The notes beneath the pieces are model-generated. The model worked only from the letters and a program-made list of their open reading frames with translations, did not search any database and was not told the DNA's origin. Below, piece by piece: positions 1-64,000 of a stretch of DNA of 64,000 nt (position 1 is the first letter of the stretch; each line of letters starts with the position of its first letter). Origin of the DNA: Pseudomonadota bacterium. Lineage in GTDB: Bacteria > Desulfobacterota > Desulfovibrionia > Desulfovibrionales > Desulfomicrobiaceae. The translations under genes and the position numbers were made by a program. The stretch spans positions 124,001-188,000 of the forward strand of contig JAHIQM010000011.1 of the NCBI GenBank assembly GCA_018902545.1. Reading direction: 5' to 3'.

Positions 1-49
1 TCAAATTCTTCCCACTTTTTCACAACCCTTCATTTTTATGAAATATAAC

Positions 50-190
50 CACTGCAATAAGTAGCCATCCTCTTAAATAAGGGGATTCATCCTTTTTTTA
101 CCATTCGAGAACAATGCATCTCCTCCTTCCCAAACTGGGCACAAGTTTGTGGGAATGACTTTAGATGGTACCGATCGGTTTTTTGCAGTG
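50..190. repeat. Degenerate copy of a CACTGCAA-ended dispersed element
   Basis: The ends read CACTGCAA (50-57) and TTGCAGTG (183-190), a perfect 8-bp inverted repeat. The interior carries a diverged version of modules seen in the copies at 19536-19708 and 51252-51382: a short AT-loop hairpin near 68-93 and the phrase ctgggcacaa...gtgggaatgac near 136-157. No convincing gene overlaps it; the only open frames here are on the minus strand and lack codon-like composition. Confidence 0.5.
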
Positions 191-493
191 CCCTCTGAAA
201 TGAGGGATACGTGATTTTCGAGGGCATGAAGTACTCCGCAACGAACGTGCCAGACTTTGCAGAATATTTTTTAGTTGTAACGCAATGATTATAAAGAAAA
301 AAATAAAGTTCTTCGAGTGGAAGGAAAAAAAGAAGGGTGGGTGAGCCCGCCACATATGGCGCAACTGCAAGATGTTGTGAAAGGCCATGAGCACTTTTCT
401 GCGTACTGTTCTTGAGATTTGCGTAATCAAATTAAGAGTATTATATTAACCTCAAAATTCACCATGACCACAAACCTCCTCAGCCTTAAGGAA

Positions 494-541
494 AATTGAG
501 AAACCCCCACCTTTTTAAAAATGTGTGGGGGCTTCTCAATT
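494..541. terminator. Strong hairpin, possible terminator
   Basis: Arms 494-510 and 524-541 pair over about 17 bp with one mismatch around a T/A-rich loop. The stem is GC-rich in the middle and AT-rich at the base, so it could terminate in either direction. No gene is seen between position 1 and this hairpin, so the transcript it would end must start outside the window or be short. Confidence 0.4.
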
Positions 542-713
542 CTATCCCATAATTACACGGAGCCACCCCTTTGAAAGAATCCTCGAGATTCCGCGTAATC
601 GTTAGATATCGCGGAATCTGTTGGCGAGTATTCATTGTTGCAGTCGCTTTCTCACGCTAATTTTTATCATAAAATCGATCTGTTGCAGTGAGATATGCTC
701 ACAGTTCCGGTCC

Positions 714-727
714 GGCACGAGCCTTGC
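714..727 (+). promoter_or_regulatory. Sigma-54-type promoter for the hemerythrin gene
   Basis: The sequence reads GGCACGagccTTGC, with GG (714-715) and GC (726-727) separated by exactly 10 bases, the -24/-12 spacing of RpoN promoters. The start codon lies about 68 bases downstream. A perfect 14-bp palindrome, GAGGCACGTGCCTC (762-775), sits between promoter and ribosome binding site and could be a regulator site or an mRNA hairpin. Confidence 0.5.
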
Positions 728-794
728 CTCATGAACTCTGGAAGTAGAGGGATCAAGAGCTGAGGCACGTGCCTCTTAAAAAAGGAGATTGACC

Positions 795-1343
795 ATGCAA
801 GCGACAAACGAACTTATACTGGAACATCAGGACATCGAGCTCATGCTGGAAATCCTGAAAACCGTGTCAACGCGACTGCTCGATGGAGGTGCGGTCCCGC
901 CCGAACACATTGAAGGCATCCTCGATTTTTTGACGGTTTTCGTCGACAAGTGCCACCACGGCAAGGAAGAGAAATATCTGTTTCGGGCGATGGAAGCCGC
1001 CGGAGTGGATCACATTACCGGGCACATCGGTGTCTTGATCTATGAGCACGAACAGGGCCGTATCCATATCGCCCGGATCAAAAAAGGACTGGCGGGGACC
1101 TCAGGCGTGCCAGACATGGCAGAAGTGCAGGCTGCCGCCGCGGACTATGTGGAGTTGATGGTTCAGCATATCACCACGGAAAACACGGATGTTTTTCCCG
1201 TGGCCGACAGGATGCTGGATGCAGGCGCGGTCGCCAAGCTTTGCGAAAATTTCGAGAAGCTCGAGCGTGAGATGATCGGAGCAGAAAAACACGAAGAGTT
1301 TCATGCGCTGCTGGATACGCTGCAGGACTTGTATCTGAAGTGA
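795..1343 (+). CDS. Hemerythrin-like HHE domain protein
   Basis: A 182-residue soluble protein of the hemerythrin/HHE family, which binds a di-iron centre and is linked to O2 or NO sensing, storage or damage repair. The expected ligands are visible: H11 in EHQDIE, H54/H55 with E58 in CHHGKEE, H85 in YEHEQGR, and H125 with E129 in QHITTEN, spaced as in a four-helix bundle. The ATG at 795 is chosen over a TTG at 789 because AAGGAG (782-787) sits 7 bases before it. Transcription probably starts from the sigma-54-type promoter at 714-727. It converges on the TPR gene with a 10-base gap. An exact role (oxygen defence versus iron-sulfur repair) cannot be told from sequence. Confidence 0.85.
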   Translation: MQATNELILEHQDIELMLEILKTVSTRLLDGGAVPPEHIEGILDFLTVFVDKCHHGKEEKYLFRAMEAAGVDHITGHIGVLIYEHEQGRIHIARIKKGLAGTSGVPDMAEVQAAAADYVELMVQHITTENTDVFPVADRMLDAGAVAKLCENFEKLEREMIGAEKHEEFHALLDTLQDLYLK

Positions 1344-1353
1344 TGGGTGCCAT

Positions 1354-1965
1354 TCAGGCAATTTTTGTGGCGACGGATTCCTGTTTCCAAATCAGGCTCG
1401 GACGCGGGTATTTCTTGTCGAGTTCGTGGGCGCGCAGGAAGTCGTGGTAGGCTTCGGTGATGCTCTTCATTTTTAAAAGCGTTGTTGCGCGCTGGTAATG
1501 ATAGTCCGCGACTCCCGGCATGAGGCCAATGAGCTGGCTCAAGTCCTTGTAGGCCTGGGCGTATAGATTCATGCGCAGGCAAAGTTGTGAGCGGGCATAG
1601 AGTGCTTCCCGGTGCCCAGGGGCGATGGTTACGGTCAGGGTGTACCGGACCAGGGCTTCCTGGAAGCGATCGGCCTTGGCCAGGGCTTCGCCGAGGGCGA
1701 AATGGGCTTCCGCCAAATTCGGAGCGATGCTGGCGGCTTTGGAATACGAGGCAATCGCTCCCGGCAGATTGCGCTCCCGCTCCAGTCTGCGGCCGCCTTC
1801 CAAGTGTTGTTTTGCTTCCATGGACGCAATATGCTGATTTTCAAACGTCTTTGACTGTTCACCTGGGCCGCTGAAATCTTGGCTTTCGGCCATGCCGCTG
1901 GCGGGAAAGAAGCATAGGACGCTGGCGATCAGGAACAGATGGATTAATATACTGAAGTTTTTCAT
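1354..1965 (-). CDS. Secreted TPR-repeat protein
   Basis: A 203-residue protein with an N-terminal signal peptide (hydrophobic residues about 5-24, likely cleavage after SGMA) followed by tandem tetratricopeptide repeats. Typical TPR spacing is seen in segments such as GAIASYSKAASIAPNLAEAH and EALVRYTLTVTIAPGHREAL. TPR arrays bind other proteins, so this is probably a periplasmic scaffold, but no partner is suggested by the neighbours. Its promoter must lie in the AT-rich gap upstream. It is convergent with the hemerythrin gene. Confidence 0.7.
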   Translation of the reverse strand: MKNFSILIHLFLIASVLCFFPASGMAESQDFSGPGEQSKTFENQHIASMEAKQHLEGGRRLERERNLPGAIASYSKAASIAPNLAEAHFALGEALAKADRFQEALVRYTLTVTIAPGHREALYARSQLCLRMNLYAQAYKDLSQLIGLMPGVADYHYQRATTLLKMKSITEAYHDFLRAHELDKKYPRPSLIWKQESVATKIA

Positions 1966-2602
1966 CTTGCCTCCTCACATATGTACGTACTTTTTGATTT
2001 TGCGCTGAGGGTCACGGCCAAAGTGTGTCGAAATTTATTGTGCATACTCATTTATATTTATATAATCGACATCGGATATGAATAATTTACGGATATAAAA
2101 AATATTATGTTGAGAAATAATTGCTAAATTAAATAACATTTTGAATTTTTTAATAAAATTGTCGTGAACTTCTTTTTATTGCTCATAATTTATACACATT
2201 AATATGTATTATTAACTTGTATAAAGTAAATACTAGTATGTAAAAATTTGTAAATATTTAATTTTATGAAGATAAGATGAATTGAAAAGTACGTAAGTAT
2301 TAATTTGAGAATTCGCCGCAAAAAATTACAAAGTGCTGTCAAGAGTCATTCCCTCAAAATCTGGCCTTGTCCGTCAGGCAAAATGTCTTTTTTTTCGATT
2401 GGTTAAAAAGTGATGGCTCCCCTTTTTTCATGGGATCAAGACGTTTGCAGCGACATCATGCGATGGATGCATCGACGGATCGGATGGGATTATTGAGGAC
2501 AACTAAGTGGGTATAATGGGCTTGAAATCAGGGAGAAGTGATTATTTTCTTGGCTCAAGTATTTGATAGAGTTGCTCATTGAAACTACAAGCAGGGGTTG
2601 TC
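1966..2602. other. AT-rich divergent intergenic region
   Basis: This gap separates the divergent TPR gene and the repeat-protein gene. From about 2030 to 2300 it is strikingly AT-rich compared with the GC-rich surroundings and has stop codons in every frame. GTACGTAC occurs at 1983-1990 and a related AGTACGTA near 2288. It probably holds promoters for both genes; no RNA gene or insertion sequence is recognisable. Confidence 0.5.
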
Positions 2603-2983
2603 ATGAGCGCGAATCAGGAGCCAGGGCGGGATGCGCAGGGGGCTTGCCAAGATGAGCCACCCCTCTCATCAAATCGAGACGAAGGCATGAACGCCTCGGA
2701 TGAGGAGCAGGTCCGGCGCGATCTTTTTCACGACGCGGTTCAGCAGGCGCTGGAGAAGCAGGCGCTGGAGAAGCATGCGCTGGAGAAGCAGGCGCTGGAG
2801 AAGCAGGCGCTGGAGAAGCAGGCGCTGGAGAAGCAGGCGCTGGAGAAGCAGGCGCTGGAGAAGCAGGCGCTGGAGAAGCAGGGTCGGGCTGCGCAGCGGA
2901 AAATAGGCCGGGGCTCCCAGCCGAGTTGCACGGAAATTCTGACGAGTAGCGAGTTGCGGTTTTTGCTGAAGCAGGATTTGTGA
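2603..2983 (+). CDS. Small protein with nine QALEK pentapeptide repeats
   Basis: About 126 residues, not a family I recognise. A polar N-terminus of roughly 45 residues leads into nine near-identical pentapeptides (QALEK, one HALEK), encoded by 15-bp units at 2744-2878, then a basic C-terminus ending SSELRFLLKQDL. The repeat region is predicted to be continuous charged alpha-helix. The ATG at 2603 is preferred over the TTG at 2579 because of a purine-rich AGGGG just before it; this choice is uncertain. The gene stands alone, followed by a hairpin at 3005-3036. The repeats also keep other frames open (RRWRS and, on the other strand, ACFSS), but only this frame has non-repeat flanks that look protein-like. 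Confidence 0.55.
   Translation: MSANQEPGRDAQGACQDEPPLSSNRDEGMNASDEEQVRRDLFHDAVQQALEKQALEKHALEKQALEKQALEKQALEKQALEKQALEKQALEKQGRAAQRKIGRGSQPSCTEILTSSELRFLLKQDL
2744..2878 (+). repeat. 15-bp minisatellite, nine tandem units
   Basis: Nine head-to-tail copies of CAGGCGCTGGAGAAG; only the third (2774-2788) differs, with CAT for CAG. The unit length is a multiple of three, so copy-number change keeps the reading frame. Near-identity of the units suggests recent slippage expansion. Confidence 0.95.
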
Positions 2984-3004
2984 TCGCCAGGCATCAGTAA
3001 AAGT

Positions 3005-3036
3005 AATCCCCCTGACAGCGGGCTGTCCGGGGGATT
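3005..3036. terminator. Bidirectional terminator hairpin
   Basis: Arms AATCCCCC-T-GACAG and CTGTC-C-GGGGGATT form a 13-bp stem with one mismatch and a CGGG loop. It lies between the convergent repeat-protein gene and the aspartate kinase gene and can serve both. Confidence 0.6.
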
Positions 3037-3073
3037 TCTCATTCTGCGGCCGGGATATGGAATGCGGCGGCGG

Positions 3074-4480
3074 TCAACCTGCGCAGGTGCGGGGGCCCGT
3101 CATGCACAGGGCCGCGTGCAGGGCAATCTGGGCCTTGGCGAAATGGGCGCGTTCGACCACGAACTGCATGTTGGTCTGCCGCGCGGTCTGGGACACGGCC
3201 AGGATGTTGATCCCGTCCGCAGCCAGAGCCCCGGCGGCCTTGGCCAGAATGCCGGGCTGCCCGATATTGGAGCCGATGGCGCAGACGATGGCCACTTTTT
3301 GCAGGGTGATCTGTTCGAACCTGTTCTGCAGTTCGGCGATCATCTCGGGGCGGCAGTCGCGGTCATTGATGATCATGCCGATAGTGTTGGCGTTGGTGGC
3401 CTTGCTGATGTAGGAAATATCGTATTTGGCCAGCACCTGCAGGATGCGCAGGTCAAAGCCCACCTCGCCGACCATGCGCGTATCGTGGACTTCAAGACAG
3501 GTGACCTTGTCCGAGCCGGTGACGATCTCGACCATGGACTTGGGCGCGATGAAATCTTTGGTGATGAGCGTGCCGCTGTGGTCTGGGTCGAAGGCGTTCT
3601 TGATGCGAATGGGGATGTTGTTGATCTCCAGAGGCTTTGAGGCCTTGGGATGGATGGCCTCCATGCCCACGTCCGCCAACTGGTCGGCCACGTCGAAATT
3701 GGTGCTGCAGACGGGGTGGATGTTGTCCTCGCCGATGAGTATCGGGTCGCCGGAGCAGAGGTGATATTCCTTGTGGATGATGGCTTCGCTCGCACCCAGA
3801 ATCACCGCGACCTTGGAAAAGGTCACTTCCGAATAGCCCCGGTCGAACTCGCGCATGATGCCCTCGGTGCCCTTGGTGTAGCCCGTGGCGAAACAGATGG
3901 TCGAGAAGGGGTCGATGCCTTCGAAGCTGTCCTTGATGCGCTCGTCGATGGTCAGCTGCCTGCTGTCCTCCCAGCCGCTCAGATCCACGAAGGTGGCGTT
4001 GTAGCCCCGATTCTGCAGGATATTGGCGGAGTTGAAGGCGCTGTGCATTTCGCCCAGCGACGCCAGCAGCTCCCGCGCGGCCAGCAGCAACGCCGACCGC
4101 GTGACATATCCCGAAGCCAGCACGTTATCCATACTGCGCAGGATGTTGATGGCCAGATCGATGTGGTCCTCGACAAATTCGTTGGCGGCGTGCAGGTCGA
4201 GTCCGGCGGGCACAAAGGTCTTGTTCAGTTCGCAGAGGTGTTCACGCAGGGCCAGCAGCTTTTTGGGATAGTTTTCCTGTTCGCGGAAGAGCTGGTAAAT
4301 GCCCGCCTGGCCGGTTTTCTTGTGCTCCAGCAGTTCGTTGGTGACACCCCCGTATGCGGAGACTATGTAGACCCTGCCATAAATGTCGTCGGGATTGCGC
4401 AGGATGACGTTGTCGATGATCTGCGGAAACCGGGACATGGATGTCCCGCCGATTTTTTCAACACGAAGTCGAGCTTTCAT
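3074..4480 (-). CDS. Aspartate kinase, stand-alone (ectoine-type N-terminus)
   Basis: A 468-residue aspartokinase (ATP + L-aspartate to 4-phospho-L-aspartate), the first step of the aspartate-family pathway. The N-terminal motif VEKIGGTSMS matches the K-x-GGTS nucleotide/substrate loop. C-terminal ACT-type regulatory segments are visible around residues 330-460, including CAIGSNIGQPGILAKAAGAL and NILAVSQTARQTNMQFVV. The VEKIGGTSMS form and overall length resemble the monofunctional aspartokinases linked to ectoine clusters rather than classical LysC, but no ect genes are adjacent. The start at 4480 has AGGA 8 bases upstream. It is divergent from yejA and ends at the hairpin 3005-3036. Family call firm; subgroup is inference. 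Confidence 0.85.
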   Translation of the reverse strand: MKARLRVEKIGGTSMSRFPQIIDNVILRNPDDIYGRVYIVSAYGGVTNELLEHKKTGQAGIYQLFREQENYPKKLLALREHLCELNKTFVPAGLDLHAANEFVEDHIDLAINILRSMDNVLASGYVTRSALLLAARELLASLGEMHSAFNSANILQNRGYNATFVDLSGWEDSRQLTIDERIKDSFEGIDPFSTICFATGYTKGTEGIMREFDRGYSEVTFSKVAVILGASEAIIHKEYHLCSGDPILIGEDNIHPVCSTNFDVADQLADVGMEAIHPKASKPLEINNIPIRIKNAFDPDHSGTLITKDFIAPKSMVEIVTGSDKVTCLEVHDTRMVGEVGFDLRILQVLAKYDISYISKATNANTIGMIINDRDCRPEMIAELQNRFEQITLQKVAIVCAIGSNIGQPGILAKAAGALAADGINILAVSQTARQTNMQFVVERAHFAKAQIALHAALCMTGPRTCAG

Positions 4481-4729
4481 GGGCCGTCCTGGAAATGATG
4501 TTGAAGGGCGGCTGGACCTGGCCTGCCGCGCCGCATGGCCTTCGAGGGATATGGTCTAAAGAGGTACAGCGTCAATACGGAGATCTAATAAAATCGATTT
4601 TCGAAAACTTTCGCTCCTCCATGCCACGCCACGCACGGGGCGTTACGCAGGGGTTTGTTTGACGCTCCGCACCGGGCCAGCTAAAAGGGGGCGGATTCGC
4701 CAACTCCAGCAGGTTCACCCAGGTCCACC

Positions 4730-6541
4730 ATGAAGCACATTCTCCTTCTCGTCCTTCTCCTCGGCGTCACCCTGCCTGCCACGGCAGCGGAATCTTTCCA
4801 CGCCCTGGCCATGAACGGTCAGCCGAAATACGGCCCGGACTTCACCCACTTCGACTACGCCTTCCCAGACGCCCCCAAGGGCGGGACGGTGCGGCTGGCC
4901 GCCATCGGCACCTTTGACAGCTTCAATCCCTTCATCGTCAAAGGCAACTCCGCCGACGGTCTGGGCCTTCTTTTCGACACCCTGACCGAGCAGTCCCTGG
5001 ACGAGCCCTTCACCGAATACGGCCTGTTGGCCGACCGCATCGAGCTCGCCCCGGATCGTTCCTTCATGACCTTTCACCTGCGCGAAGAGGCCCGCTTCCA
5101 TGACGGCAGTCCCGTCACCGCCGCCGACGTGGCCTTCACCTTCAGGACCCTCGTTGAGCTCGGCAATCCCCATTACGCCCAGTATTACGCCGATGTGGAG
5201 CGGATCGACGTGGTCGATGCGCAGACCGTGACCTTTGTCTTCAAGCCAAACAGCAGCCAGGAGCTGCCGCTCATCCTGGGGCAGTTGCCGGTCCTGTCCG
5301 AAGCATCCTGGCAGGGGCGCGATTTTTCGGCTTCCGGCCTGGACGTGCCCATGGGCAGCGGGCCGTACCGCATCGGCGAGTTCAAGGCCGGTCAGCGCCT
5401 GACTTTCGTGCGCGACCCCGGCTACTGGGGGCGTGACCTGCCCGTGAACAGGGGCCGCCACAACTTCGACACCATCATCTATGACTATTACCGCGACCTG
5501 ACCGTTACCCTTGAAGCCTTCAAGGCCGGGGAATACGATTTCCGCCAGGAATACAATTCCAAGCAGTGGGCCACAGGCTACACCGGCCCCGCCGTGAACG
5601 CCGGGATGATCCGTACCGAGAGCGTCCCGCACAAGCTCTCCCAGGGCATGCAGGCCTTTGTCTTCAATACCCGCCGCGCCATTTTCGCGGACCCCTTGGT
5701 GCGCCAGGCGCTTAATTTCGCCTTTGACTTCGAGTGGAGCAACAAGAACCTTTTTTACGGTCAGTACGCCCGCTCCACGAGCTTTTTTTCCAACTCGGAC
5801 ATGGCCTCATCCGGCCCGCCTTCGGAAGAAGAGAGGGCGATCCTTGAACCGCTGGGTCTGCCCGCCGAAGTATCCATGCAGGAAATCTCTCTGCCGGTCA
5901 CCGACGGCAGCGGCAATATCCGTGAGAACCTGCGCGCGGCAGCGGACCTTTTGCGCCGCGCCGGGTGGAGTGTAGAGGGCGGCAAACTGGTCAAGGACGG
6001 ACAGCCCTTCGTCTTTGAGATGCTCCTGGTGCAGCCCGATTTCGAGCGCGTGGTCCTGCCGTTTCAGCGCAACCTGGCGCGGCTTGGCATCACCATGAGC
6101 GTGCGCATGGTGGACACGTCCCAGTATCTGGAGCGGCTGCGCGGATTCGATTTTGACATGATCGTCTCAAGCTTTCCCCAGTCCCTGTCCCCGGGCAACG
6201 AGCAGCGTTCATTCTGGCATTCGGCCTCGGCGGACATGCCCGGTTCGCGCAATTACTGCGGCATCAAGAATCCGGCCATCGACACGCTGGTCGATCTGGT
6301 CATCGCCGCCCCGGACCGCGACGCGCTGATCCTGCGCTGCAAGGCCCTCGACCGCGCACTTTTGTGGGGCTGGTACGTCATCCCGCACTGGCATTCCACG
6401 TACTGGCGCGTGGCCTTCTGGGACAAGTTCGGCCGTCCGGAGAAGCTGGCGGACTATGGGCTTGATTTTCAGTCCTGGTGGATCGACACGGACAAGGAAC
6501 GGGAGATGGCTGGGAAGCGGAAGGGCGTAGGGTTGAAGTAG
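4730..6541 (+). CDS. yejA: YejA-type peptide-binding protein of an ABC importer
   Basis: A 603-residue periplasmic substrate-binding protein (family 5 solute-binding fold). A signal peptide (about residues 1-20, ending PATAA) precedes the mature start ESFHALAMNG. Family hallmarks include HFDYAFPDAPKGGTVRLA, GTFDSFNPFIVKG and FHLREEARFHDGSPVTAADV. It would deliver oligopeptides (YejABEF imports peptides including microcin C in enterobacteria) to the permeases encoded downstream. The gap to yejB is 340 bases and filled by palindromic repeats, so yejA may be expressed more strongly than the permease genes. Confidence 0.9.
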   Translation: MKHILLLVLLLGVTLPATAAESFHALAMNGQPKYGPDFTHFDYAFPDAPKGGTVRLAAIGTFDSFNPFIVKGNSADGLGLLFDTLTEQSLDEPFTEYGLLADRIELAPDRSFMTFHLREEARFHDGSPVTAADVAFTFRTLVELGNPHYAQYYADVERIDVVDAQTVTFVFKPNSSQELPLILGQLPVLSEASWQGRDFSASGLDVPMGSGPYRIGEFKAGQRLTFVRDPGYWGRDLPVNRGRHNFDTIIYDYYRDLTVTLEAFKAGEYDFRQEYNSKQWATGYTGPAVNAGMIRTESVPHKLSQGMQAFVFNTRRAIFADPLVRQALNFAFDFEWSNKNLFYGQYARSTSFFSNSDMASSGPPSEEERAILEPLGLPAEVSMQEISLPVTDGSGNIRENLRAAADLLRRAGWSVEGGKLVKDGQPFVFEMLLVQPDFERVVLPFQRNLARLGITMSVRMVDTSQYLERLRGFDFDMIVSSFPQSLSPGNEQRSFWHSASADMPGSRNYCGIKNPAIDTLVDLVIAAPDRDALILRCKALDRALLWGWYVIPHWHSTYWRVAFWDKFGRPEKLADYGLDFQSWWIDTDKEREMAGKRKGVGLK

Positions 6542-6599
6542 GGCCGGAGCGTTGATCCGGTCTTCATCGGTACCGTCATGGATTTGATGGGAGAAAGAC

Positions 6600-6808
6600 G
6601 TGGATCCCCGCCTTCGCGAGGATGACACCGTGGCGGTGTGGGCGACTGCCGCCAGAAGAGAACACCGATCTTTCGCACGGGTTGAGGTGTCATTCCCGCG
6701 AAGGCGGGAATCCATGCCTTCACCGTGGCGGTTTGGGCGGCTACCGCCAGAAGAAAAACACCGGTCTGCCGCACGGGTTGAGGTGTCATTCCCGCGAAGG
6801 CGGGCAAC
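6600..6808. repeat. Tandem palindromic REP-like array between yejA and yejB
   Basis: Two direct units with a 95-base period start at GTGGCGGT (6630 and 6725). Each contains a short GC hairpin (tggcggt...accgcca type) and then GGGTTGAGGTGTCATTCCCG CGAAGGCGGG, split here for readability. An inverted half-unit (GGATCCCCGCCTTCGCGAGG, 6602-6621) precedes them. The same ATTCCCGCGAAGGCGGGAAT core occurs at 51322-51345 and diverged at 19661-19670. No coding function is apparent. In the transcript these would fold into stable stem-loops. Confidence 0.8.
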
Positions 6809-6880
6809 GTCAGGCAACGCGTGAAATCCATGTCTTCATGTCAACGCGCAACAGAAATGAAACGATAAAATCTGGAAACG

Positions 6881-7987
6881 ATGCTCACCTACATCCTGCG
6901 CCGCCTGGCCCTCATCATTCCAACTTTGCTGGGCGTCCTGACGCTCAATTTCTTCATCATCCAGGCCGCGCCCGGCGGGCCGGTGGAGCAGATGATTGCC
7001 CAGTTGCAGGGCCTCGACGTGGCTGCCGCGGCGCGGGTCAGCGGGGCGGGGGGCGGGGAGACGGCCGGGGCGAACGTCTCGGCTCAGGCATCCTCCAGAT
7101 CGGCCTATCGCGGGGCCCAGGGCCTGGACCCGGATGTGGTGCAGCGCATCGAGCGCATGTACGGTTTCGACAAGCCTCTGTGGGAGCGCTACGTCCAGAT
7201 GCTGAAAAATTACGCCACCTTCGATCTGGGCGAGAGCTTTTTCCGCAGCAAGGGCGTGCTTGAGCTCATCGGCGAGAAGATCCCCGTGTCCCTGTCGCTC
7301 GGGCTGTGGAGCACGCTCATCATCTACACCCTGTCCATCCCGCTCGGCATCATGAAGGCCGTGCGTCACGGTTCGCGCTTTGACGTCTGGACCAGCACGG
7401 TCATGATCGTGGGTAACGCCATCCCGGTCTTCCTGTTCGCCATCCTGCTCGTGGTTCTTTTTGCGGGCGGCAGCTATTTCAACTGGTTCCCCCTGCGCGG
7501 CCTGACCTCGCCAGGGTGGGAGGATTTCTCCCTTGTCCACAAGATCCTGGACTACTTCTGGCACCTGGCTCTGCCCGTCACGGCCATGGTCATCGGCGGA
7601 TTCGCGACCCTGACCATGCTGACCAAGAACTCCTTTCTGGACGAGGTCGGCAAGCAGTACGTGACCACGGCCCGGGCCAAGGGACAGACCGAGGCGCGCA
7701 TCCTGTACCGCCATGTGTTCCGCAACGCCATGCTGCTCATCATCGCCGGGTTTCCGGCGGCGTTCATCTCCATGTTCTTCACGGGATCGCTTTTAATCGA
7801 GGTCATCTTCTCCCTGGACGGGCTGGGCCTTTTGGGCTTCGAAGCGACCATCAGCCGTGACTATCCGGTCATGTTCGGGTCTCTCTACATCTTCACCCTC
7901 ATCGGCCTTGTCACCAAGCTCATCTCGGATCTGACCTATGTGCTGGTGGATCCGCGCATCGACTTTGGATCACGGGGGGGGCGATGA
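6881..7987 (+). CDS. yejB: Peptide ABC importer permease YejB
   Basis: A 368-residue inner-membrane permease with about six transmembrane helices, starting [20 protein letters not shown]. It shares with enterobacterial YejB the glycine/serine-rich loop of about residues 45-85 ending [11 protein letters not shown], and the C-terminal signature [20 protein letters not shown]...VDPRIDFG. The EAA-type coupling loop is seen as [20 protein letters not shown]. It pairs with YejE to form the channel. Its stop overlaps the yejE start by 4 bases (ATGA), so the two are translationally coupled. Confidence 0.92.
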
Positions 7988-9000
7988 ACCCCATTACCCG
8001 TCGCAGGCTGCGCGCCTTCCGGGCCAATGGGCGGGCGTTCTGGTCCTTGTGGATATTCCTGGTCCTCTTTGTCGCCAGCCTGGGCGCGGAGTTCATCGCC
8101 AACGACCGCCCTCTGATGGTCTATTATGACGGCGGCCTCTACGCGCCGGTTTTCAAAAGCTATCCGGAAACCGTTTTTGGCGGTGATTTCGAGACCGAGA
8201 CCGTGTACCGCGACCCCTTCGTGGAGGAGCTCATAAACGCACAGGGCTGGATGCTCTGGCCCCCCGTGCGCTACAGCTACAAGACCATCAACTACGACCT
8301 GCCTGTGCCCGCGCCTGCCCCGCCCTCGCGGGAGAACCTGCTCGGCACCGACGACCAGGGCCGTGACGTGCTGGCGCGGATCATCTACGGGGTACGTCTG
8401 TCCGTGCTCTTCGGGCTGATGCTGACGCTCGGCAGCTCGGTGGTCGGGGTCTGCGTGGGCGCGGTGCAGGGCTATTACGGCGGGGTCATCGATCTGGCCG
8501 GGCAACGCTTTCTGGAGATCTGGTCCGGCATGCCGGGGCTTTTTATCCTCATCATCCTGGCCTCCATGGTCGCTCCCAGCTTCTGGTGGCTTTTGGCCGT
8601 GACCATGCTCTTTTCGTGGATGAGCCTGGTCGATGTGGTCCGGGCCGAGTTCCTGCGCGGCCGCAACCTCGAATACGTGCGCGCCGCCAAGGCCCTGGGC
8701 CTGCCGGACCGGGTCATCATGTTCCGGCACATCCTGCCCAACGCCATGATCGCCACGGTGACCTTTATGCCCTTTATCGTCAGCGGGTCCATCACCACCC
8801 TGACCTCGCTGGACTTCCTGGGTTTTGGCCTGCCGCCGGGTTCGCCGTCGCTCGGCGAGCTGCTGGCTCAAGGCAAGAACAACCTGCAGGCCCCGTGGCT
8901 CGGCCTGTCCGCCTTTGCGGTCCTGGGCACGATCCTGAGTCTGCTGGTCTTTATCGGAGAAGGAGTGCGCGATGCCTTTGATCCCCGCCACAGAAGCTAG
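7984..9000 (+). CDS. yejE: Peptide ABC importer permease YejE
   Basis: A 338-residue permease partner of YejB. Membrane helix 1 (about residues 17-38) is followed by a long periplasmic segment with the YejE-typical [20 protein letters not shown] and [20 protein letters not shown], then five further helices. The coupling loop is [20 protein letters not shown]. Translation is coupled to yejB through ATGA at 7984-7987, and the end overlaps the yejF start by 29 bases. Confidence 0.92.
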
Positions 9001-10621
9001 CACCGCGCAGGCCGCGTCCGGTCCGGAATCGAACGCGCAGGGTGAAGCACTGCTGACGATCCGCGATCTCGGCGTTGATTTCTCCGTGGAGGATCGCACC
9101 GTCACCGCCGCGCAGGGCGTCTGCCTGTCCGTGTATCCGGGGCGGACCTGCGCCCTGGTGGGGGAGAGCGGTTCAGGCAAGTCCGTGACCGCCCTGTCGG
9201 TTCTGCGTCTGCTTCCGGCGCAGGTCGCGCGTACGAGCGGGGAAATTATATTCGAGGGCCGGGATCTGCTGCGCCTGGACGAAGGGGCGCTGCGCGAAGT
9301 CCGTGGCGGGCGCATCGGCATGATCTTTCAGGAGCCCATGACGTCCTTGAACCCGCTGCATCCCATCGGCCGCCAGATCGCTGAAAACGTGCTCCTGCAC
9401 CAGCCTGAAGTCGATGCGAAGGCGCGCACCCTGGAACTTCTGGACCTGGTTGGCATCCCGGACGCGGCTTCGCGCCTGAACAGCTTTCCGCATCAGCTCT
9501 CCGGAGGGCAGCGGCAACGGGTCATCATCGCCATGGCGCTGGCCAACGATCCGGTCCTGCTCATTGCCGACGAGCCGACCACGGCCCTCGATGTGACCAT
9601 CCAGGCCCAGGTGCTGGCTCTGTTAAAAGACCTGCAGAAGCGTTTGAACATGGCCATCCTGCTCATCTCCCACGATCTGGGCGTGGTCCGGCACATGGCC
9701 GACGAGGTGCATGTCATGCGCGAGGGCCGGATTGTGGAGAGTGGCCCGCGTGACGACATTTTCCGGAATCCGGGCCACGCGTACACAAAAACCCTGTTGG
9801 CCAGCACCCCGTCGGGCAGACCGGGTCCCCTGGCCGATGACGCGCAAACCCTGCTTGAGGCAAACAATATCCGGGTCTGGTTTCCGCAGGGCAAGAATTT
9901 CTTTGGCCGTGCCAAGAGCTACATCAAGGCCGTGACCGACGCAGAGCTTTTCATCCGTCGGGGGGAATCCCTGGGTGTGGTGGGGGAGAGCGGGTCCGGC
10001 AAGACGACCCTGGGACTGGCCTTGCTGCGCCTTCAGGCCTGCCAGGGGGAGATCACCTTTGATGGCAAGCTTCTCTCCGCCATGGGCGAGGGGGAGGTCA
10101 GGAAGTTGCGGCGCAATTTTCAGATCGTGTTTCAGGACCCCTACGGCAGCCTCAGCCCGCGCATGACCGTCGGACAGATCGTGGCCGAGGGTCTGGACGC
10201 GCACCGTCTGGCCACGGGCACGGAGCGGGAAGAGCGCATCGCCGAGATCCTGGAGGCCGTGGATCTCGACCCGGCCGCCATGCATCGCTACCCGCACGAG
10301 TTTTCCGGCGGCCAGCGCCAGCGCATCTCCATCGCCCGGGCGCTCATCCTGCGGCCCAAATTCGTGGTGCTGGACGAACCGACCTCGGCCCTGGACCGCA
10401 CGGTGCAGTTTCAGATCGTGGAACTGCTGCGCGGCCTGCAGGCCCGCTTCGGCCTGACCTACATGTTCATCACCCATGATCTGGCCCTGGTCCGGGCCCT
10501 GTGCCACCGCATCGTCATCATGAAGGACGGGCGCATCGTGGAGCAGGGGGGGACGGATACGATTTTCGCAAGTCCGGTCCAGGAATACACCCGCACGCTG
10601 TTGGCCGCCGCCCTGGAATAA
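8972..10621 (+). CDS. yejF: Duplicated ATPase of the Yej peptide importer
   Basis: A 549-residue ABC ATPase with two complete nucleotide-binding domains. Domain 1 (about 25-260) has Walker A GESGSGKS, signature LSGGQRQR and Walker [13 protein letters not shown]. Domain 2 (about 295-545) has [16 protein letters not shown] and [11 protein letters not shown]. Each half ends with the oligopeptide-type linker ([16 protein letters not shown]). It powers import through YejBE. The start overlaps yejE by 29 bases with GGAG upstream, and its stop is only 4 bases before ktrB, so potassium uptake genes may be co-transcribed. Confidence 0.93.
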
Positions 10622-10625
10622 TGCC

Positions 10626-11972
10626 ATGACGCACGTCCATAAAGTTCTCTCTCCGGCGGTTCTCCCCGTTTATTTTTTCGCGGCGACCATACTCATCGGA
10701 GGGCTGTTGCTGCACCTGCCGATCTCGCTTAACGGGATACAGTTGACCTGGACCGACGCCATGTTCACGTCCGTGTCCGCCGCCTGCGTGACCGGACTTA
10801 TCGTGGTGGACACGGGGACCGTGTTCTCGACTTTCGGCCAGACCGTCATCGCCGTACTCATCCAGATCGGCGGTCTGGGAGTCATGACCTACACGAGCCT
10901 GGTCTTCTATCTCTGGCGGCGGCGCGTTAGCCTGACCGACCGCATCGCCGTGGGGCAATCCTTGCAGGGGGACCCGTCATTCAAACTGGGCCGCTTTTTG
11001 GTGCAGCTCTTTTTGGTCTGCCTCGGTATCGAGGCCCTGGGCGCCGTGGCCATGTATTTCTTCAGTCTGGGCGAGATGGACTGGTTCAGCGCCTTTTTCC
11101 ATTCCGTTTCCGCCTTCTGCAATGCGGGGTTCAGCCTGTATCCCGACAGTCTGACGCGATTTTCAGGAAACCTGCCTATCAACCTGCTTTTCATGGTGCT
11201 CATTTTTTTGGGTGGAATCGGCTTCTATGTTCTCGTCGAGCTTCCCGGATTTTTGCGCTCTGTCTTCAAGGCACGTCGCCTGCGGGATACGCTGAGCTGG
11301 CAGAGTTCGCTGGTCATGCGCACCAGTCTGTGGCTGATTCTCATCGGGTGGGTGGTTTTTTTCCTCATCGAACAGCGGCAGGACGGGATGGCCACGGCGC
11401 TGCTGCAGAGCCTTTTTCAGTCCGTCACGGCACGCACGGCCGGGTTCAATACCATGGAGATCGGCATCATGACCGATACGTCGCTTTTTGTCTTGATTCT
11501 GCTCATGATCATCGGCGGATCTCCCGGATCATGCGCGGGGGGCATCAAGACCACGACCCTGCGTGTGCTTCTCGGGTTCGCCGCTGCCCAGATCAAGGGG
11601 CGCGAGCAGGTCGTGGTCGAAGGCTATGGCGTGGATGCGCCCACCGTGAATAAAGCCATGATCCTTGTCATTTTCGCCTTTGTTCTCATCCTGGGCTCGG
11701 TCTTCATCCTGACCGTGACCGAAGGCGCCAATCAGCCGCATCAGCTGGTGCGGGGCAAATTCATGGAAATCTTTTTCGAGGCCTCGTCGGCGTTCGGCAC
11801 TGTTGGGCTGAGTACTGGCCTAACCCCTCATCTTTCGACCCCGGGAAAGTTCATCATCATGATGCTTATGTTTGTTGGCCGTCTAGGCCCCATCGTCTTT
11901 CTGATCATGCTGCAGTCCTGGCAGACGCGGGAACATTTCAGGCGTGCCGAAAAGAGCATGCTCATTGGGTAG
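10626..11972 (+). CDS. ktrB: KtrB/TrkH-type potassium uptake channel subunit
   Basis: A 448-residue membrane protein of the TrkH/KtrB/HKT superfamily. Four membrane-pore-membrane repeats are visible through their selectivity-filter segments: SAACVTGL (about 57), SAFCNAGFS (about 164), TARTAGFNT (about 270) and SAFGTVGLS (about 388), each with the filter glycine. It moves K+ (possibly Na+-coupled) across the inner membrane together with the cytosolic RCK subunit encoded 8 bases downstream. The compact length and partner with two RCK halves favour Ktr over the larger Trk type. Confidence 0.9.
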   Translation: MTHVHKVLSPAVLPVYFFAATILIGGLLLHLPISLNGIQLTWTDAMFTSVSAACVTGLIVVDTGTVFSTFGQTVIAVLIQIGGLGVMTYTSLVFYLWRRRVSLTDRIAVGQSLQGDPSFKLGRFLVQLFLVCLGIEALGAVAMYFFSLGEMDWFSAFFHSVSAFCNAGFSLYPDSLTRFSGNLPINLLFMVLIFLGGIGFYVLVELPGFLRSVFKARRLRDTLSWQSSLVMRTSLWLILIGWVVFFLIEQRQDGMATALLQSLFQSVTARTAGFNTMEIGIMTDTSLFVLILLMIIGGSPGSCAGGIKTTTLRVLLGFAAAQIKGREQVVVEGYGVDAPTVNKAMILVIFAFVLILGSVFILTVTEGANQPHQLVRGKFMEIFFEASSAFGTVGLSTGLTPHLSTPGKFIIMMLMFVGRLGPIVFLIMLQSWQTREHFRRAEKSMLIG

Positions 11973-11980
11973 GAGGTTTT

Positions 11981-12634
11981 ATGGCTCACAAGGAATTCGG
12001 TGTCGTGGGTTTGGGCAAGTTCGGCCTCAGCTTGGCCAGTTCCTTGATGGCTCACGGCCAGAAAGTGGTCGGGGTCGACAGCGATCCGGACAAGGTCAAG
12101 GCTGCGGCGGAGGTCCTGACCCAAGCGTATCAGGCCGAAGCGGTGGACAAGACCGCCCTGGAGCAGCTCGGATTCGGCGAACTGCAGGAGGTGATCGTCA
12201 GCACCGGACGTCACATGGAGGCAAGCATTCTCATCACACTTTTTCTGAAGGAACTGGGCTGTAAAAACGTGACGGTCAAGGCCTTAAGCCGTGATCACGA
12301 GAAGGTGCTGACCAAGGTCGGGGCCGACGCGGTCATCTTCCCGGAACGCTACGCCGCCGAGCAACTGGCTGCCAAGCTGGCCGTGCCGGGTCTCATCGAC
12401 TACCTGCCGCTCGGCACCAACATCATCCTCAAAGAGCTCACCGTTGAGAGCTGGGCGGGGAAGACCCTGCGTGATCTGGACCTGACCAATAACTTCGACA
12501 TCCAGGTGGTGGCCGTGAAGCGCCTTGAGGAGAAGCAGTTCGTGTTCGTGCCCAAGGCCGATAAGCCCTTGCAAAAAGGGGATGTCCTGGCAGTTATCGG
12601 CAGTGGGGAGAAACTTATGGAACTGGAGCCCTGA
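11981..12634 (+). CDS. ktrA: KtrA/TrkA-type RCK regulatory subunit
   Basis: A 217-residue cytosolic gating protein. RCK-N domain (residues 1-135) has a Rossmann nucleotide loop VGLGKFGLSLA near residue 9 and acidic VDSDPDKV at the end of strand 2, expected to bind NAD(H)/ATP. RCK-C domain (about 140-217) ends in AVIGSGEKLMELEP. It assembles as a ring on KtrB and opens it in response to nucleotides. Good Shine-Dalgarno AGGAGG at 11971-11976. Confidence 0.9.
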   Translation: MAHKEFGVVGLGKFGLSLASSLMAHGQKVVGVDSDPDKVKAAAEVLTQAYQAEAVDKTALEQLGFGELQEVIVSTGRHMEASILITLFLKELGCKNVTVKALSRDHEKVLTKVGADAVIFPERYAAEQLAAKLAVPGLIDYLPLGTNIILKELTVESWAGKTLRDLDLTNNFDIQVVAVKRLEEKQFVFVPKADKPLQKGDVLAVIGSGEKLMELEP

Positions 12635-12709
12635 TGGAGTGGGTACTGGTGGTGGAAGCGGTGGACAGGATGGATGCGATGAACAGAATGGACTTAATGG
12701 GCAGGTGAT

Positions 12710-13141
12710 ATGGCGCGTGTGCAGATTGAGTTACCGCAGTCCTGGCTTTTCCGGACGCGGCTAGGCGTGCGGGTGACCGATGTGAATTATGGCGGGCACC
12801 TGGGCAATGACCGGGTGCTGGGCCTTGCGCACGAGGCGCGGGTGCGCTGGCTGGCGTCCTGTGGTCTGTCAGAAAAGGACGTGGGCGGGGTGGGGCTCAT
12901 CATGGCTGATGCGGCTCTGGTTTTCCGGGGTGAGGCGTTTCTGGGCGATGAACTGGAAGTGGAGCTGGGCGCGGCCGAGATACGGCGGTCGGGTTTCGAT
13001 CTTGTCTACCGGCTGACCCGTCCTGCCGGCGCGGCCGAAATCGCCCTGGTCAAGACCGGCATGGTCTGCTTCGATTACGCCGCACGCAAGGTCGCCCGCC
13101 TGCCGCAGGGATTGCTTGGCTGTCTGGGAAGCGTGTCCTGA
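12710..13141 (+). CDS. Hotdog-fold acyl-CoA thioesterase
   Basis: A 143-residue protein of the 4-hydroxybenzoyl-CoA thioesterase (4HBT/hotdog) type. The catalytic-region motif VRVTDVNYGGHLGNDRVLGL is present near residues 20-40, followed by the long helix region HEARVRWLASCGLS and the beta-strand FRGEAFLGDELEVELG. It would hydrolyse an acyl-CoA; the substrate is unknown. Its stop overlaps the helicase start by one base, so the two are co-transcribed although no functional link is obvious. Confidence 0.75.
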   Translation: MARVQIELPQSWLFRTRLGVRVTDVNYGGHLGNDRVLGLAHEARVRWLASCGLSEKDVGGVGLIMADAALVFRGEAFLGDELEVELGAAEIRRSGFDLVYRLTRPAGAAEIALVKTGMVCFDYAARKVARLPQGLLGCLGSVS

Positions 13142-14508
13142 TGCAGTGCAAGATCGCTCACAAGCTTTTTTTGACCGACGTCCCGGAGCCCATCAAAGAC
13201 CAGATCATGGCCGAACTGACCCTTGAAAATCCCAAGTGGCTCGAAAACCTGAAGATGGGCCGCACCAATTACAAGATCTCCCGGCATCTGAAGTTCTATT
13301 CCACGCGTACGAACGGCGGTCTCATCCTGCCGCGCGGTTATGGCGGGCGGCTCGCAAGTATCTGCGCGGAGCATGGCGAGGCCGTGGAATACGAGGACGC
13401 GCGGCGCAGCCTGCCGGAAGTTGACTTCACCTTCTGCGGTGAACTGCGCCCCTATCAGGAGACGGCCTGTCAGGCCATGCTCCGGCGGCGCTTCGGGACG
13501 CTGTGCGCGCCCACTGGAGCCGGCAAGACCGTGTGCGGGCTCTCGCTTATCGCCCAGCGCCGCCAGCCTGCGCTGATCGTCGTCCACACCCGTGACCTGG
13601 CCATGCAGTGGGTGGAGCGCATCGAGCAATTTCTGAATATCCCCGCCCGCAAGGTGGGCATGATCGGCAGCGGCAAAAGCACGGTGGGCGAGGCCGTGAC
13701 CGTGGCCACCGTGCAGTCCGTGTACAGCCGGGCCAAGGACCTTAAAAAACGCGTCGGCCACATCATCGTCGACGAATGCCACCGTGCCCCCAGCCGGACC
13801 TTCACCGCCGCCGTGACCGCCTTTGACTGCGCCTATTCCCTTGGCCTCTCGGCCACACCGTACCGGCGCGACGGCCTGACTCCGCTCATATTCTGGCATC
13901 TGGGCGAAATGCACGCCCGCATCGACAGCGATGACCTGATGGAGAGCGGGGCCATCCTGCGCCCGGAAATCTGCATCCGCCCTACGGCGTTCGTGTGCGA
14001 GCGCGACCCCACGGAGGAGTACGGCCTCATCATCGCCGATCTGACCGAAGACATGGATCGCAACAGCCTGATCGTTGACGAAGTGGCGCGGGAAGTGGCG
14101 TCTGGGCGGGGAGTCGGGCTGGTGCTGTCCGACCGCAAGATACACTGTCGGATGCTTCAGGAGCTCTTGGAACAGCGCCACGGCATCTGCGGGGCGATCC
14201 TGACCGGCGACACGCCTCTGCCCGAACGCAAACGCCTAGTGGACCAGATCCAGTCGGGCCGGGTGGATGTGGTCTTCGCCACGGGCCAGCTCATCGGCGA
14301 GGGCTTCGACGCCAGCAACCTGACCTCCCTGTTTCTGGCCACTCCCATCAAATTCAGCGGCCGCCTGATCCAGTACCTGGGCCGCGTGCTGCGTCCTGCG
14401 CAGGGAAAAGCTCAACCAAAGGTTTATGATTTCGTGGACGAAAAGGTGGGCGTGCTCGACGCAGCTGCGAGGGCGCGGGCGGTGGTGTATGCGGATATTG
14501 GCGAGTAG
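13141..14508 (+). CDS. SF2 DEAD/DEAH helicase, XPB/UvsW-like
   Basis: A 455-residue superfamily 2 helicase. Visible motifs: Q-like FCGELRPYQETAC, motif I APTGAGKT (about 123), motif Ia VVHTRDLAMQW, motif II VDECHRAP (DECH), motif III LGLSATPYRRDG, motif V GEGFDASNL and motif VI QYLGRVLRPA. The short N-terminal region (1-95) before the helicase core resembles the damage-recognition-like domain of XPB/UvsW-type enzymes. Likely a DNA or RNA remodelling ATPase acting in repair or phage-related processes. Start overlaps the thioesterase stop. Confidence 0.85.
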   Translation: MQCKIAHKLFLTDVPEPIKDQIMAELTLENPKWLENLKMGRTNYKISRHLKFYSTRTNGGLILPRGYGGRLASICAEHGEAVEYEDARRSLPEVDFTFCGELRPYQETACQAMLRRRFGTLCAPTGAGKTVCGLSLIAQRRQPALIVVHTRDLAMQWVERIEQFLNIPARKVGMIGSGKSTVGEAVTVATVQSVYSRAKDLKKRVGHIIVDECHRAPSRTFTAAVTAFDCAYSLGLSATPYRRDGLTPLIFWHLGEMHARIDSDDLMESGAILRPEICIRPTAFVCERDPTEEYGLIIADLTEDMDRNSLIVDEVAREVASGRGVGLVLSDRKIHCRMLQELLEQRHGICGAILTGDTPLPERKRLVDQIQSGRVDVVFATGQLIGEGFDASNLTSLFLATPIKFSGRLIQYLGRVLRPAQGKAQPKVYDFVDEKVGVLDAAARARAVVYADIGE

Positions 14509-14750
14509 GCGGGCTGCTGGATGAACTTGAGGTCGCAAATTGTGACTTCAAGTGGCGGGCATGGCGGCTGGAGGCACAACCCCGCGCCTTTACCAAACAT
14601 GCGAATCCGATTGTAAGCCCCAGGTTTCACTTCACAATCGAGTTTGTCCGCGCTATCTATCCGAACAATTTTATTCTCCCGACGGGGCAGGGCATTGAGC
14701 TGGTGGCTATGCAAACCGACGAGGCCCTGCGGGTCATCCTCAAACAGTAG
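14505..14750 (+). pseudogene. Orphan coding fragment, C-terminal remnant
   Basis: A continuous frame runs from the end of the helicase gene to a TAG at 14748-14750 and has protein-like content, for example RLEAQPRAFTKHANPIVSP followed by FHFTIEFVRAIYPNNFILPT and ending DEALRVILKQ. It has no ATG, GTG or TTG before its last 20 or so codons, so it cannot be a complete gene. It is probably the tail of a deleted gene, ending 11 bases before the DUF4062 gene. I do not recognise the family. Confidence 0.4.
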
Positions 14751-14761
14751 GGATTCAGGGC

Positions 14762-16270
14762 ATGAAGATCTTCATCAGCAGTGTTCAAAAGGAACTCGCA
14801 GCCGAGCGCAAGGCCTTGGCTGGATACCTTGCTGGCGATCCGCTGCTGCGCCGATTTTTCAACTACTTCCTGTTCGAAGATCAGCCTGCGGTCGATCAGC
14901 GAGCTGATCATTGCTACCTCGAAGAGGTGGATCGTTGCGACATCTATCTTGGCATTTTCGGCAATGAGTATGGTTCGGAAGATGCCGAGGGGTTGTCACC
15001 GACGCACCGCGAGTTCAACAGGGCCACCGAAAAAGGCAAGACCCGTCTGATCTATGTCAAGGGAGTCGATGACAGCGTTCGGCATTCGAAAATGAACGTT
15101 TTGATTTCCGATGCCGCCAGCAGTCTTATCCGACGTCGTGTGAATTCCGCCGAGGAGCTTATCTTCGCAGTGTACGCGAGTCTCGTCAGGATTCTCGAAG
15201 AGCGCGAGCTGATACGTTTCGGCCCGTTCGATGCCTCCTTCTGCCGCAACGCAACGCTTGATGACCTTGATGACGATAAGGTCACCCGTTTTCTTGTCCT
15301 TGCCAGGCGTGGTCGCAATTTTCCCTTACCGGCAGATACGCCGTCGCATGAGGTGCTGGAGCATCTCAACCTGCTCGACAAGGGTCGTCCGACCAATGCC
15401 GCCATCCTGTTGTTCGGCAGGCAGCCGCAACGTTTTCTGATCACCTCTGAGGTGAAATGCGCTCATTTCCACGGCTATGAAGTGGCAAAGCCCATTCCTT
15501 CGTATCAGGTATACAAGGGCAATGTTTTCGATCTCGTGGATCAGGCCAAGGATTTTGTGCTTTCCAAGATAGACCTCTGGGTGGGAACACGGGCGGAAAG
15601 TACACAGGCACCGACGAAATACGAAATTCCCCAGGAAGTTGTCGCCGAAGCCATCGTCAACGCCGTCGTGCACCGCGATTACACCAGCAATGGCAGCGTC
15701 CAGGTCATGCTCTTCAAGGACCGGCTCGAAGTCTGGAATCCCGGCATCCTGCCGCCGACTCTGACCCTTGAAAAACTGCGCGGGCCCCATGCCTCCGTCC
15801 CGCATAATCCGCTTCTGGCCGAACCCATGTACCTGACTAAGTACATCGAGCGCATGGGCACGGGTATCCGAGACATGATCCGGCGATGCAGGGCCGCCGG
15901 ACTTGCCGAGCCCGAAATCAGGATTGACGGTGGTTTTTTCGTGCTGACGATCCGGCGGAAAAAAGATGATTCAGGGGCCCAGTCAGGGGCCCAGTCAGGG
16001 GCCCAGTCAGGGGCCCAGTCAGGGGCCCAGTCAGAAGCGATTCTGAAAAATCTTGAAAAAGAGCCTTTGTCGGCTGCTGAACTCGCTGTGGCTTTGGATC
16101 TTCAATCAAAAACCGGTGCTTTCAAGCGAACTTTGCAGGAGCTGATCGATAGTAAAATGATCGAATATACCATCCCCGGAAAACCCACCAGTCGCCTCCA
16201 GAAATACCGTCTCACGGAAAAAGGACGCGAGTTGCTGGAGCAGTTGGACAAGGAGAGTGGCCAACCATGA
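14762..16270 (+). CDS. DUF4062 plus HATPase_c_4 (RecG-C-like) protein
   Basis: A 502-residue three-part protein. Residues 1-85 form a DUF4062 domain (start MKIFISSVQKELAAERKALA, then DIYLGIFGNEYG), a TIR-like alpha/beta fold often found at the N-terminus of signalling and defence ATPases. Residues about 285-400 match the GHKL-type HATPase_c_4 domain of COG2865 proteins (EAIVNAVVHRDY, LEVWNPGILPP, RMGTGIRDMIRRC). A GAQS x5 linker (404-423) leads to a winged helix (about 425-495). Members of this group lack known enzymatic assignment; transcriptional or anti-phage roles are plausible. It sits in a region rich in broken genes, and its stop overlaps another start codon (ATGA at 16267) whose gene is truncated. 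Confidence 0.75.
   Translation: MKIFISSVQKELAAERKALAGYLAGDPLLRRFFNYFLFEDQPAVDQRADHCYLEEVDRCDIYLGIFGNEYGSEDAEGLSPTHREFNRATEKGKTRLIYVKGVDDSVRHSKMNVLISDAASSLIRRRVNSAEELIFAVYASLVRILEERELIRFGPFDASFCRNATLDDLDDDKVTRFLVLARRGRNFPLPADTPSHEVLEHLNLLDKGRPTNAAILLFGRQPQRFLITSEVKCAHFHGYEVAKPIPSYQVYKGNVFDLVDQAKDFVLSKIDLWVGTRAESTQAPTKYEIPQEVVAEAIVNAVVHRDYTSNGSVQVMLFKDRLEVWNPGILPPTLTLEKLRGPHASVPHNPLLAEPMYLTKYIERMGTGIRDMIRRCRAAGLAEPEIRIDGGFFVLTIRRKKDDSGAQSGAQSGAQSGAQSGAQSEAILKNLEKEPLSAAELAVALDLQSKTGAFKRTLQELIDSKMIEYTIPGKPTSRLQKYRLTEKGRELLEQLDKESGQP
15971..16030 (+). repeat. 12-bp minisatellite, five tandem units
   Basis: Five perfect copies of TCAGGGGCCCAG encode (SGAQ)5, the linker between the ATPase-like domain and the C-terminal winged helix. 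The unit preserves frame, so copy number can vary. Low-complexity short repeats at this linker are a familiar trait of COG2865-type proteins. Confidence 0.95.
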
Positions 16271-16326
16271 GCGCTCTTGATTATACCGGACACGTCGAAG
16301 CCATGAGGCCTAGGTCACCAGGCTGA
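16267..16326 (+). pseudogene. Truncated start of a gene coupled to the DUF4062 gene
   Basis: An ATG overlaps the upstream stop in the arrangement ATGA, typical of a real operon partner, and reads MSALDYTGHVEAMRPRSPG before a TGA at 16324-16326. More stops follow in all frames. It looks like the 5' stub of a second gene in the DUF4062 operon whose body has been deleted. Family not identifiable from 19 residues. The rest of the gap up to 16485 shows no gene. Confidence 0.4.
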
Positions 16327-16485
16327 TCTAGCGTGTAACAACATGAAGCCCTGAAGAGACTCAAATCGCAAAACCTGTGTGATCACAAGACGGAAAGCCG
16401 TGCATGACAACGCGATGGAGAGCGGGTACATTCCTGAGCGCGAATCGTCCAATCTCTTTCATGAACCGCTCATCAGGACAGACGC

Positions 16486-17820
16486 ATGCATTCTCCGCGA
16501 AACGTTCCGCTCTTGACATACGTGCGCCAGATCCTGGTCGCCAGACTGGCGCTCATGGCTACCGTCATCGCCCTGACCCTGGCCACCCTGGCCTATCTGG
16601 CTGAAGAACGCATGCTGGAGGAGGCGGTGGTGGCCGAGGCGCAGGATGATCTTGCGGAACTGGTGGAACGCACCCGCGAGATTATCTCCCATGACGGTCT
16701 CTCTCCCCTGGACGCCTTCCGCCAGGCTGTCGGGGAAAAAATAGCCTCCAGTGTCAGGAAAAGCAGGCGCGGCAAGGTCGTCTATGCCAGGTTTTTCAAG
16801 CCGGGCATCTCCGGCGGGGAGGAGTATCTGGACCGGACCTTCGTGTTGCACGACGCCGTGCGCGCGCACGTCCATGCAGGCGAGAGCCCTGAACCCGAGA
16901 CCGGGACCTGGTCGGAAACGGTCTATATCGCAGACATCCTCTCCGTCCACGCCATCCTGCCCATCGATGAACTCGGACGGAGTGATACCGGATATGCCGA
17001 AATCGTCTTTGTCCCATCCCCGCCAGTGCTGGCCGCCATGGAGCGGAAAACACTCTACACCGTCGGAGCCGTCGCGTTTGTCGCACTGGCCACGGCGGCG
17101 CTCCTTTATCCAGTCATCCTGCGCCTGACCAACCGCCTCGTCGCCTTCTCCCGCAACCTGCAGGCGGCAAACTTCGAAACGCTGGCCCTGCTCGGCTGCG
17201 CCGTCGCCAAGAGGGACAGCAACACCGACGAGCACAACTACCGGGTGACCCTCTACGCCTTGCGTATAGCCGAGGCCATAGGCTTGGACGCGGCTGGAAT
17301 GCGCGCCCTCGCCAAGGGCGCGTTTCTGCACGATGTCGGCAAGATCGCCATCACGGATAGCATCCTGCTCAAGCCCGGCAAGCTCACGGAGAACGAATTC
17401 GAGATCATGAAGACCCACGTCAGGCACGGCCTCGACGTGGTCGCCCGCTCGACCTGGCTGCGCGACGCGAAGGACGTGGTCGGGTGCCACCACGAAAAAT
17501 TCGACGGAAAAGGTTATCCAAACGGAATAAGCGGAAAGGACATCCCCCTCACGGCGCGGATCTTCACCGTGGCCGATGTCTTCGACGCCCTGACCTCACG
17601 CAGGCCCTACAAAAACGCACTGAGCTGCGCAGAGGCCCTCGACATCCTCATGCGCGGGCGCGGGAAGCATTTCGATCCCGAGATCGTCAACACCTTCGTC
17701 GCCATGGCCGCGCCGCTGCACGAACGATACGCCCACAGGTCCGGCCGCGACCTGAGCGCGGAGTTGATCGACGTCGCCTGGAAATATTTTCATGACGGGG
17801 CTGATACACTGGTCTCTTAA
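16486..17820 (+). CDS. Membrane HD-GYP protein, probable c-di-GMP phosphodiesterase
   Basis: A 444-residue protein. A transmembrane helix (about 15-40), a periplasmic or extracytoplasmic sensor region (about 41-185) and a second helix (about 190-212) lead to a cytoplasmic HD-GYP domain (about 225-435). Metal and substrate motifs are seen as AFLHDVGKIAI (HD), then the HH pair and GYP loop in GCHHEKFDGKGYPNG, and FTVADVFDALTS. HD-GYP proteins hydrolyse c-di-GMP to pGpG or GMP. It is flanked on both sides by gene relics, so its position may reflect insertion or deletion events around it. Confidence 0.9.
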   Translation: MHSPRNVPLLTYVRQILVARLALMATVIALTLATLAYLAEERMLEEAVVAEAQDDLAELVERTREIISHDGLSPLDAFRQAVGEKIASSVRKSRRGKVVYARFFKPGISGGEEYLDRTFVLHDAVRAHVHAGESPEPETGTWSETVYIADILSVHAILPIDELGRSDTGYAEIVFVPSPPVLAAMERKTLYTVGAVAFVALATAALLYPVILRLTNRLVAFSRNLQAANFETLALLGCAVAKRDSNTDEHNYRVTLYALRIAEAIGLDAAGMRALAKGAFLHDVGKIAITDSILLKPGKLTENEFEIMKTHVRHGLDVVARSTWLRDAKDVVGCHHEKFDGKGYPNGISGKDIPLTARIFTVADVFDALTSRRPYKNALSCAEALDILMRGRGKHFDPEIVNTFVAMAAPLHERYAHRSGRDLSAELIDVAWKYFHDGADTLVS

Positions 17821-17861
17821 GTCAGGAACCCCGGCACCCTGCCGCCAACTCTGATCCTTGG
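17816..17861 (+). pseudogene. Relic of a second HATPase_c_4 gene
   Basis: Bases 17822-17860 are about 85-90 percent identical by eye to 15733-15771 inside the DUF4062 gene, the stretch encoding WNPGILPPTLTLE. Here it reads NPGTLPPTLIL behind an in-frame stop and is joined directly to the hipB fragment. It is a short scar of a lost paralogue. Confidence 0.55.
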
Positions 17862-18093
17862 TGTAGCGAAGCGGACGGTGGAGCGTATCGAGGCCGGGGC
17901 CACGACGCAAATGTCGACGTTGATCCGCCTTCTGCGTGCCTTGGAACTCCTGGATCGGCTGGAATCACTGGTGCCCGAGGCCGGGCCGCGTCCCATGGAT
18001 ATGGTCAGGCTCAAAGGCAAAACGCGGAAGCGGGCCAGCGGCAAGCGGAAGTCCACAAATGAAGAGCCGTGGCATTGGGGTGATGAAACATGA
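17860..18093 (+). pseudogene. HipB-like antitoxin, N-terminally truncated
   Basis: A 77-codon frame reading GVAKRTVERIEAGATTQMST, then LIRLLRALELLDRLESLVPE and ending EEPWHWGDET. This matches the second half of XRE-family HipB antitoxins: the recognition-helix end of the HTH and the conserved tail. The first half of the HTH is missing and replaced by the ATPase relic, so it cannot fold as a normal regulator. Its stop overlaps the hipA relic start as ATGA, the usual hipBA arrangement. Confidence 0.65.
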
Positions 18094-18188
18094 GCACGAC
18101 CGCAAAGGTCAATCTGTGGGGGCGCACGATCGGTGCAGTGGCCCTCGAAGACGGAGCCGCGACCGCGACGTTTGGGAGTGGAGCGTAG
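18090..18188 (+). pseudogene. HipA-like toxin, only the first 32 codons
   Basis: Starts MSTTAKVNLWGRTIGAVALE and stops after 32 codons. The opening matches the N-subdomain 1 start of HipA kinases (about 420 residues), which phosphorylate glutamyl-tRNA synthetase or related targets. The kinase core is absent, so the toxin is dead. Together with the hipB fragment this is a decayed toxin-antitoxin locus. Confidence 0.65.
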
Positions 18189-18253
18189 TTGCGTGCCCAG
18201 CGTGAGCCGATCATGGATGTGTGACAAATTAACAGGGTGTGAAGGAGGTCAAC

Positions 18254-19498
18254 ATGGATTTGAGCAAAATCATTGCGCGTGTGCAGGCGATCCTGACCAG
18301 GCCGAAACAGGAGTGGCCGGTGATTGCCGGCGAGCAATCCTCCCTCAAGGAGCTGTACCTCGGCTACATCATGGTCCTGGCAGCCATCGGACCGGTCGCC
18401 GGGTTCTTCAAAATGACGGTCATCGGGATGGATGTGCCGTTCATGGGGACATACCGGATGGGCTTCGGGGCCGGTTTGAGCAATATGGTCTTCAGCTATG
18501 CCATGGCCCTCGTGGGGGTCTATCTGGTCGCGCTTATCATCAATCATCTCGCACCCACCTTCGGCGGCCAGAAGGACGTCATGCAGGCCCTGAAAACGGT
18601 CGCATACTCCTACACGGCCGCCTGGATTGCCGGTTTGGGCCATATTGTACCATGGGTCGGCATGGCGATACTGATTCTGGGGTCCGTGTACAGCATCTAC
18701 CTCCTGTATTTGGGTCTGCCCGTCATGATGCATTGCCCCCGGGAAAAGGCCGCGAAGTACGCGGCGGCCTGCATCGTTGTCGCCCTTGTTGTCGGCATCG
18801 CCATCTCGCTGCTGGTCGGAGGGATTACCGGGGTTAGAGGCATGATGGGTGGCGGTACCATGCATCAGAGCGCACCGGGCGGTTTTGACAAGGACAGCCC
18901 CGGCGGCAATATGGAAGAATGGGCCAAAAAGATGGAGTCGGCCAGTGAGGAGTTGAAAAAGGCCCAGGAAAGCGGAGATGCACAGCAGCAAAGCGAGGCC
19001 ATGGACAAAATGATATCCACGGCCACGGGCAATGCGGGGCCGGTTGAATCCCTGGCACCCGAACGCATCAAGGCCTTTCTTCCGGAGAAACTGGCCGATC
19101 TGACCCGCTCCGAGTTGTCGGCCGAGCGCAGCGGCGCCATGGGTCTCCAGATTTCAACAGCACAAGGCACCTATGAGGATCAGAGCGGAAATGGTCTTCA
19201 GGTCGAGATCACGGACATGGCGGCGGTAAAAGGGATCATGGGTCTTGCGGGTTGGGTCGGCGTCGAACAGGAGCGCGTAACCGAGACGGGCTATGAAAAA
19301 ACCTACAAAGACGGCCAGGTGCTGGTGCATGAGCAGTGGGACAGACAAGCCGGGTCGGGTGAGTACAGTCTTATCGTGGGCGAGCGTTTCAACGTGACGG
19401 TCACCGGGAGCGCCCCGGATATCGGGATACTCAAAAATGCCGCCAGAGGGATCGACCTTGAAGGACTGGCTGCCTTGAAGGATGAGGGCGTGCAGTAG
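18254..19498 (+). CDS. Yip1-family membrane protein with soluble C-terminal domain
   Basis: About 414 residues. The N-terminal 200 residues hold a Yip1/DUF1282 domain: the entry segment MDLSKIIARVQAILTRPKQEW, the conserved acidic/proline region, and about five transmembrane helices (near 30-50, 70-100, 115-150, 160-190). After a glycine/methionine hinge (GVRGMMGGG) comes a hydrophilic half with a coiled-coil-like stretch (MEEWAKKMESASEELKKAQE) and a beta-rich end. ATG 18254 is chosen because AAGGAGG (18242-18248) is ideally placed; GTG 18239 is less likely. Function unknown; Yip1 proteins interact with membranes and other proteins. Confidence 0.7.
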   Translation: MDLSKIIARVQAILTRPKQEWPVIAGEQSSLKELYLGYIMVLAAIGPVAGFFKMTVIGMDVPFMGTYRMGFGAGLSNMVFSYAMALVGVYLVALIINHLAPTFGGQKDVMQALKTVAYSYTAAWIAGLGHIVPWVGMAILILGSVYSIYLLYLGLPVMMHCPREKAAKYAAACIVVALVVGIAISLLVGGITGVRGMMGGGTMHQSAPGGFDKDSPGGNMEEWAKKMESASEELKKAQESGDAQQQSEAMDKMISTATGNAGPVESLAPERIKAFLPEKLADLTRSELSAERSGAMGLQISTAQGTYEDQSGNGLQVEITDMAAVKGIMGLAGWVGVEQERVTETGYEKTYKDGQVLVHEQWDRQAGSGEYSLIVGERFNVTVTGSAPDIGILKNAARGIDLEGLAALKDEGVQ

Positions 19499-19535
19499 CT
19501 GCTTTTTTCCGGCTGGCCGTCGCGGGCGGTCAGCC

Positions 19536-19708
19536 GACGTCACTGCAAAAAGGCATGAATTCCCTTGAAGAAGGAATCCATGCCTTTTTAACTTCCTGAA
19601 AAGATTGGATCTCGCGCCGTTGCCCGACATGGCCCGCCTACCCATGCTGGGCACACGTTCGCGGGAATGACATCCAGATTTTTTCGCGACTTTTATTGCA
19701 GTGGCGTC
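19536..19708. repeat. CACTGCAA-ended dispersed element, copy 2
   Basis: Ends GACGTCACTGCAA (19536-19548) and TTGCAGTGGCGTC (19696-19708) are inverted with one mismatch in 13. Inside lie an internal hairpin (aggcatgaattcc...ggaatccatgcctt, about 19551-19587) and the ttcgcgggaatgac module shared with the other copies. It carries no gene and looks like a miniature inverted-repeat element mobilised in trans. Confidence 0.7.
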
Positions 19709-20202
19709 TTGAAGAAGGTGGCCCATGTCTTTTTAACAATCTGAAAAAAAATAAATTTCATAATCCGTTGCGCACCCGCCTGTCTGTGCCATCATCGTGT
19801 TGCCTTGGGGTGTTGCCCTTGTGCCCCTTCCTGGCTTCCCTTAATGCAAGCCTATCAAGCTGTCCTATCCCGTTACGAGAGGCAGGCTAGTCCCTTTGAA
19901 AATAATAAAAAGTCGCAAATGCACGACTGTTTGGCGCTGTATGACAATTTCATACAATTCAGTGCATCGCCCACTAGTGCAGTGTATGACAATTTTACTC
20001 CTCAAAATTTACGATTTTCATCATGTCTGGTAGGTCATGTTGCAATTTCGTGTCATGACGCGAAAACAAGATGGAATCTTGTTTAAATTCTGCCAGCTAT
20101 GAGCTAGGCTCGATATCGACAAGTTAAGTTGCGCTGGGGGGATTTCCCTGAGGCGTCACTTTTTTCGGTTTCATCTTGTGGCGGGATTGGAGGAGGTTTG
20201 GC
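19709..20202. promoter_or_regulatory. Regulatory region upstream of the XRE-kinase gene
   Basis: This gene-free stretch is less GC-rich than the surroundings. It carries direct repeats TGTATGACAATTT at 19938-19950 and 19983-19995 (45 bases apart, about four helical turns), the first of them extended to an imperfect palindrome GTATGACAATTTCATAC. A 9-bp-stem hairpin (20064-20084, AAACAAGAT-gga-ATCTTGTTT) follows. These are good candidates for operators of the HTH domain encoded downstream. No small protein is convincing here. Confidence 0.45.
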
Positions 20203-23200
20203 ATGATACGTAACGGCGTCGGAGCGCGGCTTAGACTGTATCGACAGTTACGCAATATGACTCAGGAAAGTCTTTCCGAAGCCATCGGCGTCACGAAGCA
20301 GCATCTGGGGCAGATCGAGCGCGGGCAGTGCAACCCTTCTCTTGATTTTCTGTTCAAGGCCGCTACTGCCCTGAACACCCAGGCCGCCAATTTTTTTCTT
20401 GGCAACAGCCATGATTCAAGCGGTGACTGCGTTCAGACATACGCCGAATCCGACAGAGGCATCCAGCCCTTCGCCGGGTGCGGCCTGTGGACGGTTTCCA
20501 GTCCTGCGGGGAGGAATGTCTGGTCCGCCGCCTTGTGCAGGATGCTCGGTTACACCTCTGTCCGCTTTCCTTCCCTGGCCAAATTTTCTCGGCATCTGAG
20601 CGCCGATTGCGCCGAAATCTTCAAAACTTTTTTTGCGCAGGTACTCGAAGGCTCTTGCCCGGACCCGGTTGTCATCGACGTGACTCGCAAGGATGGAGTG
20701 CTCCGCAAGGTGCAGGTTCAGGCTGAAATGTTCACGGACGACAGCCTCGGGAACATGGCGAGCATGGTCTTCTGGGACATGACCGACTGGCTTGAGACCT
20801 GGCGTCTGTTTCATCACACCCGGCAGGAGTTGAACGAGACCATCAGGGACAGAACGGCGGCTCTGACCATCGCAGTGGCGGATGTAAAGCGTGAGTTGGA
20901 GTTGCGCCAGGAGGCGGAACGCTCGGCGCAGCAGGCTCATGAAAGTCTGCGCCGCCTGATCCAGACTATCCCGGTCATCGTCTATTCCCGCAGTCTTGAC
21001 GGCTCCACCGCGCATTACTGTTCGCCCCAGGCCCTTAAAGTCCTCGGGTACAGCCCGGAGGCGGCCGACGCCGCGAAGGGGTTCTGGATCGACCGCATCC
21101 ATCCCGAGGATGCTTCCGCGTACCATGAGGCGGTGGCCCAGGCGGCCCGTTCAGGCGTACTTGATATCGAGTACCGCGTATTGGACAAGTCCGGAAACCT
21201 GACCTGGCTGCATGACAAGGCGGTCATGACGGAGGAGGGTGGGCGGCTTGTTGTGCACGGGGTAGCCACGGATATCACGCAGCAGAAACAGGAGATCGAG
21301 GCCCGCAAGGCCCTTGAGCGCAAAAGCAGGCAGCTCGACACCATGCTGCGGCTCATCTGCGATAACGTGCCGGACATGATCTGGGCCAAGGATCTGGATA
21401 AAATGTACATTTTCGCCAACAAGGCCGTCTGCGAGACGCTGCTTGGCGCCAAAGACACGGGCGAGCCCATCGGCAGGACGGATCTTTTCTTTGCGCTGCG
21501 GGAGCGGGCCCGGCATCCCGAAAATCCGGACTGGCACAGTTTTGGTGAAATCTGTCGCGATACGGACCAGATCACCATCGACGCAGGCAGCGCGCAGCAG
21601 TTCGATGAATACGGCAACGTGCAGGGAAAATTCCTTTTTCTCGACGTACGCAAGGCTCCGCTCTTCGACGAGGCCGGGATCATGATCGGGACCGTTGGCT
21701 CGGCCAGGGACGTGACTGCACAAAAGAGGATGGAGAGGGAATTGGAGACTGGCAACGTCGCCCTACGCGCAATTCTCGACAGCATCCCGGCTGACATTTG
21801 CGTGATGGACCTGAGCAAGGGCGAGGTCCTGTTCTTGAACGCTTCCATGCGGGAGCGTTTTGTGGATGATGAGGCGTGCCGGAAGTTTTTCAGCCCGTCC
21901 TCCATCACCGAAAGAAATGGCCATGCGCAGGAAGTGGTTTCCTGGGAGGCCTTTGATGCCGTCACCGGAAAATGGAACCTGCATTTTGAGCGCCCGGTGT
22001 CGTGGCTCGACGGGCGGCCAGCCCGAATCCACATCGCCATGGACATCACGGAGCGCAAGCTTGCCCACTGCCTCGTCGAGAAGGCCGCCGAGGAGCAGCG
22101 CATCCTGCTCAACTACATCCAGACCCAGACCTGGTATCTGATCGACGAACAGACCTACGGGGCCGTAAACGAAGCCCACGCCGTCTTCAACGGACTGAAA
22201 ATCGGGGACATGGCCTATCGCAGCATCTACGAAATTTTTCCTAAAGACGTGGCCGACATCTGCCTTCACGGAAACTGCAAGGTATTTTCCACGGGCCGCC
22301 AGATGCGTACCGAGGAGTGGTTGCCGCATTTTTCGGGGGAATACAGGCTCGTTTCCATTCTCAAATCTCCCAAGCTCCGTCCTGACGGAACGGTGGAGTA
22401 CGTGGTCTGCTCAGGGGAAGACATCACCGAGCGCTGGAGATCGGAGGAGGCCCTGAAAATGGCCAAGGAACAGGCAGAAGAGGCCAACCGGGCCAAGTCC
22501 GGATTCCTGGCCACCATGAGCCACGAGATCCGCACGCCCATCAACGGAATCATGGGCATGCTCCAACTCCTGCAGACCGCAAATCTGAATGCTGATCAGG
22601 CCTCATTCGTGGATATGGCAGTGCGTTCCTGCGACCGTCTGGTGCGCCTGCTCTCCGACATTATGGATTTTTCGCGCATCGAGGCCGGAAAGCTGGCCAT
22701 CCAGGCCGCCCCGATGAGCTTTGAGAGCGTCTTCACCCAGGTTCAGGAACTTTTTACGCCCATTGTCGGAGATAATGGCCTCGCCCTGAGTTTCACGCTC
22801 GACCCGGCGCTGTCCGATCGCGTCATTGGCGATGCGTTCCGTCTGCAACAGATTCTCAACAACCTCGTGGACAACGCGTGCAAGTTCACCTCCGCAGGGA
22901 ACATCTCTGTGCAGGCCTGGGCCTTGCCCGCTCTGTGCCCCGGCACGGTTCGGGTATTCTTTGAAGTCGCGGACACGGGCATCGGCATTCCTGATGAAGA
23001 GCAAAACCGCCTGTTCGACCCGTTCATCCAGTTTAACGAGACCTATGTTCGCAACCGCAGAGGCGTTGGGCTGGGCTTGTCCATCTGCAAGCGTCTGGTG
23101 GAGCTCATGGGCGGCGGCATGTCGCTGATCAGCGAAGCGGGGCGGGGCACCACCTTTGCCTTTTCCCTGCTCTTCGCGTCTGATTCAGCCAATGCCTGTC

Positions 23201-23613
23201 CCGAAAATGTCGATGAACGGGGAACTGCCAGCCTCGCGGGCACGCGCGTCCTGCTGGTGGAGGACGATCAGGTCAGCGCCGTGGCCGGAGTCGCGCTGCT
23301 TGGTCGCCACGGCGCGGAGGTGGTTCACGCACGCAGCGGTCAGGAGGCTCTTGGTGCCTTGCGCGGGCAGTCCTTCGACCTGGTGCTCATGGACGTGCAG
23401 ATGCAGGACATGGACGGCATAGAGGCCACCAGACGCATCCGCGCCGGCGAGGCAGGGCAGAAGGCCAGGAACATCCCCGTCATCGCCCTGACCGCCTGCG
23501 CCATGGCCGGAGACAGGGAGCGCTTTCTTGCCGCAGGCATGAACAACTACGTGGCCAAACCCATGGACATCCGCGAAATGCTGAAGGTCGCCGGGCAGGC
23601 CATGCGGGGTTGA
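20203..23613 (+). CDS. Hybrid histidine kinase with N-terminal XRE DNA-binding domain
   Basis: About 1136 residues. Residues about 5-62 are a helix-turn-helix of the XRE/Cro type ([20 protein letters not shown], then [17 protein letters not shown]). Several PAS-like sensor domains follow (roughly 75-200, 250-365, 380-515, 520-620 and 630-750). The kinase core has the H-box [14 protein letters not shown] with phosphoacceptor H774, and an HATPase domain with N-box [12 protein letters not shown] and G-boxes [10 protein letters not shown] and [10 protein letters not shown]-terminal receiver (about 1010-1130) has acceptor D1064 in [11 protein letters not shown]. There is no membrane segment, so it senses cytoplasmic signals. 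ATG 20203 follows GGAGGAGG (20189-20196). A DNA-binding head on a hybrid kinase is uncommon and suggests direct promoter control or autoregulation. Confidence 0.85.
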
Positions 23614-23796
23614 AAAAGCCCCTTGCGACCGCGATATTCCTTCAGGACACCACCATATCCTTCCCTTGACCGCATCCGAGTTTCACGAAGTCCTTTCATG
23701 CAAAATTCGCTAATGCCCGCTCGGTCGAATTGAAATTCGCCTCGATCTCGGGCATTTTATGAAGAATCAGCTATGATTCTACAAAAGCGAGGTCGC

Positions 23797-24900
23797 ATGG
23801 TTTTCATACGAGCTGTTCTATTGTGCCAACTCCGGTTCAGGCAGCGCGCCTTCACGGGCATTTTCCTCTTGCTGCTTGTGCCGGTATTTTTGTCCGGATG
23901 CGGCAACGGGTATTACCGTGGCCCCGTGTCGGAGCATTTCGATGGCCGCAGGTTTGACAACCCCTGGGCCCCCATGCCGAACCGTTTCGGAGAGTTTCTG
24001 AAATGGCGTCTGACCGCCGATCGCGGGTACTGGCCCGAGTCGGTGCCCGTAGAACCGACCCTGCCCCCGGAGCGGGTCACGGGGGACGAGTTGCGCGTGA
24101 CCTACGTGGGCCATGCCACGGTGCTGCTGCAGACCGCAGGATTGAACATCCTGACCGATCCCATCTGGTCCGAGCGCGCCAGCCCGGTCGGTTTCACGGG
24201 CCCCAAGCGCGTGGCCGCGCCTGGAGTGCGCTTTGAAGACCTGCCGCCCATCGATCTGGTCCTGGTCAGCCACAATCACTATGACCACCTGGACCTGCCG
24301 ACCCTCAAACGCCTGCATCAGGCCTTTGACCCTCTGGTTCTCACCCCGCTCGGCAACGACGCGGTCATCCGCTCTGCCGTGCCGGATATGCGCCTGACAA
24401 CACTGGATTGGGGAGAGGGCTTTTCTTACAGCGAGCAGGTGCGCCTGACGCTTGAGCCCATGCAGCACTGGTCGGCGCGGGGGCTTTTTGACCGCCGTGA
24501 GGCCTTGTGGGGAGCGTTTGTCATCGAAGCGCCGGGAGGGCCGATCTATTTTCTGGCCGACGCGGGGTATGCGCGACACTTGTCCGAGGACTTTGTGGCC
24601 AGGCACGGAACCCCGCGTCTGAGCCTGCTCCCCGTCGGCGCATATGAGCCAAGGTGGTTCATGCAGCAAGCGCACATGAATCTCGCCGAGGCGGTGCAGA
24701 CCTTTCTGGATCTGGGGCAGGGCCACGCCATGGGCACCCAGCATGAGGTCTTTGCCATGGCGGACGAAGCTTACGCAGATCCGCGCCGGGATTTGCAGGA
24801 AGCCTTGCGGACGCGCGGGGTGGACGAGTCGCTTTTCATCCTGCCGAGGGTGGGGGGGTGGTTTACGGTGCCGCCGCGCGGAGCAGTCACAGGCCCCTGA
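23797..24900 (+). CDS. Metallo-beta-lactamase-fold lipoprotein, NAPE-PLD/UlaG-like
   Basis: About 367 residues, with ATG 23773 as a slightly longer alternative; 23797 is preferred for the GAGG 6 bases upstream. A lipoprotein signal with lipobox LSGC (FTGIFLLLLVPVFLSGCGNG) anchors it to a membrane. The hydrolase motifs are TYVGHATVLL, the metal site SHNHYDHLDLP (HxHxDH) and further ligands in MQHWSARG, FLADAGY and MGTQHEVF. The N-terminal FDGRRFDNP element is typical of bacterial NAPE-PLD-like proteins of COG2220. Likely a zinc-dependent phosphodiesterase acting on lipids, but substrate unproven. Confidence 0.8.
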   Translation: MVFIRAVLLCQLRFRQRAFTGIFLLLLVPVFLSGCGNGYYRGPVSEHFDGRRFDNPWAPMPNRFGEFLKWRLTADRGYWPESVPVEPTLPPERVTGDELRVTYVGHATVLLQTAGLNILTDPIWSERASPVGFTGPKRVAAPGVRFEDLPPIDLVLVSHNHYDHLDLPTLKRLHQAFDPLVLTPLGNDAVIRSAVPDMRLTTLDWGEGFSYSEQVRLTLEPMQHWSARGLFDRREALWGAFVIEAPGGPIYFLADAGYARHLSEDFVARHGTPRLSLLPVGAYEPRWFMQQAHMNLAEAVQTFLDLGQGHAMGTQHEVFAMADEAYADPRRDLQEALRTRGVDESLFILPRVGGWFTVPPRGAVTGP

Positions 24901-25050
24901 GAGCAGGCGAGTGATTGCTGGTGACTTATACCGTGAGGCTTTTGGGCTATTGCGTGCGCAGATTTCAGGTTCGCGCATGTTTTTGGGGGAGGATGGAGAG
25001 ATCCCGAACAGGCACTTCCGAGCATATCTGACTGCCTGATATAAAAAATG

Positions 25051-25080
25051 AAGGGGTTGCTGATTGATCAGCAACCCCTT
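25051..25080 (-). terminator. Terminator of the tRNA-Arg gene
   Basis: A perfect 13-bp stem (25051-25063 with 25068-25080, loop TTGA). Read on the minus strand it is followed by CATTTTTTAT, a classical U-run, and it starts 8 bases after the tRNA 3' end. Confidence 0.85.
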
Positions 25081-25087
25081 GATTTCG

Positions 25088-25164
25088 TGGTGCGCCCGGC
25101 ATGATTCGAACATGCGACCTACTGATTCGTAGTCAGGCACTCTATCCAACTGAGCTACGGGCGC
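25088..25164 (-). tRNA. tRNA-Arg (anticodon ACG)
   Basis: Read on the minus strand, GCGCCCG pairs with CGGGCGC to close a 7-bp acceptor stem. The D-arm contains AGCTCAGTTGGATAGAG, the anticodon loop is CTACGAA within CTGACTACGAATCAG (anticodon ACG, read as ICG, decoding CGU/CGC/CGA), and the T-arm contains GTTCGAATC. CCA is encoded at the 3' end (25088-25090). A strong terminator follows. Confidence 0.97.
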
Positions 25165-25283
25165 GTCGAGAAGTCGGTTACTATGTAGATGAAGCCGGAT
25201 CGTCAAGGAGTTTTTTTTGCCATAAGTGAACTTTTTTTGTTGTGCTCGCGACGCTTCGATTTCCCGGCAATTCTGGGGTCTTG

Positions 25284-25314
25284 CCTTGACAAGGGTGCGG
25301 GAGTGCCCATTGAT
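25284..25314 (+). promoter_or_regulatory. Heat-shock (sigma-32-type) promoter of hslVU
   Basis: CCTTGACA (25284-25291) and GCCCATTGA (25305-25313) are separated by 13 bases. This fits the CTTGAA-N13/14-CCCCATNT pattern of sigma-32 promoters, about 47 bases before the hslV start. The match to a housekeeping promoter is weaker, because no good -10 hexamer follows TTGACA at 17 bases. Confidence 0.55.
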
Positions 25315-25359
25315 ATTCCTTTATTCACGCCTCCGGGCGCATTCAATAAGGAAGACATC

Positions 25360-25908
25360 ATGCAGGAAATGCGCGGAACGACAATCCTGGCGGTCAAGGA
25401 TGACAAAGGCGTGTCCGTGGCCGGCGACGGTCAGGTCACCCTGGGTCAGGCCATCGCCATCAAGCACGGGGCCCGCAAGGTCCGCCGTCTCTACCGGGAC
25501 CGCATCGTGTGCGGCTTTGCCGGATCCACGGCCGACGCTTTCACTCTCTTTGAAAAATTTGAAGCAAAACTTGAAGAATTCGGCGGCAATCTGGTCCGCG
25601 CCAGCGTGGAGTTGGCCAAGGATTGGCGGAGTGACAAGTACTTGCGCCGCCTGGAGGCCATGCTGCTGGTGGCTGACGCCGAGAATATCCTGATGCTCAG
25701 CGGCACCGGTGACGTCATCGAGCCTGATGACGGGGTCGCGGCCATCGGTTCCGGCGGGGCCTACGCCATGTCCGCCGCCCGCGCTCTGCGACGCCACACG
25801 GATCTTTCAGCCGAGGACATCGTGCGCAAATCCATGGCCATCGCCGCCGAGATCTGCGTGTACACCAATGACCACATCATCTTTGAAACCGTGACCAGGA
25901 ACTCCTGA
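25360..25908 (+). CDS. hslV: ATP-dependent protease peptidase subunit HslV
   Basis: 182 residues, the proteolytic subunit (ClpQ) of the HslUV protease. The N-terminal threonine nucleophile is in [13 protein letters not shown]7 becomes N-terminal only if six residues (or three, if ATG 25369 is used) are removed, unlike E. coli where it follows Met directly. Other family motifs are [39 protein letters not shown] and [12 protein letters not shown] 25360 has AAGGAAG upstream; a longer frame back to 25189 overlaps the promoter and is rejected. Its stop overlaps the hslU start (ATGA). Confidence 0.95.
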
Positions 25909-27248
25909 TGAATACCTTGACTCCCCGTGAGATCGTGTCCGAACTGGACAAATACATTGTCGGCCAGAATCAGGCCAAGCGCATGGTTGCCATCGCGCTC
26001 AGGAACCGCTGGCGCCGACGCCAGCTCGACCCTGAACTGGCCGAAGAGATCGCGCCCAAGAACATCCTCATGATCGGGCCCACGGGCGTGGGTAAAACCG
26101 AGATCGCCCGTCGCCTGGCGAAACTGGCCGGTTCTCCTTTCATCAAGGTCGAGGCCACCAAGTTTACCGAGGTGGGCTATGTCGGCCGCGACGTGGAATC
26201 CATCATCCGTGATCTGATGGAGATCGGCGTCAACCTGGTCCGCCAGGAAGAGGAGGCGAGCGTGCGCATAAAGGCCGAGGTCTCGGCTGAAGAGCGTCTG
26301 CTGGACTTGCTGCTACCCACCAAGCCGCTGGAATCGGTCGGGGTCGACTACATCGGTCCCGAATCCCAGGCCGCCGATTCGACCCGCGAAAAGCTACGGC
26401 AGCTGTGGCGGGCGGGCAAGCTCGACGATCGTCTGGTGGAAGTAGAGGTCTCCGCCGGGGGCGGCGTGCAGGTCATGGGTGTGCCGGGCATGGAAGGCAT
26501 GGAAATGCAGATGCAGGACATGTTCTCCAAAGTCTTTCCCAAGAAAAAGAAGACCAAGAAGGTGGCTGTCCGCAATGCTTACGACATCCTCATCCAGTCC
26601 GAATGCGAGCGCCTCATCGACATGGACAAGGTGCACGAGACCGCCCGTGAGCGTGTGCAGGAGTCGGGCATCGTCTTTCTGGACGAGATCGACAAGATCT
26701 GCGGCGCGAACAGTTCGGGCAAGGCCGACGTGTCTCGCGAGGGCGTGCAGCGCGACCTCTTGCCCATCGTCGAAGGCAGCACGGTCAACACCAAGTACGG
26801 CATGGTCCGCAGCGACCACATCCTCTTCATCGCCGCCGGGGCCTTCCACATGTCCAAGCCCTCGGATCTGGTGCCCGAGCTGCAGGGGCGCTTCCCCTTG
26901 CGCGTGGAGCTTTCGGCTCTGACCAAGGAGGATTTCTACCGCATCCTGACCGAACCCAAAAACGCCCTGACCTTGCAGTACAAAGCCCTGCTGGGTACCG
27001 AAAAAGTGGACATCGCCTACACCGACGAGGCACTCCTCGAAATCGCCCGCTTCGCTCAGAAGATCAACGAAGAGACCGAGAACATCGGTGCGCGCAGGCT
27101 CTATACCATTATGGAGAAGATCGTCTCCGACCTGTCCTTCGACGCCCCGGACATGGAACAGACCACCGTGACCATCGACCGCGATTACGTTGCGGCGGCC
27201 CTGCAGGACGTGCAGGAGGATCGGGATCTTTCGCGTTATATCCTGTAA
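25908..27248 (+). CDS. hslU: HslUV protease ATPase subunit HslU
   Basis: 446 residues, a AAA+ unfoldase (ClpY) that feeds substrates to HslV. It opens [20 protein letters not shown]; Walker A is GPTGVGKTE (about 59), the pore loop is in [20 protein letters not shown], the I-domain spans about 110-240, Walker B is VFLDEIDKI (about 253), and the C-terminus ends RDLSRYIL, the tail that docks into HslV. Translationally coupled to hslV by a 1-base overlap and probably heat-shock induced through the promoter at 25284-25314. Confidence 0.96.
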
Positions 27249-27674
27249 GATTCGGCAAAATTGGACGTCTGCTGATTTATGGGATGACGCTGATTTATGC
27301 ATTTCATCAGTTCCAGAATCGCAAAAGTTGGCTTCGTGCACCGCCCCAGCATCTCGATTTGGTCCGGGCAAGGGCCGCCGACTGTCTGACTGAGCCAGGC
27401 ATCGTTTGCTGAATCGGTGTCTGGCGCGCTGTCCTGGTTTTGCGTCCTGCACGCACCGAATCAGCTCTACGAGGCCCGCGATGGAGTTTCGGCGGCCCTT
27501 GCCCGGACCAAACCGGGATGCGGCCGCGCAGAGACCCTGTCTTTGCGGATCAACCCAACCGCCCCAAACCTCATCCATCATTGTGCTTGAACTTTTCCCC
27601 CCACCTTGCCAAAGTACTCCCGCACGCCGTCAAACCGGCCCCTTTCCCCACCTTTTCAAGTCCACGAGGGAGCC
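27249..27674. repeat. Gap with a large imperfect inverted repeat
   Basis: The hslU-argB gap contains arms 27350-27381 and 27489-27520, 30 of 32 bases complementary, including TTTGGTCCGGGCAAGGGCCG. An inner pair (GCTGAATCGGTG near 27409 and CACCGAATCAGC near 27455) extends the palindrome, so about 170 bases can fold into one long stem. GCTGATTTATG occurs twice (27273-27283, 27291-27301). No convincing gene is present on either strand. It may be a miniature mobile element, a terminator region or a structured RNA. Confidence 0.6.
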
Positions 27675-28556
27675 ATGTCACAAGAAGCTTTGAGAGCCGC
27701 CTTTCTTCTGGAGGCGTTGCCTTATATCCGCGAGTTTTACGGCCAGACCATCGTCATTAAATACGGCGGTCATGCCATGAAGGACGAGGCCCTGCGCAAG
27801 AGCTTCGCCCTCAATGTCCAGCTTCTGCGCTACATCGGCGTCAATCCAGTCATCGTGCATGGCGGCGGGCCGCAGATTGGCAACATGCTCAAACAGCTCG
27901 GTATCACCTCCGAGTTCCGCCAGGGCCTGCGTGTCACCGACGACGCGACCATGGACGTGGTGGAGATGGTGCTGGTGGGCAAGGTCAACAAGGAGATCGT
28001 CAACCTGATCAACACCCAGGGCGGCCGAGCCGTGGGCCTGTCAGGCAAGGACGGGCGGATGATCTGGGCCCAGAAGCTGGAGATGGCCGTGGAGCGGGCC
28101 GACGCCCCGCCCGAGATCATCGACCTGGGCAAGGTCGGCGAGGTCGTGGCCGTGGACACTTCGGTCATCACTTCTCTGCAGGCCGCCAATTTCATTCCGG
28201 TCATCGCCCCGGTGGGCGTGGACGAAGAGGGCAACACCTACAACATCAACGCCGACTCCGTGGCCAGCGCCGTGGCCGTGGCCGTGGGCGCCAAGAAGCT
28301 CATCCTGCTGACCGATGTGCCGGGCGTGCTGAACAAGAAGGGCGAGCTCATCTCCACCATGACCCTGCATCAGGCCGCGCACGCCCTGGAGCAGGGTGTG
28401 GTCACCGGCGGCATGATCCCGAAAATCAAATGCTGCCTGGAGGCCGTGGACGGCGGCGTGTCCAAGGCTCACATCCTGGACGGCAGGGTGGAGAACGTCA
28501 TCCTGCTTGAAATGTTCACTCAGGGCGGAATTGGTTCGGAGATCACGAGCAAATAG
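27675..28556 (+). CDS. argB: Acetylglutamate kinase
   Basis: 293 residues. It phosphorylates N-acetyl-L-glutamate in arginine biosynthesis. Motifs include VIKYGGHAM (nucleotide loop Lys), [47 protein letters not shown] and the C-terminal GGMIPKIKC. The N-terminal helix [17 protein letters not shown] is present, which in related hexameric enzymes mediates assembly and arginine feedback. ATG 27675 has GAGGGA upstream; a longer frame from 27606 gives an unconserved proline/serine head and is rejected. Followed by a strong terminator. Confidence 0.95.
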
Positions 28557-28582
28557 CCAAGACTCCTTGCATTTTCATGCAG

Positions 28583-28617
28583 CCCGGCCTCTACTCTGGT
28601 GGTGGCCGGGTTTTTTT
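28583..28617 (+). terminator. Intrinsic terminator of argB
   Basis: CCCGGCC (28583-28589) pairs with GGCCGGG (28604-28610), followed immediately by seven T residues (28611-28617). Confidence 0.85.
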
Positions 28618-28742
28618 GCGATCGCCTGCATCCGTTTGAACCATCTGTATCCACCCGCGCCGGTCTTCAAGGCGCGCAGGTTTTTTCTTGCCATCACCTC
28701 CCGTACTCGGCAAAGCCGTATAAGTATTTGCAATGTCAGATC

Positions 28743-31496
28743 ATGAAGCGCGCGCTCAACACATCGGATGAGAGCGGCTGCGGCATGGAGGTGTTTGTGC
28801 GTATTGTCCTTGGCATCCTGATCCTGTTTTCATTTCTCGGTGCAGTCGATGACTGGTGGCGGAGCCCGACGCTCCTGGCTCTTCCTGTCCTCGGTGCGGT
28901 CTGCTGGGTTCTTGCGTCGCGCATTGCGGCGCAGGAGAAAAAGATACGGGAACTCGAAAACCTGCTTCGCGCAAAATCATCTGAGGCTGCAACGCATGAA
29001 ACTCGGGCGGCAGCCGCGCCTGCGGCAACTGCTTCCGCCCAAGGAGAGGCCGATTCGGGCGCGGACGCATCCCGCGCCTTCACGCCCGATTCCGGCTGGA
29101 ACAAGGGTGCTGGCACCGGCGAGGATTTCGTCTTTTCCGCCCATGAGGAGGCGGCCCCGCGACCTTCTTCATTGCCGCCCGTCACCAAACCGGGGCGCAT
29201 TGCTCCGGACTGGCTCGCCACCGCCTGGTCACAGGCCGTGACCTGGGTCACCGGCGGGAATCCCGTGGTCAAGGTCGGGCTGGTGGTGCTCTTTTTTGGT
29301 GTCTCCTTTCTGCTCAAATACGCTTCCGAACACAGCCTGCTGCCGGTGGAGCTGCGCATGGCCGGGGCCGGAATGCTGGGCGTTGCCTTGCTGGCTCTGG
29401 GCTGGCGGCTGCGGCACGGCAATCCCGTCTACGCCCTGCTGGTCCAGGGCGGGGGCGTTGGCGTGCTGTACCTGACCATTTTCGCGGCGGCCCGTTTTCT
29501 GGATATGATCCCGTCGGCATGGGCGCTGGCGCTCATGTGTGCGGTGGTGGTCTTTTCCGGAATCCTGGCCGTGGTGCAGAACGCGTCGGCCCTGGCCGTA
29601 TTCGGCGCGGCGGGGGGCTTTCTGGCCCCCATCCTGCTGTCCACGGGGCAGGGCAGCCACGTGCAGCTCTTCGGCTATTACGCCTTGCTGAACCTCGGCG
29701 TGCTCGGCATCGCCTGGTACAGGACGTGGCGGGTGCTCAACCTGCTTGGGTTCGTCTGCACTTTCGGTATCGGGGCGCTATGGGGGGCCAGGTTCTATTC
29801 CCCGGAATATTTCTCGACCACCGAGCCCTTCCTGATCCTCTTTTTCCTCATGTACGGGACCGTCTCCATCCTCTTCGCCCGCGCCAACAGCGGGTCCGGG
29901 CGAACCCGGCTCGACAGTGCGCTGGTCTTCGGTCTGCCGCTGGCGGCTTTCGGGCTGCAAATGGGCCTGGTGCGGGACATGGAAATGGGCGGGGCTTTCA
30001 GCTGTCTGGGCCTGGCGCTGTGGTACATCCTGCCCCTCAAGCTGCTCTGGAAGAAGAGCGGCGGTCTTCGACTCCTGGCCGAGGCCCATCTCGCCCTGGG
30101 GGTGATCTTTCTCTCCCTGGCCGTGCCCATGGCCCTGGATGCGTCATGGACCGCGTCAACCTGGGCCCTTGAAGGCGCGGGGATGATCTGGCTGGGCCTC
30201 AGGCAGGAGCGGCTCGTCACCAGAGTCTTCGGCCTGCTGCTGCAGCTCGGCGCGGCCCTGGCCTTTGCCGCCTCGCTCTCTCTGTGGTCCATTCACCTGG
30301 ACAGCGGGCATCTCTTGGCCGGGCTCTTTTTGGGTCTGGGGGGCTTTTTTTCGAGCTGGACCTACTGGGCTCTGCCAACGGCGCGGCTGTCCCGAGAGGA
30401 ACCGCTGCCGCTGGTCATGGGGCTGTGGGGCGCTGCGTGGTGGTACGGGACCTGGTTTTTCTGGGCCGCAGAGCAGGTTCATTCGGATCCGATTTTCCTG
30501 GCGGCGATCCTGGCGGGCCTCGGCGTCTGGTCCGTGCTGCACAGGAGGACCAGCTGGCCCATGCCCCGGTATCTTGCGCAGTTTACGGTCGTGCTGCTGC
30601 TTTGCAGCGCCATCCTGTGGAGCGGCCATCCCGGAGCGGACTGGGGATGGCTTGGCTGGCCGCTGGCCTTGCTGGCACAATTCTGGATGCTTTTTGCCCT
30701 GGAAGAGAGCTGGGACGCACGGGTGCGCGGCTGGGTGCATACGCTCAGTGCGCTCCTGGTCGCATTGCTGGTCATGCGTGAAACGCATTGGCAGGCCTTC
30801 CATATCATTCAAAGCGGAAGCTGGGCTGATGCCGCAGCGGCCGTGGCCGGGGTCCTGCTGCTCATTATCGTCGTGTTCCCGCGCTTGGACTGGCCTCTGC
30901 GCAGGCATTTCGCCGCGTATCTTCGCGCCGGGGGCGCCCTTGCGGTGGTCCTTGTCCTGTGGTGGATCGGGGCCTGCTTCGCCAGTGGCAATCCTCGCCC
31001 ATTGCCGTATGTCCCGGTCCTGAACCCCCTCGATCTGACCCAGGCGCTGGTGCTGGTCACCCTGGTGGTCTGGGCGCGCAAGGCGGTGACGCATGAGGTG
31101 ATCAGAGGCCCCCATGTCGAGCGGTTTCTGCCTGCCATCCTGGCCGCGTGGGCCTTTGTCTGGATGAACGTGGTCGTGGCCAGGACGGTTCATTTTATGG
31201 CTGATGTGCCCTATGCCTTGCACTCCATGTTTCGCTCCGACGTGTTGCAGGCAGCCTATTCGGTGCTCTGGTCCCTGGCCGCGCTTGGGGCCATGCTCCT
31301 TGGGCGCAGGCGCGTTCAGCGGGAGGCCTGGCTGGCCGGGGCCGGGCTGCTGGCGGTTGTGGTCGGCAAGCTTTTTCTGGTCGATCTGGATGGGCGCGGC
31401 ACCGTGGCGCGCATTGTCTCGTTTCTGGGTGTTGGATTGCTCATGCTTGTGGTCGGCTATTTCTGTCCGCTGCCGCCCAAGGGGGAAAAATCATGA
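28743..31496 (+). CDS. DUF2339 polytopic membrane protein
   Basis: About 917 residues. A first hydrophobic segment (about 15-60) and a coiled, alanine-rich linker (about 60-155) precede a conserved DUF2339 start (WLATAWSQAVTWVTGGNPVV, then KVGLVVLFFGVSFLLKYASE) and more than 20 predicted membrane helices to the C-terminus. Function unknown; the family is a giant bacterial membrane protein regularly paired with DUF3999, exactly as here (ATGA overlap). The start is uncertain: ATG 28743 is used, ATG 28785 is also possible, and neither has a strong Shine-Dalgarno. Confidence 0.8.
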   Translation: MKRALNTSDESGCGMEVFVRIVLGILILFSFLGAVDDWWRSPTLLALPVLGAVCWVLASRIAAQEKKIRELENLLRAKSSEAATHETRAAAAPAATASAQGEADSGADASRAFTPDSGWNKGAGTGEDFVFSAHEEAAPRPSSLPPVTKPGRIAPDWLATAWSQAVTWVTGGNPVVKVGLVVLFFGVSFLLKYASEHSLLPVELRMAGAGMLGVALLALGWRLRHGNPVYALLVQGGGVGVLYLTIFAAARFLDMIPSAWALALMCAVVVFSGILAVVQNASALAVFGAAGGFLAPILLSTGQGSHVQLFGYYALLNLGVLGIAWYRTWRVLNLLGFVCTFGIGALWGARFYSPEYFSTTEPFLILFFLMYGTVSILFARANSGSGRTRLDSALVFGLPLAAFGLQMGLVRDMEMGGAFSCLGLALWYILPLKLLWKKSGGLRLLAEAHLALGVIFLSLAVPMALDASWTASTWALEGAGMIWLGLRQERLVTRVFGLLLQLGAALAFAASLSLWSIHLDSGHLLAGLFLGLGGFFSSWTYWALPTARLSREEPLPLVMGLWGAAWWYGTWFFWAAEQVHSDPIFLAAILAGLGVWSVLHRRTSWPMPRYLAQFTVVLLLCSAILWSGHPGADWGWLGWPLALLAQFWMLFALEESWDARVRGWVHTLSALLVALLVMRETHWQAFHIIQSGSWADAAAAVAGVLLLIIVVFPRLDWPLRRHFAAYLRAGGALAVVLVLWWIGACFASGNPRPLPYVPVLNPLDLTQALVLVTLVVWARKAVTHEVIRGPHVERFLPAILAAWAFVWMNVVVARTVHFMADVPYALHSMFRSDVLQAAYSVLWSLAALGAMLLGRRRVQREAWLAGAGLLAVVVGKLFLVDLDGRGTVARIVSFLGVGLLMLVVGYFCPLPPKGEKS

Positions 31497-32776
31497 TCTT
31501 CATCGTTCTGCTGGTTCTGCTTGCGCCAATTTCCGCCCAGGCCTCCTCGCCCATGGATTTTGCCCGGGGCTACCTTCTGGAAACGCAGGCCGATTTTGCC
31601 TTGCAACGCCTGGAATTGCCCTTTGAGGTCTACAATGCCAGCGTGCGCGCCGATCTGGGCGATCTGCGCGTATTCAACGCCGAGGGTGCCGAGGTGCCCA
31701 TGCACCTGCGCCGCATTGAAGCACAGCCTGTCGCCGCGCAGGAAGTGCCTCTGCCTCTTTTTCGGGTCTCAGGAGGGCCCGAAGGTGTCCAGGATTATGA
31801 CTTTCGCATGCAAGTGCGCACCTCGGACCAGGGGGCCGTGCTGGAGACCCGGATGACCGCGCTTCCCGCAGGGACGGATCAGGCCCTGCTGCTTGACGCT
31901 TCCGCAATCACCGAAGACATCGCCGCGCTGCGTTTCGAGGCTGGGTCCTCATCGTCAGCCTTCATCCGTGTCGAAGTGCGCGGCAGTGACGACCTGTATT
32001 CCTGGCGTAAAGCCGGAAGCGCTGTGCTGGCCTTCATGGAGCACCAGAATGGACGCATCCTGCAGGACAGGATCATGATCCACGGCAAGCGTTGGAAATA
32101 TTATCTGCTGACGGGCCAGGCCGACCTTTCGGTTCTGGCTAAGGCCCATGCACAGAAGGTCAGCGGTGAATCGGGCTTGACCCGCCGTTTCCTGCCCTTG
32201 CACGGAGAGGTGGTCGAGGACGGTACGTACGAGTATGTGTTGCCGCCCGCCTTGCCGGTGGACGTGCTGGATCTGGGGGATGTGGAAAATGCGGTGCTGG
32301 GCGTGAAAGTGCTTACGCCTTTGAAAGACGGCTGGCGCCCCGTCGCAGAGGGGGCGCTTTTTCGTCTGACCGTGGACGGGCAGTTGCTGGACGGTCCGGG
32401 CCTTGCGCTGCATGGCCCGCATGAGCGGTTGCGGATCGTGATGCAGGGCGCGCCGGTGCCTTTGCGCGTCGGGTGGCTGCCTCATGAGCTTGTCTTCATG
32501 TCGCAAGGCCCCGGACCGTATACGCTGGCCCTGGGCAGTCATTCCGGAAAACGCGGCCTCGACATGCTCGCGGCCATGCTCGATGACAAAAAGATCGGGA
32601 CGCTGCGGCTGGGCACGGCAAAAATCGCGGCCCCGGTTGTTCTGGGCGGCGAGGATCGCCTGCTGCCGGATCCAGGTCATGCCGGACTTGTGCTTTGGGC
32701 GGTGCTTGGCCTGGGGGTGATCCTGCTCGGATTCATGGCCTGGCAGTTGGTGCGGACTCTGGATCACAAAAAATGA
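31493..32776 (+). CDS. DUF3999 secreted/membrane-anchored protein
   Basis: 427 residues. A signal peptide (about 1-17, ending ISAQA) is followed by a beta-rich extracytoplasmic domain with family phrases DFARGYLLETQADFALQRLE, YNASVRADLGDLRVFNAEG and RVEVRGSDDLYSW. A C-terminal membrane helix (about 395-418) ends in a short KK tail. It is coupled by ATGA to the DUF2339 gene, and the two families co-occur widely, so they likely act as one envelope complex of unknown role, perhaps in carbohydrate or envelope handling. Confidence 0.8.
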   Translation: MIFIVLLVLLAPISAQASSPMDFARGYLLETQADFALQRLELPFEVYNASVRADLGDLRVFNAEGAEVPMHLRRIEAQPVAAQEVPLPLFRVSGGPEGVQDYDFRMQVRTSDQGAVLETRMTALPAGTDQALLLDASAITEDIAALRFEAGSSSSAFIRVEVRGSDDLYSWRKAGSAVLAFMEHQNGRILQDRIMIHGKRWKYYLLTGQADLSVLAKAHAQKVSGESGLTRRFLPLHGEVVEDGTYEYVLPPALPVDVLDLGDVENAVLGVKVLTPLKDGWRPVAEGALFRLTVDGQLLDGPGLALHGPHERLRIVMQGAPVPLRVGWLPHELVFMSQGPGPYTLALGSHSGKRGLDMLAAMLDDKKIGTLRLGTAKIAAPVVLGGEDRLLPDPGHAGLVLWAVLGLGVILLGFMAWQLVRTLDHKK

Positions 32777-32804
32777 CTGCCGGACGTCAAGGATCCCGGC
32801 AGTC
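32775..32804 (-). terminator. Terminator of the HDOD gene, inside the DUF3999 3' end
   Basis: GACTGCCGG (32775-32783) pairs with CCGGCAGTC (32796-32804). Read on the minus strand the stem is followed by ATTTTTTGTG, a U-run. It overlaps the stop codon of the convergent DUF3999 gene; on the plus strand an A-run follows, so it works mainly for the minus-strand transcript. Confidence 0.75.
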
Positions 32805-32822
32805 AAAAAAAGCAGTCCAAGC

Positions 32823-33938
32823 CTAGTTCAGGGCCGCCTGCACTAATCGTGTGTTGGCCAGGATATCGTCGATGAGCCCCCGGCTCAGCAGGATTTCACG
32901 GGCCTCCTGCTTGGACACCACTTCGCGATAGCTGGGATCAAGCTGGTCGAGTTTGCGGACGTCGTCGAGCAGGGTGCCGTGCGGCGAGATGAGTTTGGCG
33001 ACCTGGTTGGCCAGGAAAAGCACGGTCAGGCTCTTGGCTTGCTGGGCGTCGCACTCGAGCTGGGATACGGGCAGCAGGGCGGGCAGGTGATGGCTGAGGA
33101 CCAGGGTGCGCAGCTGTTCCGGGATGCCTCCGCTCTGGGCCATGATCTGGGCGGCCTGCAGGTGCGTGGCCATGAGGCGCTCGTATTCCCGATCCAGGTT
33201 TTGGGGATAGAGTTCCCCTTCCTCCGGCTCTTTGACCAGCAGGATGAGCACGAGTTTGCCGATGTCGTGCATGAGCCCCGCCGTATACAGGGTGCCGCTG
33301 TCCAGATCCTGTCTGGCCCTGGCCATGTGGGCGGCGGTGATGGCGGTGGAGTTCATGTGCTGCCAGATGGTCTTGAACATGCGCTGATGCTCGGGGTCTT
33401 TGTACAGGGCATAGGGCATGACCCCGAAAGCGATGAGGTTCTTGAGGTTGGTCAGGCCCAGGATGTTCACGGCGGTGTGGATGGATTTGACGTCCGTCGC
33501 CACGCGGAAAAAAGGCGAATTGATGGTTTTGAGCACGCGGGACGAAAGCAGTGGGTCGCGGGTGACCAAGTCGCCCAGTTCCTTCATGCTCACGTTCGGA
33601 TTGTCGATGGCGGCCAGGGAGGAATGCAGGGTGCCGACCTTGTCGAAGGCTTTGACCAGGCTCGCAATGGCGGTCCGGGCCAGTTCGGACGGGGGTTCGT
33701 AGACGTGGGTCATCTGGTTGCCGGTGCTGGAGGGCGCACCGGAATAGATGTGGTCCAGCGCCCGGATCAGCACCGATTCCCACTCCGTGAATGCAGTTTG
33801 CTCCGGAACGTCGGCATGTATCTTTACCGGAGCGAGATCTTCTCCAACAATGGGTTCCAGTTCCGGCTTGCGCGAAACATAGAAATACATCAGTCCCGCA
33901 AGGGTCAGCAAAACCGGTATGACAAAAATGTATGACAT
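32823..33938 (-). CDS. Membrane-anchored HDOD domain signalling protein
   Basis: About 371 residues from ATG 33938. A single N-terminal membrane helix (MSYIFVIPVLLTLAGLMYF) is followed by a linker and an HDOD domain (about 95-300): LGDLVTRDPLLSSRVLKTIN, LGLTNLKNLIAFG, YTAGLMHDIGKLVLILL. HDOD proteins are relatives of HD phosphohydrolases that usually lack full catalysis and act in signal cascades. The HD pair (HDIG) is present here, so residual activity is possible. A longer frame back to 34025 adds an unlikely N-terminus before the hydrophobic helix. Terminates at 32775-32804. Confidence 0.78.
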   Translation of the reverse strand: MSYIFVIPVLLTLAGLMYFYVSRKPELEPIVGEDLAPVKIHADVPEQTAFTEWESVLIRALDHIYSGAPSSTGNQMTHVYEPPSELARTAIASLVKAFDKVGTLHSSLAAIDNPNVSMKELGDLVTRDPLLSSRVLKTINSPFFRVATDVKSIHTAVNILGLTNLKNLIAFGVMPYALYKDPEHQRMFKTIWQHMNSTAITAAHMARARQDLDSGTLYTAGLMHDIGKLVLILLVKEPEEGELYPQNLDREYERLMATHLQAAQIMAQSGGIPEQLRTLVLSHHLPALLPVSQLECDAQQAKSLTVLFLANQVAKLISPHGTLLDDVRKLDQLDPSYREVVSKQEAREILLSRGLIDDILANTRLVQAALN

Positions 33939-34070
33939 GGGCACCCCGTAAAGAGAGGAATTGTTTGCGCTCTCTTTAAGCGTTGGGATGCGTGAACGCA
34001 ACGAATTTCTGCCATGTATCATCAACAGCTTGAATGTGATGCAAAAGGGGAGATGCGTCGATAGGGCGCA

Positions 34071-34110
34071 CCACGAAAAGAGCCTCCGCTTGCGGAGGCT
34101 CTTTTCGTGG
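34071..34110. terminator. Terminator of the gcv operon, bidirectional
   Basis: A perfect 18-bp stem (34071-34088 with 34093-34110) with loop CTTG, just downstream of the gcvPB stop on the minus strand. A/T-rich segments within the stem give short U-runs in both directions. Confidence 0.8.
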
Positions 34111-34124
34111 TCTGAAGTGGTTGA

Positions 34125-35576
34125 TCAGAGTCCGGCGTCGTCCACAAGTTCCATGTTTCTGGCGGCGCGGACCTCATCGAGGCGCTGCACAGGCATGGTC
34201 ACCGGCGCGTTCTGAATCGACGCCGCATCTGATTCGACCCGTCCGAGGATTTCAATAAGGTCGTCGACAAAGCCGTCCAGGGTCTCCTTGCTTTCCGTCT
34301 CGGTCGGCTCGAACATCAGGCATTCCTTGACGATGAGCGGAAAGTAGATTGTCGGAGCGTAGTGTCCCTTGTCGAGCAGCGCCTTGGCGATGTCCAGGGC
34401 GCGCACGCCCTTCTCGGCCTGTCTTGCGGCCGAAGCCACGAACTCATGCATGCAGATGCGGTCGTAGGGGACCTCAAGGTGCTTCTCGATGCGTTTTCTG
34501 AGGTAGTTGGCGGCCAGTACCGCGTTCTCCGAGGCGCGCACGATGCCTTCCCGGCCCAGGCGCAGGATGTAGGCGTAGGCTTTCAAGATGACGCCGAAGT
34601 TGCCGTAGAAGGGCGCGATGTAGCCGATGGATTTGGGGTAGTCGTAGTCGAGGAAGTACTGCCCGTCTTCCAGTTTCACGACCCGCGATATGGGCAGGTA
34701 GTCGACCAGACGCTGGCTCACGCCCACCGGCCCGGAGCCCGGCCCGCCACCGCCGTGGGGGGTGGCGAAGGTCTTGTGCAGGTTCAGATGCACGATGTCG
34801 AAGCCCACGTCGCCGACGCGCATCTTGCCCATGATGGCGTTCAGATTCGCGCCGTCGTAGTAGAGCAGCCCGTCCACGCCGTGGATCAGCTTGACGATGC
34901 GCTCCAGCCCGCATTCGAAGAGCCCAAGGGTGTTGGGGCAGGTCATCATCAGGCCCGCCACTTCGTCGTCCAGCACCTTCTCCAGCTCGTCCGGGTCGAT
35001 CATGCCGTCCTTGGAGGCGATGGAGACCACATCGTAACCGGCGATGGCTGCCGAGGCCGGGTTGGTGCCGTGGGCGGAGTCGGGCACGATGATCTTGGTC
35101 TTCTTGTTGCCCTTGTCGTTGTGGTAGGCGGCCATGAGCATGACGCCGGTCAGTTCACCGTGGGCACCGGCCATGGGCTGCAGGGTGAAGGCGCTCATGC
35201 CGGTGATCTCGCCCAGGAGCTGTTCGGTCTCGTAGAGCACTTCCAGCGCGCCCTGGGTCATGTTCCCTGCCCCTTTGAGCTGGGGAATGAGCGGGTGCAC
35301 GGAGGTGAACCCTGGCTGGGCGGCCACGGCCTCGGTGAATTTCGGATTGTACTTCATGGTACATGACCCGAGGGGATAGAAATTGCTGTCCACGCTGTAG
35401 TTCAGGCGCGAGAGCCTGGTGAAATGGCGGACGACGTCGATTTCGGACAGCTCGGGCAGCCTCGGGGGGTCGCTTCGCAGCAGGTGGGCGGGGATGTCCG
35501 CTTCGGTGTTGCCTCTGGGCTCTTTGGGCCATACCCCGGCGCGGCCTTTGGCGGAATCTTGGAAGATGGTTTTCAC
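34125..35576 (-). CDS. gcvPB: Glycine dehydrogenase (decarboxylating) subunit 2
   Basis: 483 residues, the C-terminal half of a split P-protein, carrying the PLP lysine in LNLHKTFATPHGGGGPGSGP. Other motifs are FYPLGSCTMKYNPK, LQPMAGAHGELTG and DSAHGTNPASAA. With GcvPA it decarboxylates glycine and passes the aminomethyl group to lipoyl-GcvH. The start is GTG 35576: AGGAGG is 8 bases upstream and GTGA overlaps the gcvPA stop. A longer frame to 35915 lies inside gcvPA and is rejected. Confidence 0.95.
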   Translation of the reverse strand: MKTIFQDSAKGRAGVWPKEPRGNTEADIPAHLLRSDPPRLPELSEIDVVRHFTRLSRLNYSVDSNFYPLGSCTMKYNPKFTEAVAAQPGFTSVHPLIPQLKGAGNMTQGALEVLYETEQLLGEITGMSAFTLQPMAGAHGELTGVMLMAAYHNDKGNKKTKIIVPDSAHGTNPASAAIAGYDVVSIASKDGMIDPDELEKVLDDEVAGLMMTCPNTLGLFECGLERIVKLIHGVDGLLYYDGANLNAIMGKMRVGDVGFDIVHLNLHKTFATPHGGGGPGSGPVGVSQRLVDYLPISRVVKLEDGQYFLDYDYPKSIGYIAPFYGNFGVILKAYAYILRLGREGIVRASENAVLAANYLRKRIEKHLEVPYDRICMHEFVASAARQAEKGVRALDIAKALLDKGHYAPTIYFPLIVKECLMFEPTETESKETLDGFVDDLIEILGRVESDAASIQNAPVTMPVQRLDEVRAARNMELVDDAGL

Positions 35577-36901
35577 AGGGCGCCTCCTATCAATTCGGCC
35601 ATGATGCCGATGCACTGCTTCGTGGTTTTTTCGGTGCAGGCCACCAGCAGGTGGTTGTCCATGCCCTCGTAGTAGCGGCCCAGAGGGAAGCCGGGCACGA
35701 ATTTGTGGTCCAGGAGCTTGTCGATGACCTCGTAGGCCCGCACAGGCAGTCTGACCGTGAATTCGTTGCCAAACGGCTGGTTGATGACGCGCACGCCGGG
35801 CAGACGCTCCAGCCGGTTGGCGGCGTAATGGGCGCGCTCGATGCCTGTCTGGGCGGTTTTCTTCAGGCCCTTTGGGCCCAGCAGGCTCATGTACATGAGC
35901 GCACGCAGGGCGCACAGGGCCTGGTTGGAGCAGATGTTGGAGGTGGCCTTCTCGCGGCGGATGTGCTGCTCGCGGGCCTGCAGGGTCAAGACGAAGCCGG
36001 TCTGGCCGGTCTTGTCCACGGTGCGTCCGGCGATGCGGCCGGGCATCTGGCGGATGAGCTGCTTGTTGCAGGCCATGATGCCAAGATACGGCCCGCCGAA
36101 GCTTAAGGGCAGCCCGAGGCTTTGGCCCTCGGCCACGGCGATGTCCGCGCCCATTCGGCCAGGCGTTTTCAGGATCGCCTGCATGATGGGGTAGGTCGAG
36201 ATGATGGACACGATGCCCAGTTCACGGGCCTTATCGAAGAGGGCGGTGAAGTCCTGGATGGTGCCGAAGAAATTGGGATTCTGGACGATGACCGCTGCCG
36301 TGTCGCCGTTCAGGGCGGCGAGCATGGCCTCCATGTCGGTGTGGCAATCCTTGTGCGGGACGGTGACCAGATCGAGCTTGAGGTTCGTCGTGTAGCTGTC
36401 GAGCATGACCCGGTAGATGGGGTTGAGGCTCTCGGAGATGACGATGCGCGAACGCTTGGTGTGCCGCACGGCCATCATGATGGCCTCATAGAGCGCCGTG
36501 CCGCCGTCGTAGAGGGAGGCGTTGGCGTACTGCAGGTCCAGCAGGCGCGCCACGGCGGTCTGGTACTCGAAGATGGCTTGCAGCATGCCCTGGGAGGCTT
36601 CGGCCTGGTAGGGCGTGTAGGCGGTGTAGAACTCGCCGCGGCTGCACAGGGCGTCCACGGCGCTGGGGATGTAGTGGTCGTAGAAGCCCGCGCCGAGAAA
36701 AGAGGTCAGGTCGGTGTGGTTCTTGGCCGCCGTCTTTTCGAGCTTCTGGCGGACTTCCATCTCGCTCAGGCCTTCGGGCAGGTTCAGTTCCGCAGCACGG
36801 AATTTTTTCGGAATGTCTTCGAACAGCGCCTCGATGCTGTCCACGCCGATGGTGGCCAGCATTTCTCGTTGTTCGTCAGGGGTATGCGGTATGAAGGGCA
36901 T
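35573..36901 (-). CDS. gcvPA: Glycine dehydrogenase (decarboxylating) subunit 1
   Basis: 442 residues, the N-terminal half of the split P-protein. Typical segments are MPFIPHTPDEQREMLATIG at the start, FLGAGFYDHYIPSAVD, AYTPYQAEASQGMLQAIFEY, NASLYDGGTALYEA and EKATSNICSNQALCAL. It forms an alpha2beta2 enzyme with GcvPB. ATG 36901 has GGAGG 5 bases upstream; that site lies in the 3' arm of a hairpin (36905-36942), so translation could be modulated by RNA folding. Operon order is gcvH, gcvPA, gcvPB. Confidence 0.95.
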   Translation of the reverse strand: MPFIPHTPDEQREMLATIGVDSIEALFEDIPKKFRAAELNLPEGLSEMEVRQKLEKTAAKNHTDLTSFLGAGFYDHYIPSAVDALCSRGEFYTAYTPYQAEASQGMLQAIFEYQTAVARLLDLQYANASLYDGGTALYEAIMMAVRHTKRSRIVISESLNPIYRVMLDSYTTNLKLDLVTVPHKDCHTDMEAMLAALNGDTAAVIVQNPNFFGTIQDFTALFDKARELGIVSIISTYPIMQAILKTPGRMGADIAVAEGQSLGLPLSFGGPYLGIMACNKQLIRQMPGRIAGRTVDKTGQTGFVLTLQAREQHIRREKATSNICSNQALCALRALMYMSLLGPKGLKKTAQTGIERAHYAANRLERLPGVRVINQPFGNEFTVRLPVRAYEVIDKLLDHKFVPGFPLGRYYEGMDNHLLVACTEKTTKQCIGIMAELIGGAL

Positions 36902-36904
36902 GTT

Positions 36905-36942
36905 GCCTCCGGGTGATGGGCTGCGTCCATCCAACCGGAGGC
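36905..36942 (-). promoter_or_regulatory. Hairpin masking the gcvPA ribosome binding site
   Basis: GCCTCCGG (36905-36912) and CCGGAGGC (36935-36942) pair perfectly and the stem can extend inward imperfectly (GATGG with CCATC). In the minus-strand mRNA the 3' arm contains the CGGAGG Shine-Dalgarno of gcvPA. It could set the H:P expression ratio. Confidence 0.45.
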
Positions 36943-37005
36943 GATGAGTTCAGACTAAAAAGTGGTGAACGTTCGCGCAGCGGAAGAGCAGCCCGATGAT
37001 GATGG

Positions 37006-37386
37006 TTAGTGGGCTTCGGCCGCGCACAGAGCAGCGTAGGCGTCTGCGTCGAGGAGCCCTGCGGGTGCTGCGGAGAGTTTGACCTTGAACAGCCAGCCCG
37101 CGCCAAAGGCGTCCTTGTTGACCAGTTCGGGGGCGTTTTCCAGTTCGGTGTTGACCGCCGTGACTTCGCCGCTGACCGGAGAGTAGATTTCACTTGCGGC
37201 CTTGACCGATTCGACGGTGCCGATCTCGGAACCGGCCACGGCCTGGTCGCCGGGCTGAGGCAATTCAACGAAAGTCAGGTCGCCGAGCTGCTGCTGCGCG
37301 AAGTGGGAAATGCCCACCACGGCCTCGTCGCCTTCGATTTTGACCCACTCGTGGGATTTTGCGTAAAGAAGAGCTTTGGTATTCAT
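37006..37386 (-). CDS. gcvH: Glycine cleavage system H protein
   Basis: 126 residues, the lipoyl carrier shuttling the aminomethyl group between P, T and L proteins. It starts [20 protein letters not shown]; the lipoylated lysine is K62 in [21 protein letters not shown] 37386 has GGAGG upstream; a longer frame (to 37977) is unrelated to the family. First gene of the gcvH-gcvPA-gcvPB operon. gcvT and lpd are not adjacent and no glycine riboswitch is recognisable upstream. Confidence 0.95.
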
Positions 37387-37545
37387 GACAGCCTCCAGCG
37401 TGATTTTTTGGAGATTAGGCGCCGAATCCTTTCCGGCCTCTTGAGTTCGCGCTGACATAAATATATTGCCACAAAAGCGCAATAAAGAGATGAGTGGCAT
37501 TGAAAATAGATCATGCATTGCTGAATATTCTTTCAGGAGGAAGTT

Positions 37546-38085
37546 ATGAAATTTATGCGTATGGCGGCACTTTTGATGGTGATGCTGTTTTTTTCTTCCA
37601 CCGCATGGTCTGCGGGTTTGACCGACAGGGACGTGCAGGGCTTCATTGCGACCATGCAGGAACTCAAACCCTATTATGACCAGTACACCGAAGATGTCGA
37701 GGATGATGGCGACGCGACCAGTACCGCCCAGGTCGTGACCGACTGGGCCAGTGGGCTCAAAGAGCGCGGCGAGGTGGAAGCCATCCTCAGTAAGCACGGG
37801 TTTGATTTCGAGAGTTGGGCAACAGTCGCGCAGCAGGTGACGCAGGCCTTCATGGCGGTCAGACTCGGCAAGGACGGTCAGGACATCATGGGCCAGATGC
37901 AGCAGTCCGTCGCGGAGATCGAGGGCAACAAGGACATCCCGGCCGAATACAAGTCGCAGATGATCGCGCAGATGCACACGAGCATGACGGAAATTGAGAA
38001 GGCCCTGAACGCACCGCCGGAAGATCAGGAAGTGGTCAAGCCTTTCGCCTCCGATCTGGACGTGATATTTGAAATGCAGGAATAG
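37546..38085 (+). CDS. Secreted protein of unknown function
   Basis: 179 residues with a clear signal peptide ([20 protein letters not shown], cleavage near WSA-G) and a small, mostly alpha-helical mature part rich in acidic and Gln residues ([38 protein letters not shown]). No enzymatic motif or cysteine pair is seen. Strong Shine-Dalgarno CAGGAGGAAG before ATG 37546. Followed by a short hairpin. I do not recognise the family; it may be a periplasmic chaperone-like or stress protein. Confidence 0.65.
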
Positions 38086-38109
38086 AGGGGGAGGCTTGAC
38101 GCCACCCGC

Positions 38110-38129
38110 ATGCCGCCTCAGGGCGGCAT
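38110..38129 (+). terminator. Short GC hairpin between the secreted protein and gnd
   Basis: ATGCCGCC (38110-38117) pairs with GGCGGCAT (38122-38129). The following TTGTGTTATG is only moderately T-rich, so termination may be partial. Confidence 0.4.
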
Positions 38130-38196
38130 TGTGTTATGCGGCGCAGGCCTGGCCTCGCCTGGACGGAGAACAACGTTTGACCGGAGCGTGACTGAC

Positions 38197-39621
38197 ATGA
38201 AGAAAAAGGCGGACATCGGTGTCGTGGGGCTGGCCGTCATGGGCGAGAACCTGATCCTCAACATGGAGTCAAAGGGTTTCACCGTGGCCTGCTTCAACCG
38301 CACGGTGAGCCGGGTTGATGACTTTCTCCGCGGACGCGGCAAGGGCAAGAACATCATCGGCTGCCAAAGTCTTGAGGAGCTGGTGCAACGCCTGGCCAGT
38401 CCGCGCAAGGTCATGTGCATGGTCAAGGCCGGACAGGCCGTGGACGATCTGCTCACCGCGGTCATGCCCCTCATGGATGCGGGCGACATCTTCATCGACG
38501 GCGGTAATTCCCATTTTCAGGACACCGCGCGCCGGGTCGAGGAAGCAGGGCGGCGCGGCATCCTTTACGTCGGCGCAGGGGTTTCCGGCGGGGAGGAAGG
38601 CGCGCTTAAAGGCCCCTCCATCATGCCCGGCGGGGCGCACGGGGCCTGGGAGCACGTGCGTCCGATCCTGCAGAAGATCTGCGCCTTTACCCCTGACGGC
38701 GCGCCGTGCTGCGAATGGGTCGGGGAAGGCGGCAGCGGCCACTTTGTCAAGATGGTGCACAACGGCATCGAGTACGCCGACATGCAGCTCATCTGCGAAG
38801 TCTACGACATGATGAAGACCAGCCTGGGATTGTCCAACGACGAGATGCGCGATGTTTTTGCAGGCTGGAACCGGGGCGTGCTTGACTCCTACCTCATCGA
38901 AATCACCGCCGACATTCTCGGCTATCGCGACAAGGACGGGGACGTGGTACTCGATCTTGTGCTCGACGCGGCCGGTCAGAAGGGCACTGGCAAGTGGACG
39001 GTGCAGGCCGGACTCGATGCGGGCCAGCCCTTGAGTCTCATTGCCGAGGCTGTTTTTGCGCGCAGCCTCTCGTCATTGAAGGAGGAGCGGCTCTGCGCGT
39101 CGGTGGTGCTGGACGGCCCTGCGCCGCGTTTTGGCGGGGACGCGACGGCCATGATAGACGATCTCGAACAGGCGCTCTACGCGTCCAAGATCATGTCCTA
39201 TGCCCAGGGGTTCCAGATCCTGCGCTCCGTGGCGCAGGCAGAGGGCTGGAATCTGAATTACGGGGGCATCGCGCGCATGTGGCGGGCGGGGTGCATCATC
39301 CGCGCCGCCTTCCTGGACCGCATCAGAGACGCCTTCTCGCGCACGCCGAGTCTGTCGAACCTCTGCCTCGACCCGTTTTTTGCCGAGGCTCTGCAGAGCG
39401 CCCAGGACGGATGGCGGCGTGTCATGGCCGCGAGCGCCCTGCACGGCATCCCCATGCCCGTATTGGGCGCGGCCCTGGCCTATTATGACGGCTACCGCTC
39501 GGCCCGCCTGCCGGCCAACCTGCTGCAGGCCCAGCGCGACTATTTTGGCGCACACACCTACGAACGAGTGGACCGCCCCAGGGGCGAGTTTTTTCATACC
39601 GACTGGATCGGCCAGGGGTAA
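38197..39621 (+). CDS. gnd: 6-phosphogluconate dehydrogenase, decarboxylating
   Basis: 474 residues. It oxidises 6-phosphogluconate to ribulose 5-phosphate with NADP+ in the oxidative pentose phosphate pathway. Rossmann motif IGVVGLAVMGENLILNM at the N-terminus, catalytic-loop signatures IDGGNSHFQDT, GVSGGEEGALKGPSIMPGG, and K/N residues in GSGHFVKMVHNGIEYADMQL, and the C-terminal AYYDGYRSARLPANLLQAQR. The length fits the long (homodimeric) form. ATG 38197 with GGAG upstream is preferred to an extended frame from 38110. Confidence 0.95.
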   Translation: MKKKADIGVVGLAVMGENLILNMESKGFTVACFNRTVSRVDDFLRGRGKGKNIIGCQSLEELVQRLASPRKVMCMVKAGQAVDDLLTAVMPLMDAGDIFIDGGNSHFQDTARRVEEAGRRGILYVGAGVSGGEEGALKGPSIMPGGAHGAWEHVRPILQKICAFTPDGAPCCEWVGEGGSGHFVKMVHNGIEYADMQLICEVYDMMKTSLGLSNDEMRDVFAGWNRGVLDSYLIEITADILGYRDKDGDVVLDLVLDAAGQKGTGKWTVQAGLDAGQPLSLIAEAVFARSLSSLKEERLCASVVLDGPAPRFGGDATAMIDDLEQALYASKIMSYAQGFQILRSVAQAEGWNLNYGGIARMWRAGCIIRAAFLDRIRDAFSRTPSLSNLCLDPFFAEALQSAQDGWRRVMAASALHGIPMPVLGAALAYYDGYRSARLPANLLQAQRDYFGAHTYERVDRPRGEFFHTDWIGQG

Positions 39622-39732
39622 ACCACCTCGTCAAAAATTCCATGATACGTAAACGCCTCGCCCCGGTGCTAGGCTATTAACGAGTGCGGGACAAATTTCC
39701 GTCCCTCCACCAGCAAGCAGCAGGAACATGCA

Positions 39733-40461
39733 ATGAACATATCCGACCCGGGCCGCAGGCGCACCATCGTCAAAGTCCTCCTCGCCCTGATTATTGTCGC
39801 CGCCCTGATTGCGGCGGTCCGCTTTTTCGACGTGCAGCAGATTCTACGTGACGCCCTGGCCTGGATTTCGGGTCTTGGCCCTCTGGGGCCGGTCATCTTT
39901 GTCGGGCTGTACATTCTGGCCTGCGTCTTCCTGCTGCCCGGCGCGATCCTGACCCTCGGCGCGGGCGCGGTCTTCGGCTTTGTGCAGGGGGCTGTGGCGG
40001 CCTCCGTGGGCGCGACCCTGGGGGCGACCTGCGCTTTTCTGGTCGGACGTTACCTGGCCCGCGACTGGGTGGCCAGGCGCATCGCGGGCAACGACAGGTT
40101 CCGGGCCGTGGACGAGGCCGTGGCCCGGGAAGGGTGGAAGATCGTCTTTTTGACCCGGCTTTCCCCCGCTTTTCCGTTCAATATCCTCAACTACGCCTTC
40201 GGGCTGACCAAGGTGCGCCTCAAGCACTATTTTTTTGCCTCCTGGGTGGGCATGATCCCCGGCATGTTCATGTACGTCTATATCGGCTCCCTGGCCGGTG
40301 ATCTGGCTGGCCTGGGGGCCGGGAACAACGAGCGCAGCCTCGGTGAATGGATCATGTACGGGGTGGGGCTCGCGGCGACGGTCGTCGTGACCGTGTTCAT
40401 CACCCGCCTGGCGCGGGAAGCGCTGAACAAACGGATACCGACACAAGGACCACAGTCATGA
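39733..40461 (+). CDS. TVP38/TMEM64-family membrane protein
   Basis: 242 residues with about six hydrophobic segments. Family (DedA/SNARE-associated, VTT domain) signatures are present: VFLLPGAILTLGAGAVFG, GATLGATCAFLVGRYLAR and FLTRLSPAFPFNILNYAFGL, plus GMIPGMFMYVYIG. VTT-domain proteins act in lipid scrambling or small-solute export. The stop overlaps the start of the flavoprotein gene (ATGA), a recurring partnership in bacteria. Confidence 0.85.
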   Translation: MNISDPGRRRTIVKVLLALIIVAALIAAVRFFDVQQILRDALAWISGLGPLGPVIFVGLYILACVFLLPGAILTLGAGAVFGFVQGAVAASVGATLGATCAFLVGRYLARDWVARRIAGNDRFRAVDEAVAREGWKIVFLTRLSPAFPFNILNYAFGLTKVRLKHYFFASWVGMIPGMFMYVYIGSLAGDLAGLGAGNNERSLGEWIMYGVGLAATVVVTVFITRLAREALNKRIPTQGPQS

Positions 40462-41984
40462 CAACACACACAGGTCTTCAGCCCCGGGACGAGCACAACC
40501 GGAGGCTGACCTCCCTCGTGCACCCCGAAGACTGGAAAAATCCACGGCCGCAACCCCGCTACAATCTGGTGGTCATCGGCGCGGGCACGGCGGGCCTGGT
40601 GTGCGCGGCGGGTGCGGCCGGGCTCGGCGCAAAGGTCGCCCTGGTCGAGCGTGCGTACCTTGGCGGCGATTGCCTCAATTTCGGATGCGTGCCCTCCAAG
40701 GCCCTGCTGGCCACCGCCAAGGCCGCAGCCGCCGTGCGGGATGCGGGGGAGCTTGGCGTGCATGTGCCGCCGGGCACCAGAGTCGATTTCGCGCAGGTCA
40801 TGGAGCGCATGCGCAGGCTGCGCGCAACCATCGCGCCCAATGACTCGGCCGTGCGTTTTCGCGACCTCGGGGTCGATGTCTTTTTAGGGACAGCCAGATT
40901 CACGGACGCTCAGACTGTCGAGGTGGACGGCGCGCGACTGGCTTTCAGCAAGGCGGTCATCGCCACGGGGGCCCGGGCTGCCGCGCCGCCCGTCGAGGGC
41001 CTGGAAACAGTTCCGTTCCTGACCAACGAGACGGTTTTTTCCCTGACCAGTCTGCCCCGGCGTCTGGCGGTGATGGGCGCAGGGCCTATCGGCTGCGAGA
41101 TGGCCCAGGCTTTTGCCCGGTTCGGCTGCGAAGTGATCCTGATCGGGTCCGCGCGCGGCATCCTGCCCAAGGAGGACCGCGACGCTGCCGCCTTTGTGCG
41201 TGAGTCTCTGCTCAGGGACGGGGTGAAAATTCTTTCCTGCGGCAAGTCCGTGCAGGTTTCCGGGTCAGCGGGGGCCATCCGCCTTGTAGCCAAGGGTCCG
41301 GATGGGGAGTGTGACGAGGTGGTCGATCAGTTGCTGGTCGCCGCCGGGCGCAAGCCCAATGTCGAAGGTCTGGGTCTTGAAGAGGCGGGAGTGGCCTACT
41401 CCGGCAAAGGGGTGCAGGTTGACGAGTATTTGCGCACCGCCAATCCCGACATTTTCGCCGCCGGAGACGTTTGCTCCGCGTATCAGTTCACCCACGCGGC
41501 GGACTTCATGGCCCGCACGGTGCTGCGCAACGCCCTGTTCAAGGGTCGGGCCAAGGTCTCGAAACTGATCATTCCCTGGTGCACCTACACGGACCCCGAG
41601 GTAGCCCATGTGGGCATGACCGCCAGTGACGCCGCCGAGAAGGGTGTGGCCATAGAGACCTTCACCCGCGAACTGCACGAGGTGGACCGCGCTATTCTCG
41701 AAGGGCGCACTGATGGCATGGTGCGCGTGCACGTGCGCAAGGGCACGGACAAGATCGTCGGCGCGACAATCGTGGCCGCGCACGCCGGGGACATGATCTC
41801 GGAGATCACCCTCGCCATGACCAGCGGCCTCGGGCTAGGGAGCATAGCCAGCACCATTCATCCGTATCCCACCCAGGCCGAGGCCATCCGCCAGACGGCC
41901 GATGCCTTCAACCGCACGCGCCTGACTCCGCTGGTCAAGTGGCTTTTTGCCCGCTGGCTGGCTTGGGGCAGATCCTCGAAATGA
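40458..41984 (+). CDS. MerA/Lpd-like pyridine nucleotide-disulfide oxidoreductase
   Basis: 508 residues. FAD loop VVIGAGTAGLVCAAGAAGLG (about 37), redox-active disulfide GGDCLNFGCVPSKAL (about 77), NAD(P) loop VMGAGPIGCEMAQAFARFG, FAD end motif NPDIFAAGDVC, and the C-terminal interface with HPYPTQAEAIRQTAD supplying the active-site His. Mercuric-reductase extra cysteines at the C-terminus and the N-terminal HMA domain are absent, so it is probably not a mercury enzyme. Whether it can serve as the missing lipoamide dehydrogenase of the nearby glycine system is unknown. Coupled to the TVP38 gene. Confidence 0.85.
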   Translation: MTTHTGLQPRDEHNRRLTSLVHPEDWKNPRPQPRYNLVVIGAGTAGLVCAAGAAGLGAKVALVERAYLGGDCLNFGCVPSKALLATAKAAAAVRDAGELGVHVPPGTRVDFAQVMERMRRLRATIAPNDSAVRFRDLGVDVFLGTARFTDAQTVEVDGARLAFSKAVIATGARAAAPPVEGLETVPFLTNETVFSLTSLPRRLAVMGAGPIGCEMAQAFARFGCEVILIGSARGILPKEDRDAAAFVRESLLRDGVKILSCGKSVQVSGSAGAIRLVAKGPDGECDEVVDQLLVAAGRKPNVEGLGLEEAGVAYSGKGVQVDEYLRTANPDIFAAGDVCSAYQFTHAADFMARTVLRNALFKGRAKVSKLIIPWCTYTDPEVAHVGMTASDAAEKGVAIETFTRELHEVDRAILEGRTDGMVRVHVRKGTDKIVGATIVAAHAGDMISEITLAMTSGLGLGSIASTIHPYPTQAEAIRQTADAFNRTRLTPLVKWLFARWLAWGRSSK

Positions 41985-42108
41985 CGTGAGTCGGGGCGCT
42001 TTTAGCAGTACCCTTTGAAAGCTGACATTCTGGTTTGCCGGACAGGAGTTTCTTTCCAATGCCGGTCAAAGTCTGTTAGGAAGGGGAAAACCAATGCGGG
42101 AGGGACTC

Positions 42109-42462
42109 ATGGATCGGAAAACTGTTCTGGTGATGGACGATGAAGAACACGTGCGCATGCTTTACGCCGAGGAGCTTCGTTCCCTGGGGTATGAGGTGGT
42201 GGTCTCGGATGGCAGCGACGATCCCCTGGCCCTGGTCGCCGAGCACAAGCCCGATCTGATCATTCTGGACATCAGGCTGCAGAGCCGCTCCGGGCTTGAC
42301 GTGCTACAGATCATTCGCTGCAAGCACGCCAAGCTGCCCATTATTCTCTGCACCGCATATGAAGGCTTCCGCCTCGACCTCAAATCCATCGCCGCCGACG
42401 CCTATGTGGTCAAATCCTACGACAGTTCGGAACTCATGAACAAGGTCAAGGAACTCATCTGA
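42109..42462 (+). CDS. Single-domain response regulator
   Basis: About 117 residues forming only a receiver domain. Acidic pocket MDDEEH near residue 9, phosphoacceptor Asp in LIILDIRLQSRSGLDVL, Thr in ILCTAYEGF and the conserved Lys in YVVKSYDSSELM. No output domain, so it probably acts through protein contacts. ATG 42109 follows GGGAGGG; ATG 42094 is less likely. Its partner kinase is not adjacent. Terminator overlaps the stop codon. Confidence 0.85.
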   Translation: MDRKTVLVMDDEEHVRMLYAEELRSLGYEVVVSDGSDDPLALVAEHKPDLIILDIRLQSRSGLDVLQIIRCKHAKLPIILCTAYEGFRLDLKSIAADAYVVKSYDSSELMNKVKELI

Positions 42463-42492
42463 TGGCGCGGGAGAGCCCGCGCCATCGCTTTT
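42461..42492 (+). terminator. Intrinsic terminator of the response regulator gene
   Basis: GATGGCGCGGG (42461-42471) pairs perfectly with CCCGCGCCATC (42476-42486), followed by GCTTTTCC. The stem begins within the stop codon. Confidence 0.8.
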
Positions 42493-42576
42493 CCTTTTGT
42501 CATCGCTCGTATCCCGCTTTTATCCATGTTCTACGGTCTAAGGGCAGACCCCACTTGAGGCTGCCCGCGCTTTTCC

Positions 42577-43023
42577 TCATTTCGCGTTATGGAGTCTGCG
42601 TGCGGAAGCTCTTGCCCGCCTGGTCATGAAATGCGCCAGGGCAAGGGGAGCCAGCAGTACGACGAAGATCAGGTGCCCCCAATCGACCCACATGACCAGC
42701 GTCGGGGAGAAATAGCTTTCAGGCTGGTTCTTCATGACCCGGACGATGCCGGTCAGCACGATGCCGATCCAGCACAGGCCCACGGTCACGTCCATGGCCG
42801 ACCATGACTGACGGCGCAAGATGCGGGGCAGCCTCCAGCCGAGAATGGCAAGGAGCACGATGGCCAGGATATAGTGCGCCACATGGTTGAAGTAATAATC
42901 CGCAGTCCAGGCGAAGCCCGGTACGTCGGCCAGGTAATAGCGGGAGAAGATGGGCATCTGCGCGAAGCCGGTGAAGGCTAGGGCGAAAACGGTCAGACGG
43001 AAAACAAGGGTCAGGCTATTCAT
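42577..43023 (-). CDS. Small four-helix cytochrome b membrane subunit
   Basis: 148 residues with four transmembrane helices (about 5-25, 45-68, 85-105, 120-142). Candidate haem-ligand histidines lie in the membrane: YYFNHVAHYILA, VDWGHLIFVVL and LAHFMTRRA. It resembles the di-haem cytochrome b561/formate dehydrogenase gamma type that connects periplasmic iron-sulfur proteins to the quinone pool. It overlaps the upstream ferredoxin gene by 8 bases, so both are co-translated. ATG 43023 follows GGAGG; no adjacent catalytic subunit. Confidence 0.7.
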   Translation of the reverse strand: MNSLTLVFRLTVFALAFTGFAQMPIFSRYYLADVPGFAWTADYYFNHVAHYILAIVLLAILGWRLPRILRRQSWSAMDVTVGLCWIGIVLTGIVRVMKNQPESYFSPTLVMWVDWGHLIFVVLLAPLALAHFMTRRARASARRLHNAK

Positions 43024-43981
43024 TGTTGTCCTCCGAGGTCGCGCCACGCACCAGATGCAGCACCCCGGCCACGACTCCGATCAGGGGGGCCGCGTACACG
43101 GCGCGCGCCAGCAGCTCCTCTTTGACGAAGGGATTGCCTACCGACGCCAGGTGCGGCTTGCCCGGCCCCTGTTCAACTGCCGCATTGAGCACGTCGAAGG
43201 GCACGGGCGAAACGTAGAAGGTGTTGGTGCCACCGTTTTGCGTGTCTCCGTAAAGAAAGCCGCCGGTGCGTGCGGCCAGCTCCCGCGCCTGGGCCAGGAT
43301 TTCGTCGCGCGGGCCGATGCTCTGCACCCCTTCGGGACAGACTTCGATGCACGCCGGGGTTTCGCCCTGGGCCACCCGGTCCCGGCAGCGGTCGCATTTG
43401 TACATGACTCCGTTGCCGGCAAAGCTCGGCGCAAGCTTCAAGTACAGACCCACGCCGGTCTGGCGTTCGGGGATATGCCAGGGGCAGACATCCTTGCATT
43501 TTGCCCCGCCAAGGCAGATCTCGTCGTTGATGCCGACGATGCCTCGGCTGTCTTTATAAGCCGCGCCCCATGGGCAGAGGTTGGCGCAGGGCGGATTCTG
43601 GCAATGCAGGCAGCGGCGGGGGATGTGCAGTTCGAAGGACCGGCCGTTGTATTCACCCTCGGCGGTCTGGATGTAGAGCCAGTTGTACGGGGTCAGGCGG
43701 TCGTCCACATCCTGCCGTTCACTCCAGTCGGCGACCTTGACCTTGGCCGGGTACATTATGGGGAAAGGCTTCTCGGGACGCGGAAACTTGTGTCCATTGA
43801 CCTCGCGGCAGGCCTCCACACAGGCCCCGCAGGCGATGCATTTGGAAATGTCGAGGAGCGTGGCCAAGACAACATTGTCAGGCGATACCTCCGCGCCGGT
43901 CCGCGCCGTCGAAGGGGCGGCCACAATACCTCCGGCCGCGATCAGGCCGCTGGCCAGAAAATGCCTTCGGTTTATCTTCAT
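43016..43981 (-). CDS. Tat-exported four-cluster ferredoxin subunit
   Basis: 321 residues. The Tat signal is MKINRRHFLASGLIAAGG. Four cysteine groups typical of DmsB/HybA-type electron-transfer subunits follow: CIACGACVEACREVN, CLHCQNPPCANLCPWG, CLGGAKCKDVCPW and CDRCRDRVAQGETPACIEVC. A C-terminal hydrophobic helix (AVYAAPLIGVVAGVLHLV) anchors it in the membrane as in HybA. It would pass electrons between a periplasmic donor and the cytochrome b encoded immediately downstream. ATG 43981 with GGAGAAAG upstream; an extension to 44080 would bury the Tat motif. Confidence 0.85.
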   Translation of the reverse strand: MKINRRHFLASGLIAAGGIVAAPSTARTGAEVSPDNVVLATLLDISKCIACGACVEACREVNGHKFPRPEKPFPIMYPAKVKVADWSERQDVDDRLTPYNWLYIQTAEGEYNGRSFELHIPRRCLHCQNPPCANLCPWGAAYKDSRGIVGINDEICLGGAKCKDVCPWHIPERQTGVGLYLKLAPSFAGNGVMYKCDRCRDRVAQGETPACIEVCPEGVQSIGPRDEILAQARELAARTGGFLYGDTQNGGTNTFYVSPVPFDVLNAAVEQGPGKPHLASVGNPFVKEELLARAVYAAPLIGVVAGVLHLVRGATSEDNNE

Positions 43982-44346
43982 GTCTTTCTCCGATGGGATT
44001 TGAGACGGCTGACGATCGTCAATATTCAACCTGTAATCCCGGCGGACAGGAAGTCCACCTTTTTGTGAACCGCCATGCACATGGTTAATTCGGCCACGAC
44101 ATCCGTCAAAATGCTATTTGTCTGCCATGGTGCAGACGCCGTCCTCGTCATCCGGGAGAGGGGGTGGCGCTTTGGCACCTTTCGCAAGTATGGGCACCCT
44201 GTAGCGGAGCCAAGGTCACTGCCAGAATTGAGCCTTTGATCATCAAGGTCGACGATTACGGCGTTGACCCCAACGGCGTTGACCTCAGCGACTTTTCTGG
44301 GATAGGGTTTTTAAACACAAAATTGTGAGTAAAGACTCCTCATGAA
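43982..44346. other. Gap with decayed sequence before the PP2C relic
   Basis: No intact gene is seen. A short direct repeat GGCGTTGACC occurs at about 44261 and 44276, and an inverted CACAA-AA-TTGTG lies near 44318-44329. The 5' part must contain the promoter of the minus-strand ferredoxin/cytochrome operon. Confidence 0.4.
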
Positions 44347-44553
44347 GTGGATCATGAGCAAAAACGACAAGGATATGAGTGCAGTTTCACGGTCAATCCC
44401 GGGGATATGCTCGAGCTGCTCAGTTCACCCTTGAGTCTTGAAGAAATGGCGGACGCTCTTGTCGCCGAGGCCAGGCAGGCGGGCAGCACCGACGATGTGA
44501 GCGTCGTGCTGTACAGGGTCATCGAGTGGACAAGTCCCCCGGAGGCGACATGA
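44347..44553 (+). pseudogene. C-terminal relic of a PP2C-type phosphatase
   Basis: A 68-codon frame from GTG 44347. Its end reads LEEMADALVAEARQAGSTDD followed by VSVVLYRV, the closing strand of PP2C/SpoIIE-like Ser/Thr phosphatases (usually GNxDNxSVVLxR). The piece CSFTVNPGD before it resembles the beta-strand that normally leads into the LLCSDGL motif, which is missing, implying an internal deletion as well as loss of the N-terminus. Its stop overlaps the histidine kinase start (ATGA), showing that the phosphatase and kinase were once an operon. Confidence 0.5.
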
Positions 44554-45689
44554 CGGATCACGACTTCCTGACGATTTTTGAGCCTGCCGCCGCGGCTCGT
44601 CTGCTGGAGCATAGCCGCATATTGGAGTTTGAGGACGGTAGCGTCATTTTCAGTGAAGGAGATCCTGCGGATGCGCTCTACATCGTGCTGCAAGGTCAGG
44701 TCAGCCTGACCATCAGCGCCGCCGGCCGTCAGGAATATCTTGCCGTGGCTGGCGAGGACGAATATTTTGGGGAGTTCGGTGTGCTGGACGGGGACTCCCG
44801 CAGCGCACAGGCCAGCGCAATCGGGTGCGTGCGGCTGATGCGGATTCCGAGCAAAGTGCTTATCGACGAACTGGGAGGGACCGATAAAAATCCGGCCATC
44901 AGGATGATGATCCGGACAATCCGGAAAATGCGACAGTCCAACCGCCTTCATGTGGACGAACTGTTGCGCCGGGAGAAATTATCGCTGCTTGGCCAGGTGG
45001 TGCTGGGGGTTGTGCATGATTTCCGCAGCCCTTTTTCCGTGATCCTCATGGCCACGGAACTGATGCAGTCCGGACTTGCCGATTCGAACTCAATGAAGGA
45101 GTGCTGCGCCCTTATTGTCGAGCAGGTGGAGCGGGTCAACTCCATGGCCGAGGAAGTGCTGGACTATTCCCGGGGGAAGACGAGTCTGCGCCTGGAAAAG
45201 GTTGAGCTGGGGCACTTTCTGCGTCGATTCGTGGAACTGAACAAGCGCTTCCTGCAAGGCAAAGGCGTTGAACTGACGGCGGCGATACCGGAATCATGGA
45301 TGATCGAAGCTGATCCGGGGCGTCTGCAGCGAGTCCTGCAGAACCTCGTCTACAATGCCGCAGACGCCATGGGCGAGGACGGCGGCCGCATCGACATCGA
45401 CCTTGAGCGGCCGGACGCGGACAGCGTCCAAATCCATGTCAGAGATACTGGACCGGGAATCCCCGATGAAATCCGGGACCGTATTTTCGAGCCTTTTCAG
45501 ACCAAGGGCAAGGTCAAGGGACTTGGCCTGGGCCTTGCCATTGCCAGACAATTCGTGGAAAGCCACGGCGGCGAGCTGACTTTTGACAGCGAGAAGGGCA
45601 AGGGCACGATATTCCACATTCGCTTGCCGCTGCACAGAAAGGAAGGCGAGGGTGGTCCTGTGGGCTCTGAAAAGAATGAATGCTCATGA
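44550..45689 (+). CDS. Histidine kinase with cyclic-nucleotide-binding domain
   Basis: 379 residues, no membrane helix. Residues about 8-125 are a cNMP-binding/CRP-like beta-roll (FEDGSVIFSEGDPADALYIV, GEDEYFGEFGVLDG). The kinase part has the H-box LGVVHDFRSPFSVILMATEL with a HDFRSP variant of the usual HExRxP, N-box LQNLVYNAADAM, G1 DTGPGIPDEI and G2 GLGLGLAIARQF. Its ligand could be cAMP or c-di-GMP, or none. ATG 44550 has GGAGG upstream and overlaps the PP2C relic stop. No cognate receiver is adjacent. Confidence 0.85.
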   Translation: MTDHDFLTIFEPAAAARLLEHSRILEFEDGSVIFSEGDPADALYIVLQGQVSLTISAAGRQEYLAVAGEDEYFGEFGVLDGDSRSAQASAIGCVRLMRIPSKVLIDELGGTDKNPAIRMMIRTIRKMRQSNRLHVDELLRREKLSLLGQVVLGVVHDFRSPFSVILMATELMQSGLADSNSMKECCALIVEQVERVNSMAEEVLDYSRGKTSLRLEKVELGHFLRRFVELNKRFLQGKGVELTAAIPESWMIEADPGRLQRVLQNLVYNAADAMGEDGGRIDIDLERPDADSVQIHVRDTGPGIPDEIRDRIFEPFQTKGKVKGLGLGLAIARQFVESHGGELTFDSEKGKGTIFHIRLPLHRKEGEGGPVGSEKNECS

Positions 45690-45743
45690 ACGAACCAGGT
45701 CCGCGCGACGAGCCGCCCTTGTAGTGATGCAATAGCGGCAAGC

Positions 45744-46934
45744 TCAGCGCGTGTTGCGCGCCTCGCCTTGCGGCGTCTGCTTTTCAAGCAGCGACAGCCC
45801 GCGCCCTAAATCTTCCATCAGATCCTGCGGATCCTCAAGGCCTATATGCAGACGGATGATCGTCTGTCCCTGATGGCGGCCAGCCAGGTTTCTTCCGGGC
45901 ACTCCGGCTGTGATCAGGCTCTTGTATCCTCCCCAGCTGAATCCCATGCCGAACAGACTTAAAGAATCCAGAAACACGCCCAGAGCCTCCGGTGCGTATT
46001 CGTGCCGCAAGGTCATGCCAAAGAGACCTGACGCGCCGCTGAAATCGCGCTCCCAGAGATGATGCTCAGGGTGCGAGGGCAGGGCCGGATAGAGCACGTC
46101 GCGGACCAGCGGATGGTTCTGCAGCCACTGCGCCACCTGCAGGGCCGAGGCGAAGTGCTCTTTCATGCGGACATGCAGGGTTTTGAGGCCGCGCAGGGTC
46201 AGCAGACAGTCGTCCGGCGAGGCGTAGATTTCCCGGCAGGCGTAGGCTTTTGCCAGGGTTTCGGCGTGCTTGGCGGTGGTCGAGACCGAGCCCATCAGGA
46301 CATCCGAGTGGCCGGAAAGATATTTGGTCACCGAATGGATGGAGATGTCCACCCCCAGGGCGAACGGACTGAGGTACAGCGGCGTGGCCCAGGTGTTGTC
46401 GAGAACCGTGACGATGCCGCGCTCGCGGGCGATGCGGGTGATGGCCGGTATGTCCTGAATCTCGAACGTGTTCGAGCCGGGCGATTCCAGGAAAATGAGC
46501 CGGGTATTCGGGCGCAGGAAGTCGATGATGTCCGCCCCGACATTGCCCGGCACGGAATCGGTCTGAACGCCGAATTTGCCCAGGATCTCCCGGCAAAAGC
46601 GCAGGGTCGGGCCATAGACATTGTCGCAGACGAGCAGATGGTCGCCCGCTTGCGCAAAAGCCAGAAGGGTTTCGCTGATGGCGCTGATGCCTGAGGGAAA
46701 AACACGGGTCAGGGCCGCGCCTTCGAGTTCGCCTATGGCCTTTTCAAGAATGCGCTGCTGCGGCAGCCTGTCGGTGCCATAGGTGACCCCGTTATATTCC
46801 CCGCGACCGGCACTGAGCAGGTCCGCATACGAATCGAAATACACGGTCGAGCCGCGATGAAGTTCCGGATTGACGGTTCTGGTCGGCGGAAGGCCCAGAT
46901 CCGGTGTCTGCATGAGCCGGGTGCTTGCTTTCAT
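45744..46934 (-). CDS. metC: Cystathionine beta-lyase
   Basis: 396 residues, a Cys/Met-metabolism PLP enzyme that splits cystathionine into homocysteine, pyruvate and ammonia. It opens MKASTRLMQTPDLGLPPTRT; key segments are STVYFDSYADLL, YGTDRLPQQRILEKAIGELE, VCDNVYGPTLRFC, VLDNTWATPLYLSP, PLP lysine in SIHSVTKYLSGHSDVLMGS, and FSWGGYKSL near the end, the latter typical of MetC rather than MetB. ATG 46934 with GGAG upstream. A perfect 10-bp-arm palindrome lies 36-57 bases before the start (46970-46991) and may be an operator. Confidence 0.9.
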   Translation of the reverse strand: MKASTRLMQTPDLGLPPTRTVNPELHRGSTVYFDSYADLLSAGRGEYNGVTYGTDRLPQQRILEKAIGELEGAALTRVFPSGISAISETLLAFAQAGDHLLVCDNVYGPTLRFCREILGKFGVQTDSVPGNVGADIIDFLRPNTRLIFLESPGSNTFEIQDIPAITRIARERGIVTVLDNTWATPLYLSPFALGVDISIHSVTKYLSGHSDVLMGSVSTTAKHAETLAKAYACREIYASPDDCLLTLRGLKTLHVRMKEHFASALQVAQWLQNHPLVRDVLYPALPSHPEHHLWERDFSGASGLFGMTLRHEYAPEALGVFLDSLSLFGMGFSWGGYKSLITAGVPGRNLAGRHQGQTIIRLHIGLEDPQDLMEDLGRGLSLLEKQTPQGEARNTR

Positions 46935-46969
46935 GAACTTACTCCTGCTTTAGTGCTGATGCCTTGGCG

Positions 46970-46991
46970 GAAAACATTGGTCAATGTTTTC
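46970..46991. promoter_or_regulatory. Palindrome upstream of metC, possible operator
   Basis: GAAAACATTG-GT-CAATGTTTTC is a perfect inverted repeat with a 2-base centre, 36-57 bases upstream of the metC ATG. It is not followed by a T-run close by, so an operator is favoured over a terminator. The rest of the gap (46992-47310) shows no supported gene. Confidence 0.4.
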
Positions 46992-47316
46992 AAGGGGTGG
47001 AGAGGAGCTGGCTAATGGCGGCGCAGGTTAACGAACCTCGGCGCTGGTGATTCGAGACGGATTTTCCGTTTGGCTGAGGGGTCGAGGGGGATGGTGAATA
47101 CTGCTTTGAGAGTATGTAGGAATTTGCGTTGATGGGGGTGCATCTGTATTTCAAAAAAACAAATGTCCCAGGCGCTTGCCGTTTCCGAAGCCGTTCGTTT
47201 ACGTGGTTTAGGGCACTTCATAAAATACATAGCGCTGGAGGCACAGCATCGAGCAGATGCCCATCAAGGGCTCGTTGGCAAGAGATGGCATTTTGGCCAA
47301 GTGTGAGTTTGTCGGC

Positions 47317-47345
47317 TTGACAGCGGTATCAATTGATACCATTAT
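47317..47345 (+). promoter_or_regulatory. Promoter with embedded perfect palindrome (TA operator)
   Basis: TTGACA (47317-47322) is followed after 17 bases by CATTAT (47340-47345). The spacer contains GGTATCAATTGATACC (47325-47340), a perfect 16-bp palindrome covering the space between -35 and -10. A dimeric repressor bound here would block RNA polymerase. The natural candidate is the HTH antitoxin encoded at 47771-48610. Confidence 0.65.
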
Positions 47346-47349
47346 TAAC

Positions 47350-47383
47350 CCGAGGTTCGTGCTTTCACGCCTCGGTTTGTTTT
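47350..47383 (+). terminator. Leader hairpin with T-rich tail before the toxin gene
   Basis: CCGAGG (47350-47355) and CCTCGG (47370-47375), with an inner CGTG/CACG pair, form a stem followed by TTTGTTTT (47376-47383). It lies between the promoter and the GTG start at 47393 and could attenuate toxin expression. Confidence 0.45.
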
Positions 47384-47392
47384 GGGGGAATC

Positions 47393-47758
47393 GTGGAGCG
47401 ACCGAGCCACAAGGAACTTAATACCAAACTGCACGCGGCCATGAGCGGTGTTCAAGAGAATCGCATTATCCTTGTTGAACCCAGGATCATTGTCGCTCAT
47501 GCTGTTGAACTCGGTTATTCGATTCAACATGAATTGCAGCAAGTTATGCTAGAGCTCTTACAACATACAGGTCCGGAACACTACGCCGGTCAGCGTCCGC
47601 CGCAAAAGTCCTACGAAACACGCATCCACCTTCTTGATTTATGGGCTTTTTCGGTGACCTGTCCGACATTTGAGCCGCGTGTCTACTACAAGTTTTCGCT
47701 CAAGAACGATTATTTTTATCTGGTGTCGCTGCATGTCAGTACCAGCGCGGCGGACTAA
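47393..47758 (+). CDS. MqsR-like toxin (probable mRNA interferase)
   Basis: 121 residues from GTG 47393, which follows GGGGGAA. The pattern resembles MqsR, a RelE-fold ribonuclease: an N-terminal helical half with AHAVELGYSIQHELQQVMLE, then a strand-rich half DLWAFSVTCPTFEPRVYYKF and SLKNDYFYLVSLHVS, paralleling MqsR's WQDVYRPR...VYLK...VSFK. Similarity is by eye and weak at catalytic positions, so the call also rests on context: it precedes an MqsA-type antitoxin by 12 bases, the toxin-first order typical of mqsRA. ATG 47333 would lie inside the promoter palindrome and is rejected. Confidence 0.55.
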   Translation: MERPSHKELNTKLHAAMSGVQENRIILVEPRIIVAHAVELGYSIQHELQQVMLELLQHTGPEHYAGQRPPQKSYETRIHLLDLWAFSVTCPTFEPRVYYKFSLKNDYFYLVSLHVSTSAAD

Positions 47759-47770
47759 AGGGAGATCCCC

Positions 47771-48610
47771 ATGAAGATTCAGACTATGGCAAAAACCTGC
47801 CCCGGTTGCGACGGGCGCGTGAAGCAAGTCGAAGTTGAGGAGCACGCCCTTTTTAGAGGTGTTGAGGTTGCATACACCGCCACGTTGCATCAGTGTGCAA
47901 AATGCGGGCTTGAGCTGGCAGGCATTGAAGAAGCAGCGATCATGCAGGAGCGGCTTGTCGATGCGTACCGCAAAGCCGTGGGTTTGCTCGGCAGTGAAGA
48001 TATCCGTGGGCTGCGTAAGGAAAAGGGATTGTCGCAACAGGGGCTAGCGGATGCCCTGGAGGTCGGTGTGGCCAGCATCAAACGCTGGGAAACCGGCGTC
48101 ATTCAGAGCAAGTCCATGGATACCTTGCTACGATCCTTTCTGCAGGCAAATCCATGCAGTGAGCACACCGGAAATCGTGAATTTTCCATCCCGCGCATCC
48201 GTTTGGTTCTCGAAGCCTTTGCGGGTCAACTGAAGCGTCCTTTGCTGAAAAGAGACGACCGCATGCTCTATGCGGCGAAATACCTCTGGTACGCCGACAT
48301 GGCCGCCTTCAGGGATCTGGGCCGCGGAATGACAGGCGCAACCTATGCAGCTTTGCCGATGGGGCCACAGCTCAACAATTATCGAGACCTGATTGATGAG
48401 ATACTCAAAGCCGACATGACCAGCGCCCCTCCGCTCAGCAAGTCTGAAACGGCCCTCATCGCGGCTATCGCCCGAACTTTTCCGACCAACAAGGGCATCT
48501 ACGATGCCTCGCACCGCGAACCAATCTGGCAGCGTTGCGCCACGGGAGCGAACATCCCATATTCCCATGCCGCTGACTTGAGCGAAATGCCCATGCGAGG
48601 ATCTTTATGA
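47771..48610 (+). CDS. MqsA-type zinc finger/XRE antitoxin with Panacea (DUF4065) domain
   Basis: 279 residues in three parts. Residues 1-70 form an MqsA-like zinc domain with C10-x2-C13 (CPGC) and C42-x2-C45 (CAKC). Residues 75-120 form an XRE HTH (LRKEKGLSQQGLADALEVGV, ASIKRWETG). Residues about 140-265 match the Panacea/SocA-like DUF4065 fold (AAKYLWYADMAAFRDLGRGM, TGATYAALPMGPQL), an antitoxin domain that neutralises diverse toxins. Expected to neutralise the upstream protein and repress the shared promoter. Good Shine-Dalgarno GGGAGA. Confidence 0.8.
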   Translation: MKIQTMAKTCPGCDGRVKQVEVEEHALFRGVEVAYTATLHQCAKCGLELAGIEEAAIMQERLVDAYRKAVGLLGSEDIRGLRKEKGLSQQGLADALEVGVASIKRWETGVIQSKSMDTLLRSFLQANPCSEHTGNREFSIPRIRLVLEAFAGQLKRPLLKRDDRMLYAAKYLWYADMAAFRDLGRGMTGATYAALPMGPQLNNYRDLIDEILKADMTSAPPLSKSETALIAAIARTFPTNKGIYDASHREPIWQRCATGANIPYSHAADLSEMPMRGSL

Positions 48611-48721
48611 CCACAGAATGCGATCAAGTGTGACGTGAAGCAAATGGCTTGTAGATGCTTGCCGTGGCGTGATCATACCAATGTTGCCCGAATCAGTCAT
48701 TGCCCCGTACATCCCTTTCCC

Positions 48722-48756
48722 TTGACACTGCGGTGAATACCACTCACAATCACCGC
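48722..48756 (+). promoter_or_regulatory. Promoter and inverted repeat abutting the Fic start codon
   Basis: TTGACA (48722-48727), a 17-base spacer and CACAAT (48745-48750) form a promoter whose expected start point is at or next to ATG 48757, implying a leaderless mRNA. GCGGTGA (48730-48736) and TCACCGC (48750-48756) are a perfect 7-bp inverted repeat spanning the -10 region, a likely operator. Confidence 0.5.
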
Positions 48757-49884
48757 ATGAAAAGCGGAGAAAAAAAATACATCTGGCAACAGGACGACTG
48801 GCCGCATTGGGTTTACGACCTGAAGCGGCTTTTGCCGTTGCTTTCGCAGGTGCACTTGGCACAGGGGCATTTGCTGGGGCGGATGCATGATGTTGGCATG
48901 GGTCTGCGTGACGAGGCCACACTTCGGGTCCTTTCGATGGATGTGCTCAAGACCAGTGAGATCGAGGGCGAGAAACTCAACCTTGAGTCGGTTCGATCTT
49001 CCATTGCCAGGCGTTTGGGCCTGGATATCGGTGCGTTGGCGTCATCAGACCGCCATGTCGACGGGGTCGTAGATATGGTGCTCGATGCGACCCAGCGCCA
49101 CGCCGAGAGCCTGACCGCCGAGCGGTTGTTCGGCTGGCACGCGGCCTTGTTCCCGACGGGTTACAGCGGTCTGGCCAAGATTCGGGTTGGGGCTTTGCGC
49201 GACGACAGCCAGGGGCCGATGCAGGTCGTGTCTGGGCCTGTTCAGCGCCGCCGGGTTCACTACGAAGCGCCTTCGGCGGCCACGCTTGATGCTGAGGTGT
49301 CCGAATTTCTGCGGTGGTTCAACGCCCCTCACGATGAAGATCCCGTCATTATGGCCGCGATCGCCCACCTCTGGTTTGTGACTATCCATCCCTTCGAGGA
49401 CGGCAATGGTCGCATCGCCCGCGCCGTGGGTGACATGGCCCTGGCACGGGTCGACCACTGCGAACAGCGCTACTACAGCTTGTCGGCGCAATTGCAGCGT
49501 GAACGCAAGGATTATTACGACTGGTTGGAGCGATCCCAGAAGGGAACGCTTGATGTCACGGACTGGCTCGAGTGGTTCTTGGGATGCCTGCTGCGAGCCG
49601 TTCAAGGGGCCGAGGGCACGCTGTCGGCCGTGCTAGCCAAGGCCGGTTTCTGGAATCGCTGGGCCGGGGTGTCCATGAACGAGCGGCAGATCAAGCTTCT
49701 CAACAAACTGCTGGATGGTTTTGACGGAAAGCTGACCAGCAGCAAATGGGCCGCCATCGCCAAATGTTCGCAGGACACGGCCCTGCGCGACATCACCGAC
49801 CTGCTCGCTCGGGGCGTGTTGGCTAAATCCGCGGCCAGCGGCCGCAGCACGAGCTATGAGCTGGCGACTTTGACTGATTTGTAG
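48757..49884 (+). CDS. Fic family protein (probable AMPylator), DUF4172 type
   Basis: 375 residues. The catalytic motif HPFEDGNGRIAR (HPFx[D/E]GNGRxxR) at about residue 210 marks an active Fic core that transfers AMP (or another NMP) to protein hydroxyls. An N-terminal inhibitory-helix motif TSEIEG (T-x3-E-G) lies near residue 69, so it is the self-inhibited class. The N-terminus KYIWQQDDWPHWVYDLKRLL matches DUF4172, and a C-terminal winged helix (about 310-375) could bind DNA. ATG 48757 is used; upstream GTG 48733 or TTG 48700 would overlap the promoter. It may be a self-contained toxin or a regulator of host proteins. Confidence 0.85.
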   Translation: MKSGEKKYIWQQDDWPHWVYDLKRLLPLLSQVHLAQGHLLGRMHDVGMGLRDEATLRVLSMDVLKTSEIEGEKLNLESVRSSIARRLGLDIGALASSDRHVDGVVDMVLDATQRHAESLTAERLFGWHAALFPTGYSGLAKIRVGALRDDSQGPMQVVSGPVQRRRVHYEAPSAATLDAEVSEFLRWFNAPHDEDPVIMAAIAHLWFVTIHPFEDGNGRIARAVGDMALARVDHCEQRYYSLSAQLQRERKDYYDWLERSQKGTLDVTDWLEWFLGCLLRAVQGAEGTLSAVLAKAGFWNRWAGVSMNERQIKLLNKLLDGFDGKLTSSKWAAIAKCSQDTALRDITDLLARGVLAKSAASGRSTSYELATLTDL

Positions 49885-50301
49885 ACTCCACGCCCGCATC
49901 TTCCGCAATCTATTTTTCAATTCCTCCTCGACCCAGCCTATCCGCTCCCAAATAGCATGAGTAAGCGCAACTCCGGCTAACGCCCGCTCGTTTCCTGCGC
50001 CTTCATGCTGCGCACGATCTCACAATGCTCTTGAAAAAAGGAGGGAAGTTTACTTCACCGCGCTGGAGGATGGAAAAGCTGCTTGTGCCAAAATCGCCAC
50101 AGACCCTTTTTCCAGCCTATCGGGCTTTTCGGGACCATGATTTTATGCTACTAGATGAGATACTATCGGTTCGGCTTCAGAAAGATTTGTTGAAAAACCG
50201 AAGCTTATCTCGTCGATCACCGTGTTGACGATATGAGATTCCGCATGAGCGGTTTCAAACTTACGAAAAGCCCAGCTTCGGTCACTGAAGGGAGTAAATT
50301 C
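49885..50301. other. Gap between the Fic gene and pfkB
   Basis: No gene is supported. A minus-strand frame (about 50010-49880) encodes a protein-like stretch ALAGVALTHAIWERIGWVEE, but it has no start and continues as an antisense shadow of the Fic gene, so it is at most a relic. The 3' part should hold the pfkB operon promoter; no clear consensus is seen. Confidence 0.35.
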
Positions 50302-51237
50302 ATGAAAACTATCGTATCCATTACTTTAAATCCGACGATCGACAAGAGCTCAAGTGTTGAGCACGTCGTTGCAGAGCGGAAACTCTACTGCAAACCGCCA
50401 CGCTTCGAGCCAGGAGGCGGAGGGGTTAATGTCTCCCGGGCCATCAAAAAACTGGGAGGAAAATCCCTGCTCCTTTATCCTGCAGGGGGGATGACAGGGA
50501 AGAGACTTGAGGAACTTCTGGACGAAGAAGGCCTGAACCATCAGCCATATCCCATCGCTGGAATGATCCGGGAGAGTCTGGTCATTTTGGATGAATCGAC
50601 CGGCCAGCAGTACCGCTTTGGAATGCCTGGACCAGAGCTGCAGAAAACCGAATGGGAGCAATTTCTTCTGAAACTGGCAGCCATCGACCCGGCGCCCGAT
50701 TATGTAGTGGCAAGCGGAAGCCTTCCGCCGGGCGTGCCCGCTGACTTTTATGCGCAGGTTGCGCGTATCGGAAAGAAGAGGGGGGCAAAAACGATTGTGG
50801 ACGTTTCGGGTACAGCCCTGAAGGAAGCACTTGAGGAAGGGGTTTTTTTGATCAAACCCAATGTCCGTGAATTCAGGGAAATGGTCGGCAAGGACATCAA
50901 AGAAGAATCGCAGATCAAGGCCGAGGCCCAAAAAATGGTCAAGAGCGGCCGGTGCGAGGTGCTGGTGATTTCCCTGGGCGCGGCAGGCGCTCTGGTGGTT
51001 TCGGAGGAATTTGCCGAGCGCATCCTGCCGCCTACCGTGCCCATTGTCAGCAAGGTCGGGGCCGGGGACAGCATGGTGGCCGGTATCGCCCTCAGCCTTG
51101 CCTGGGGGAACCCGCTCAGGGAATCCGTCCTTTTCGGAGTGGCGGCCGGTTCGGCAGCCGTCATGACGCCGGGATCGGAGCTTTGTCGGCGGGAAGATGC
51201 CGAGAGGTTATATGAGAGCATGGTTTCAGGAACTTGA
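50302..51237 (+). CDS. pfkB: PfkB-type 6-phosphofructokinase (Pfk-2)
   Basis: 311 residues of the ribokinase/PfkB fold, closely patterned on E. coli Pfk-2: FEPGGGGVNVSRAIKKLGG, QQYRFGMPGPEL, VVASGSLPPGVP, IKPNVREFREMVG, and the catalytic anion-hole/base KVGAGDSMVAGIAL, then FGVAAGSAAVMTPGSELC. It phosphorylates fructose 6-phosphate with ATP. ATG 50302 follows AAGGGAG; an extension from 50233 is not family-like. First gene of a pfkB-pyk-glgP cluster, separated from pyk by a mobile repeat. Confidence 0.9.
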   Translation: MKTIVSITLNPTIDKSSSVEHVVAERKLYCKPPRFEPGGGGVNVSRAIKKLGGKSLLLYPAGGMTGKRLEELLDEEGLNHQPYPIAGMIRESLVILDESTGQQYRFGMPGPELQKTEWEQFLLKLAAIDPAPDYVVASGSLPPGVPADFYAQVARIGKKRGAKTIVDVSGTALKEALEEGVFLIKPNVREFREMVGKDIKEESQIKAEAQKMVKSGRCEVLVISLGAAGALVVSEEFAERILPPTVPIVSKVGAGDSMVAGIALSLAWGNPLRESVLFGVAAGSAAVMTPGSELCRREDAERLYESMVSGT

Positions 51238-51251
51238 AGAACAGTATTCAC

Positions 51252-51382
51252 TGACGCCACGGCAATAAGTCGTCATCCCCTTGAAAAAGGGGATCCATGC
51301 TTTTAGCTATATGAAAGAATGGATTCCCGCCTTCGCGGGAATGACACCCATGCTCTTTCGCGACATTTTTGCAGTGACGTCA
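51252..51382. repeat. CACTGCAA-ended dispersed element, copy 3
   Basis: Ends TGACGCCACGGCAA (51252-51265) and TTGCAGTGACGTCA (51369-51382) are inverted with 12 of 14 matches. Two internal hairpins lie between them: CATCCCCTTGAAAAAGGGGA type near 51274-51293 and ATTCCCGCCTTCGCGGGAAT (51324-51343). It lies between pfkB and pyk in an otherwise tight operon. Confidence 0.75.
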
Positions 51383-51408
51383 TTCATGAACAGCGAGGGG
51401 CGACGACC

Positions 51409-52848
51409 ATGAAACTACCACCCCACAAAACCAAAATCGTATGCACCATCGGACCTGCCTCCCGTTCGGAAGCTTTACTGGAAGGGCTGATGCTCCAGGG
51501 AATGAATGTTGCGCGACTCAATTTCGCCCACGGAACCCTGCAGAGGCACAGTGAGGATATTCAACGTATCCAAACAGTTGCTGCGCGGCTTCAGCACCAT
51601 TGCATGATTATGGCGGATCTCCCCGGCCCCAAGATACGAATCGGCAAACTTCTGGAAGAGCCGCTTTTGCTGGAAAAAGGGGATGAGGTCGTTTTGACTG
51701 TCAAAGACCTCATTGGAACCGCAACCCAAATTCCAGTCGAGTACAAAAGACTGCCGCAGAGCGTGACCTCTGGAGACCTGATTTTCCTCAATGACGGTTT
51801 CATACAGCTCCGCGTTGAGAAGGTGACCGGTACAGATGTCTTCTGCCGGACGGTTATCGGTGGTCCGCTCCTTTCACACAAAGGACTGAGTATCCCCGGG
51901 GTACAGATCGTCGCCGATGCAGTATCGGAAACAGACCTCGATTTTGTCGCATTTGCCCTTAAGCTGGGGGTTGAGGCCTTCGGTGTTTCTTTTGCCGAGA
52001 CAGCGGAAGATATTCTGAAAGTGAAAAGGTTTGCCCTGGAAAAAGGGCAATCCGCCTATGTCGTCGCCAAGATCGAGCGGGTCGAGGCCATCACAAATTT
52101 CGACGGAATCCTTTTCGCGGCGGATGCGATCATGATTGCCCGGGGGGACCTTGGGGTTCAAATTCCCTTGCAGGACGTGCCGGCCGTTCAGAAACGACTT
52201 ATCCATCAGGCGAATCTTTTGGGTCGGCCCGTGATAACAGCGACCCAGATGCTCGTCTCCATGACCGAGAACATCCGCCCGACCCGCGCCGAAGTGTCGG
52301 ATGTGGCCAATGCCATTCTGGACGGTACGGACGCGGTGATGCTGTCCGAAGAGACTGCTATCGGGCGCTATCCCCTGGAAGCGGTTGAAATGATCAGCAA
52401 GATCGCAATATCAGCCGAGCGGGAGAAAAATGCCATCCTGGCCCTGGCCGATTTGCCCGTCTTCTTCCGGGCGGCTGTAGAATCCGGCAACGCTGCCGTG
52501 GAAGATGTGGTCACGCTGCATGCCGTCGAGTCGGCCGATGCATTGAATGCACGTTATATCCTGACCCATGCGCAAGGCAGGACCTCCCCGTGCCTGATCT
52601 CCAGGTTCAGGCCTGAATGCTGGATACTGGCCCATGGCGGTGATGAAAAAACGAACAACTTCCTGGCCCTTTCTTATGGGGTTCATCCTGTTCATCTGGA
52701 TGGTGCAACAAGCGGTCTTGCCGACAAGGCCGTCCGGTGGCTGCTTGCGACCGGCATGGTTGAGAAGGATGAAAGTCTGGTCTGGGTTGAGGATGAATCT
52801 CCTGATGACAGACGGGAAGCCTTGTCGATGAAAATTATCAAAGCCTGA
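51409..52848 (+). CDS. pyk: Pyruvate kinase
   Basis: 479 residues. It makes ATP and pyruvate from phosphoenolpyruvate. Motifs: KTKIVCTIGPASRS, GMNVARLNFAHG, MIMADLPGPKIRIG, catalytic Lys in VVAKIERVEAI, metal site in DAIMIARGDLGVQIP, and RPVITATQMLVSM. The C-terminal domain (about 350-479) is complete but carries an unusual substitution-rich allosteric region. ATG 51409 is used with GAGGGG upstream; a longer frame from 51319 would translate the mobile repeat. Confidence 0.93.
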   Translation: MKLPPHKTKIVCTIGPASRSEALLEGLMLQGMNVARLNFAHGTLQRHSEDIQRIQTVAARLQHHCMIMADLPGPKIRIGKLLEEPLLLEKGDEVVLTVKDLIGTATQIPVEYKRLPQSVTSGDLIFLNDGFIQLRVEKVTGTDVFCRTVIGGPLLSHKGLSIPGVQIVADAVSETDLDFVAFALKLGVEAFGVSFAETAEDILKVKRFALEKGQSAYVVAKIERVEAITNFDGILFAADAIMIARGDLGVQIPLQDVPAVQKRLIHQANLLGRPVITATQMLVSMTENIRPTRAEVSDVANAILDGTDAVMLSEETAIGRYPLEAVEMISKIAISAEREKNAILALADLPVFFRAAVESGNAAVEDVVTLHAVESADALNARYILTHAQGRTSPCLISRFRPECWILAHGGDEKTNNFLALSYGVHPVHLDGATSGLADKAVRWLLATGMVEKDESLVWVEDESPDDRREALSMKIIKA

Positions 52849-52873
52849 AACACATTCTATATGAGGTAAAAAT

Positions 52874-54586
52874 ATGAATCAAAACATCAAAGATCGCCGC
52901 TCAGTGGCCTATTTTTCCATGGAAATTGGCGTTGACGAAAAAATACGCACGTATAGCGGCGGCCTTGGGGTGCTGGCCGGAGACACGATCCGTTCAGCAG
53001 CGGACCTCCGGGTGCCGATGGTTGCGGTCACACTGCTCTATCGCAAGGGCTATTTCCGGCAGCGACTGGAAGCCGACGGGTGGCAGAGGGAGGAACCCAC
53101 CTCCTGGGCTTTTGATGAGTTGCTTCAGGAGGAGTCCGCTCGCGCCCAGGTCACCGTGGAAGGGCGGACCGTGCACCTTCGGGCCTGGCGTTACGATGTC
53201 CAGGGCGAGAGCGGCTACGTGGTCCCCATCTATTTCCTGGACGCGGACCTTCTCGAAAACTCGGACTGGGACAGGGGGCTGACCCACTCTTTGTACGGCG
53301 GGGATGAGCATTACCGGATTTCACAGGAAGTGATTCTGGGCATCGGAGGCGTCATGATGCTCCGGGCTCTGGGATATCAGGAAATCAGCACATTCCATCT
53401 CAACGAAGGCCATGCCGCCCTTTTGACCCTGGCGCTGCTGGACGAGGCGGCCAAACAGGCCGGAAGGAAATCGATCATGGCGCAGGACCTGGATACGGTC
53501 CGCGACCATTGCGTTTTTACCACCCACACCCCTGTTCCGGCCGGTCACGACAAGTTTCCGCTGGAGCTGGCCCGCAAGGTCATCGGCGAGCGGGATGATT
53601 TCTTTGGCCTCGAAGGCGTTCTCTATGAAGGGACCACCCTGAACATGACCTATCTGGGGCTCAACCTCAGTCGTTATGTCAACGGTGTGGCCCGAAAACA
53701 TGGCGAGATTTCAAGGCTCATGTTCGCAGGCTATACCATTGACGCCATCACCAACGGGGTCCATGCCGCCGCCTGGGTCGGCGCGCCGTTTCGAGAACTT
53801 TTCGACCGTATGATTCCTTCATGGCGGCAGGACAATTTCAGCCTGCGCTACGCCTTGAGCATTCCCAGAAATGAACTGTGGGACGCGCACATGCAGTGCA
53901 AGAAGCAGCTCATGGGCCTTGTCAACGACGAAACCGGGGTGGGCATGGATGAAAACATACTGACCATCGGCTTTGCCCGACGCGCCGCCACGTACAAGCG
54001 GGCGGATCTCCTGTTCAGAGACATGGAGAGGCTCAAGAGAATCTCCAATGAGGTCGGCAAGATCCAGATCGTCTATAGCGGCAAGGCCCATCCCCGTGAT
54101 TCTGGCGGCAAGGAACTCATCAAAAGAATATTCTCGGCCAAAAACGACCTGAAGCATGACATTAAAGTTGTTTATCTGGAAAACTACAACATGACGCTGG
54201 GTGCGATCATGACCGCCGGGGTGGATATCTGGCTCAACACACCCGAGCCGCCCATGGAGGCTTCCGGAACCAGCGGGATGAAGGCGTCCCTGAACGGTAT
54301 TCCAAACCTGAGCGTGCTGGATGGCTGGTGGATCGAGGGGCACATTGAGGGTTTGACGGGCTGGTCCATAGGGGAGCCGGTTCATGGAAAGGGAGAGGAG
54401 CGGGACCACTCCCAGGACGCCCCGTCTCTTTACGACAAGCTGGAGCATACCGTTGTCCCCCTTTTCTACAGCGATCGGGGCCGCTTCATGGACATGATGG
54501 CCTACTCCATTGCCATCAACGGCTCCTTCTTTAACACCCAGAGGATGGTGCAGGAGTATGTGCTCAATGCATATTACAATCGTTGA
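52874..54586 (+). CDS. glgP: Alpha-glucan (glycogen/maltodextrin) phosphorylase
   Basis: 570 residues of the short GT35 type (TIGR02094-like) lacking the N-terminal regulatory extension of the 800-residue enzymes. Segments: [61 protein letters not shown], and the PLP lysine in [20 protein letters not shown]. It releases glucose 1-phosphate from storage glucan. Only 25 bases after pyk, so the cluster links glycogen breakdown to lower glycolysis. Confidence 0.92.
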
Positions 54587-54711
54587 GAAACCGTATCTAT
54601 CCTGATTGTCAAAGCAAAGAGATGATCCGGCACGAGCCGCGCCATCTATGTTTACAAACTCGTGGACGGAACAACGTCCAGGGATCTTCCCTTCATTCCT
54701 TCCCGCACATG

Positions 54712-54745
54712 AAACAAGGGGGAAAGTCGCCTTCCCCCTTGTTTT
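54712..54745. terminator. Bidirectional terminator between glgP and glutamate synthase
   Basis: AAACAAGGGGGAA (54712-54724) pairs perfectly with TTCCCCCTTGTTT (54732-54744) around a 7-base loop. T-rich flanks on both strands make it suitable for the convergent glgP and glutamate synthase operons. Confidence 0.8.
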
Positions 54746-54764
54746 CTCTAATTCTTAAAACCGC

Positions 54765-57149
54765 CTATTCCAGCGGCGTATTCGGTATGAGCGTCCAGAT
54801 GCCGCAAGGGCAGGCTCCGGCGCAGAAGCCGCAGCCGATGCATTTCTCGTTGTCGCAGACCATGGCGAACTCGTTGTCCGGCAAGGCCTCGCGGCTGATG
54901 GCGCCGCGCGGGCAGATTGCCTCGCAGATGCCGCAGTCGCGGCACACGCCGCAGGACGAGCACTCCTCGGCGCACTGGTCCAGGCTCTGGAACCCGCTTA
55001 AGCGTGGGTCGAAGTACGCCAGGTTCATGCGCGAGTAATCGATGGTCTCGGACATGTGGTTGCCCGGGTCCATGTATTCGATGCGCGTCTTGAGTTCTTC
55101 GAGCATGTCTTCGGTGACGGACAGGGGCCGGCGACCGATGATGATTTCGTCAATGGTCTGGGCCGCGCGACGGCCATCGCCGATGGCCTGGGTAAGAAGG
55201 CCCAGCTTGACCAGGTCGCCGATGGCGAAGACGCGCGGGTCCGTGGTCTGGTTGACGTCGTTGACGGTGATGAAGCCGCGTTCACGGGCGATGTTCTCGG
55301 GGAAGGCCTCAAGGTCCGGCGTATCGCCGATGGAGATGATAACAGTGTCCGCAGGGATCAGACGCCCGTCGGTCAGGACCACGCCCTCGGCCGTGACCTC
55401 TTTGGTGAAGCAGGGCCAGAGGAACTGCGCCCCGGCCTTCTCGGCTTCTTCGCGCTCCTTGCCAAAAGAGGCGGGCTTCTGCACGTCGATGAGGGTCAGA
55501 CTTTTCGCGCCCAGGCGCGCCGCCTCGGTGGCCACGTCGCAGCCCACGTTGCCCGCGCCGATGATGACTACGCGCTCCCCGACCTTGCCGTCACCATGCT
55601 TCGCGGCCTTCAGGAAATCCAGGGCCGTGACCAGGCGCTCGTTGCCGGGTACAGGCAGGGTGCGCGGGCGCTGGGCGCCGGTGGCCAGGACGATGAAGTC
55701 GTAATCGCTTTTGATGGCCTCGAAGTCTTCGCGGGTCAGCTTCTTCTCAAGGCGCACATGCGGGATGACCTCGCGCGCCCGATCCAATTCCGCCGCCAGC
55801 ACTTCGGGCGGGATGCGGTTGGCCGGAATGGAGGCCTGCAGCTTGCCGCCGAGCTTCTCGTCCATGTCGAACACGGAGGCCTTGTGGCCCTTGAGGCGCA
55901 ACTGCCAGGCAACAGAGATGCCCGCCGGACCGCCGCCGATGACCGCGACCTTCTTGTCCGAGGACAGAGGCAGCATGGGCGGATGGGCGTTGATGCCTTC
56001 CTTGCCGAGCATCTTGGCATCCACGGGCCGCAGATCGTCCAGACCTCGGGTACAGCCTTCCATGCACAGGTTGGGGCAAAGGTAGCCGCAGACGGTGGCC
56101 GGGAAGGGCGTGTATTCCAAAGACAGGTCCACGGCTTCGGCCAGGCGGCCTTCACGCACAAGCTGCCAGCGCTTCTGGACCGGGATGCCCGAAGGACAGC
56201 TGGCCTGGCAGGGCGGCATGTACTTGCAGTTCTCCCACACCGGCACGAAGCGGCGCAGCTCCCCGTGAGTGATCAGCCCGATGGGCGAGCGGTCCACGGA
56301 GGTCAGGTCGCCGACCAGCCCGCCGCGTCCAAGCTCCATGTCCCAGACCTGGGAGCGGAAGGCGGACATGTTCTTGCGTTTTTTCGTAACCTTTTCATAC
56401 GGCGATTTGGAGGTAACCAGGTGCCACTGGTCGCGGGTGGCCAGAATGTCCAGAAGGTCGGCCTTGCCAATTTTCTGAAGGTATTGCTTTAAGTATTCCA
56501 GGAGCCAGGCCCAATCTTCGTCACAGATGGGCATGTGCTTGGCATCGGCCGCACTGACAACCTGCTCCTGCCCGCGATAGAAGATGCGCCCGCCGACCAT
56601 GCCTACGCAGGGGCGGTAGCCAAGCACGTTTGCCTGGTCTTTGGCATCCACGCCGCAAACCACGACCGTGCCGCCAGCCATGAATTCGGCGAAGTAATCA
56701 CCCGTGTCCCCCAGGATCCAGAGTTCCGGGGCGGGGAAACGCGGGTTCTGCTTGGTCATGGTCATGCAGCGCGAACCGACGTTGCCCGCGATGAAGACCT
56801 TGCCCTGGGCCATGGCGTTGCAGATGCCGTTGCCCGCGTTGCCGTGGACGATGATCTCGGCTCCGGCGTTCAGCCAGCCGATGTCGTCAGAACCGGGGCC
56901 CATAACCTCGATGGTCGTGCCGGGGAAGCCCAGGGAGCCCAGGCGCTGTCCGGACGCGCCGATGACCTTGACGCTGATCGGCTCCGCCTTTGAGACCCAG
57001 AGTCGCCCGCCGATACCGTGCTGGCCGCAGGCGTCGACCGTCAGTTCCCTGGCTCCGGCCTTGACCGCGTCCAGGATACGTTCCTCCAGGATGCGCGACT
57101 CCAGACGCACGCCGTTTTCCTTTCCGTCAATATGAATGGTGCTTTGCAT
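54765..57149 (-). CDS. Glutamate synthase subunit: GXGXG domain fused to GltD-like oxidoreductase
   Basis: 794 residues. Residues 1-215 are the GXGXG beta-helix that is the C-terminal domain of classical GltB (GIGGRLWVSKAEPISVKVIG, GNAGNGICNAMAQGKVFIAG). Residues about 290-700 are a GltD-like NAD(P)H:FAD unit with N-terminal cysteine cluster (CKYMPPCQASCPSGIPVQKR), FAD loop VAVIGGGPAGISVAWQL (about 401) and NAD(P) loop VVIIGAGNVGCDVATEA. Residues about 725-785 hold an extra 8-cysteine ferredoxin domain (CGVCRDCGICEAICP, CIGCGFCAGACPCG). It supplies electrons for glutamate synthesis in the split enzyme. Downstream member of the operon. Confidence 0.9.
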   Translation of the reverse strand: MQSTIHIDGKENGVRLESRILEERILDAVKAGARELTVDACGQHGIGGRLWVSKAEPISVKVIGASGQRLGSLGFPGTTIEVMGPGSDDIGWLNAGAEIIVHGNAGNGICNAMAQGKVFIAGNVGSRCMTMTKQNPRFPAPELWILGDTGDYFAEFMAGGTVVVCGVDAKDQANVLGYRPCVGMVGGRIFYRGQEQVVSAADAKHMPICDEDWAWLLEYLKQYLQKIGKADLLDILATRDQWHLVTSKSPYEKVTKKRKNMSAFRSQVWDMELGRGGLVGDLTSVDRSPIGLITHGELRRFVPVWENCKYMPPCQASCPSGIPVQKRWQLVREGRLAEAVDLSLEYTPFPATVCGYLCPNLCMEGCTRGLDDLRPVDAKMLGKEGINAHPPMLPLSSDKKVAVIGGGPAGISVAWQLRLKGHKASVFDMDEKLGGKLQASIPANRIPPEVLAAELDRAREVIPHVRLEKKLTREDFEAIKSDYDFIVLATGAQRPRTLPVPGNERLVTALDFLKAAKHGDGKVGERVVIIGAGNVGCDVATEAARLGAKSLTLIDVQKPASFGKEREEAEKAGAQFLWPCFTKEVTAEGVVLTDGRLIPADTVIISIGDTPDLEAFPENIARERGFITVNDVNQTTDPRVFAIGDLVKLGLLTQAIGDGRRAAQTIDEIIIGRRPLSVTEDMLEELKTRIEYMDPGNHMSETIDYSRMNLAYFDPRLSGFQSLDQCAEECSSCGVCRDCGICEAICPRGAISREALPDNEFAMVCDNEKCIGCGFCAGACPCGIWTLIPNTPLE

Positions 57150-57161
57150 ATCTCTCCCTCA

Positions 57162-58796
57162 TCAGACCACGTATTTGATGGCCAGTCTGTCCGCCGCGTT
57201 CTTGTCGGCGATCCCCAGCGCATCGGACATGCCGATGGGCAGAGACGTGGACCTGCCCAGGGGGGCGAAGATCTTCTTCATTTCCATGTCGAAGCTGACG
57301 TAGAGCTCGACCAGCCTCTCGGCCACCTTTTCCGGATCGAGCCTGCGGTAGATGCGCGGGTCCTGGGAGGTGATGCCTTTGGGGCAGACGCCGATGTTGC
57401 ACACGTTGCAGCGGTCCGACTCCGAGCCCACGCATCCGGCCGCCGCCTGCATGGCGTACTTGCCGATCTGCACGGCCGAGGCGCCGAGCATGATGAGCGA
57501 GGCCGCGTTGGCGGCGAGGTTGCCATTCTTGCCGATGCCCCCGCCGGCGATGAGCGGCACCTCGTTCTGCATGCCGATCTTGCACAGGGTCAGATACGCG
57601 TCGCGAATGTTGGAGGCGATGGGGCTGCCCATGTGGTTCATGGACACGTTGTAGGCCGCGCCCGTGCCGCCGTCCTCGCCGTCAACCGCCAGACCGGCCG
57701 CGTAGGGGTTGCGGCAGAGGTTGTTCAGCACCGCGTTGGTCGTGGTCGTGGCCGAGATCTTCGGATAGACCGGCACGCGGAAGCCCCAGGCCATGGACAT
57801 GGACTGGATCATCTTGGCCACGGATTCCTCGATGGAATACTGGGTCTGATGCGTGGGGGGGCTTGGCAGACTCACTCCCGGAGGCACGCCGCGAATGGCC
57901 GCGATGAGCTTGTTGACCTTGTGCCACATGAGGAGGCCGCCGTCGCCGGGCTTGGCGCCCTGGCCGTACTTGATCTCGATGGCGCAGGGGTCTTCCTTCA
58001 TCTGCGGGATGGCGTGGATGATCTCATCCCAGCCAAAGTAGCCCGAGGCGATCTGCAGTATGACATATTTGAGAAAACGCGATCTGAGCAGGCGCGGCGG
58101 GCATCCGCCCTCGCCGGTACACATGCGCACGGGCATGCCCAGTTCCTCGTTCAGGTACGCGACTCCCATCTGCAGGCCTTCCCACATGTTGGGCGAGAGC
58201 GCGCCGAACGACATGCTGCCAATCATGAGCGGATAGATCTCGCGCACGGGCGGGGCCCAGCCATGTTCCTTTATGGTCGCGAGGCCCTCCATGGGGCTCT
58301 GGATGCGCCCGATGAGGGTGCGCAGGTCGAATTCGTGGCGTCCCGAATCCAGGGCCGGGTCGGTCAGCATGGAGATGCGGATGAACTTGATCTGGTCGAG
58401 CAGGGAATTGTTGTCGTTGCGCCGTCCTCCGCGAGTGCGGGGCTGGCCGCCCAAATTGACGTGGTAGCGCAGTTTGTCCTTTTCGTCGGAGTGCATGGGC
58501 AGGATGGCGTCGTTGGGACAGACCATGCTGCACGTGCCGCAGCCAACACAGGCCTGATGCGGGGCGGTGCGCTGGCGGATGCCGTAATAGATGGAGTGCT
58601 CGTTCTCGGGTTTGTTCTTGAACCCGGACGGAACCTTGATCGTGCGCTTGCGAAAGGTTCCGAGCTCCAGCGACTGCATGGGGCACACGGCGCAGCACTG
58701 GCCGCACAGGGTGCAGCGATCCTTGTTCCACTCTATCTGCCAGGGCAGATCCTTGATGCTTAATTGGGAAGGGCTAATGGCTGTGTTTGCCGACAT
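57162..58796 (-). CDS. gltB2: Glutamate synthase FMN subunit (archaeal-type, ferredoxin-headed)
   Basis: 544 residues. An N-terminal two-cluster ferredoxin region (CTLCGQCCAVCP about 28, CVGCGTCSMVCP about 83) precedes the FMN TIM barrel with SFGALSPNMWEGLQMG, CTGEGGCPPRLL, KYGQGAKPGDGGLL, DGEDGGTGAAYNVS, and the 3Fe-4S cysteines in CVGSESDRCNVCNIGVCP. It condenses ammonia and 2-oxoglutarate to glutamate. Its start overlaps the amidotransferase gene by 37 bases. ATG 58796 follows AGGAG. Confidence 0.92.
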   Translation of the reverse strand: MSANTAISPSQLSIKDLPWQIEWNKDRCTLCGQCCAVCPMQSLELGTFRKRTIKVPSGFKNKPENEHSIYYGIRQRTAPHQACVGCGTCSMVCPNDAILPMHSDEKDKLRYHVNLGGQPRTRGGRRNDNNSLLDQIKFIRISMLTDPALDSGRHEFDLRTLIGRIQSPMEGLATIKEHGWAPPVREIYPLMIGSMSFGALSPNMWEGLQMGVAYLNEELGMPVRMCTGEGGCPPRLLRSRFLKYVILQIASGYFGWDEIIHAIPQMKEDPCAIEIKYGQGAKPGDGGLLMWHKVNKLIAAIRGVPPGVSLPSPPTHQTQYSIEESVAKMIQSMSMAWGFRVPVYPKISATTTTNAVLNNLCRNPYAAGLAVDGEDGGTGAAYNVSMNHMGSPIASNIRDAYLTLCKIGMQNEVPLIAGGGIGKNGNLAANAASLIMLGASAVQIGKYAMQAAAGCVGSESDRCNVCNIGVCPKGITSQDPRIYRRLDPEKVAERLVELYVSFDMEMKKIFAPLGRSTSLPIGMSDALGIADKNAADRLAIKYVV

Positions 58797-59890
58797 ACTT
58801 TGATCTCCTGGCGGTCCGGGCCGACAATGGCCGAATCAAGATGCATGGGTTGAAAATCCTGGGCCTTGTCACGATCGGGGATGGCCAGATCCAGGCCGCA
58901 GATCTCGGAGGAGAACGCGTACAGACCGGGGCGGCCGCCGACTACGCCGGGGCGCAGCTTCTTGCTGTCCTGGACCATGAACATGGACTTGTCAGGCAGG
59001 CAGCCGATGACGCAGTTGGGGCCGTCGATGATGAGTCTACGGCAGATCTGCTTCAGCTTGGACAAATACTCCCTGTCCGGATGGTCCTTCATTTCGTGGT
59101 CTTTCAAAGGCGTGATGATGTGCTTGTAGGCTTCAAAGGGCAGGCCCAGCTTTTTGATCGTGAAGTGCAGGATATGGGTGAAGACTTCGGAATCGGAATT
59201 GTAGCCTTCGTAGCCGGGCACGCCCTGGCCCATGAGGTAGTCGCGGATGGGCACGAAGGCCGTGTTCTCGCCGTTGGTCATGGTGCTTAAGCCCTCAATG
59301 AAGAAGGGGTGACAGGCGTACAGGTTGATGGCGTAGTTGGTGTTCTGGCGACCCTGGGCCAGGATGAGGCGGCTCTTGATCTCCGGCCGGTCCAATCCCA
59401 GATATTCGCCGACCTGCAGAGGATCGCCGATCTCCTTGATCATGACCGTGTCCGGCCAGAAGGAGAAGACGGTGATGTCCTCTTCTGCCAGGCCCATGTG
59501 CTTGAGTTCAAGACGGATCTTCAGGTATCCAAGCCCCTTTTCCTCGTCGCTCAGGCCGCTCCAGGCGCCGGGAATGTCATAGGCCCGCACGATGTACCGT
59601 TCCCTTTTTGGGGTCCATGTGGGCATGGCTCCCTTGGGGGTGATGGCGAGGTCGTACTTGAGGGTGAACCCCTTGCCGCTCATGAAGGCGTCCAGTCGCT
59701 GGACTCCGGCTTCAGTGAAGATTCCAGACAGGATGGGGCTGCTCTTCATGGACTCGAACGGGCCGCCCAGATCCGACAAATAAAGGCCGACTCCTGATCC
59801 GTCGTGCCCCTCGCGCATGACATCCAAGGCCCGGATGGCATCCATGGGGGAGACGGGGTCGCTGCTGGTCAGCGCAAACAATCGACACAT
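58760..59890 (-). CDS. gltB1: Glutamate synthase amidotransferase subunit
   Basis: 376 residues, a class II glutamine amidotransferase (Ntn hydrolase) corresponding to the N-terminal domain of GltB. The nucleophile is Cys2 (MCRLFALTSSDPVSPM), exposed after Met removal; HDGSGVGLYLSD and the asparagine-containing GQGRQNTNYAINLYACHPFF are typical. It releases ammonia from glutamine and channels it to the FMN subunit. First gene of the operon; the upstream region has a perfect inverted repeat (59944-59965). Confidence 0.9.
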   Translation of the reverse strand: MCRLFALTSSDPVSPMDAIRALDVMREGHDGSGVGLYLSDLGGPFESMKSSPILSGIFTEAGVQRLDAFMSGKGFTLKYDLAITPKGAMPTWTPKRERYIVRAYDIPGAWSGLSDEEKGLGYLKIRLELKHMGLAEEDITVFSFWPDTVMIKEIGDPLQVGEYLGLDRPEIKSRLILAQGRQNTNYAINLYACHPFFIEGLSTMTNGENTAFVPIRDYLMGQGVPGYEGYNSDSEVFTHILHFTIKKLGLPFEAYKHIITPLKDHEMKDHPDREYLSKLKQICRRLIIDGPNCVIGCLPDKSMFMVQDSKKLRPGVVGGRPGLYAFSSEICGLDLAIPDRDKAQDFQPMHLDSAIVGPDRQEIKVCRQTQPLALPN

Positions 59891-59943
59891 AGCGCGCTAC
59901 TCCCTTTGCTGTTCAGCTCCTGATCGCCGGTGATTGCGTAATA

Positions 59944-59965
59944 AATATGACATAATTGTCATATT
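59944..59965. promoter_or_regulatory. Inverted repeat upstream of the glutamate synthase operon
   Basis: AATATGACA-TAAT-TGTCATATT has perfect 9-bp arms, 54-75 bases before the gltB1 ATG. A further half-site ATGACAAA lies at 59988-59995. Position and symmetry suit a transcription-factor operator. Confidence 0.5.
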
Positions 59966-60582
59966 TTCACAGGGTGATCAGGTAATTAATGACAAATTTG
60001 AATAAAAAAACAGGGCCTGACCTGTAATCAGACAGGGATGGAAGCAGAAGCAAGGAAGGGGCCAAAATCGATTATCGGGTTGGGAAAAATTCCGCCCGGA
60101 AATGGTGACGAACCATATTTTTGGTGGGTGTTATTCCCAAAAAATGGGAATGACAACCATTTGGCATTGGGCTGAATGGGTCGGTGCGCGCGTCAGCTGC
60201 ACGGTTTGCATCAGGGCGCTGATGCTTCCTGTTATTATGAAAGATCTGGGTGTTCGGGTTATGATTTGTGCAATCCGCACCAAGATACGCGCAGAGAAAG
60301 CCGAGGATTATTTATGTATGATGTGGAATGGAAAAATATGAGATTTTAATTATATTCAGACTGCAAAATATACTTGCAACTACCTATTGTCTCGGAGTAA
60401 TCACAGCAAATTTTGTCTTGAGCGGGTTAAGGCCGTCGAGATTGCGCACAGAATTCACAGCCGCTGGTATGAATGATTTTTTTATACATTTTTTAAAATT
60501 ACGTTAACATATTTTATTTTGTTATTCAAAAATTTCTACATATTTATGTAATGAGCTAATCTGAGTTTTTCAGGAGGAAGCA
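59966..60582. other. Divergent gap upstream of tolC
   Basis: No gene is supported. A stem of TTATTCCC/GGGAATGA type near 60130-60154 and an AT-rich block (60470-60560) before the tolC Shine-Dalgarno are the main features. The open frame at 60102-60341 has a Shine-Dalgarno-less start and no protein-like pattern, so it is not annotated. Confidence 0.4.
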
Positions 60583-61953
60583 ATGAGGCGAAGTGTGTCG
60601 TTCTGGAGCAGCTCTTTTGTGGTTTGCTGCACAAAAAAATTATTGATTTCCGTTGCTTTCCTTTCGTTTTCCCTGCCTGCGGCAGCAACAGGATTGCTGG
60701 ATGTGTACAGGCAGGCCGTCCAGAATGATCCTGTTTTTCAAAGTTATCAATTTCGAACTTTCGTAGCCCAGGAAGGAAAACGGCAAGCTCTGGCCGCCAT
60801 GCTCCCGACGGTGATGGCGACGGGCAGTTATGTGCACAAGAGTCAGGACATCGTCAGCACCGACAACGAGGTCTACGATTCCGGTAGTTCAGAGTATGGA
60901 ACGACCGTCTATGGCGTGAACCTGACTCAGCCGTTGTTCAACTGGGCCTCTTACACCGGATGGAAACAGGCCGAGATCGTTCGTGTCCGCTCGGAGATGG
61001 AATTTGTTTTGGCCGGCCAGGAGTTGATCACCCGGGTCTCGGACCTTTATTTCCAGGCACTGGCCGCAAAGGATCGGCTCGACTACGCCCTTGTCGAGCA
61101 GGCCGCCGTTGAGAAACACTTCGAACTGGCCCAGGGCCGTTTGGACATGGGTCTCATCCCCATCACTGATTTGTATGACGCCAAGGCGCGCCTTGCGGCC
61201 ACCGAGGCCCAGACCATCGAGACACTCAACAGGCTTGACGACGCCCTGCAAGCCTTGAGCGAAGTCACCGGCGCGCCCGTGGATGACCTCATCCCTCTGG
61301 CACCAAGCATCAGACTGAAGAGGCCTGAGCCGCCGACCCTTGATTCCTGGCTCTCCGGCGCCCTCGAAGGCAACCCGGCCATCGAGCTCAGCAAGAAGGC
61401 CGTGGAAGTGGCCGAACTCGAAGTGAAGCGTCAGAACGCCGCCCATTATCCCACGCTAGACTTGGTCAGTTCGTTCGACAACGAAAACACCGAGGATTCG
61501 CTTTTCGGTGGAAGCAGCGAGGTCGAGACGTACAAGATCGGGGTGCAGTTCAATTTGCCCTTGTATCAGGGCGGTGAAGTCGCCTCCAAGGCCCGCTCCG
61601 CGCGGCACGAGGTCAGCATTGCCCGGCAGGATCTGGTCAAGCAGTCCCGGTCGGTGGAGCGCAAGACCCGCTCGGCCTTTCTTGGCGTCGACAGTTCACT
61701 CAAAAGGGTGGACGCGCTCGCGCAATCCCTTGACGCCAACAGGCTGGCCGTCGAGGCCAAGCAGGACGGCTACATGTCTGGATTGTTCACGAGTTTGAGC
61801 GTCCTGGACGCCGAGCGCGACTTGGCATTGGTCAGCATCGACCATGCCCAGGCGCGCTACGATTACATTCTCAACAGTCTGCGGCTCAAGCAGGCTGTTG
61901 GAACCTTGACCGAACAGGACCTGCAGGATCTGGATAACTGGCTTGTGAAATAG
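60583..61953 (+). CDS. TolC-family outer-membrane channel
   Basis: 456 residues. A signal peptide (about 1-36, ending LPAAA) leads to a two-fold repeated TolC/outer-membrane-efflux-protein architecture: LLDVYRQAVQNDPVFQSYQF at the mature start, LTQPLFNWASYTGWKQAE in repeat 1, GVQFNLPLYQGGEVASKARS in repeat 2, and long coiled helices between. It forms the trimeric exit duct of type I secretion or efflux. It lies 37 bases upstream of a giant adhesin gene, so it is probably the exporter of that protein. Shine-Dalgarno CAGGAGGAAG. Confidence 0.9.
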   Translation: MRRSVSFWSSSFVVCCTKKLLISVAFLSFSLPAAATGLLDVYRQAVQNDPVFQSYQFRTFVAQEGKRQALAAMLPTVMATGSYVHKSQDIVSTDNEVYDSGSSEYGTTVYGVNLTQPLFNWASYTGWKQAEIVRVRSEMEFVLAGQELITRVSDLYFQALAAKDRLDYALVEQAAVEKHFELAQGRLDMGLIPITDLYDAKARLAATEAQTIETLNRLDDALQALSEVTGAPVDDLIPLAPSIRLKRPEPPTLDSWLSGALEGNPAIELSKKAVEVAELEVKRQNAAHYPTLDLVSSFDNENTEDSLFGGSSEVETYKIGVQFNLPLYQGGEVASKARSARHEVSIARQDLVKQSRSVERKTRSAFLGVDSSLKRVDALAQSLDANRLAVEAKQDGYMSGLFTSLSVLDAERDLALVSIDHAQARYDYILNSLRLKQAVGTLTEQDLQDLDNWLVK

Positions 61954-61990
61954 GATCGTACACGCTGTCGACCACTTGGAGGGTATGGGA

Positions 61991-64000
61991 ATGCTGAAGC
62001 ATCTGCGTGAAAGATTCGCCGCCATGAGCCGTGGCTCCGCTTCTCCGGTTGAATCCCGGCGAAAGATGAGGTTTGAGACCCTGGAGCCCCGCATCCTGCT
62101 TTCGGCGGATCTGGGCATGGAGAATCCCGATCCCGGGCCGCAGGGGCAGGATGCCACGGTGGCCATCGAGCAGCCTCTGGACCACGCCGTGAATCCCGCG
62201 GCCTCCAACGCGGGCGACGTTCCTGTTCAGGGCGGTACGGGTGTCTTCGAGTCCAGGACCGAACTGGTCATCCTCGACGCTTCCGTGCCTGGCAACCTGA
62301 GCCTGCTCGACGGACTGCGCGAGGCATCGTCCGGCAATGTTTCTTACGAGGTGCACCAGCTGGACGGCGACAGGGATGGATTCGACCAGATCGGCGACAT
62401 CCTTGACGGTCGCAGCGGCGTGGATGCGCTGCATATCTTCAGCCACGGGAGTTCCGCCCGTCTGACCCTGGGTGCGACCACTGTCGGCCTGCCCGACCTT
62501 GACCGTTACGGAGATGAACTGGGATCCTGGGGCGCGAGCTTTGAGCATGGCGCCGATATTTTGCTCTATGGGTGCGATGTCGCGTCTGGCGAGTCGGGGG
62601 TCAACTTTGTCGAATCCCTGGCCAGCCTGACCGGGCTTGATGTCGCCGCTTCCTCCAACGCCACCGGCGCGGCGCTGCATTCCGGTGACTGGATCCTCGA
62701 AGTGAGCAGCGGTCAGATCGCCACGACCGCCCTGACCGATTTTGCCTACCCGCACCTGCTGTTCAATCTCAACGGCACCGCAGGGGGCGACACTCTGTGG
62801 CTCGACGGTTGGGGCACGGCAGCCGACGGGATTATTCAGTACAGTTGGAATTCCGGAGCCAGTTGGTCTCAGCACACCCTGGCCTGCGATCTGCTGATCG
62901 ACCTCGGTGCAGGGGATGACACCGTTGTCTTCCTGGGTTTCGACACCTCGTTTTCCTCTCGGCTCCAAATTGTTGGCGGCGGGGGAAACGATACCATCAT
63001 CGTCAATCCCGGCGTGGCAATCACCGCCGGCCAGATCGACTGGGGAGCCGAAACCATCACCATCACCGGCTCGTCGCTGACCGCCGCCGGCACCATCACA
63101 TTTGAAGCGGTCGCGGTCGACAATAGTTGGGACGGTCATGCGCAGGCGTCGATCACCATCAATGGCGCAACCCTGAGCGGCAGCACCATCAGTATCGCCG
63201 CCTCCACGAGCGTCACGGCCGACGCTGGGCTCGATCTGGGTCTGCCCTTGGATGTGGCGCTCATAAATACCCATTCAAACGCGATCGTTTCCATTTCAGG
63301 CACTTCTCAGATCAACAGTACCGGTGCCGTCACCATCACCGCAACCTCCACGACCGCAACCACCGCCCTGGCCAAGGCCAATTCCTTGGCCGGTTCCGTG
63401 ACGGCCGATGCCGCCGTGGCGACGTCCGTCGTCGATGGATCAGCGGCAGTCCGCGTAACCGGCACCACCGCCTTCAGCGTGGCCGGTGCCCTCAGTCTCA
63501 GTGCTTCGAACACCAGGAGCGTGACGACAACCGCCGACGGATCGGCCGGCGGGGACACGGCTGCGGGGGGCAGCGTGGCCGTGGCCGTGGTCACCGGTGA
63601 TACCGAGGCGTATCTCGGTGAGAGCGCTAAGGTGATCAGCGCGGGGAGCCTGTCGATTTCCGCCTCGAAGCTGGACAACATCGCCACTTCGGCCAAGTCC
63701 ACCTCGGGCGGCGCTGTAGAGGCAGCCGGATCGACCGAGACGAAGAGCCGCCTCAGTGAGTACAAGGCGGAAACCAGCAGTGGGGCGGTCACCATTGCTG
63801 GTGCAGTGGCGGTGACCAACCTGAATGGCCACACCTGGGCCTACGTCGCGAGTAATCAGGCTGTGACCACAAGCGGTAGCCTGAGCGTGGAGTCGCTGGA
63901 CAACTCCGATGCCTCGGCCAAGGCAGATGGAAGCTCCGTGGGTTCCGCCTCTGTGGGCGTTGGGGCCGGGGTCGCCATCAACATCGCCAAGATCGACAAC
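61991..64000 (+). CDS. Giant DUF4347 repetitive adhesin, N-terminal part
   Basis: The first 670 residues of a gene that stays open to the window end. An LEPR motif (FETLEPRILLSADLG, about residues 29-43), found at the N-terminus of large type I-secreted repeat proteins, is followed by DUF4347 (about 90-255: LVILDASVPGNLSLLDGLRE, LHIFSHGSSARLTLG, DILLYGCDVASG). After that come Ala/Ser/Thr/Val-rich beta-solenoid-like repeats, for example SGAVTIAGAVAVTNLNG. Likely a surface adhesin or biofilm protein secreted through the adjacent TolC. ATG 61991 has GGAGGG 7 bases upstream; ATG 61985 is too close to it. Confidence 0.85.
   Translation, partial: MLKHLRERFAAMSRGSASPVESRRKMRFETLEPRILLSADLGMENPDPGPQGQDATVAIEQPLDHAVNPAASNAGDVPVQGGTGVFESRTELVILDASVPGNLSLLDGLREASSGNVSYEVHQLDGDRDGFDQIGDILDGRSGVDALHIFSHGSSARLTLGATTVGLPDLDRYGDELGSWGASFEHGADILLYGCDVASGESGVNFVESLASLTGLDVAASSNATGAALHSGDWILEVSSGQIATTALTDFAYPHLLFNLNGTAGGDTLWLDGWGTAADGIIQYSWNSGASWSQHTLACDLLIDLGAGDDTVVFLGFDTSFSSRLQIVGGGGNDTIIVNPGVAITAGQIDWGAETITITGSSLTAAGTITFEAVAVDNSWDGHAQASITINGATLSGSTISIAASTSVTADAGLDLGLPLDVALINTHSNAIVSISGTSQINSTGAVTITATSTTATTALAKANSLAGSVTADAAVATSVVDGSAAVRVTGTTAFSVAGALSLSASNTRSVTTTADGSAGGDTAAGGSVAVAVVTGDTEAYLGESAKVISAGSLSISASKLDNIATSAKSTSGGAVEAAGSTETKSRLSEYKAETSSGAVTIAGAVAVTNLNGHTWAYVASNQAVTTSGSLSVESLDNSDASAKADGSSVGSASVGVGAGVAINIAKIDN

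Follow-up and report, generated by a model that had tools for sequence, protein, structure and literature searches.

The locus raises the question of what a DUF4062-ATPase gene with a perfect tandem repeat in its coding sequence does, and whether it is a solitary gene or the remainder of a larger system. The window, i.e., the whole 64,000-nucleotide stretch of DNA that was analysed, corresponds to positions 124001-188000 of its contig in a 3.7-Mb genome. Upstream of the focal gene (Table 1), it encodes an ABC transporter, Trk potassium uptake, a thioesterase and a ResIII/DEAD helicase, and downstream an HD domain protein and a Yip1 protein. None of the ten neighbouring proteins scanned was an Hsd protein, and an Rfam search of window positions 12000-19000 returned nothing.

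The architecture first read from the open reading frame, i.e., DUF4062 followed by HATPase_c_4 and a winged helix, was borne out by Pfam with all three domains above cut-off: DUF4062 (E 2.3e-21; 76.2 bits against a cut-off of 24.7), HATPase_c_4 (E 2.2e-22; 79.3 against 26) and Fic-like_C, the winged helix (E 3e-10; 40.3 against 27). The N-box Asn is N300, which lies just upstream of the Pfam span of HATPase_c_4 and is kept in 80 of 81 proteins, with one gap. AlbA_2 had no match in the window protein in a Pfam search at E up to 1. The sequence-only reading had called this an architecture of unknown function, and that part does not stand, as DUF4062 is reported, in the main text of a 2026 preprint, to be a TIR-like NADase killing infected cells (PMC13174449). 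The window protein aligns weakly with the KpSwz chain 10wc_A (E 0.0012, residues 1-161), and E84 falls on the active-site position of KpSwz, where all 81 aligned proteins have Glu. We infer that A84 of chain 10wc_A is the E97A mutation of that construct.

In a structure model built from a 76-row alignment (mean pLDDT 84.2, pTM 0.62) the domains are confident, and linker residues 403-420 have pLDDT below 50 and are predicted to be unfolded. The winged helix (pLDDT 83-93) starts directly after this predicted unfolded linker. A fold search with the whole model placed 3lmm on top (E 4.9e-15), followed with much weaker scores by nucleotide hydrolase, deoxyribosyltransferase and TIR folds; KpSwz structures were absent among the fold-search matches listed. 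Residues 155-380 also match PADLOC argonaute-associated models weakly (best E 5.3e-14, Aga_SIR2-PNTD1-PNTD2), which suggests domains shared with models of that library.

Table 1. Features of the focal locus in window coordinates.
Feature	Position	Strand	Basis
hsdM 3'-end remnant, ~20 codons, stop inside	14694..14756	+	local alignment to hsdM 3' ends
DUF4062-HATPase_c_4-winged helix gene	14762..16270	+	intact ORF, 502 aa
DUF4062 (TIR-like NADase) domain, residues 2-88	14765..15025	+	Pfam; similarity to PDB chain 10wc_A
E84 codon, putative catalytic Glu	15011..15013	+	aligned with A84 of 10wc_A
HATPase_c_4 (GHKL-type ATPase) domain, residues 312-397	15695..15952	+	Pfam; fold like 3lmm
12-bp x5.3 perfect tandem array (SGAQ)n, unit rotated to core GCCCAGTCAGGG	15971..16034	+	Tandem Repeats Finder
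Winged helix (Fic-like_C), residues 424-485, exchangeable module	16031..16216	+	Pfam, pLDDT, PadR/MarR-like fold
Conserved wing and following residues (466-488), 3' limit of swapped segment	16157..16225	+	alignment; L072/L107 breakpoint
Start of lost downstream partner, ATGA overlap	16266..16318	+	ORF start; L050 alignment

Remnants of other genes lie on both sides of the focal gene. The upstream remnant aligns to hsdM 3' ends over 63 bp in loci L105 and L050 and over 53 bp in L047/L048; the hsdM identity comes from HMMs and, in L033, from Pfam N6_Mtase/HsdM_N. Downstream, an ATG at 16267 overlaps the focal stop codon as ATGA and is followed by a stop after 19 codons. This segment of ~53 bp aligns with the start of the ORF downstream of the focal gene in L050, which alone among the nine loci compared scored above 44. 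Because the partner in L050 has decayed too and is followed by an hsdS-like fragment, the lost partner, on this reading of the frames, was probably hsdS. A 4-bp overlap with the next gene is found in 21 of 50 codirectional relatives. The proposal that a second gene had been deleted downstream is thus supported by the homology to the L050 ORF but was incomplete, as hsdM was lost upstream too.

The relatives show what an intact locus looks like. The protein has matches in 136 of 348 genomes of the class and, among the matches listed, seven are full length, the window included. Scanning named genome contigs yielded 261 relatives; we kept the best 80 of these 261. Using iterated HMMs on the same strand within 10 kb of the focal gene, we detected HsdM, HsdS or HsdR beside 39 of the best 80 (HsdM 33, HsdS 32, HsdR 30) and none beside the window gene; RhuM was found beside 8 and KilA-N beside 3. 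The focal gene lies between HsdM upstream and HsdS downstream in 15 of these 80 relatives, and between HsdS upstream and HsdR downstream in 14. Among the loci with more than 4 kb on both sides, hsd genes are present in 20 of 40, with the window counted among the 40. The other 41 of the best 80 have no hsd neighbour, partly because contigs end, many of them being short. Some hsd-less relatives adjoin other restriction-modification genes, i.e., an Eco57I methylase (L063), ResIII with an N6_N4 methylase (L113) or SNF2 helicases (L055, L093), and Legionella plasmid copies adjoin partition and integrase genes. The search for intact homologous loci that the sequence-only reading had recommended led to type I restriction-modification genes, and the 39 relatives contradict homologues that are always solitary and free of any defence association. 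Since the hsdM 3' end is kept upstream, the start of the partner is kept downstream and 39 of 80 relatives have type I genes, the window gene, as judged from sequence, is the stripped survivor of a type I restriction-modification operon.

A purely solitary gene was ruled out by the hsd remnants in the window and the hsd neighbours of relatives. Viral homologues were looked for by tblastn in viral_contigs and none was confirmed. In L123, L104, L053 and L065 the focal gene is split by stops or frameshifts, two of these being on Legionella records. On an E. coli IncC plasmid (L121), the gene immediately upstream of hsdS in a type I locus encodes an RNA-binding/AlbA_2-type protein that lacks the winged helix.

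The tandem array (100% match between units) lies between HATPase_c_4 and the winged helix. Of 81 homologous focal ORFs, 63 have an array of period 12, and in 63 of the 68 rows with an array it stops 62-84 residues short of the C-terminus. The focal ORFs, which make up 128,616 of 1,072,638 bases, contain 66 period-12 arrays against 21 in the other DNA of the same loci; at least one of these 21 belongs to a focal gene after all, as the second half of L104, which is frameshifted. This census and the position before the C-terminus rule out a chance repeat. At the peptide level, with the split genes L053 and L104 left out, exact self-matches of at least six residues occur at shift 4 in 56 of 79 linkers and at shifts 8 and 12 in 38 and 20; shifts 6 and 11 gave one each, and in the body such matches never occur. 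At least two exact tetrapeptide copies are present in 60 of the 81 genes and at least five in 13 (longest 8.0), and the 60 genes use 21 rotation-distinct tetrapeptides.

These arrays are homogenised, as neighbouring units differ at only 22 positions over 158 pairs and all units are identical at the DNA level in 43 of 60 arrays. They also change in length. Two Legionella contigs (L090/L092) are 100.0% identical over 1530 nt except for one 12-bp unit, and L087/L094 are 99.9% identical over 1560 nt except for two units. The repeat had been predicted to expand in frame, and this is what the copy numbers of otherwise near-identical genes show. Two Fic queries had no match in the E. coli collection searched for strain-level repeat counts, so the copy-number variation rests on near-identical genes of different genomes. 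Phase variation by frame was not seen, as 12-bp units keep the frame; 11-bp units, of which 12 genes have rows, could shift it, and that class showed no switch.

Such dynamics are what would be expected if the array were a flexible hinge and a neutral minisatellite in which slippage is tolerated and motifs are inherited by descent with the domain. The predicted disorder of the linker, the range of 2 to 8 copies across relatives and the one-unit and two-unit changes described above all fit this explanation, to which we assign a limited probability, well short of even. The restriction of the unit length to 12 or 11 bp speaks against it, as does a DNA core that exceeds its synonymous-codon null (see below) though the winged helices have diverged to less than 20% identity.

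In four pairs (L044/L045, L044/L046, L044/L047 and L072/L107) the bodies are 94-96% identical and the winged helices 16-24%. Winged-helix cores share less than 35% identity in 379 of the 577 pairs whose bodies are at least 75% identical, and in 24 of the 52 pairs whose bodies are at least 90% identical; these short-sequence identities, which also enter the flank correlation below, are gap-tolerant and may be inflated. The Elusimicrobia genes L072/L107 show where the exchange begins and ends: in 60-bp stretches of the body identity is ~82-98%, no relation is seen through the array and the helix core, and identity of ~90-98% resumes at the wing and continues through the start of the next gene. 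The repeat motif follows the winged helix. Eight motif classes in 64 classed rows (77 genes minus 13 without a classed array) change at least 32 times on the body tree, where seven is the least possible; shuffles gave a mean of 40.7 and a minimum of 36 in 200, which indicates some tree signal in the motif class. When the neighbour's body is less than 75% identical, the nearest winged helix predicts the motif class in 45 of 64 rows and the nearest body in 12 of 64 (shuffled mean 9.7, maximum 20 of 500), falling to 17 of 55 and 5 of 55 when it is less than 65% identical. The sets for motif prediction and flank correlation leave out L053, L104, L065 and L071, and one further analysis leaves out these four and L054. 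Classes were not defined by single-linkage clustering of the winged helices at 50%, which put 53 of 78 genes into one group.

The array-winged helix pair also occurs on other effectors. Among 30 cassette proteins outside the main set, all of which have Fic-like_C, we found HATPase_c_4 in 23, SLFN_AlbA_2 in 22, Fic in 7 and DUF4062 in 1. A Fic gene of the same genome as the window (L003) has VTPQ x3 before the same kind of winged helix, and a Vibrio cholerae plasmid carries a Fic gene between hsdS and hsdR that has no clear repeat. In the window gene, both Fic-like_C above cut-off and a tandem array directly before it are present. By these comparisons, the array and the winged helix together are an exchangeable cassette.

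The exchange itself could be the purpose of the array, which would then act mainly as a recombination seed, its shared core providing short homology for swaps and otherwise only spacing. The 5' breakpoints do lie at the array, and remnants of other motifs precede the present motif in L045, L047, L050, L095, L107 and L109, with one or a few copies left (e.g., L045, L107, L109). In addition, two of 20 regions picked for short-ORF hits, L157 and L158, contain immediately downstream an additional winged-helix ORF that is an orphan and belongs to another class, and the arrays are homogenised, with all units identical in 43 of 60. However, the 3' breakpoints are in the wing, outside any array, the shared core is only ~6 bp, and no orphan cassette was found beside the 81 DUF4062 genes except in the split focal genes L053, L065 and L104. 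We consider it unlikely that seeding recombination is the main role.

The composition of the units points to constraint on the DNA itself. Among the best arrays aligned (one per gene; 72 of 81 genes), AGTC is present in 54 of 72 and an 11-bp unit in 9 of 72. The eight genes of a helix class that lacks peptide period 4 all have 11-bp arrays, which rules out a period-4 peptide as the constrained unit. We compared 60 units with a synonymous-codon null in which the amino acids were kept and codons were drawn by each gene's own usage (2000 draws). AGTC was observed in 48 of 60 units (null mean 13.9, maximum 24), AGT in 58 of 60 (mean 25.4, maximum 36) and AGTCA in 40 (mean 5.2, maximum 14); with each tetrapeptide counted once, AGTC was observed in 14.7 of 21 against 4.0 expected. 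The same AGT(C) core is read in different frames (ES, QS, VT, PVT) and occurs in 11-bp arrays. In most arrays, the DNA core is thus conserved beyond the encoded peptide, as far as codon usage can tell. The excess of the core over the null argues against a tether being the whole role of the array. The repeat had been read as a linker only; the linker is indeed predicted to be unfolded, but the array DNA is conserved beyond the peptide and is swapped with the winged helix.

One explanation is that the in-gene direct repeats are a DNA element bound by the winged helix encoded just behind them, the wing reading the core AGT(C) and a variable helix reading the flanks. An array of n units would gather n effectors, which are stored there or repress the operon until a phage destroys or alters the DNA. 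In addition to the excess over the null and the one core across frames and 11-bp arrays, the unit flanks track winged-helix identity (rho 0.42, a value reached in 0 of 200 permutations); for body identity, which they do not track, the value is 0.05. In the Fic/AlbA_2 loci, AGT is kept in 38 of 50 non-redundant arrays, and 8 of the 12 arrays without it precede another helix-turn-helix type. A search of 395 genomes for three AGTCAC cores 12 bp apart gave 29 matches in 16 genomes, whereas the reversed pattern gave 5, and 15 of the 17 distinct (AGTCACN6)3-type sites lie just before this winged helix; one of the two misses (L184) is a broken array-bearing remnant. At 11-12 bp, each unit spans roughly one turn of the double helix, and the fold neighbours of the winged helix are DNA-binding regulators. 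Several observations oppose binding. Outside the array, the own unit has 55 hits in the locus, compared with 37.5 for units of other genes and 42 for shuffled units; extra operator copies near the gene were rejected for want of a clear excess. The flank correlation is only 0.17 between different frames, where at least one frame call (L112) looks wrong, and co-inheritance of repeat and domain would give part of the pattern even if nothing binds. The window winged helix has a net charge of 0 against a family mean of +4.8, and in viral contigs, among the matches listed, 1 of 81 sites (80 loci) precedes the winged helix and the pattern is mostly unrelated. On balance, we regard the DNA element as a tentative explanation with a probability well short of even.

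In its furthest form, this would be a self-addressed immune cassette, in which each winged helix carries its own DNA-unit array upstream in the gene, and we think this rather improbable. On this reading, the core AGT(C) would mark the domain family and the flanks the class, with the encoded peptide incidental, so that one DNA sequence would be read in different frames where the unit is 12 bp and in all three where it is 11 bp. Array and winged helix would be transferred together between NADase, Fic and AlbA_2 effectors, the array length tuning the number of effectors on the gene. If true, the coding sequence would also be an operator, exchanged along with its reader.

The account that we consider most likely, if only somewhat more probable than its negation, is a NADase effector of a restriction-modification operon with an exchangeable specificity module. 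The window gene would be the surviving effector of a type I operon, and its N-terminal DUF4062 a TIR-like NADase that stays inactive until the GHKL ATPase domain is switched. The C-terminal winged helix, on its unfolded repeat tether, may set the binding target. When the target, either a phage protein or DNA in an altered state, is met, the proteins would cluster, NAD+ would be destroyed and the infected cell would die. The array-winged helix unit would be replaced by recombination, with one breakpoint within or ahead of the array and the other in the conserved wing, and slippage would alter the array length. The points for this mechanism are the Glu on the KpSwz active-site position, the hsd context, the cassette swaps and the predicted unfolded linker, from which we infer NADase activity, ATP switching, sensing by the winged helix and abortive infection. 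The lack of hsd neighbours at 41 of 80 relatives and at the window gene, and the weakness of the sequence similarity to KpSwz, count against it.

As for the target, a fold search with the winged helix returned PadR/MarR-type regulators and the Fic protein 4rgl, a result that favours DNA. The winged helix could also be a simple autoregulator, in keeping with its transcription-regulator fold. By analogy, KpSwz offers a precedent for a protein trigger, as a phage portal protein is what activates it and the trigger is bound by the winged domain at its C-terminus, according to the preprint's main text (PMC13174449). The winged-helix profile had no match to the KpSwz chain up to E 5, and trigger binding can therefore not be transferred by homology.

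The effector that we favour has parts in common with several known systems. Many SLFN_AlbA_2-HATPase_c_4 proteins (e.g., DIP2311, PDB 3lmm) share with it the HATPase_c_4 core, the preceding region and the same array-winged helix cassette, but have AlbA_2 at the N-terminus where the window protein has DUF4062. Fic proteins with Fic-like_C (Dde_2494, PDB 4rgl; L003 of the same genome) have the same winged-helix family (E 1.4e-26) and carry 12-bp arrays of the same kind, with an exact repeat run below nine residues in 6 of 7 Fic rows; their effector is of AMPylase type, in contrast to DUF4062-HATPase. The target-recognition domains of HsdS are known for modular exchange of the recognition part, and the spacer change between EcoR124 and EcoR124-3 is reportedly a change in the number of a 4-residue repeat. 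The exchange of a recognition part is alike, but here one winged helix is swapped and the repeat motif changes along with it. CDI/Rhs polymorphic toxins leave displaced C-terminal modules as orphans downstream, as seen in two cases here (L157, L158); those toxins are secreted, unlike the window protein family. Swarozyc (KpSwz; PDB 10wc/11cq/11cv) resembles the window protein in DUF4062 and the position of the catalytic Glu, in having a C-terminal domain of winged/HTH type, though the two winged domains have no sequence match, and in the defence context, while HATPase_c_4 and a repeat tether, both present in the window protein, are not mentioned in the main text of PMC13174449. PrrC-type guards are described, in the part of the source consulted, as sitting inside type I restriction-modification operons (PMC12707154), as the relatives of the window gene do. 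Their effector differs from DUF4062-HATPase, and a likeness in trigger, i.e., restriction inhibition, would be by analogy only.

One exchangeable C-terminal module is common to NADase defence by DUF4062, to the accessory effectors found in type I restriction-modification operons and to Fic/AlbA_2 proteins, which links three subjects usually treated apart. Relatives from many phyla keep swapping this module and, if it is the sensor, the swaps are a natural series of matched receptors for finding triggers. The array is a rare coding minisatellite conserved as DNA across reading frames. None of six repeat peptides was found as a printed string in the paper library searched, and searches with domain names and for repeats in defence genes gave, in title-level listings, nothing on the array-winged helix cassette.

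Some AlbA_2/HATPase or Fic relatives (L110, L117, L073, L124/L125) have another helix-turn-helix type, which ends in KGGxW or a similar sequence and follows short tandem repeats that are mostly of 12 bp and mostly lack the AGTC core. Elsewhere in the window, a Fic-like ORF at 48673-49881 matches the Fic model of this genome's Fic protein (E 3e-9) and has no match to the winged-helix cassette. A 134-aa ORF (2579-2983, + strand) contains a 15-bp x9.4 repeat at 2742-2882 that encodes QALEK repeats, and positions 6626-6804 hold a 96-bp sequence in two near-copies with a 90% match.
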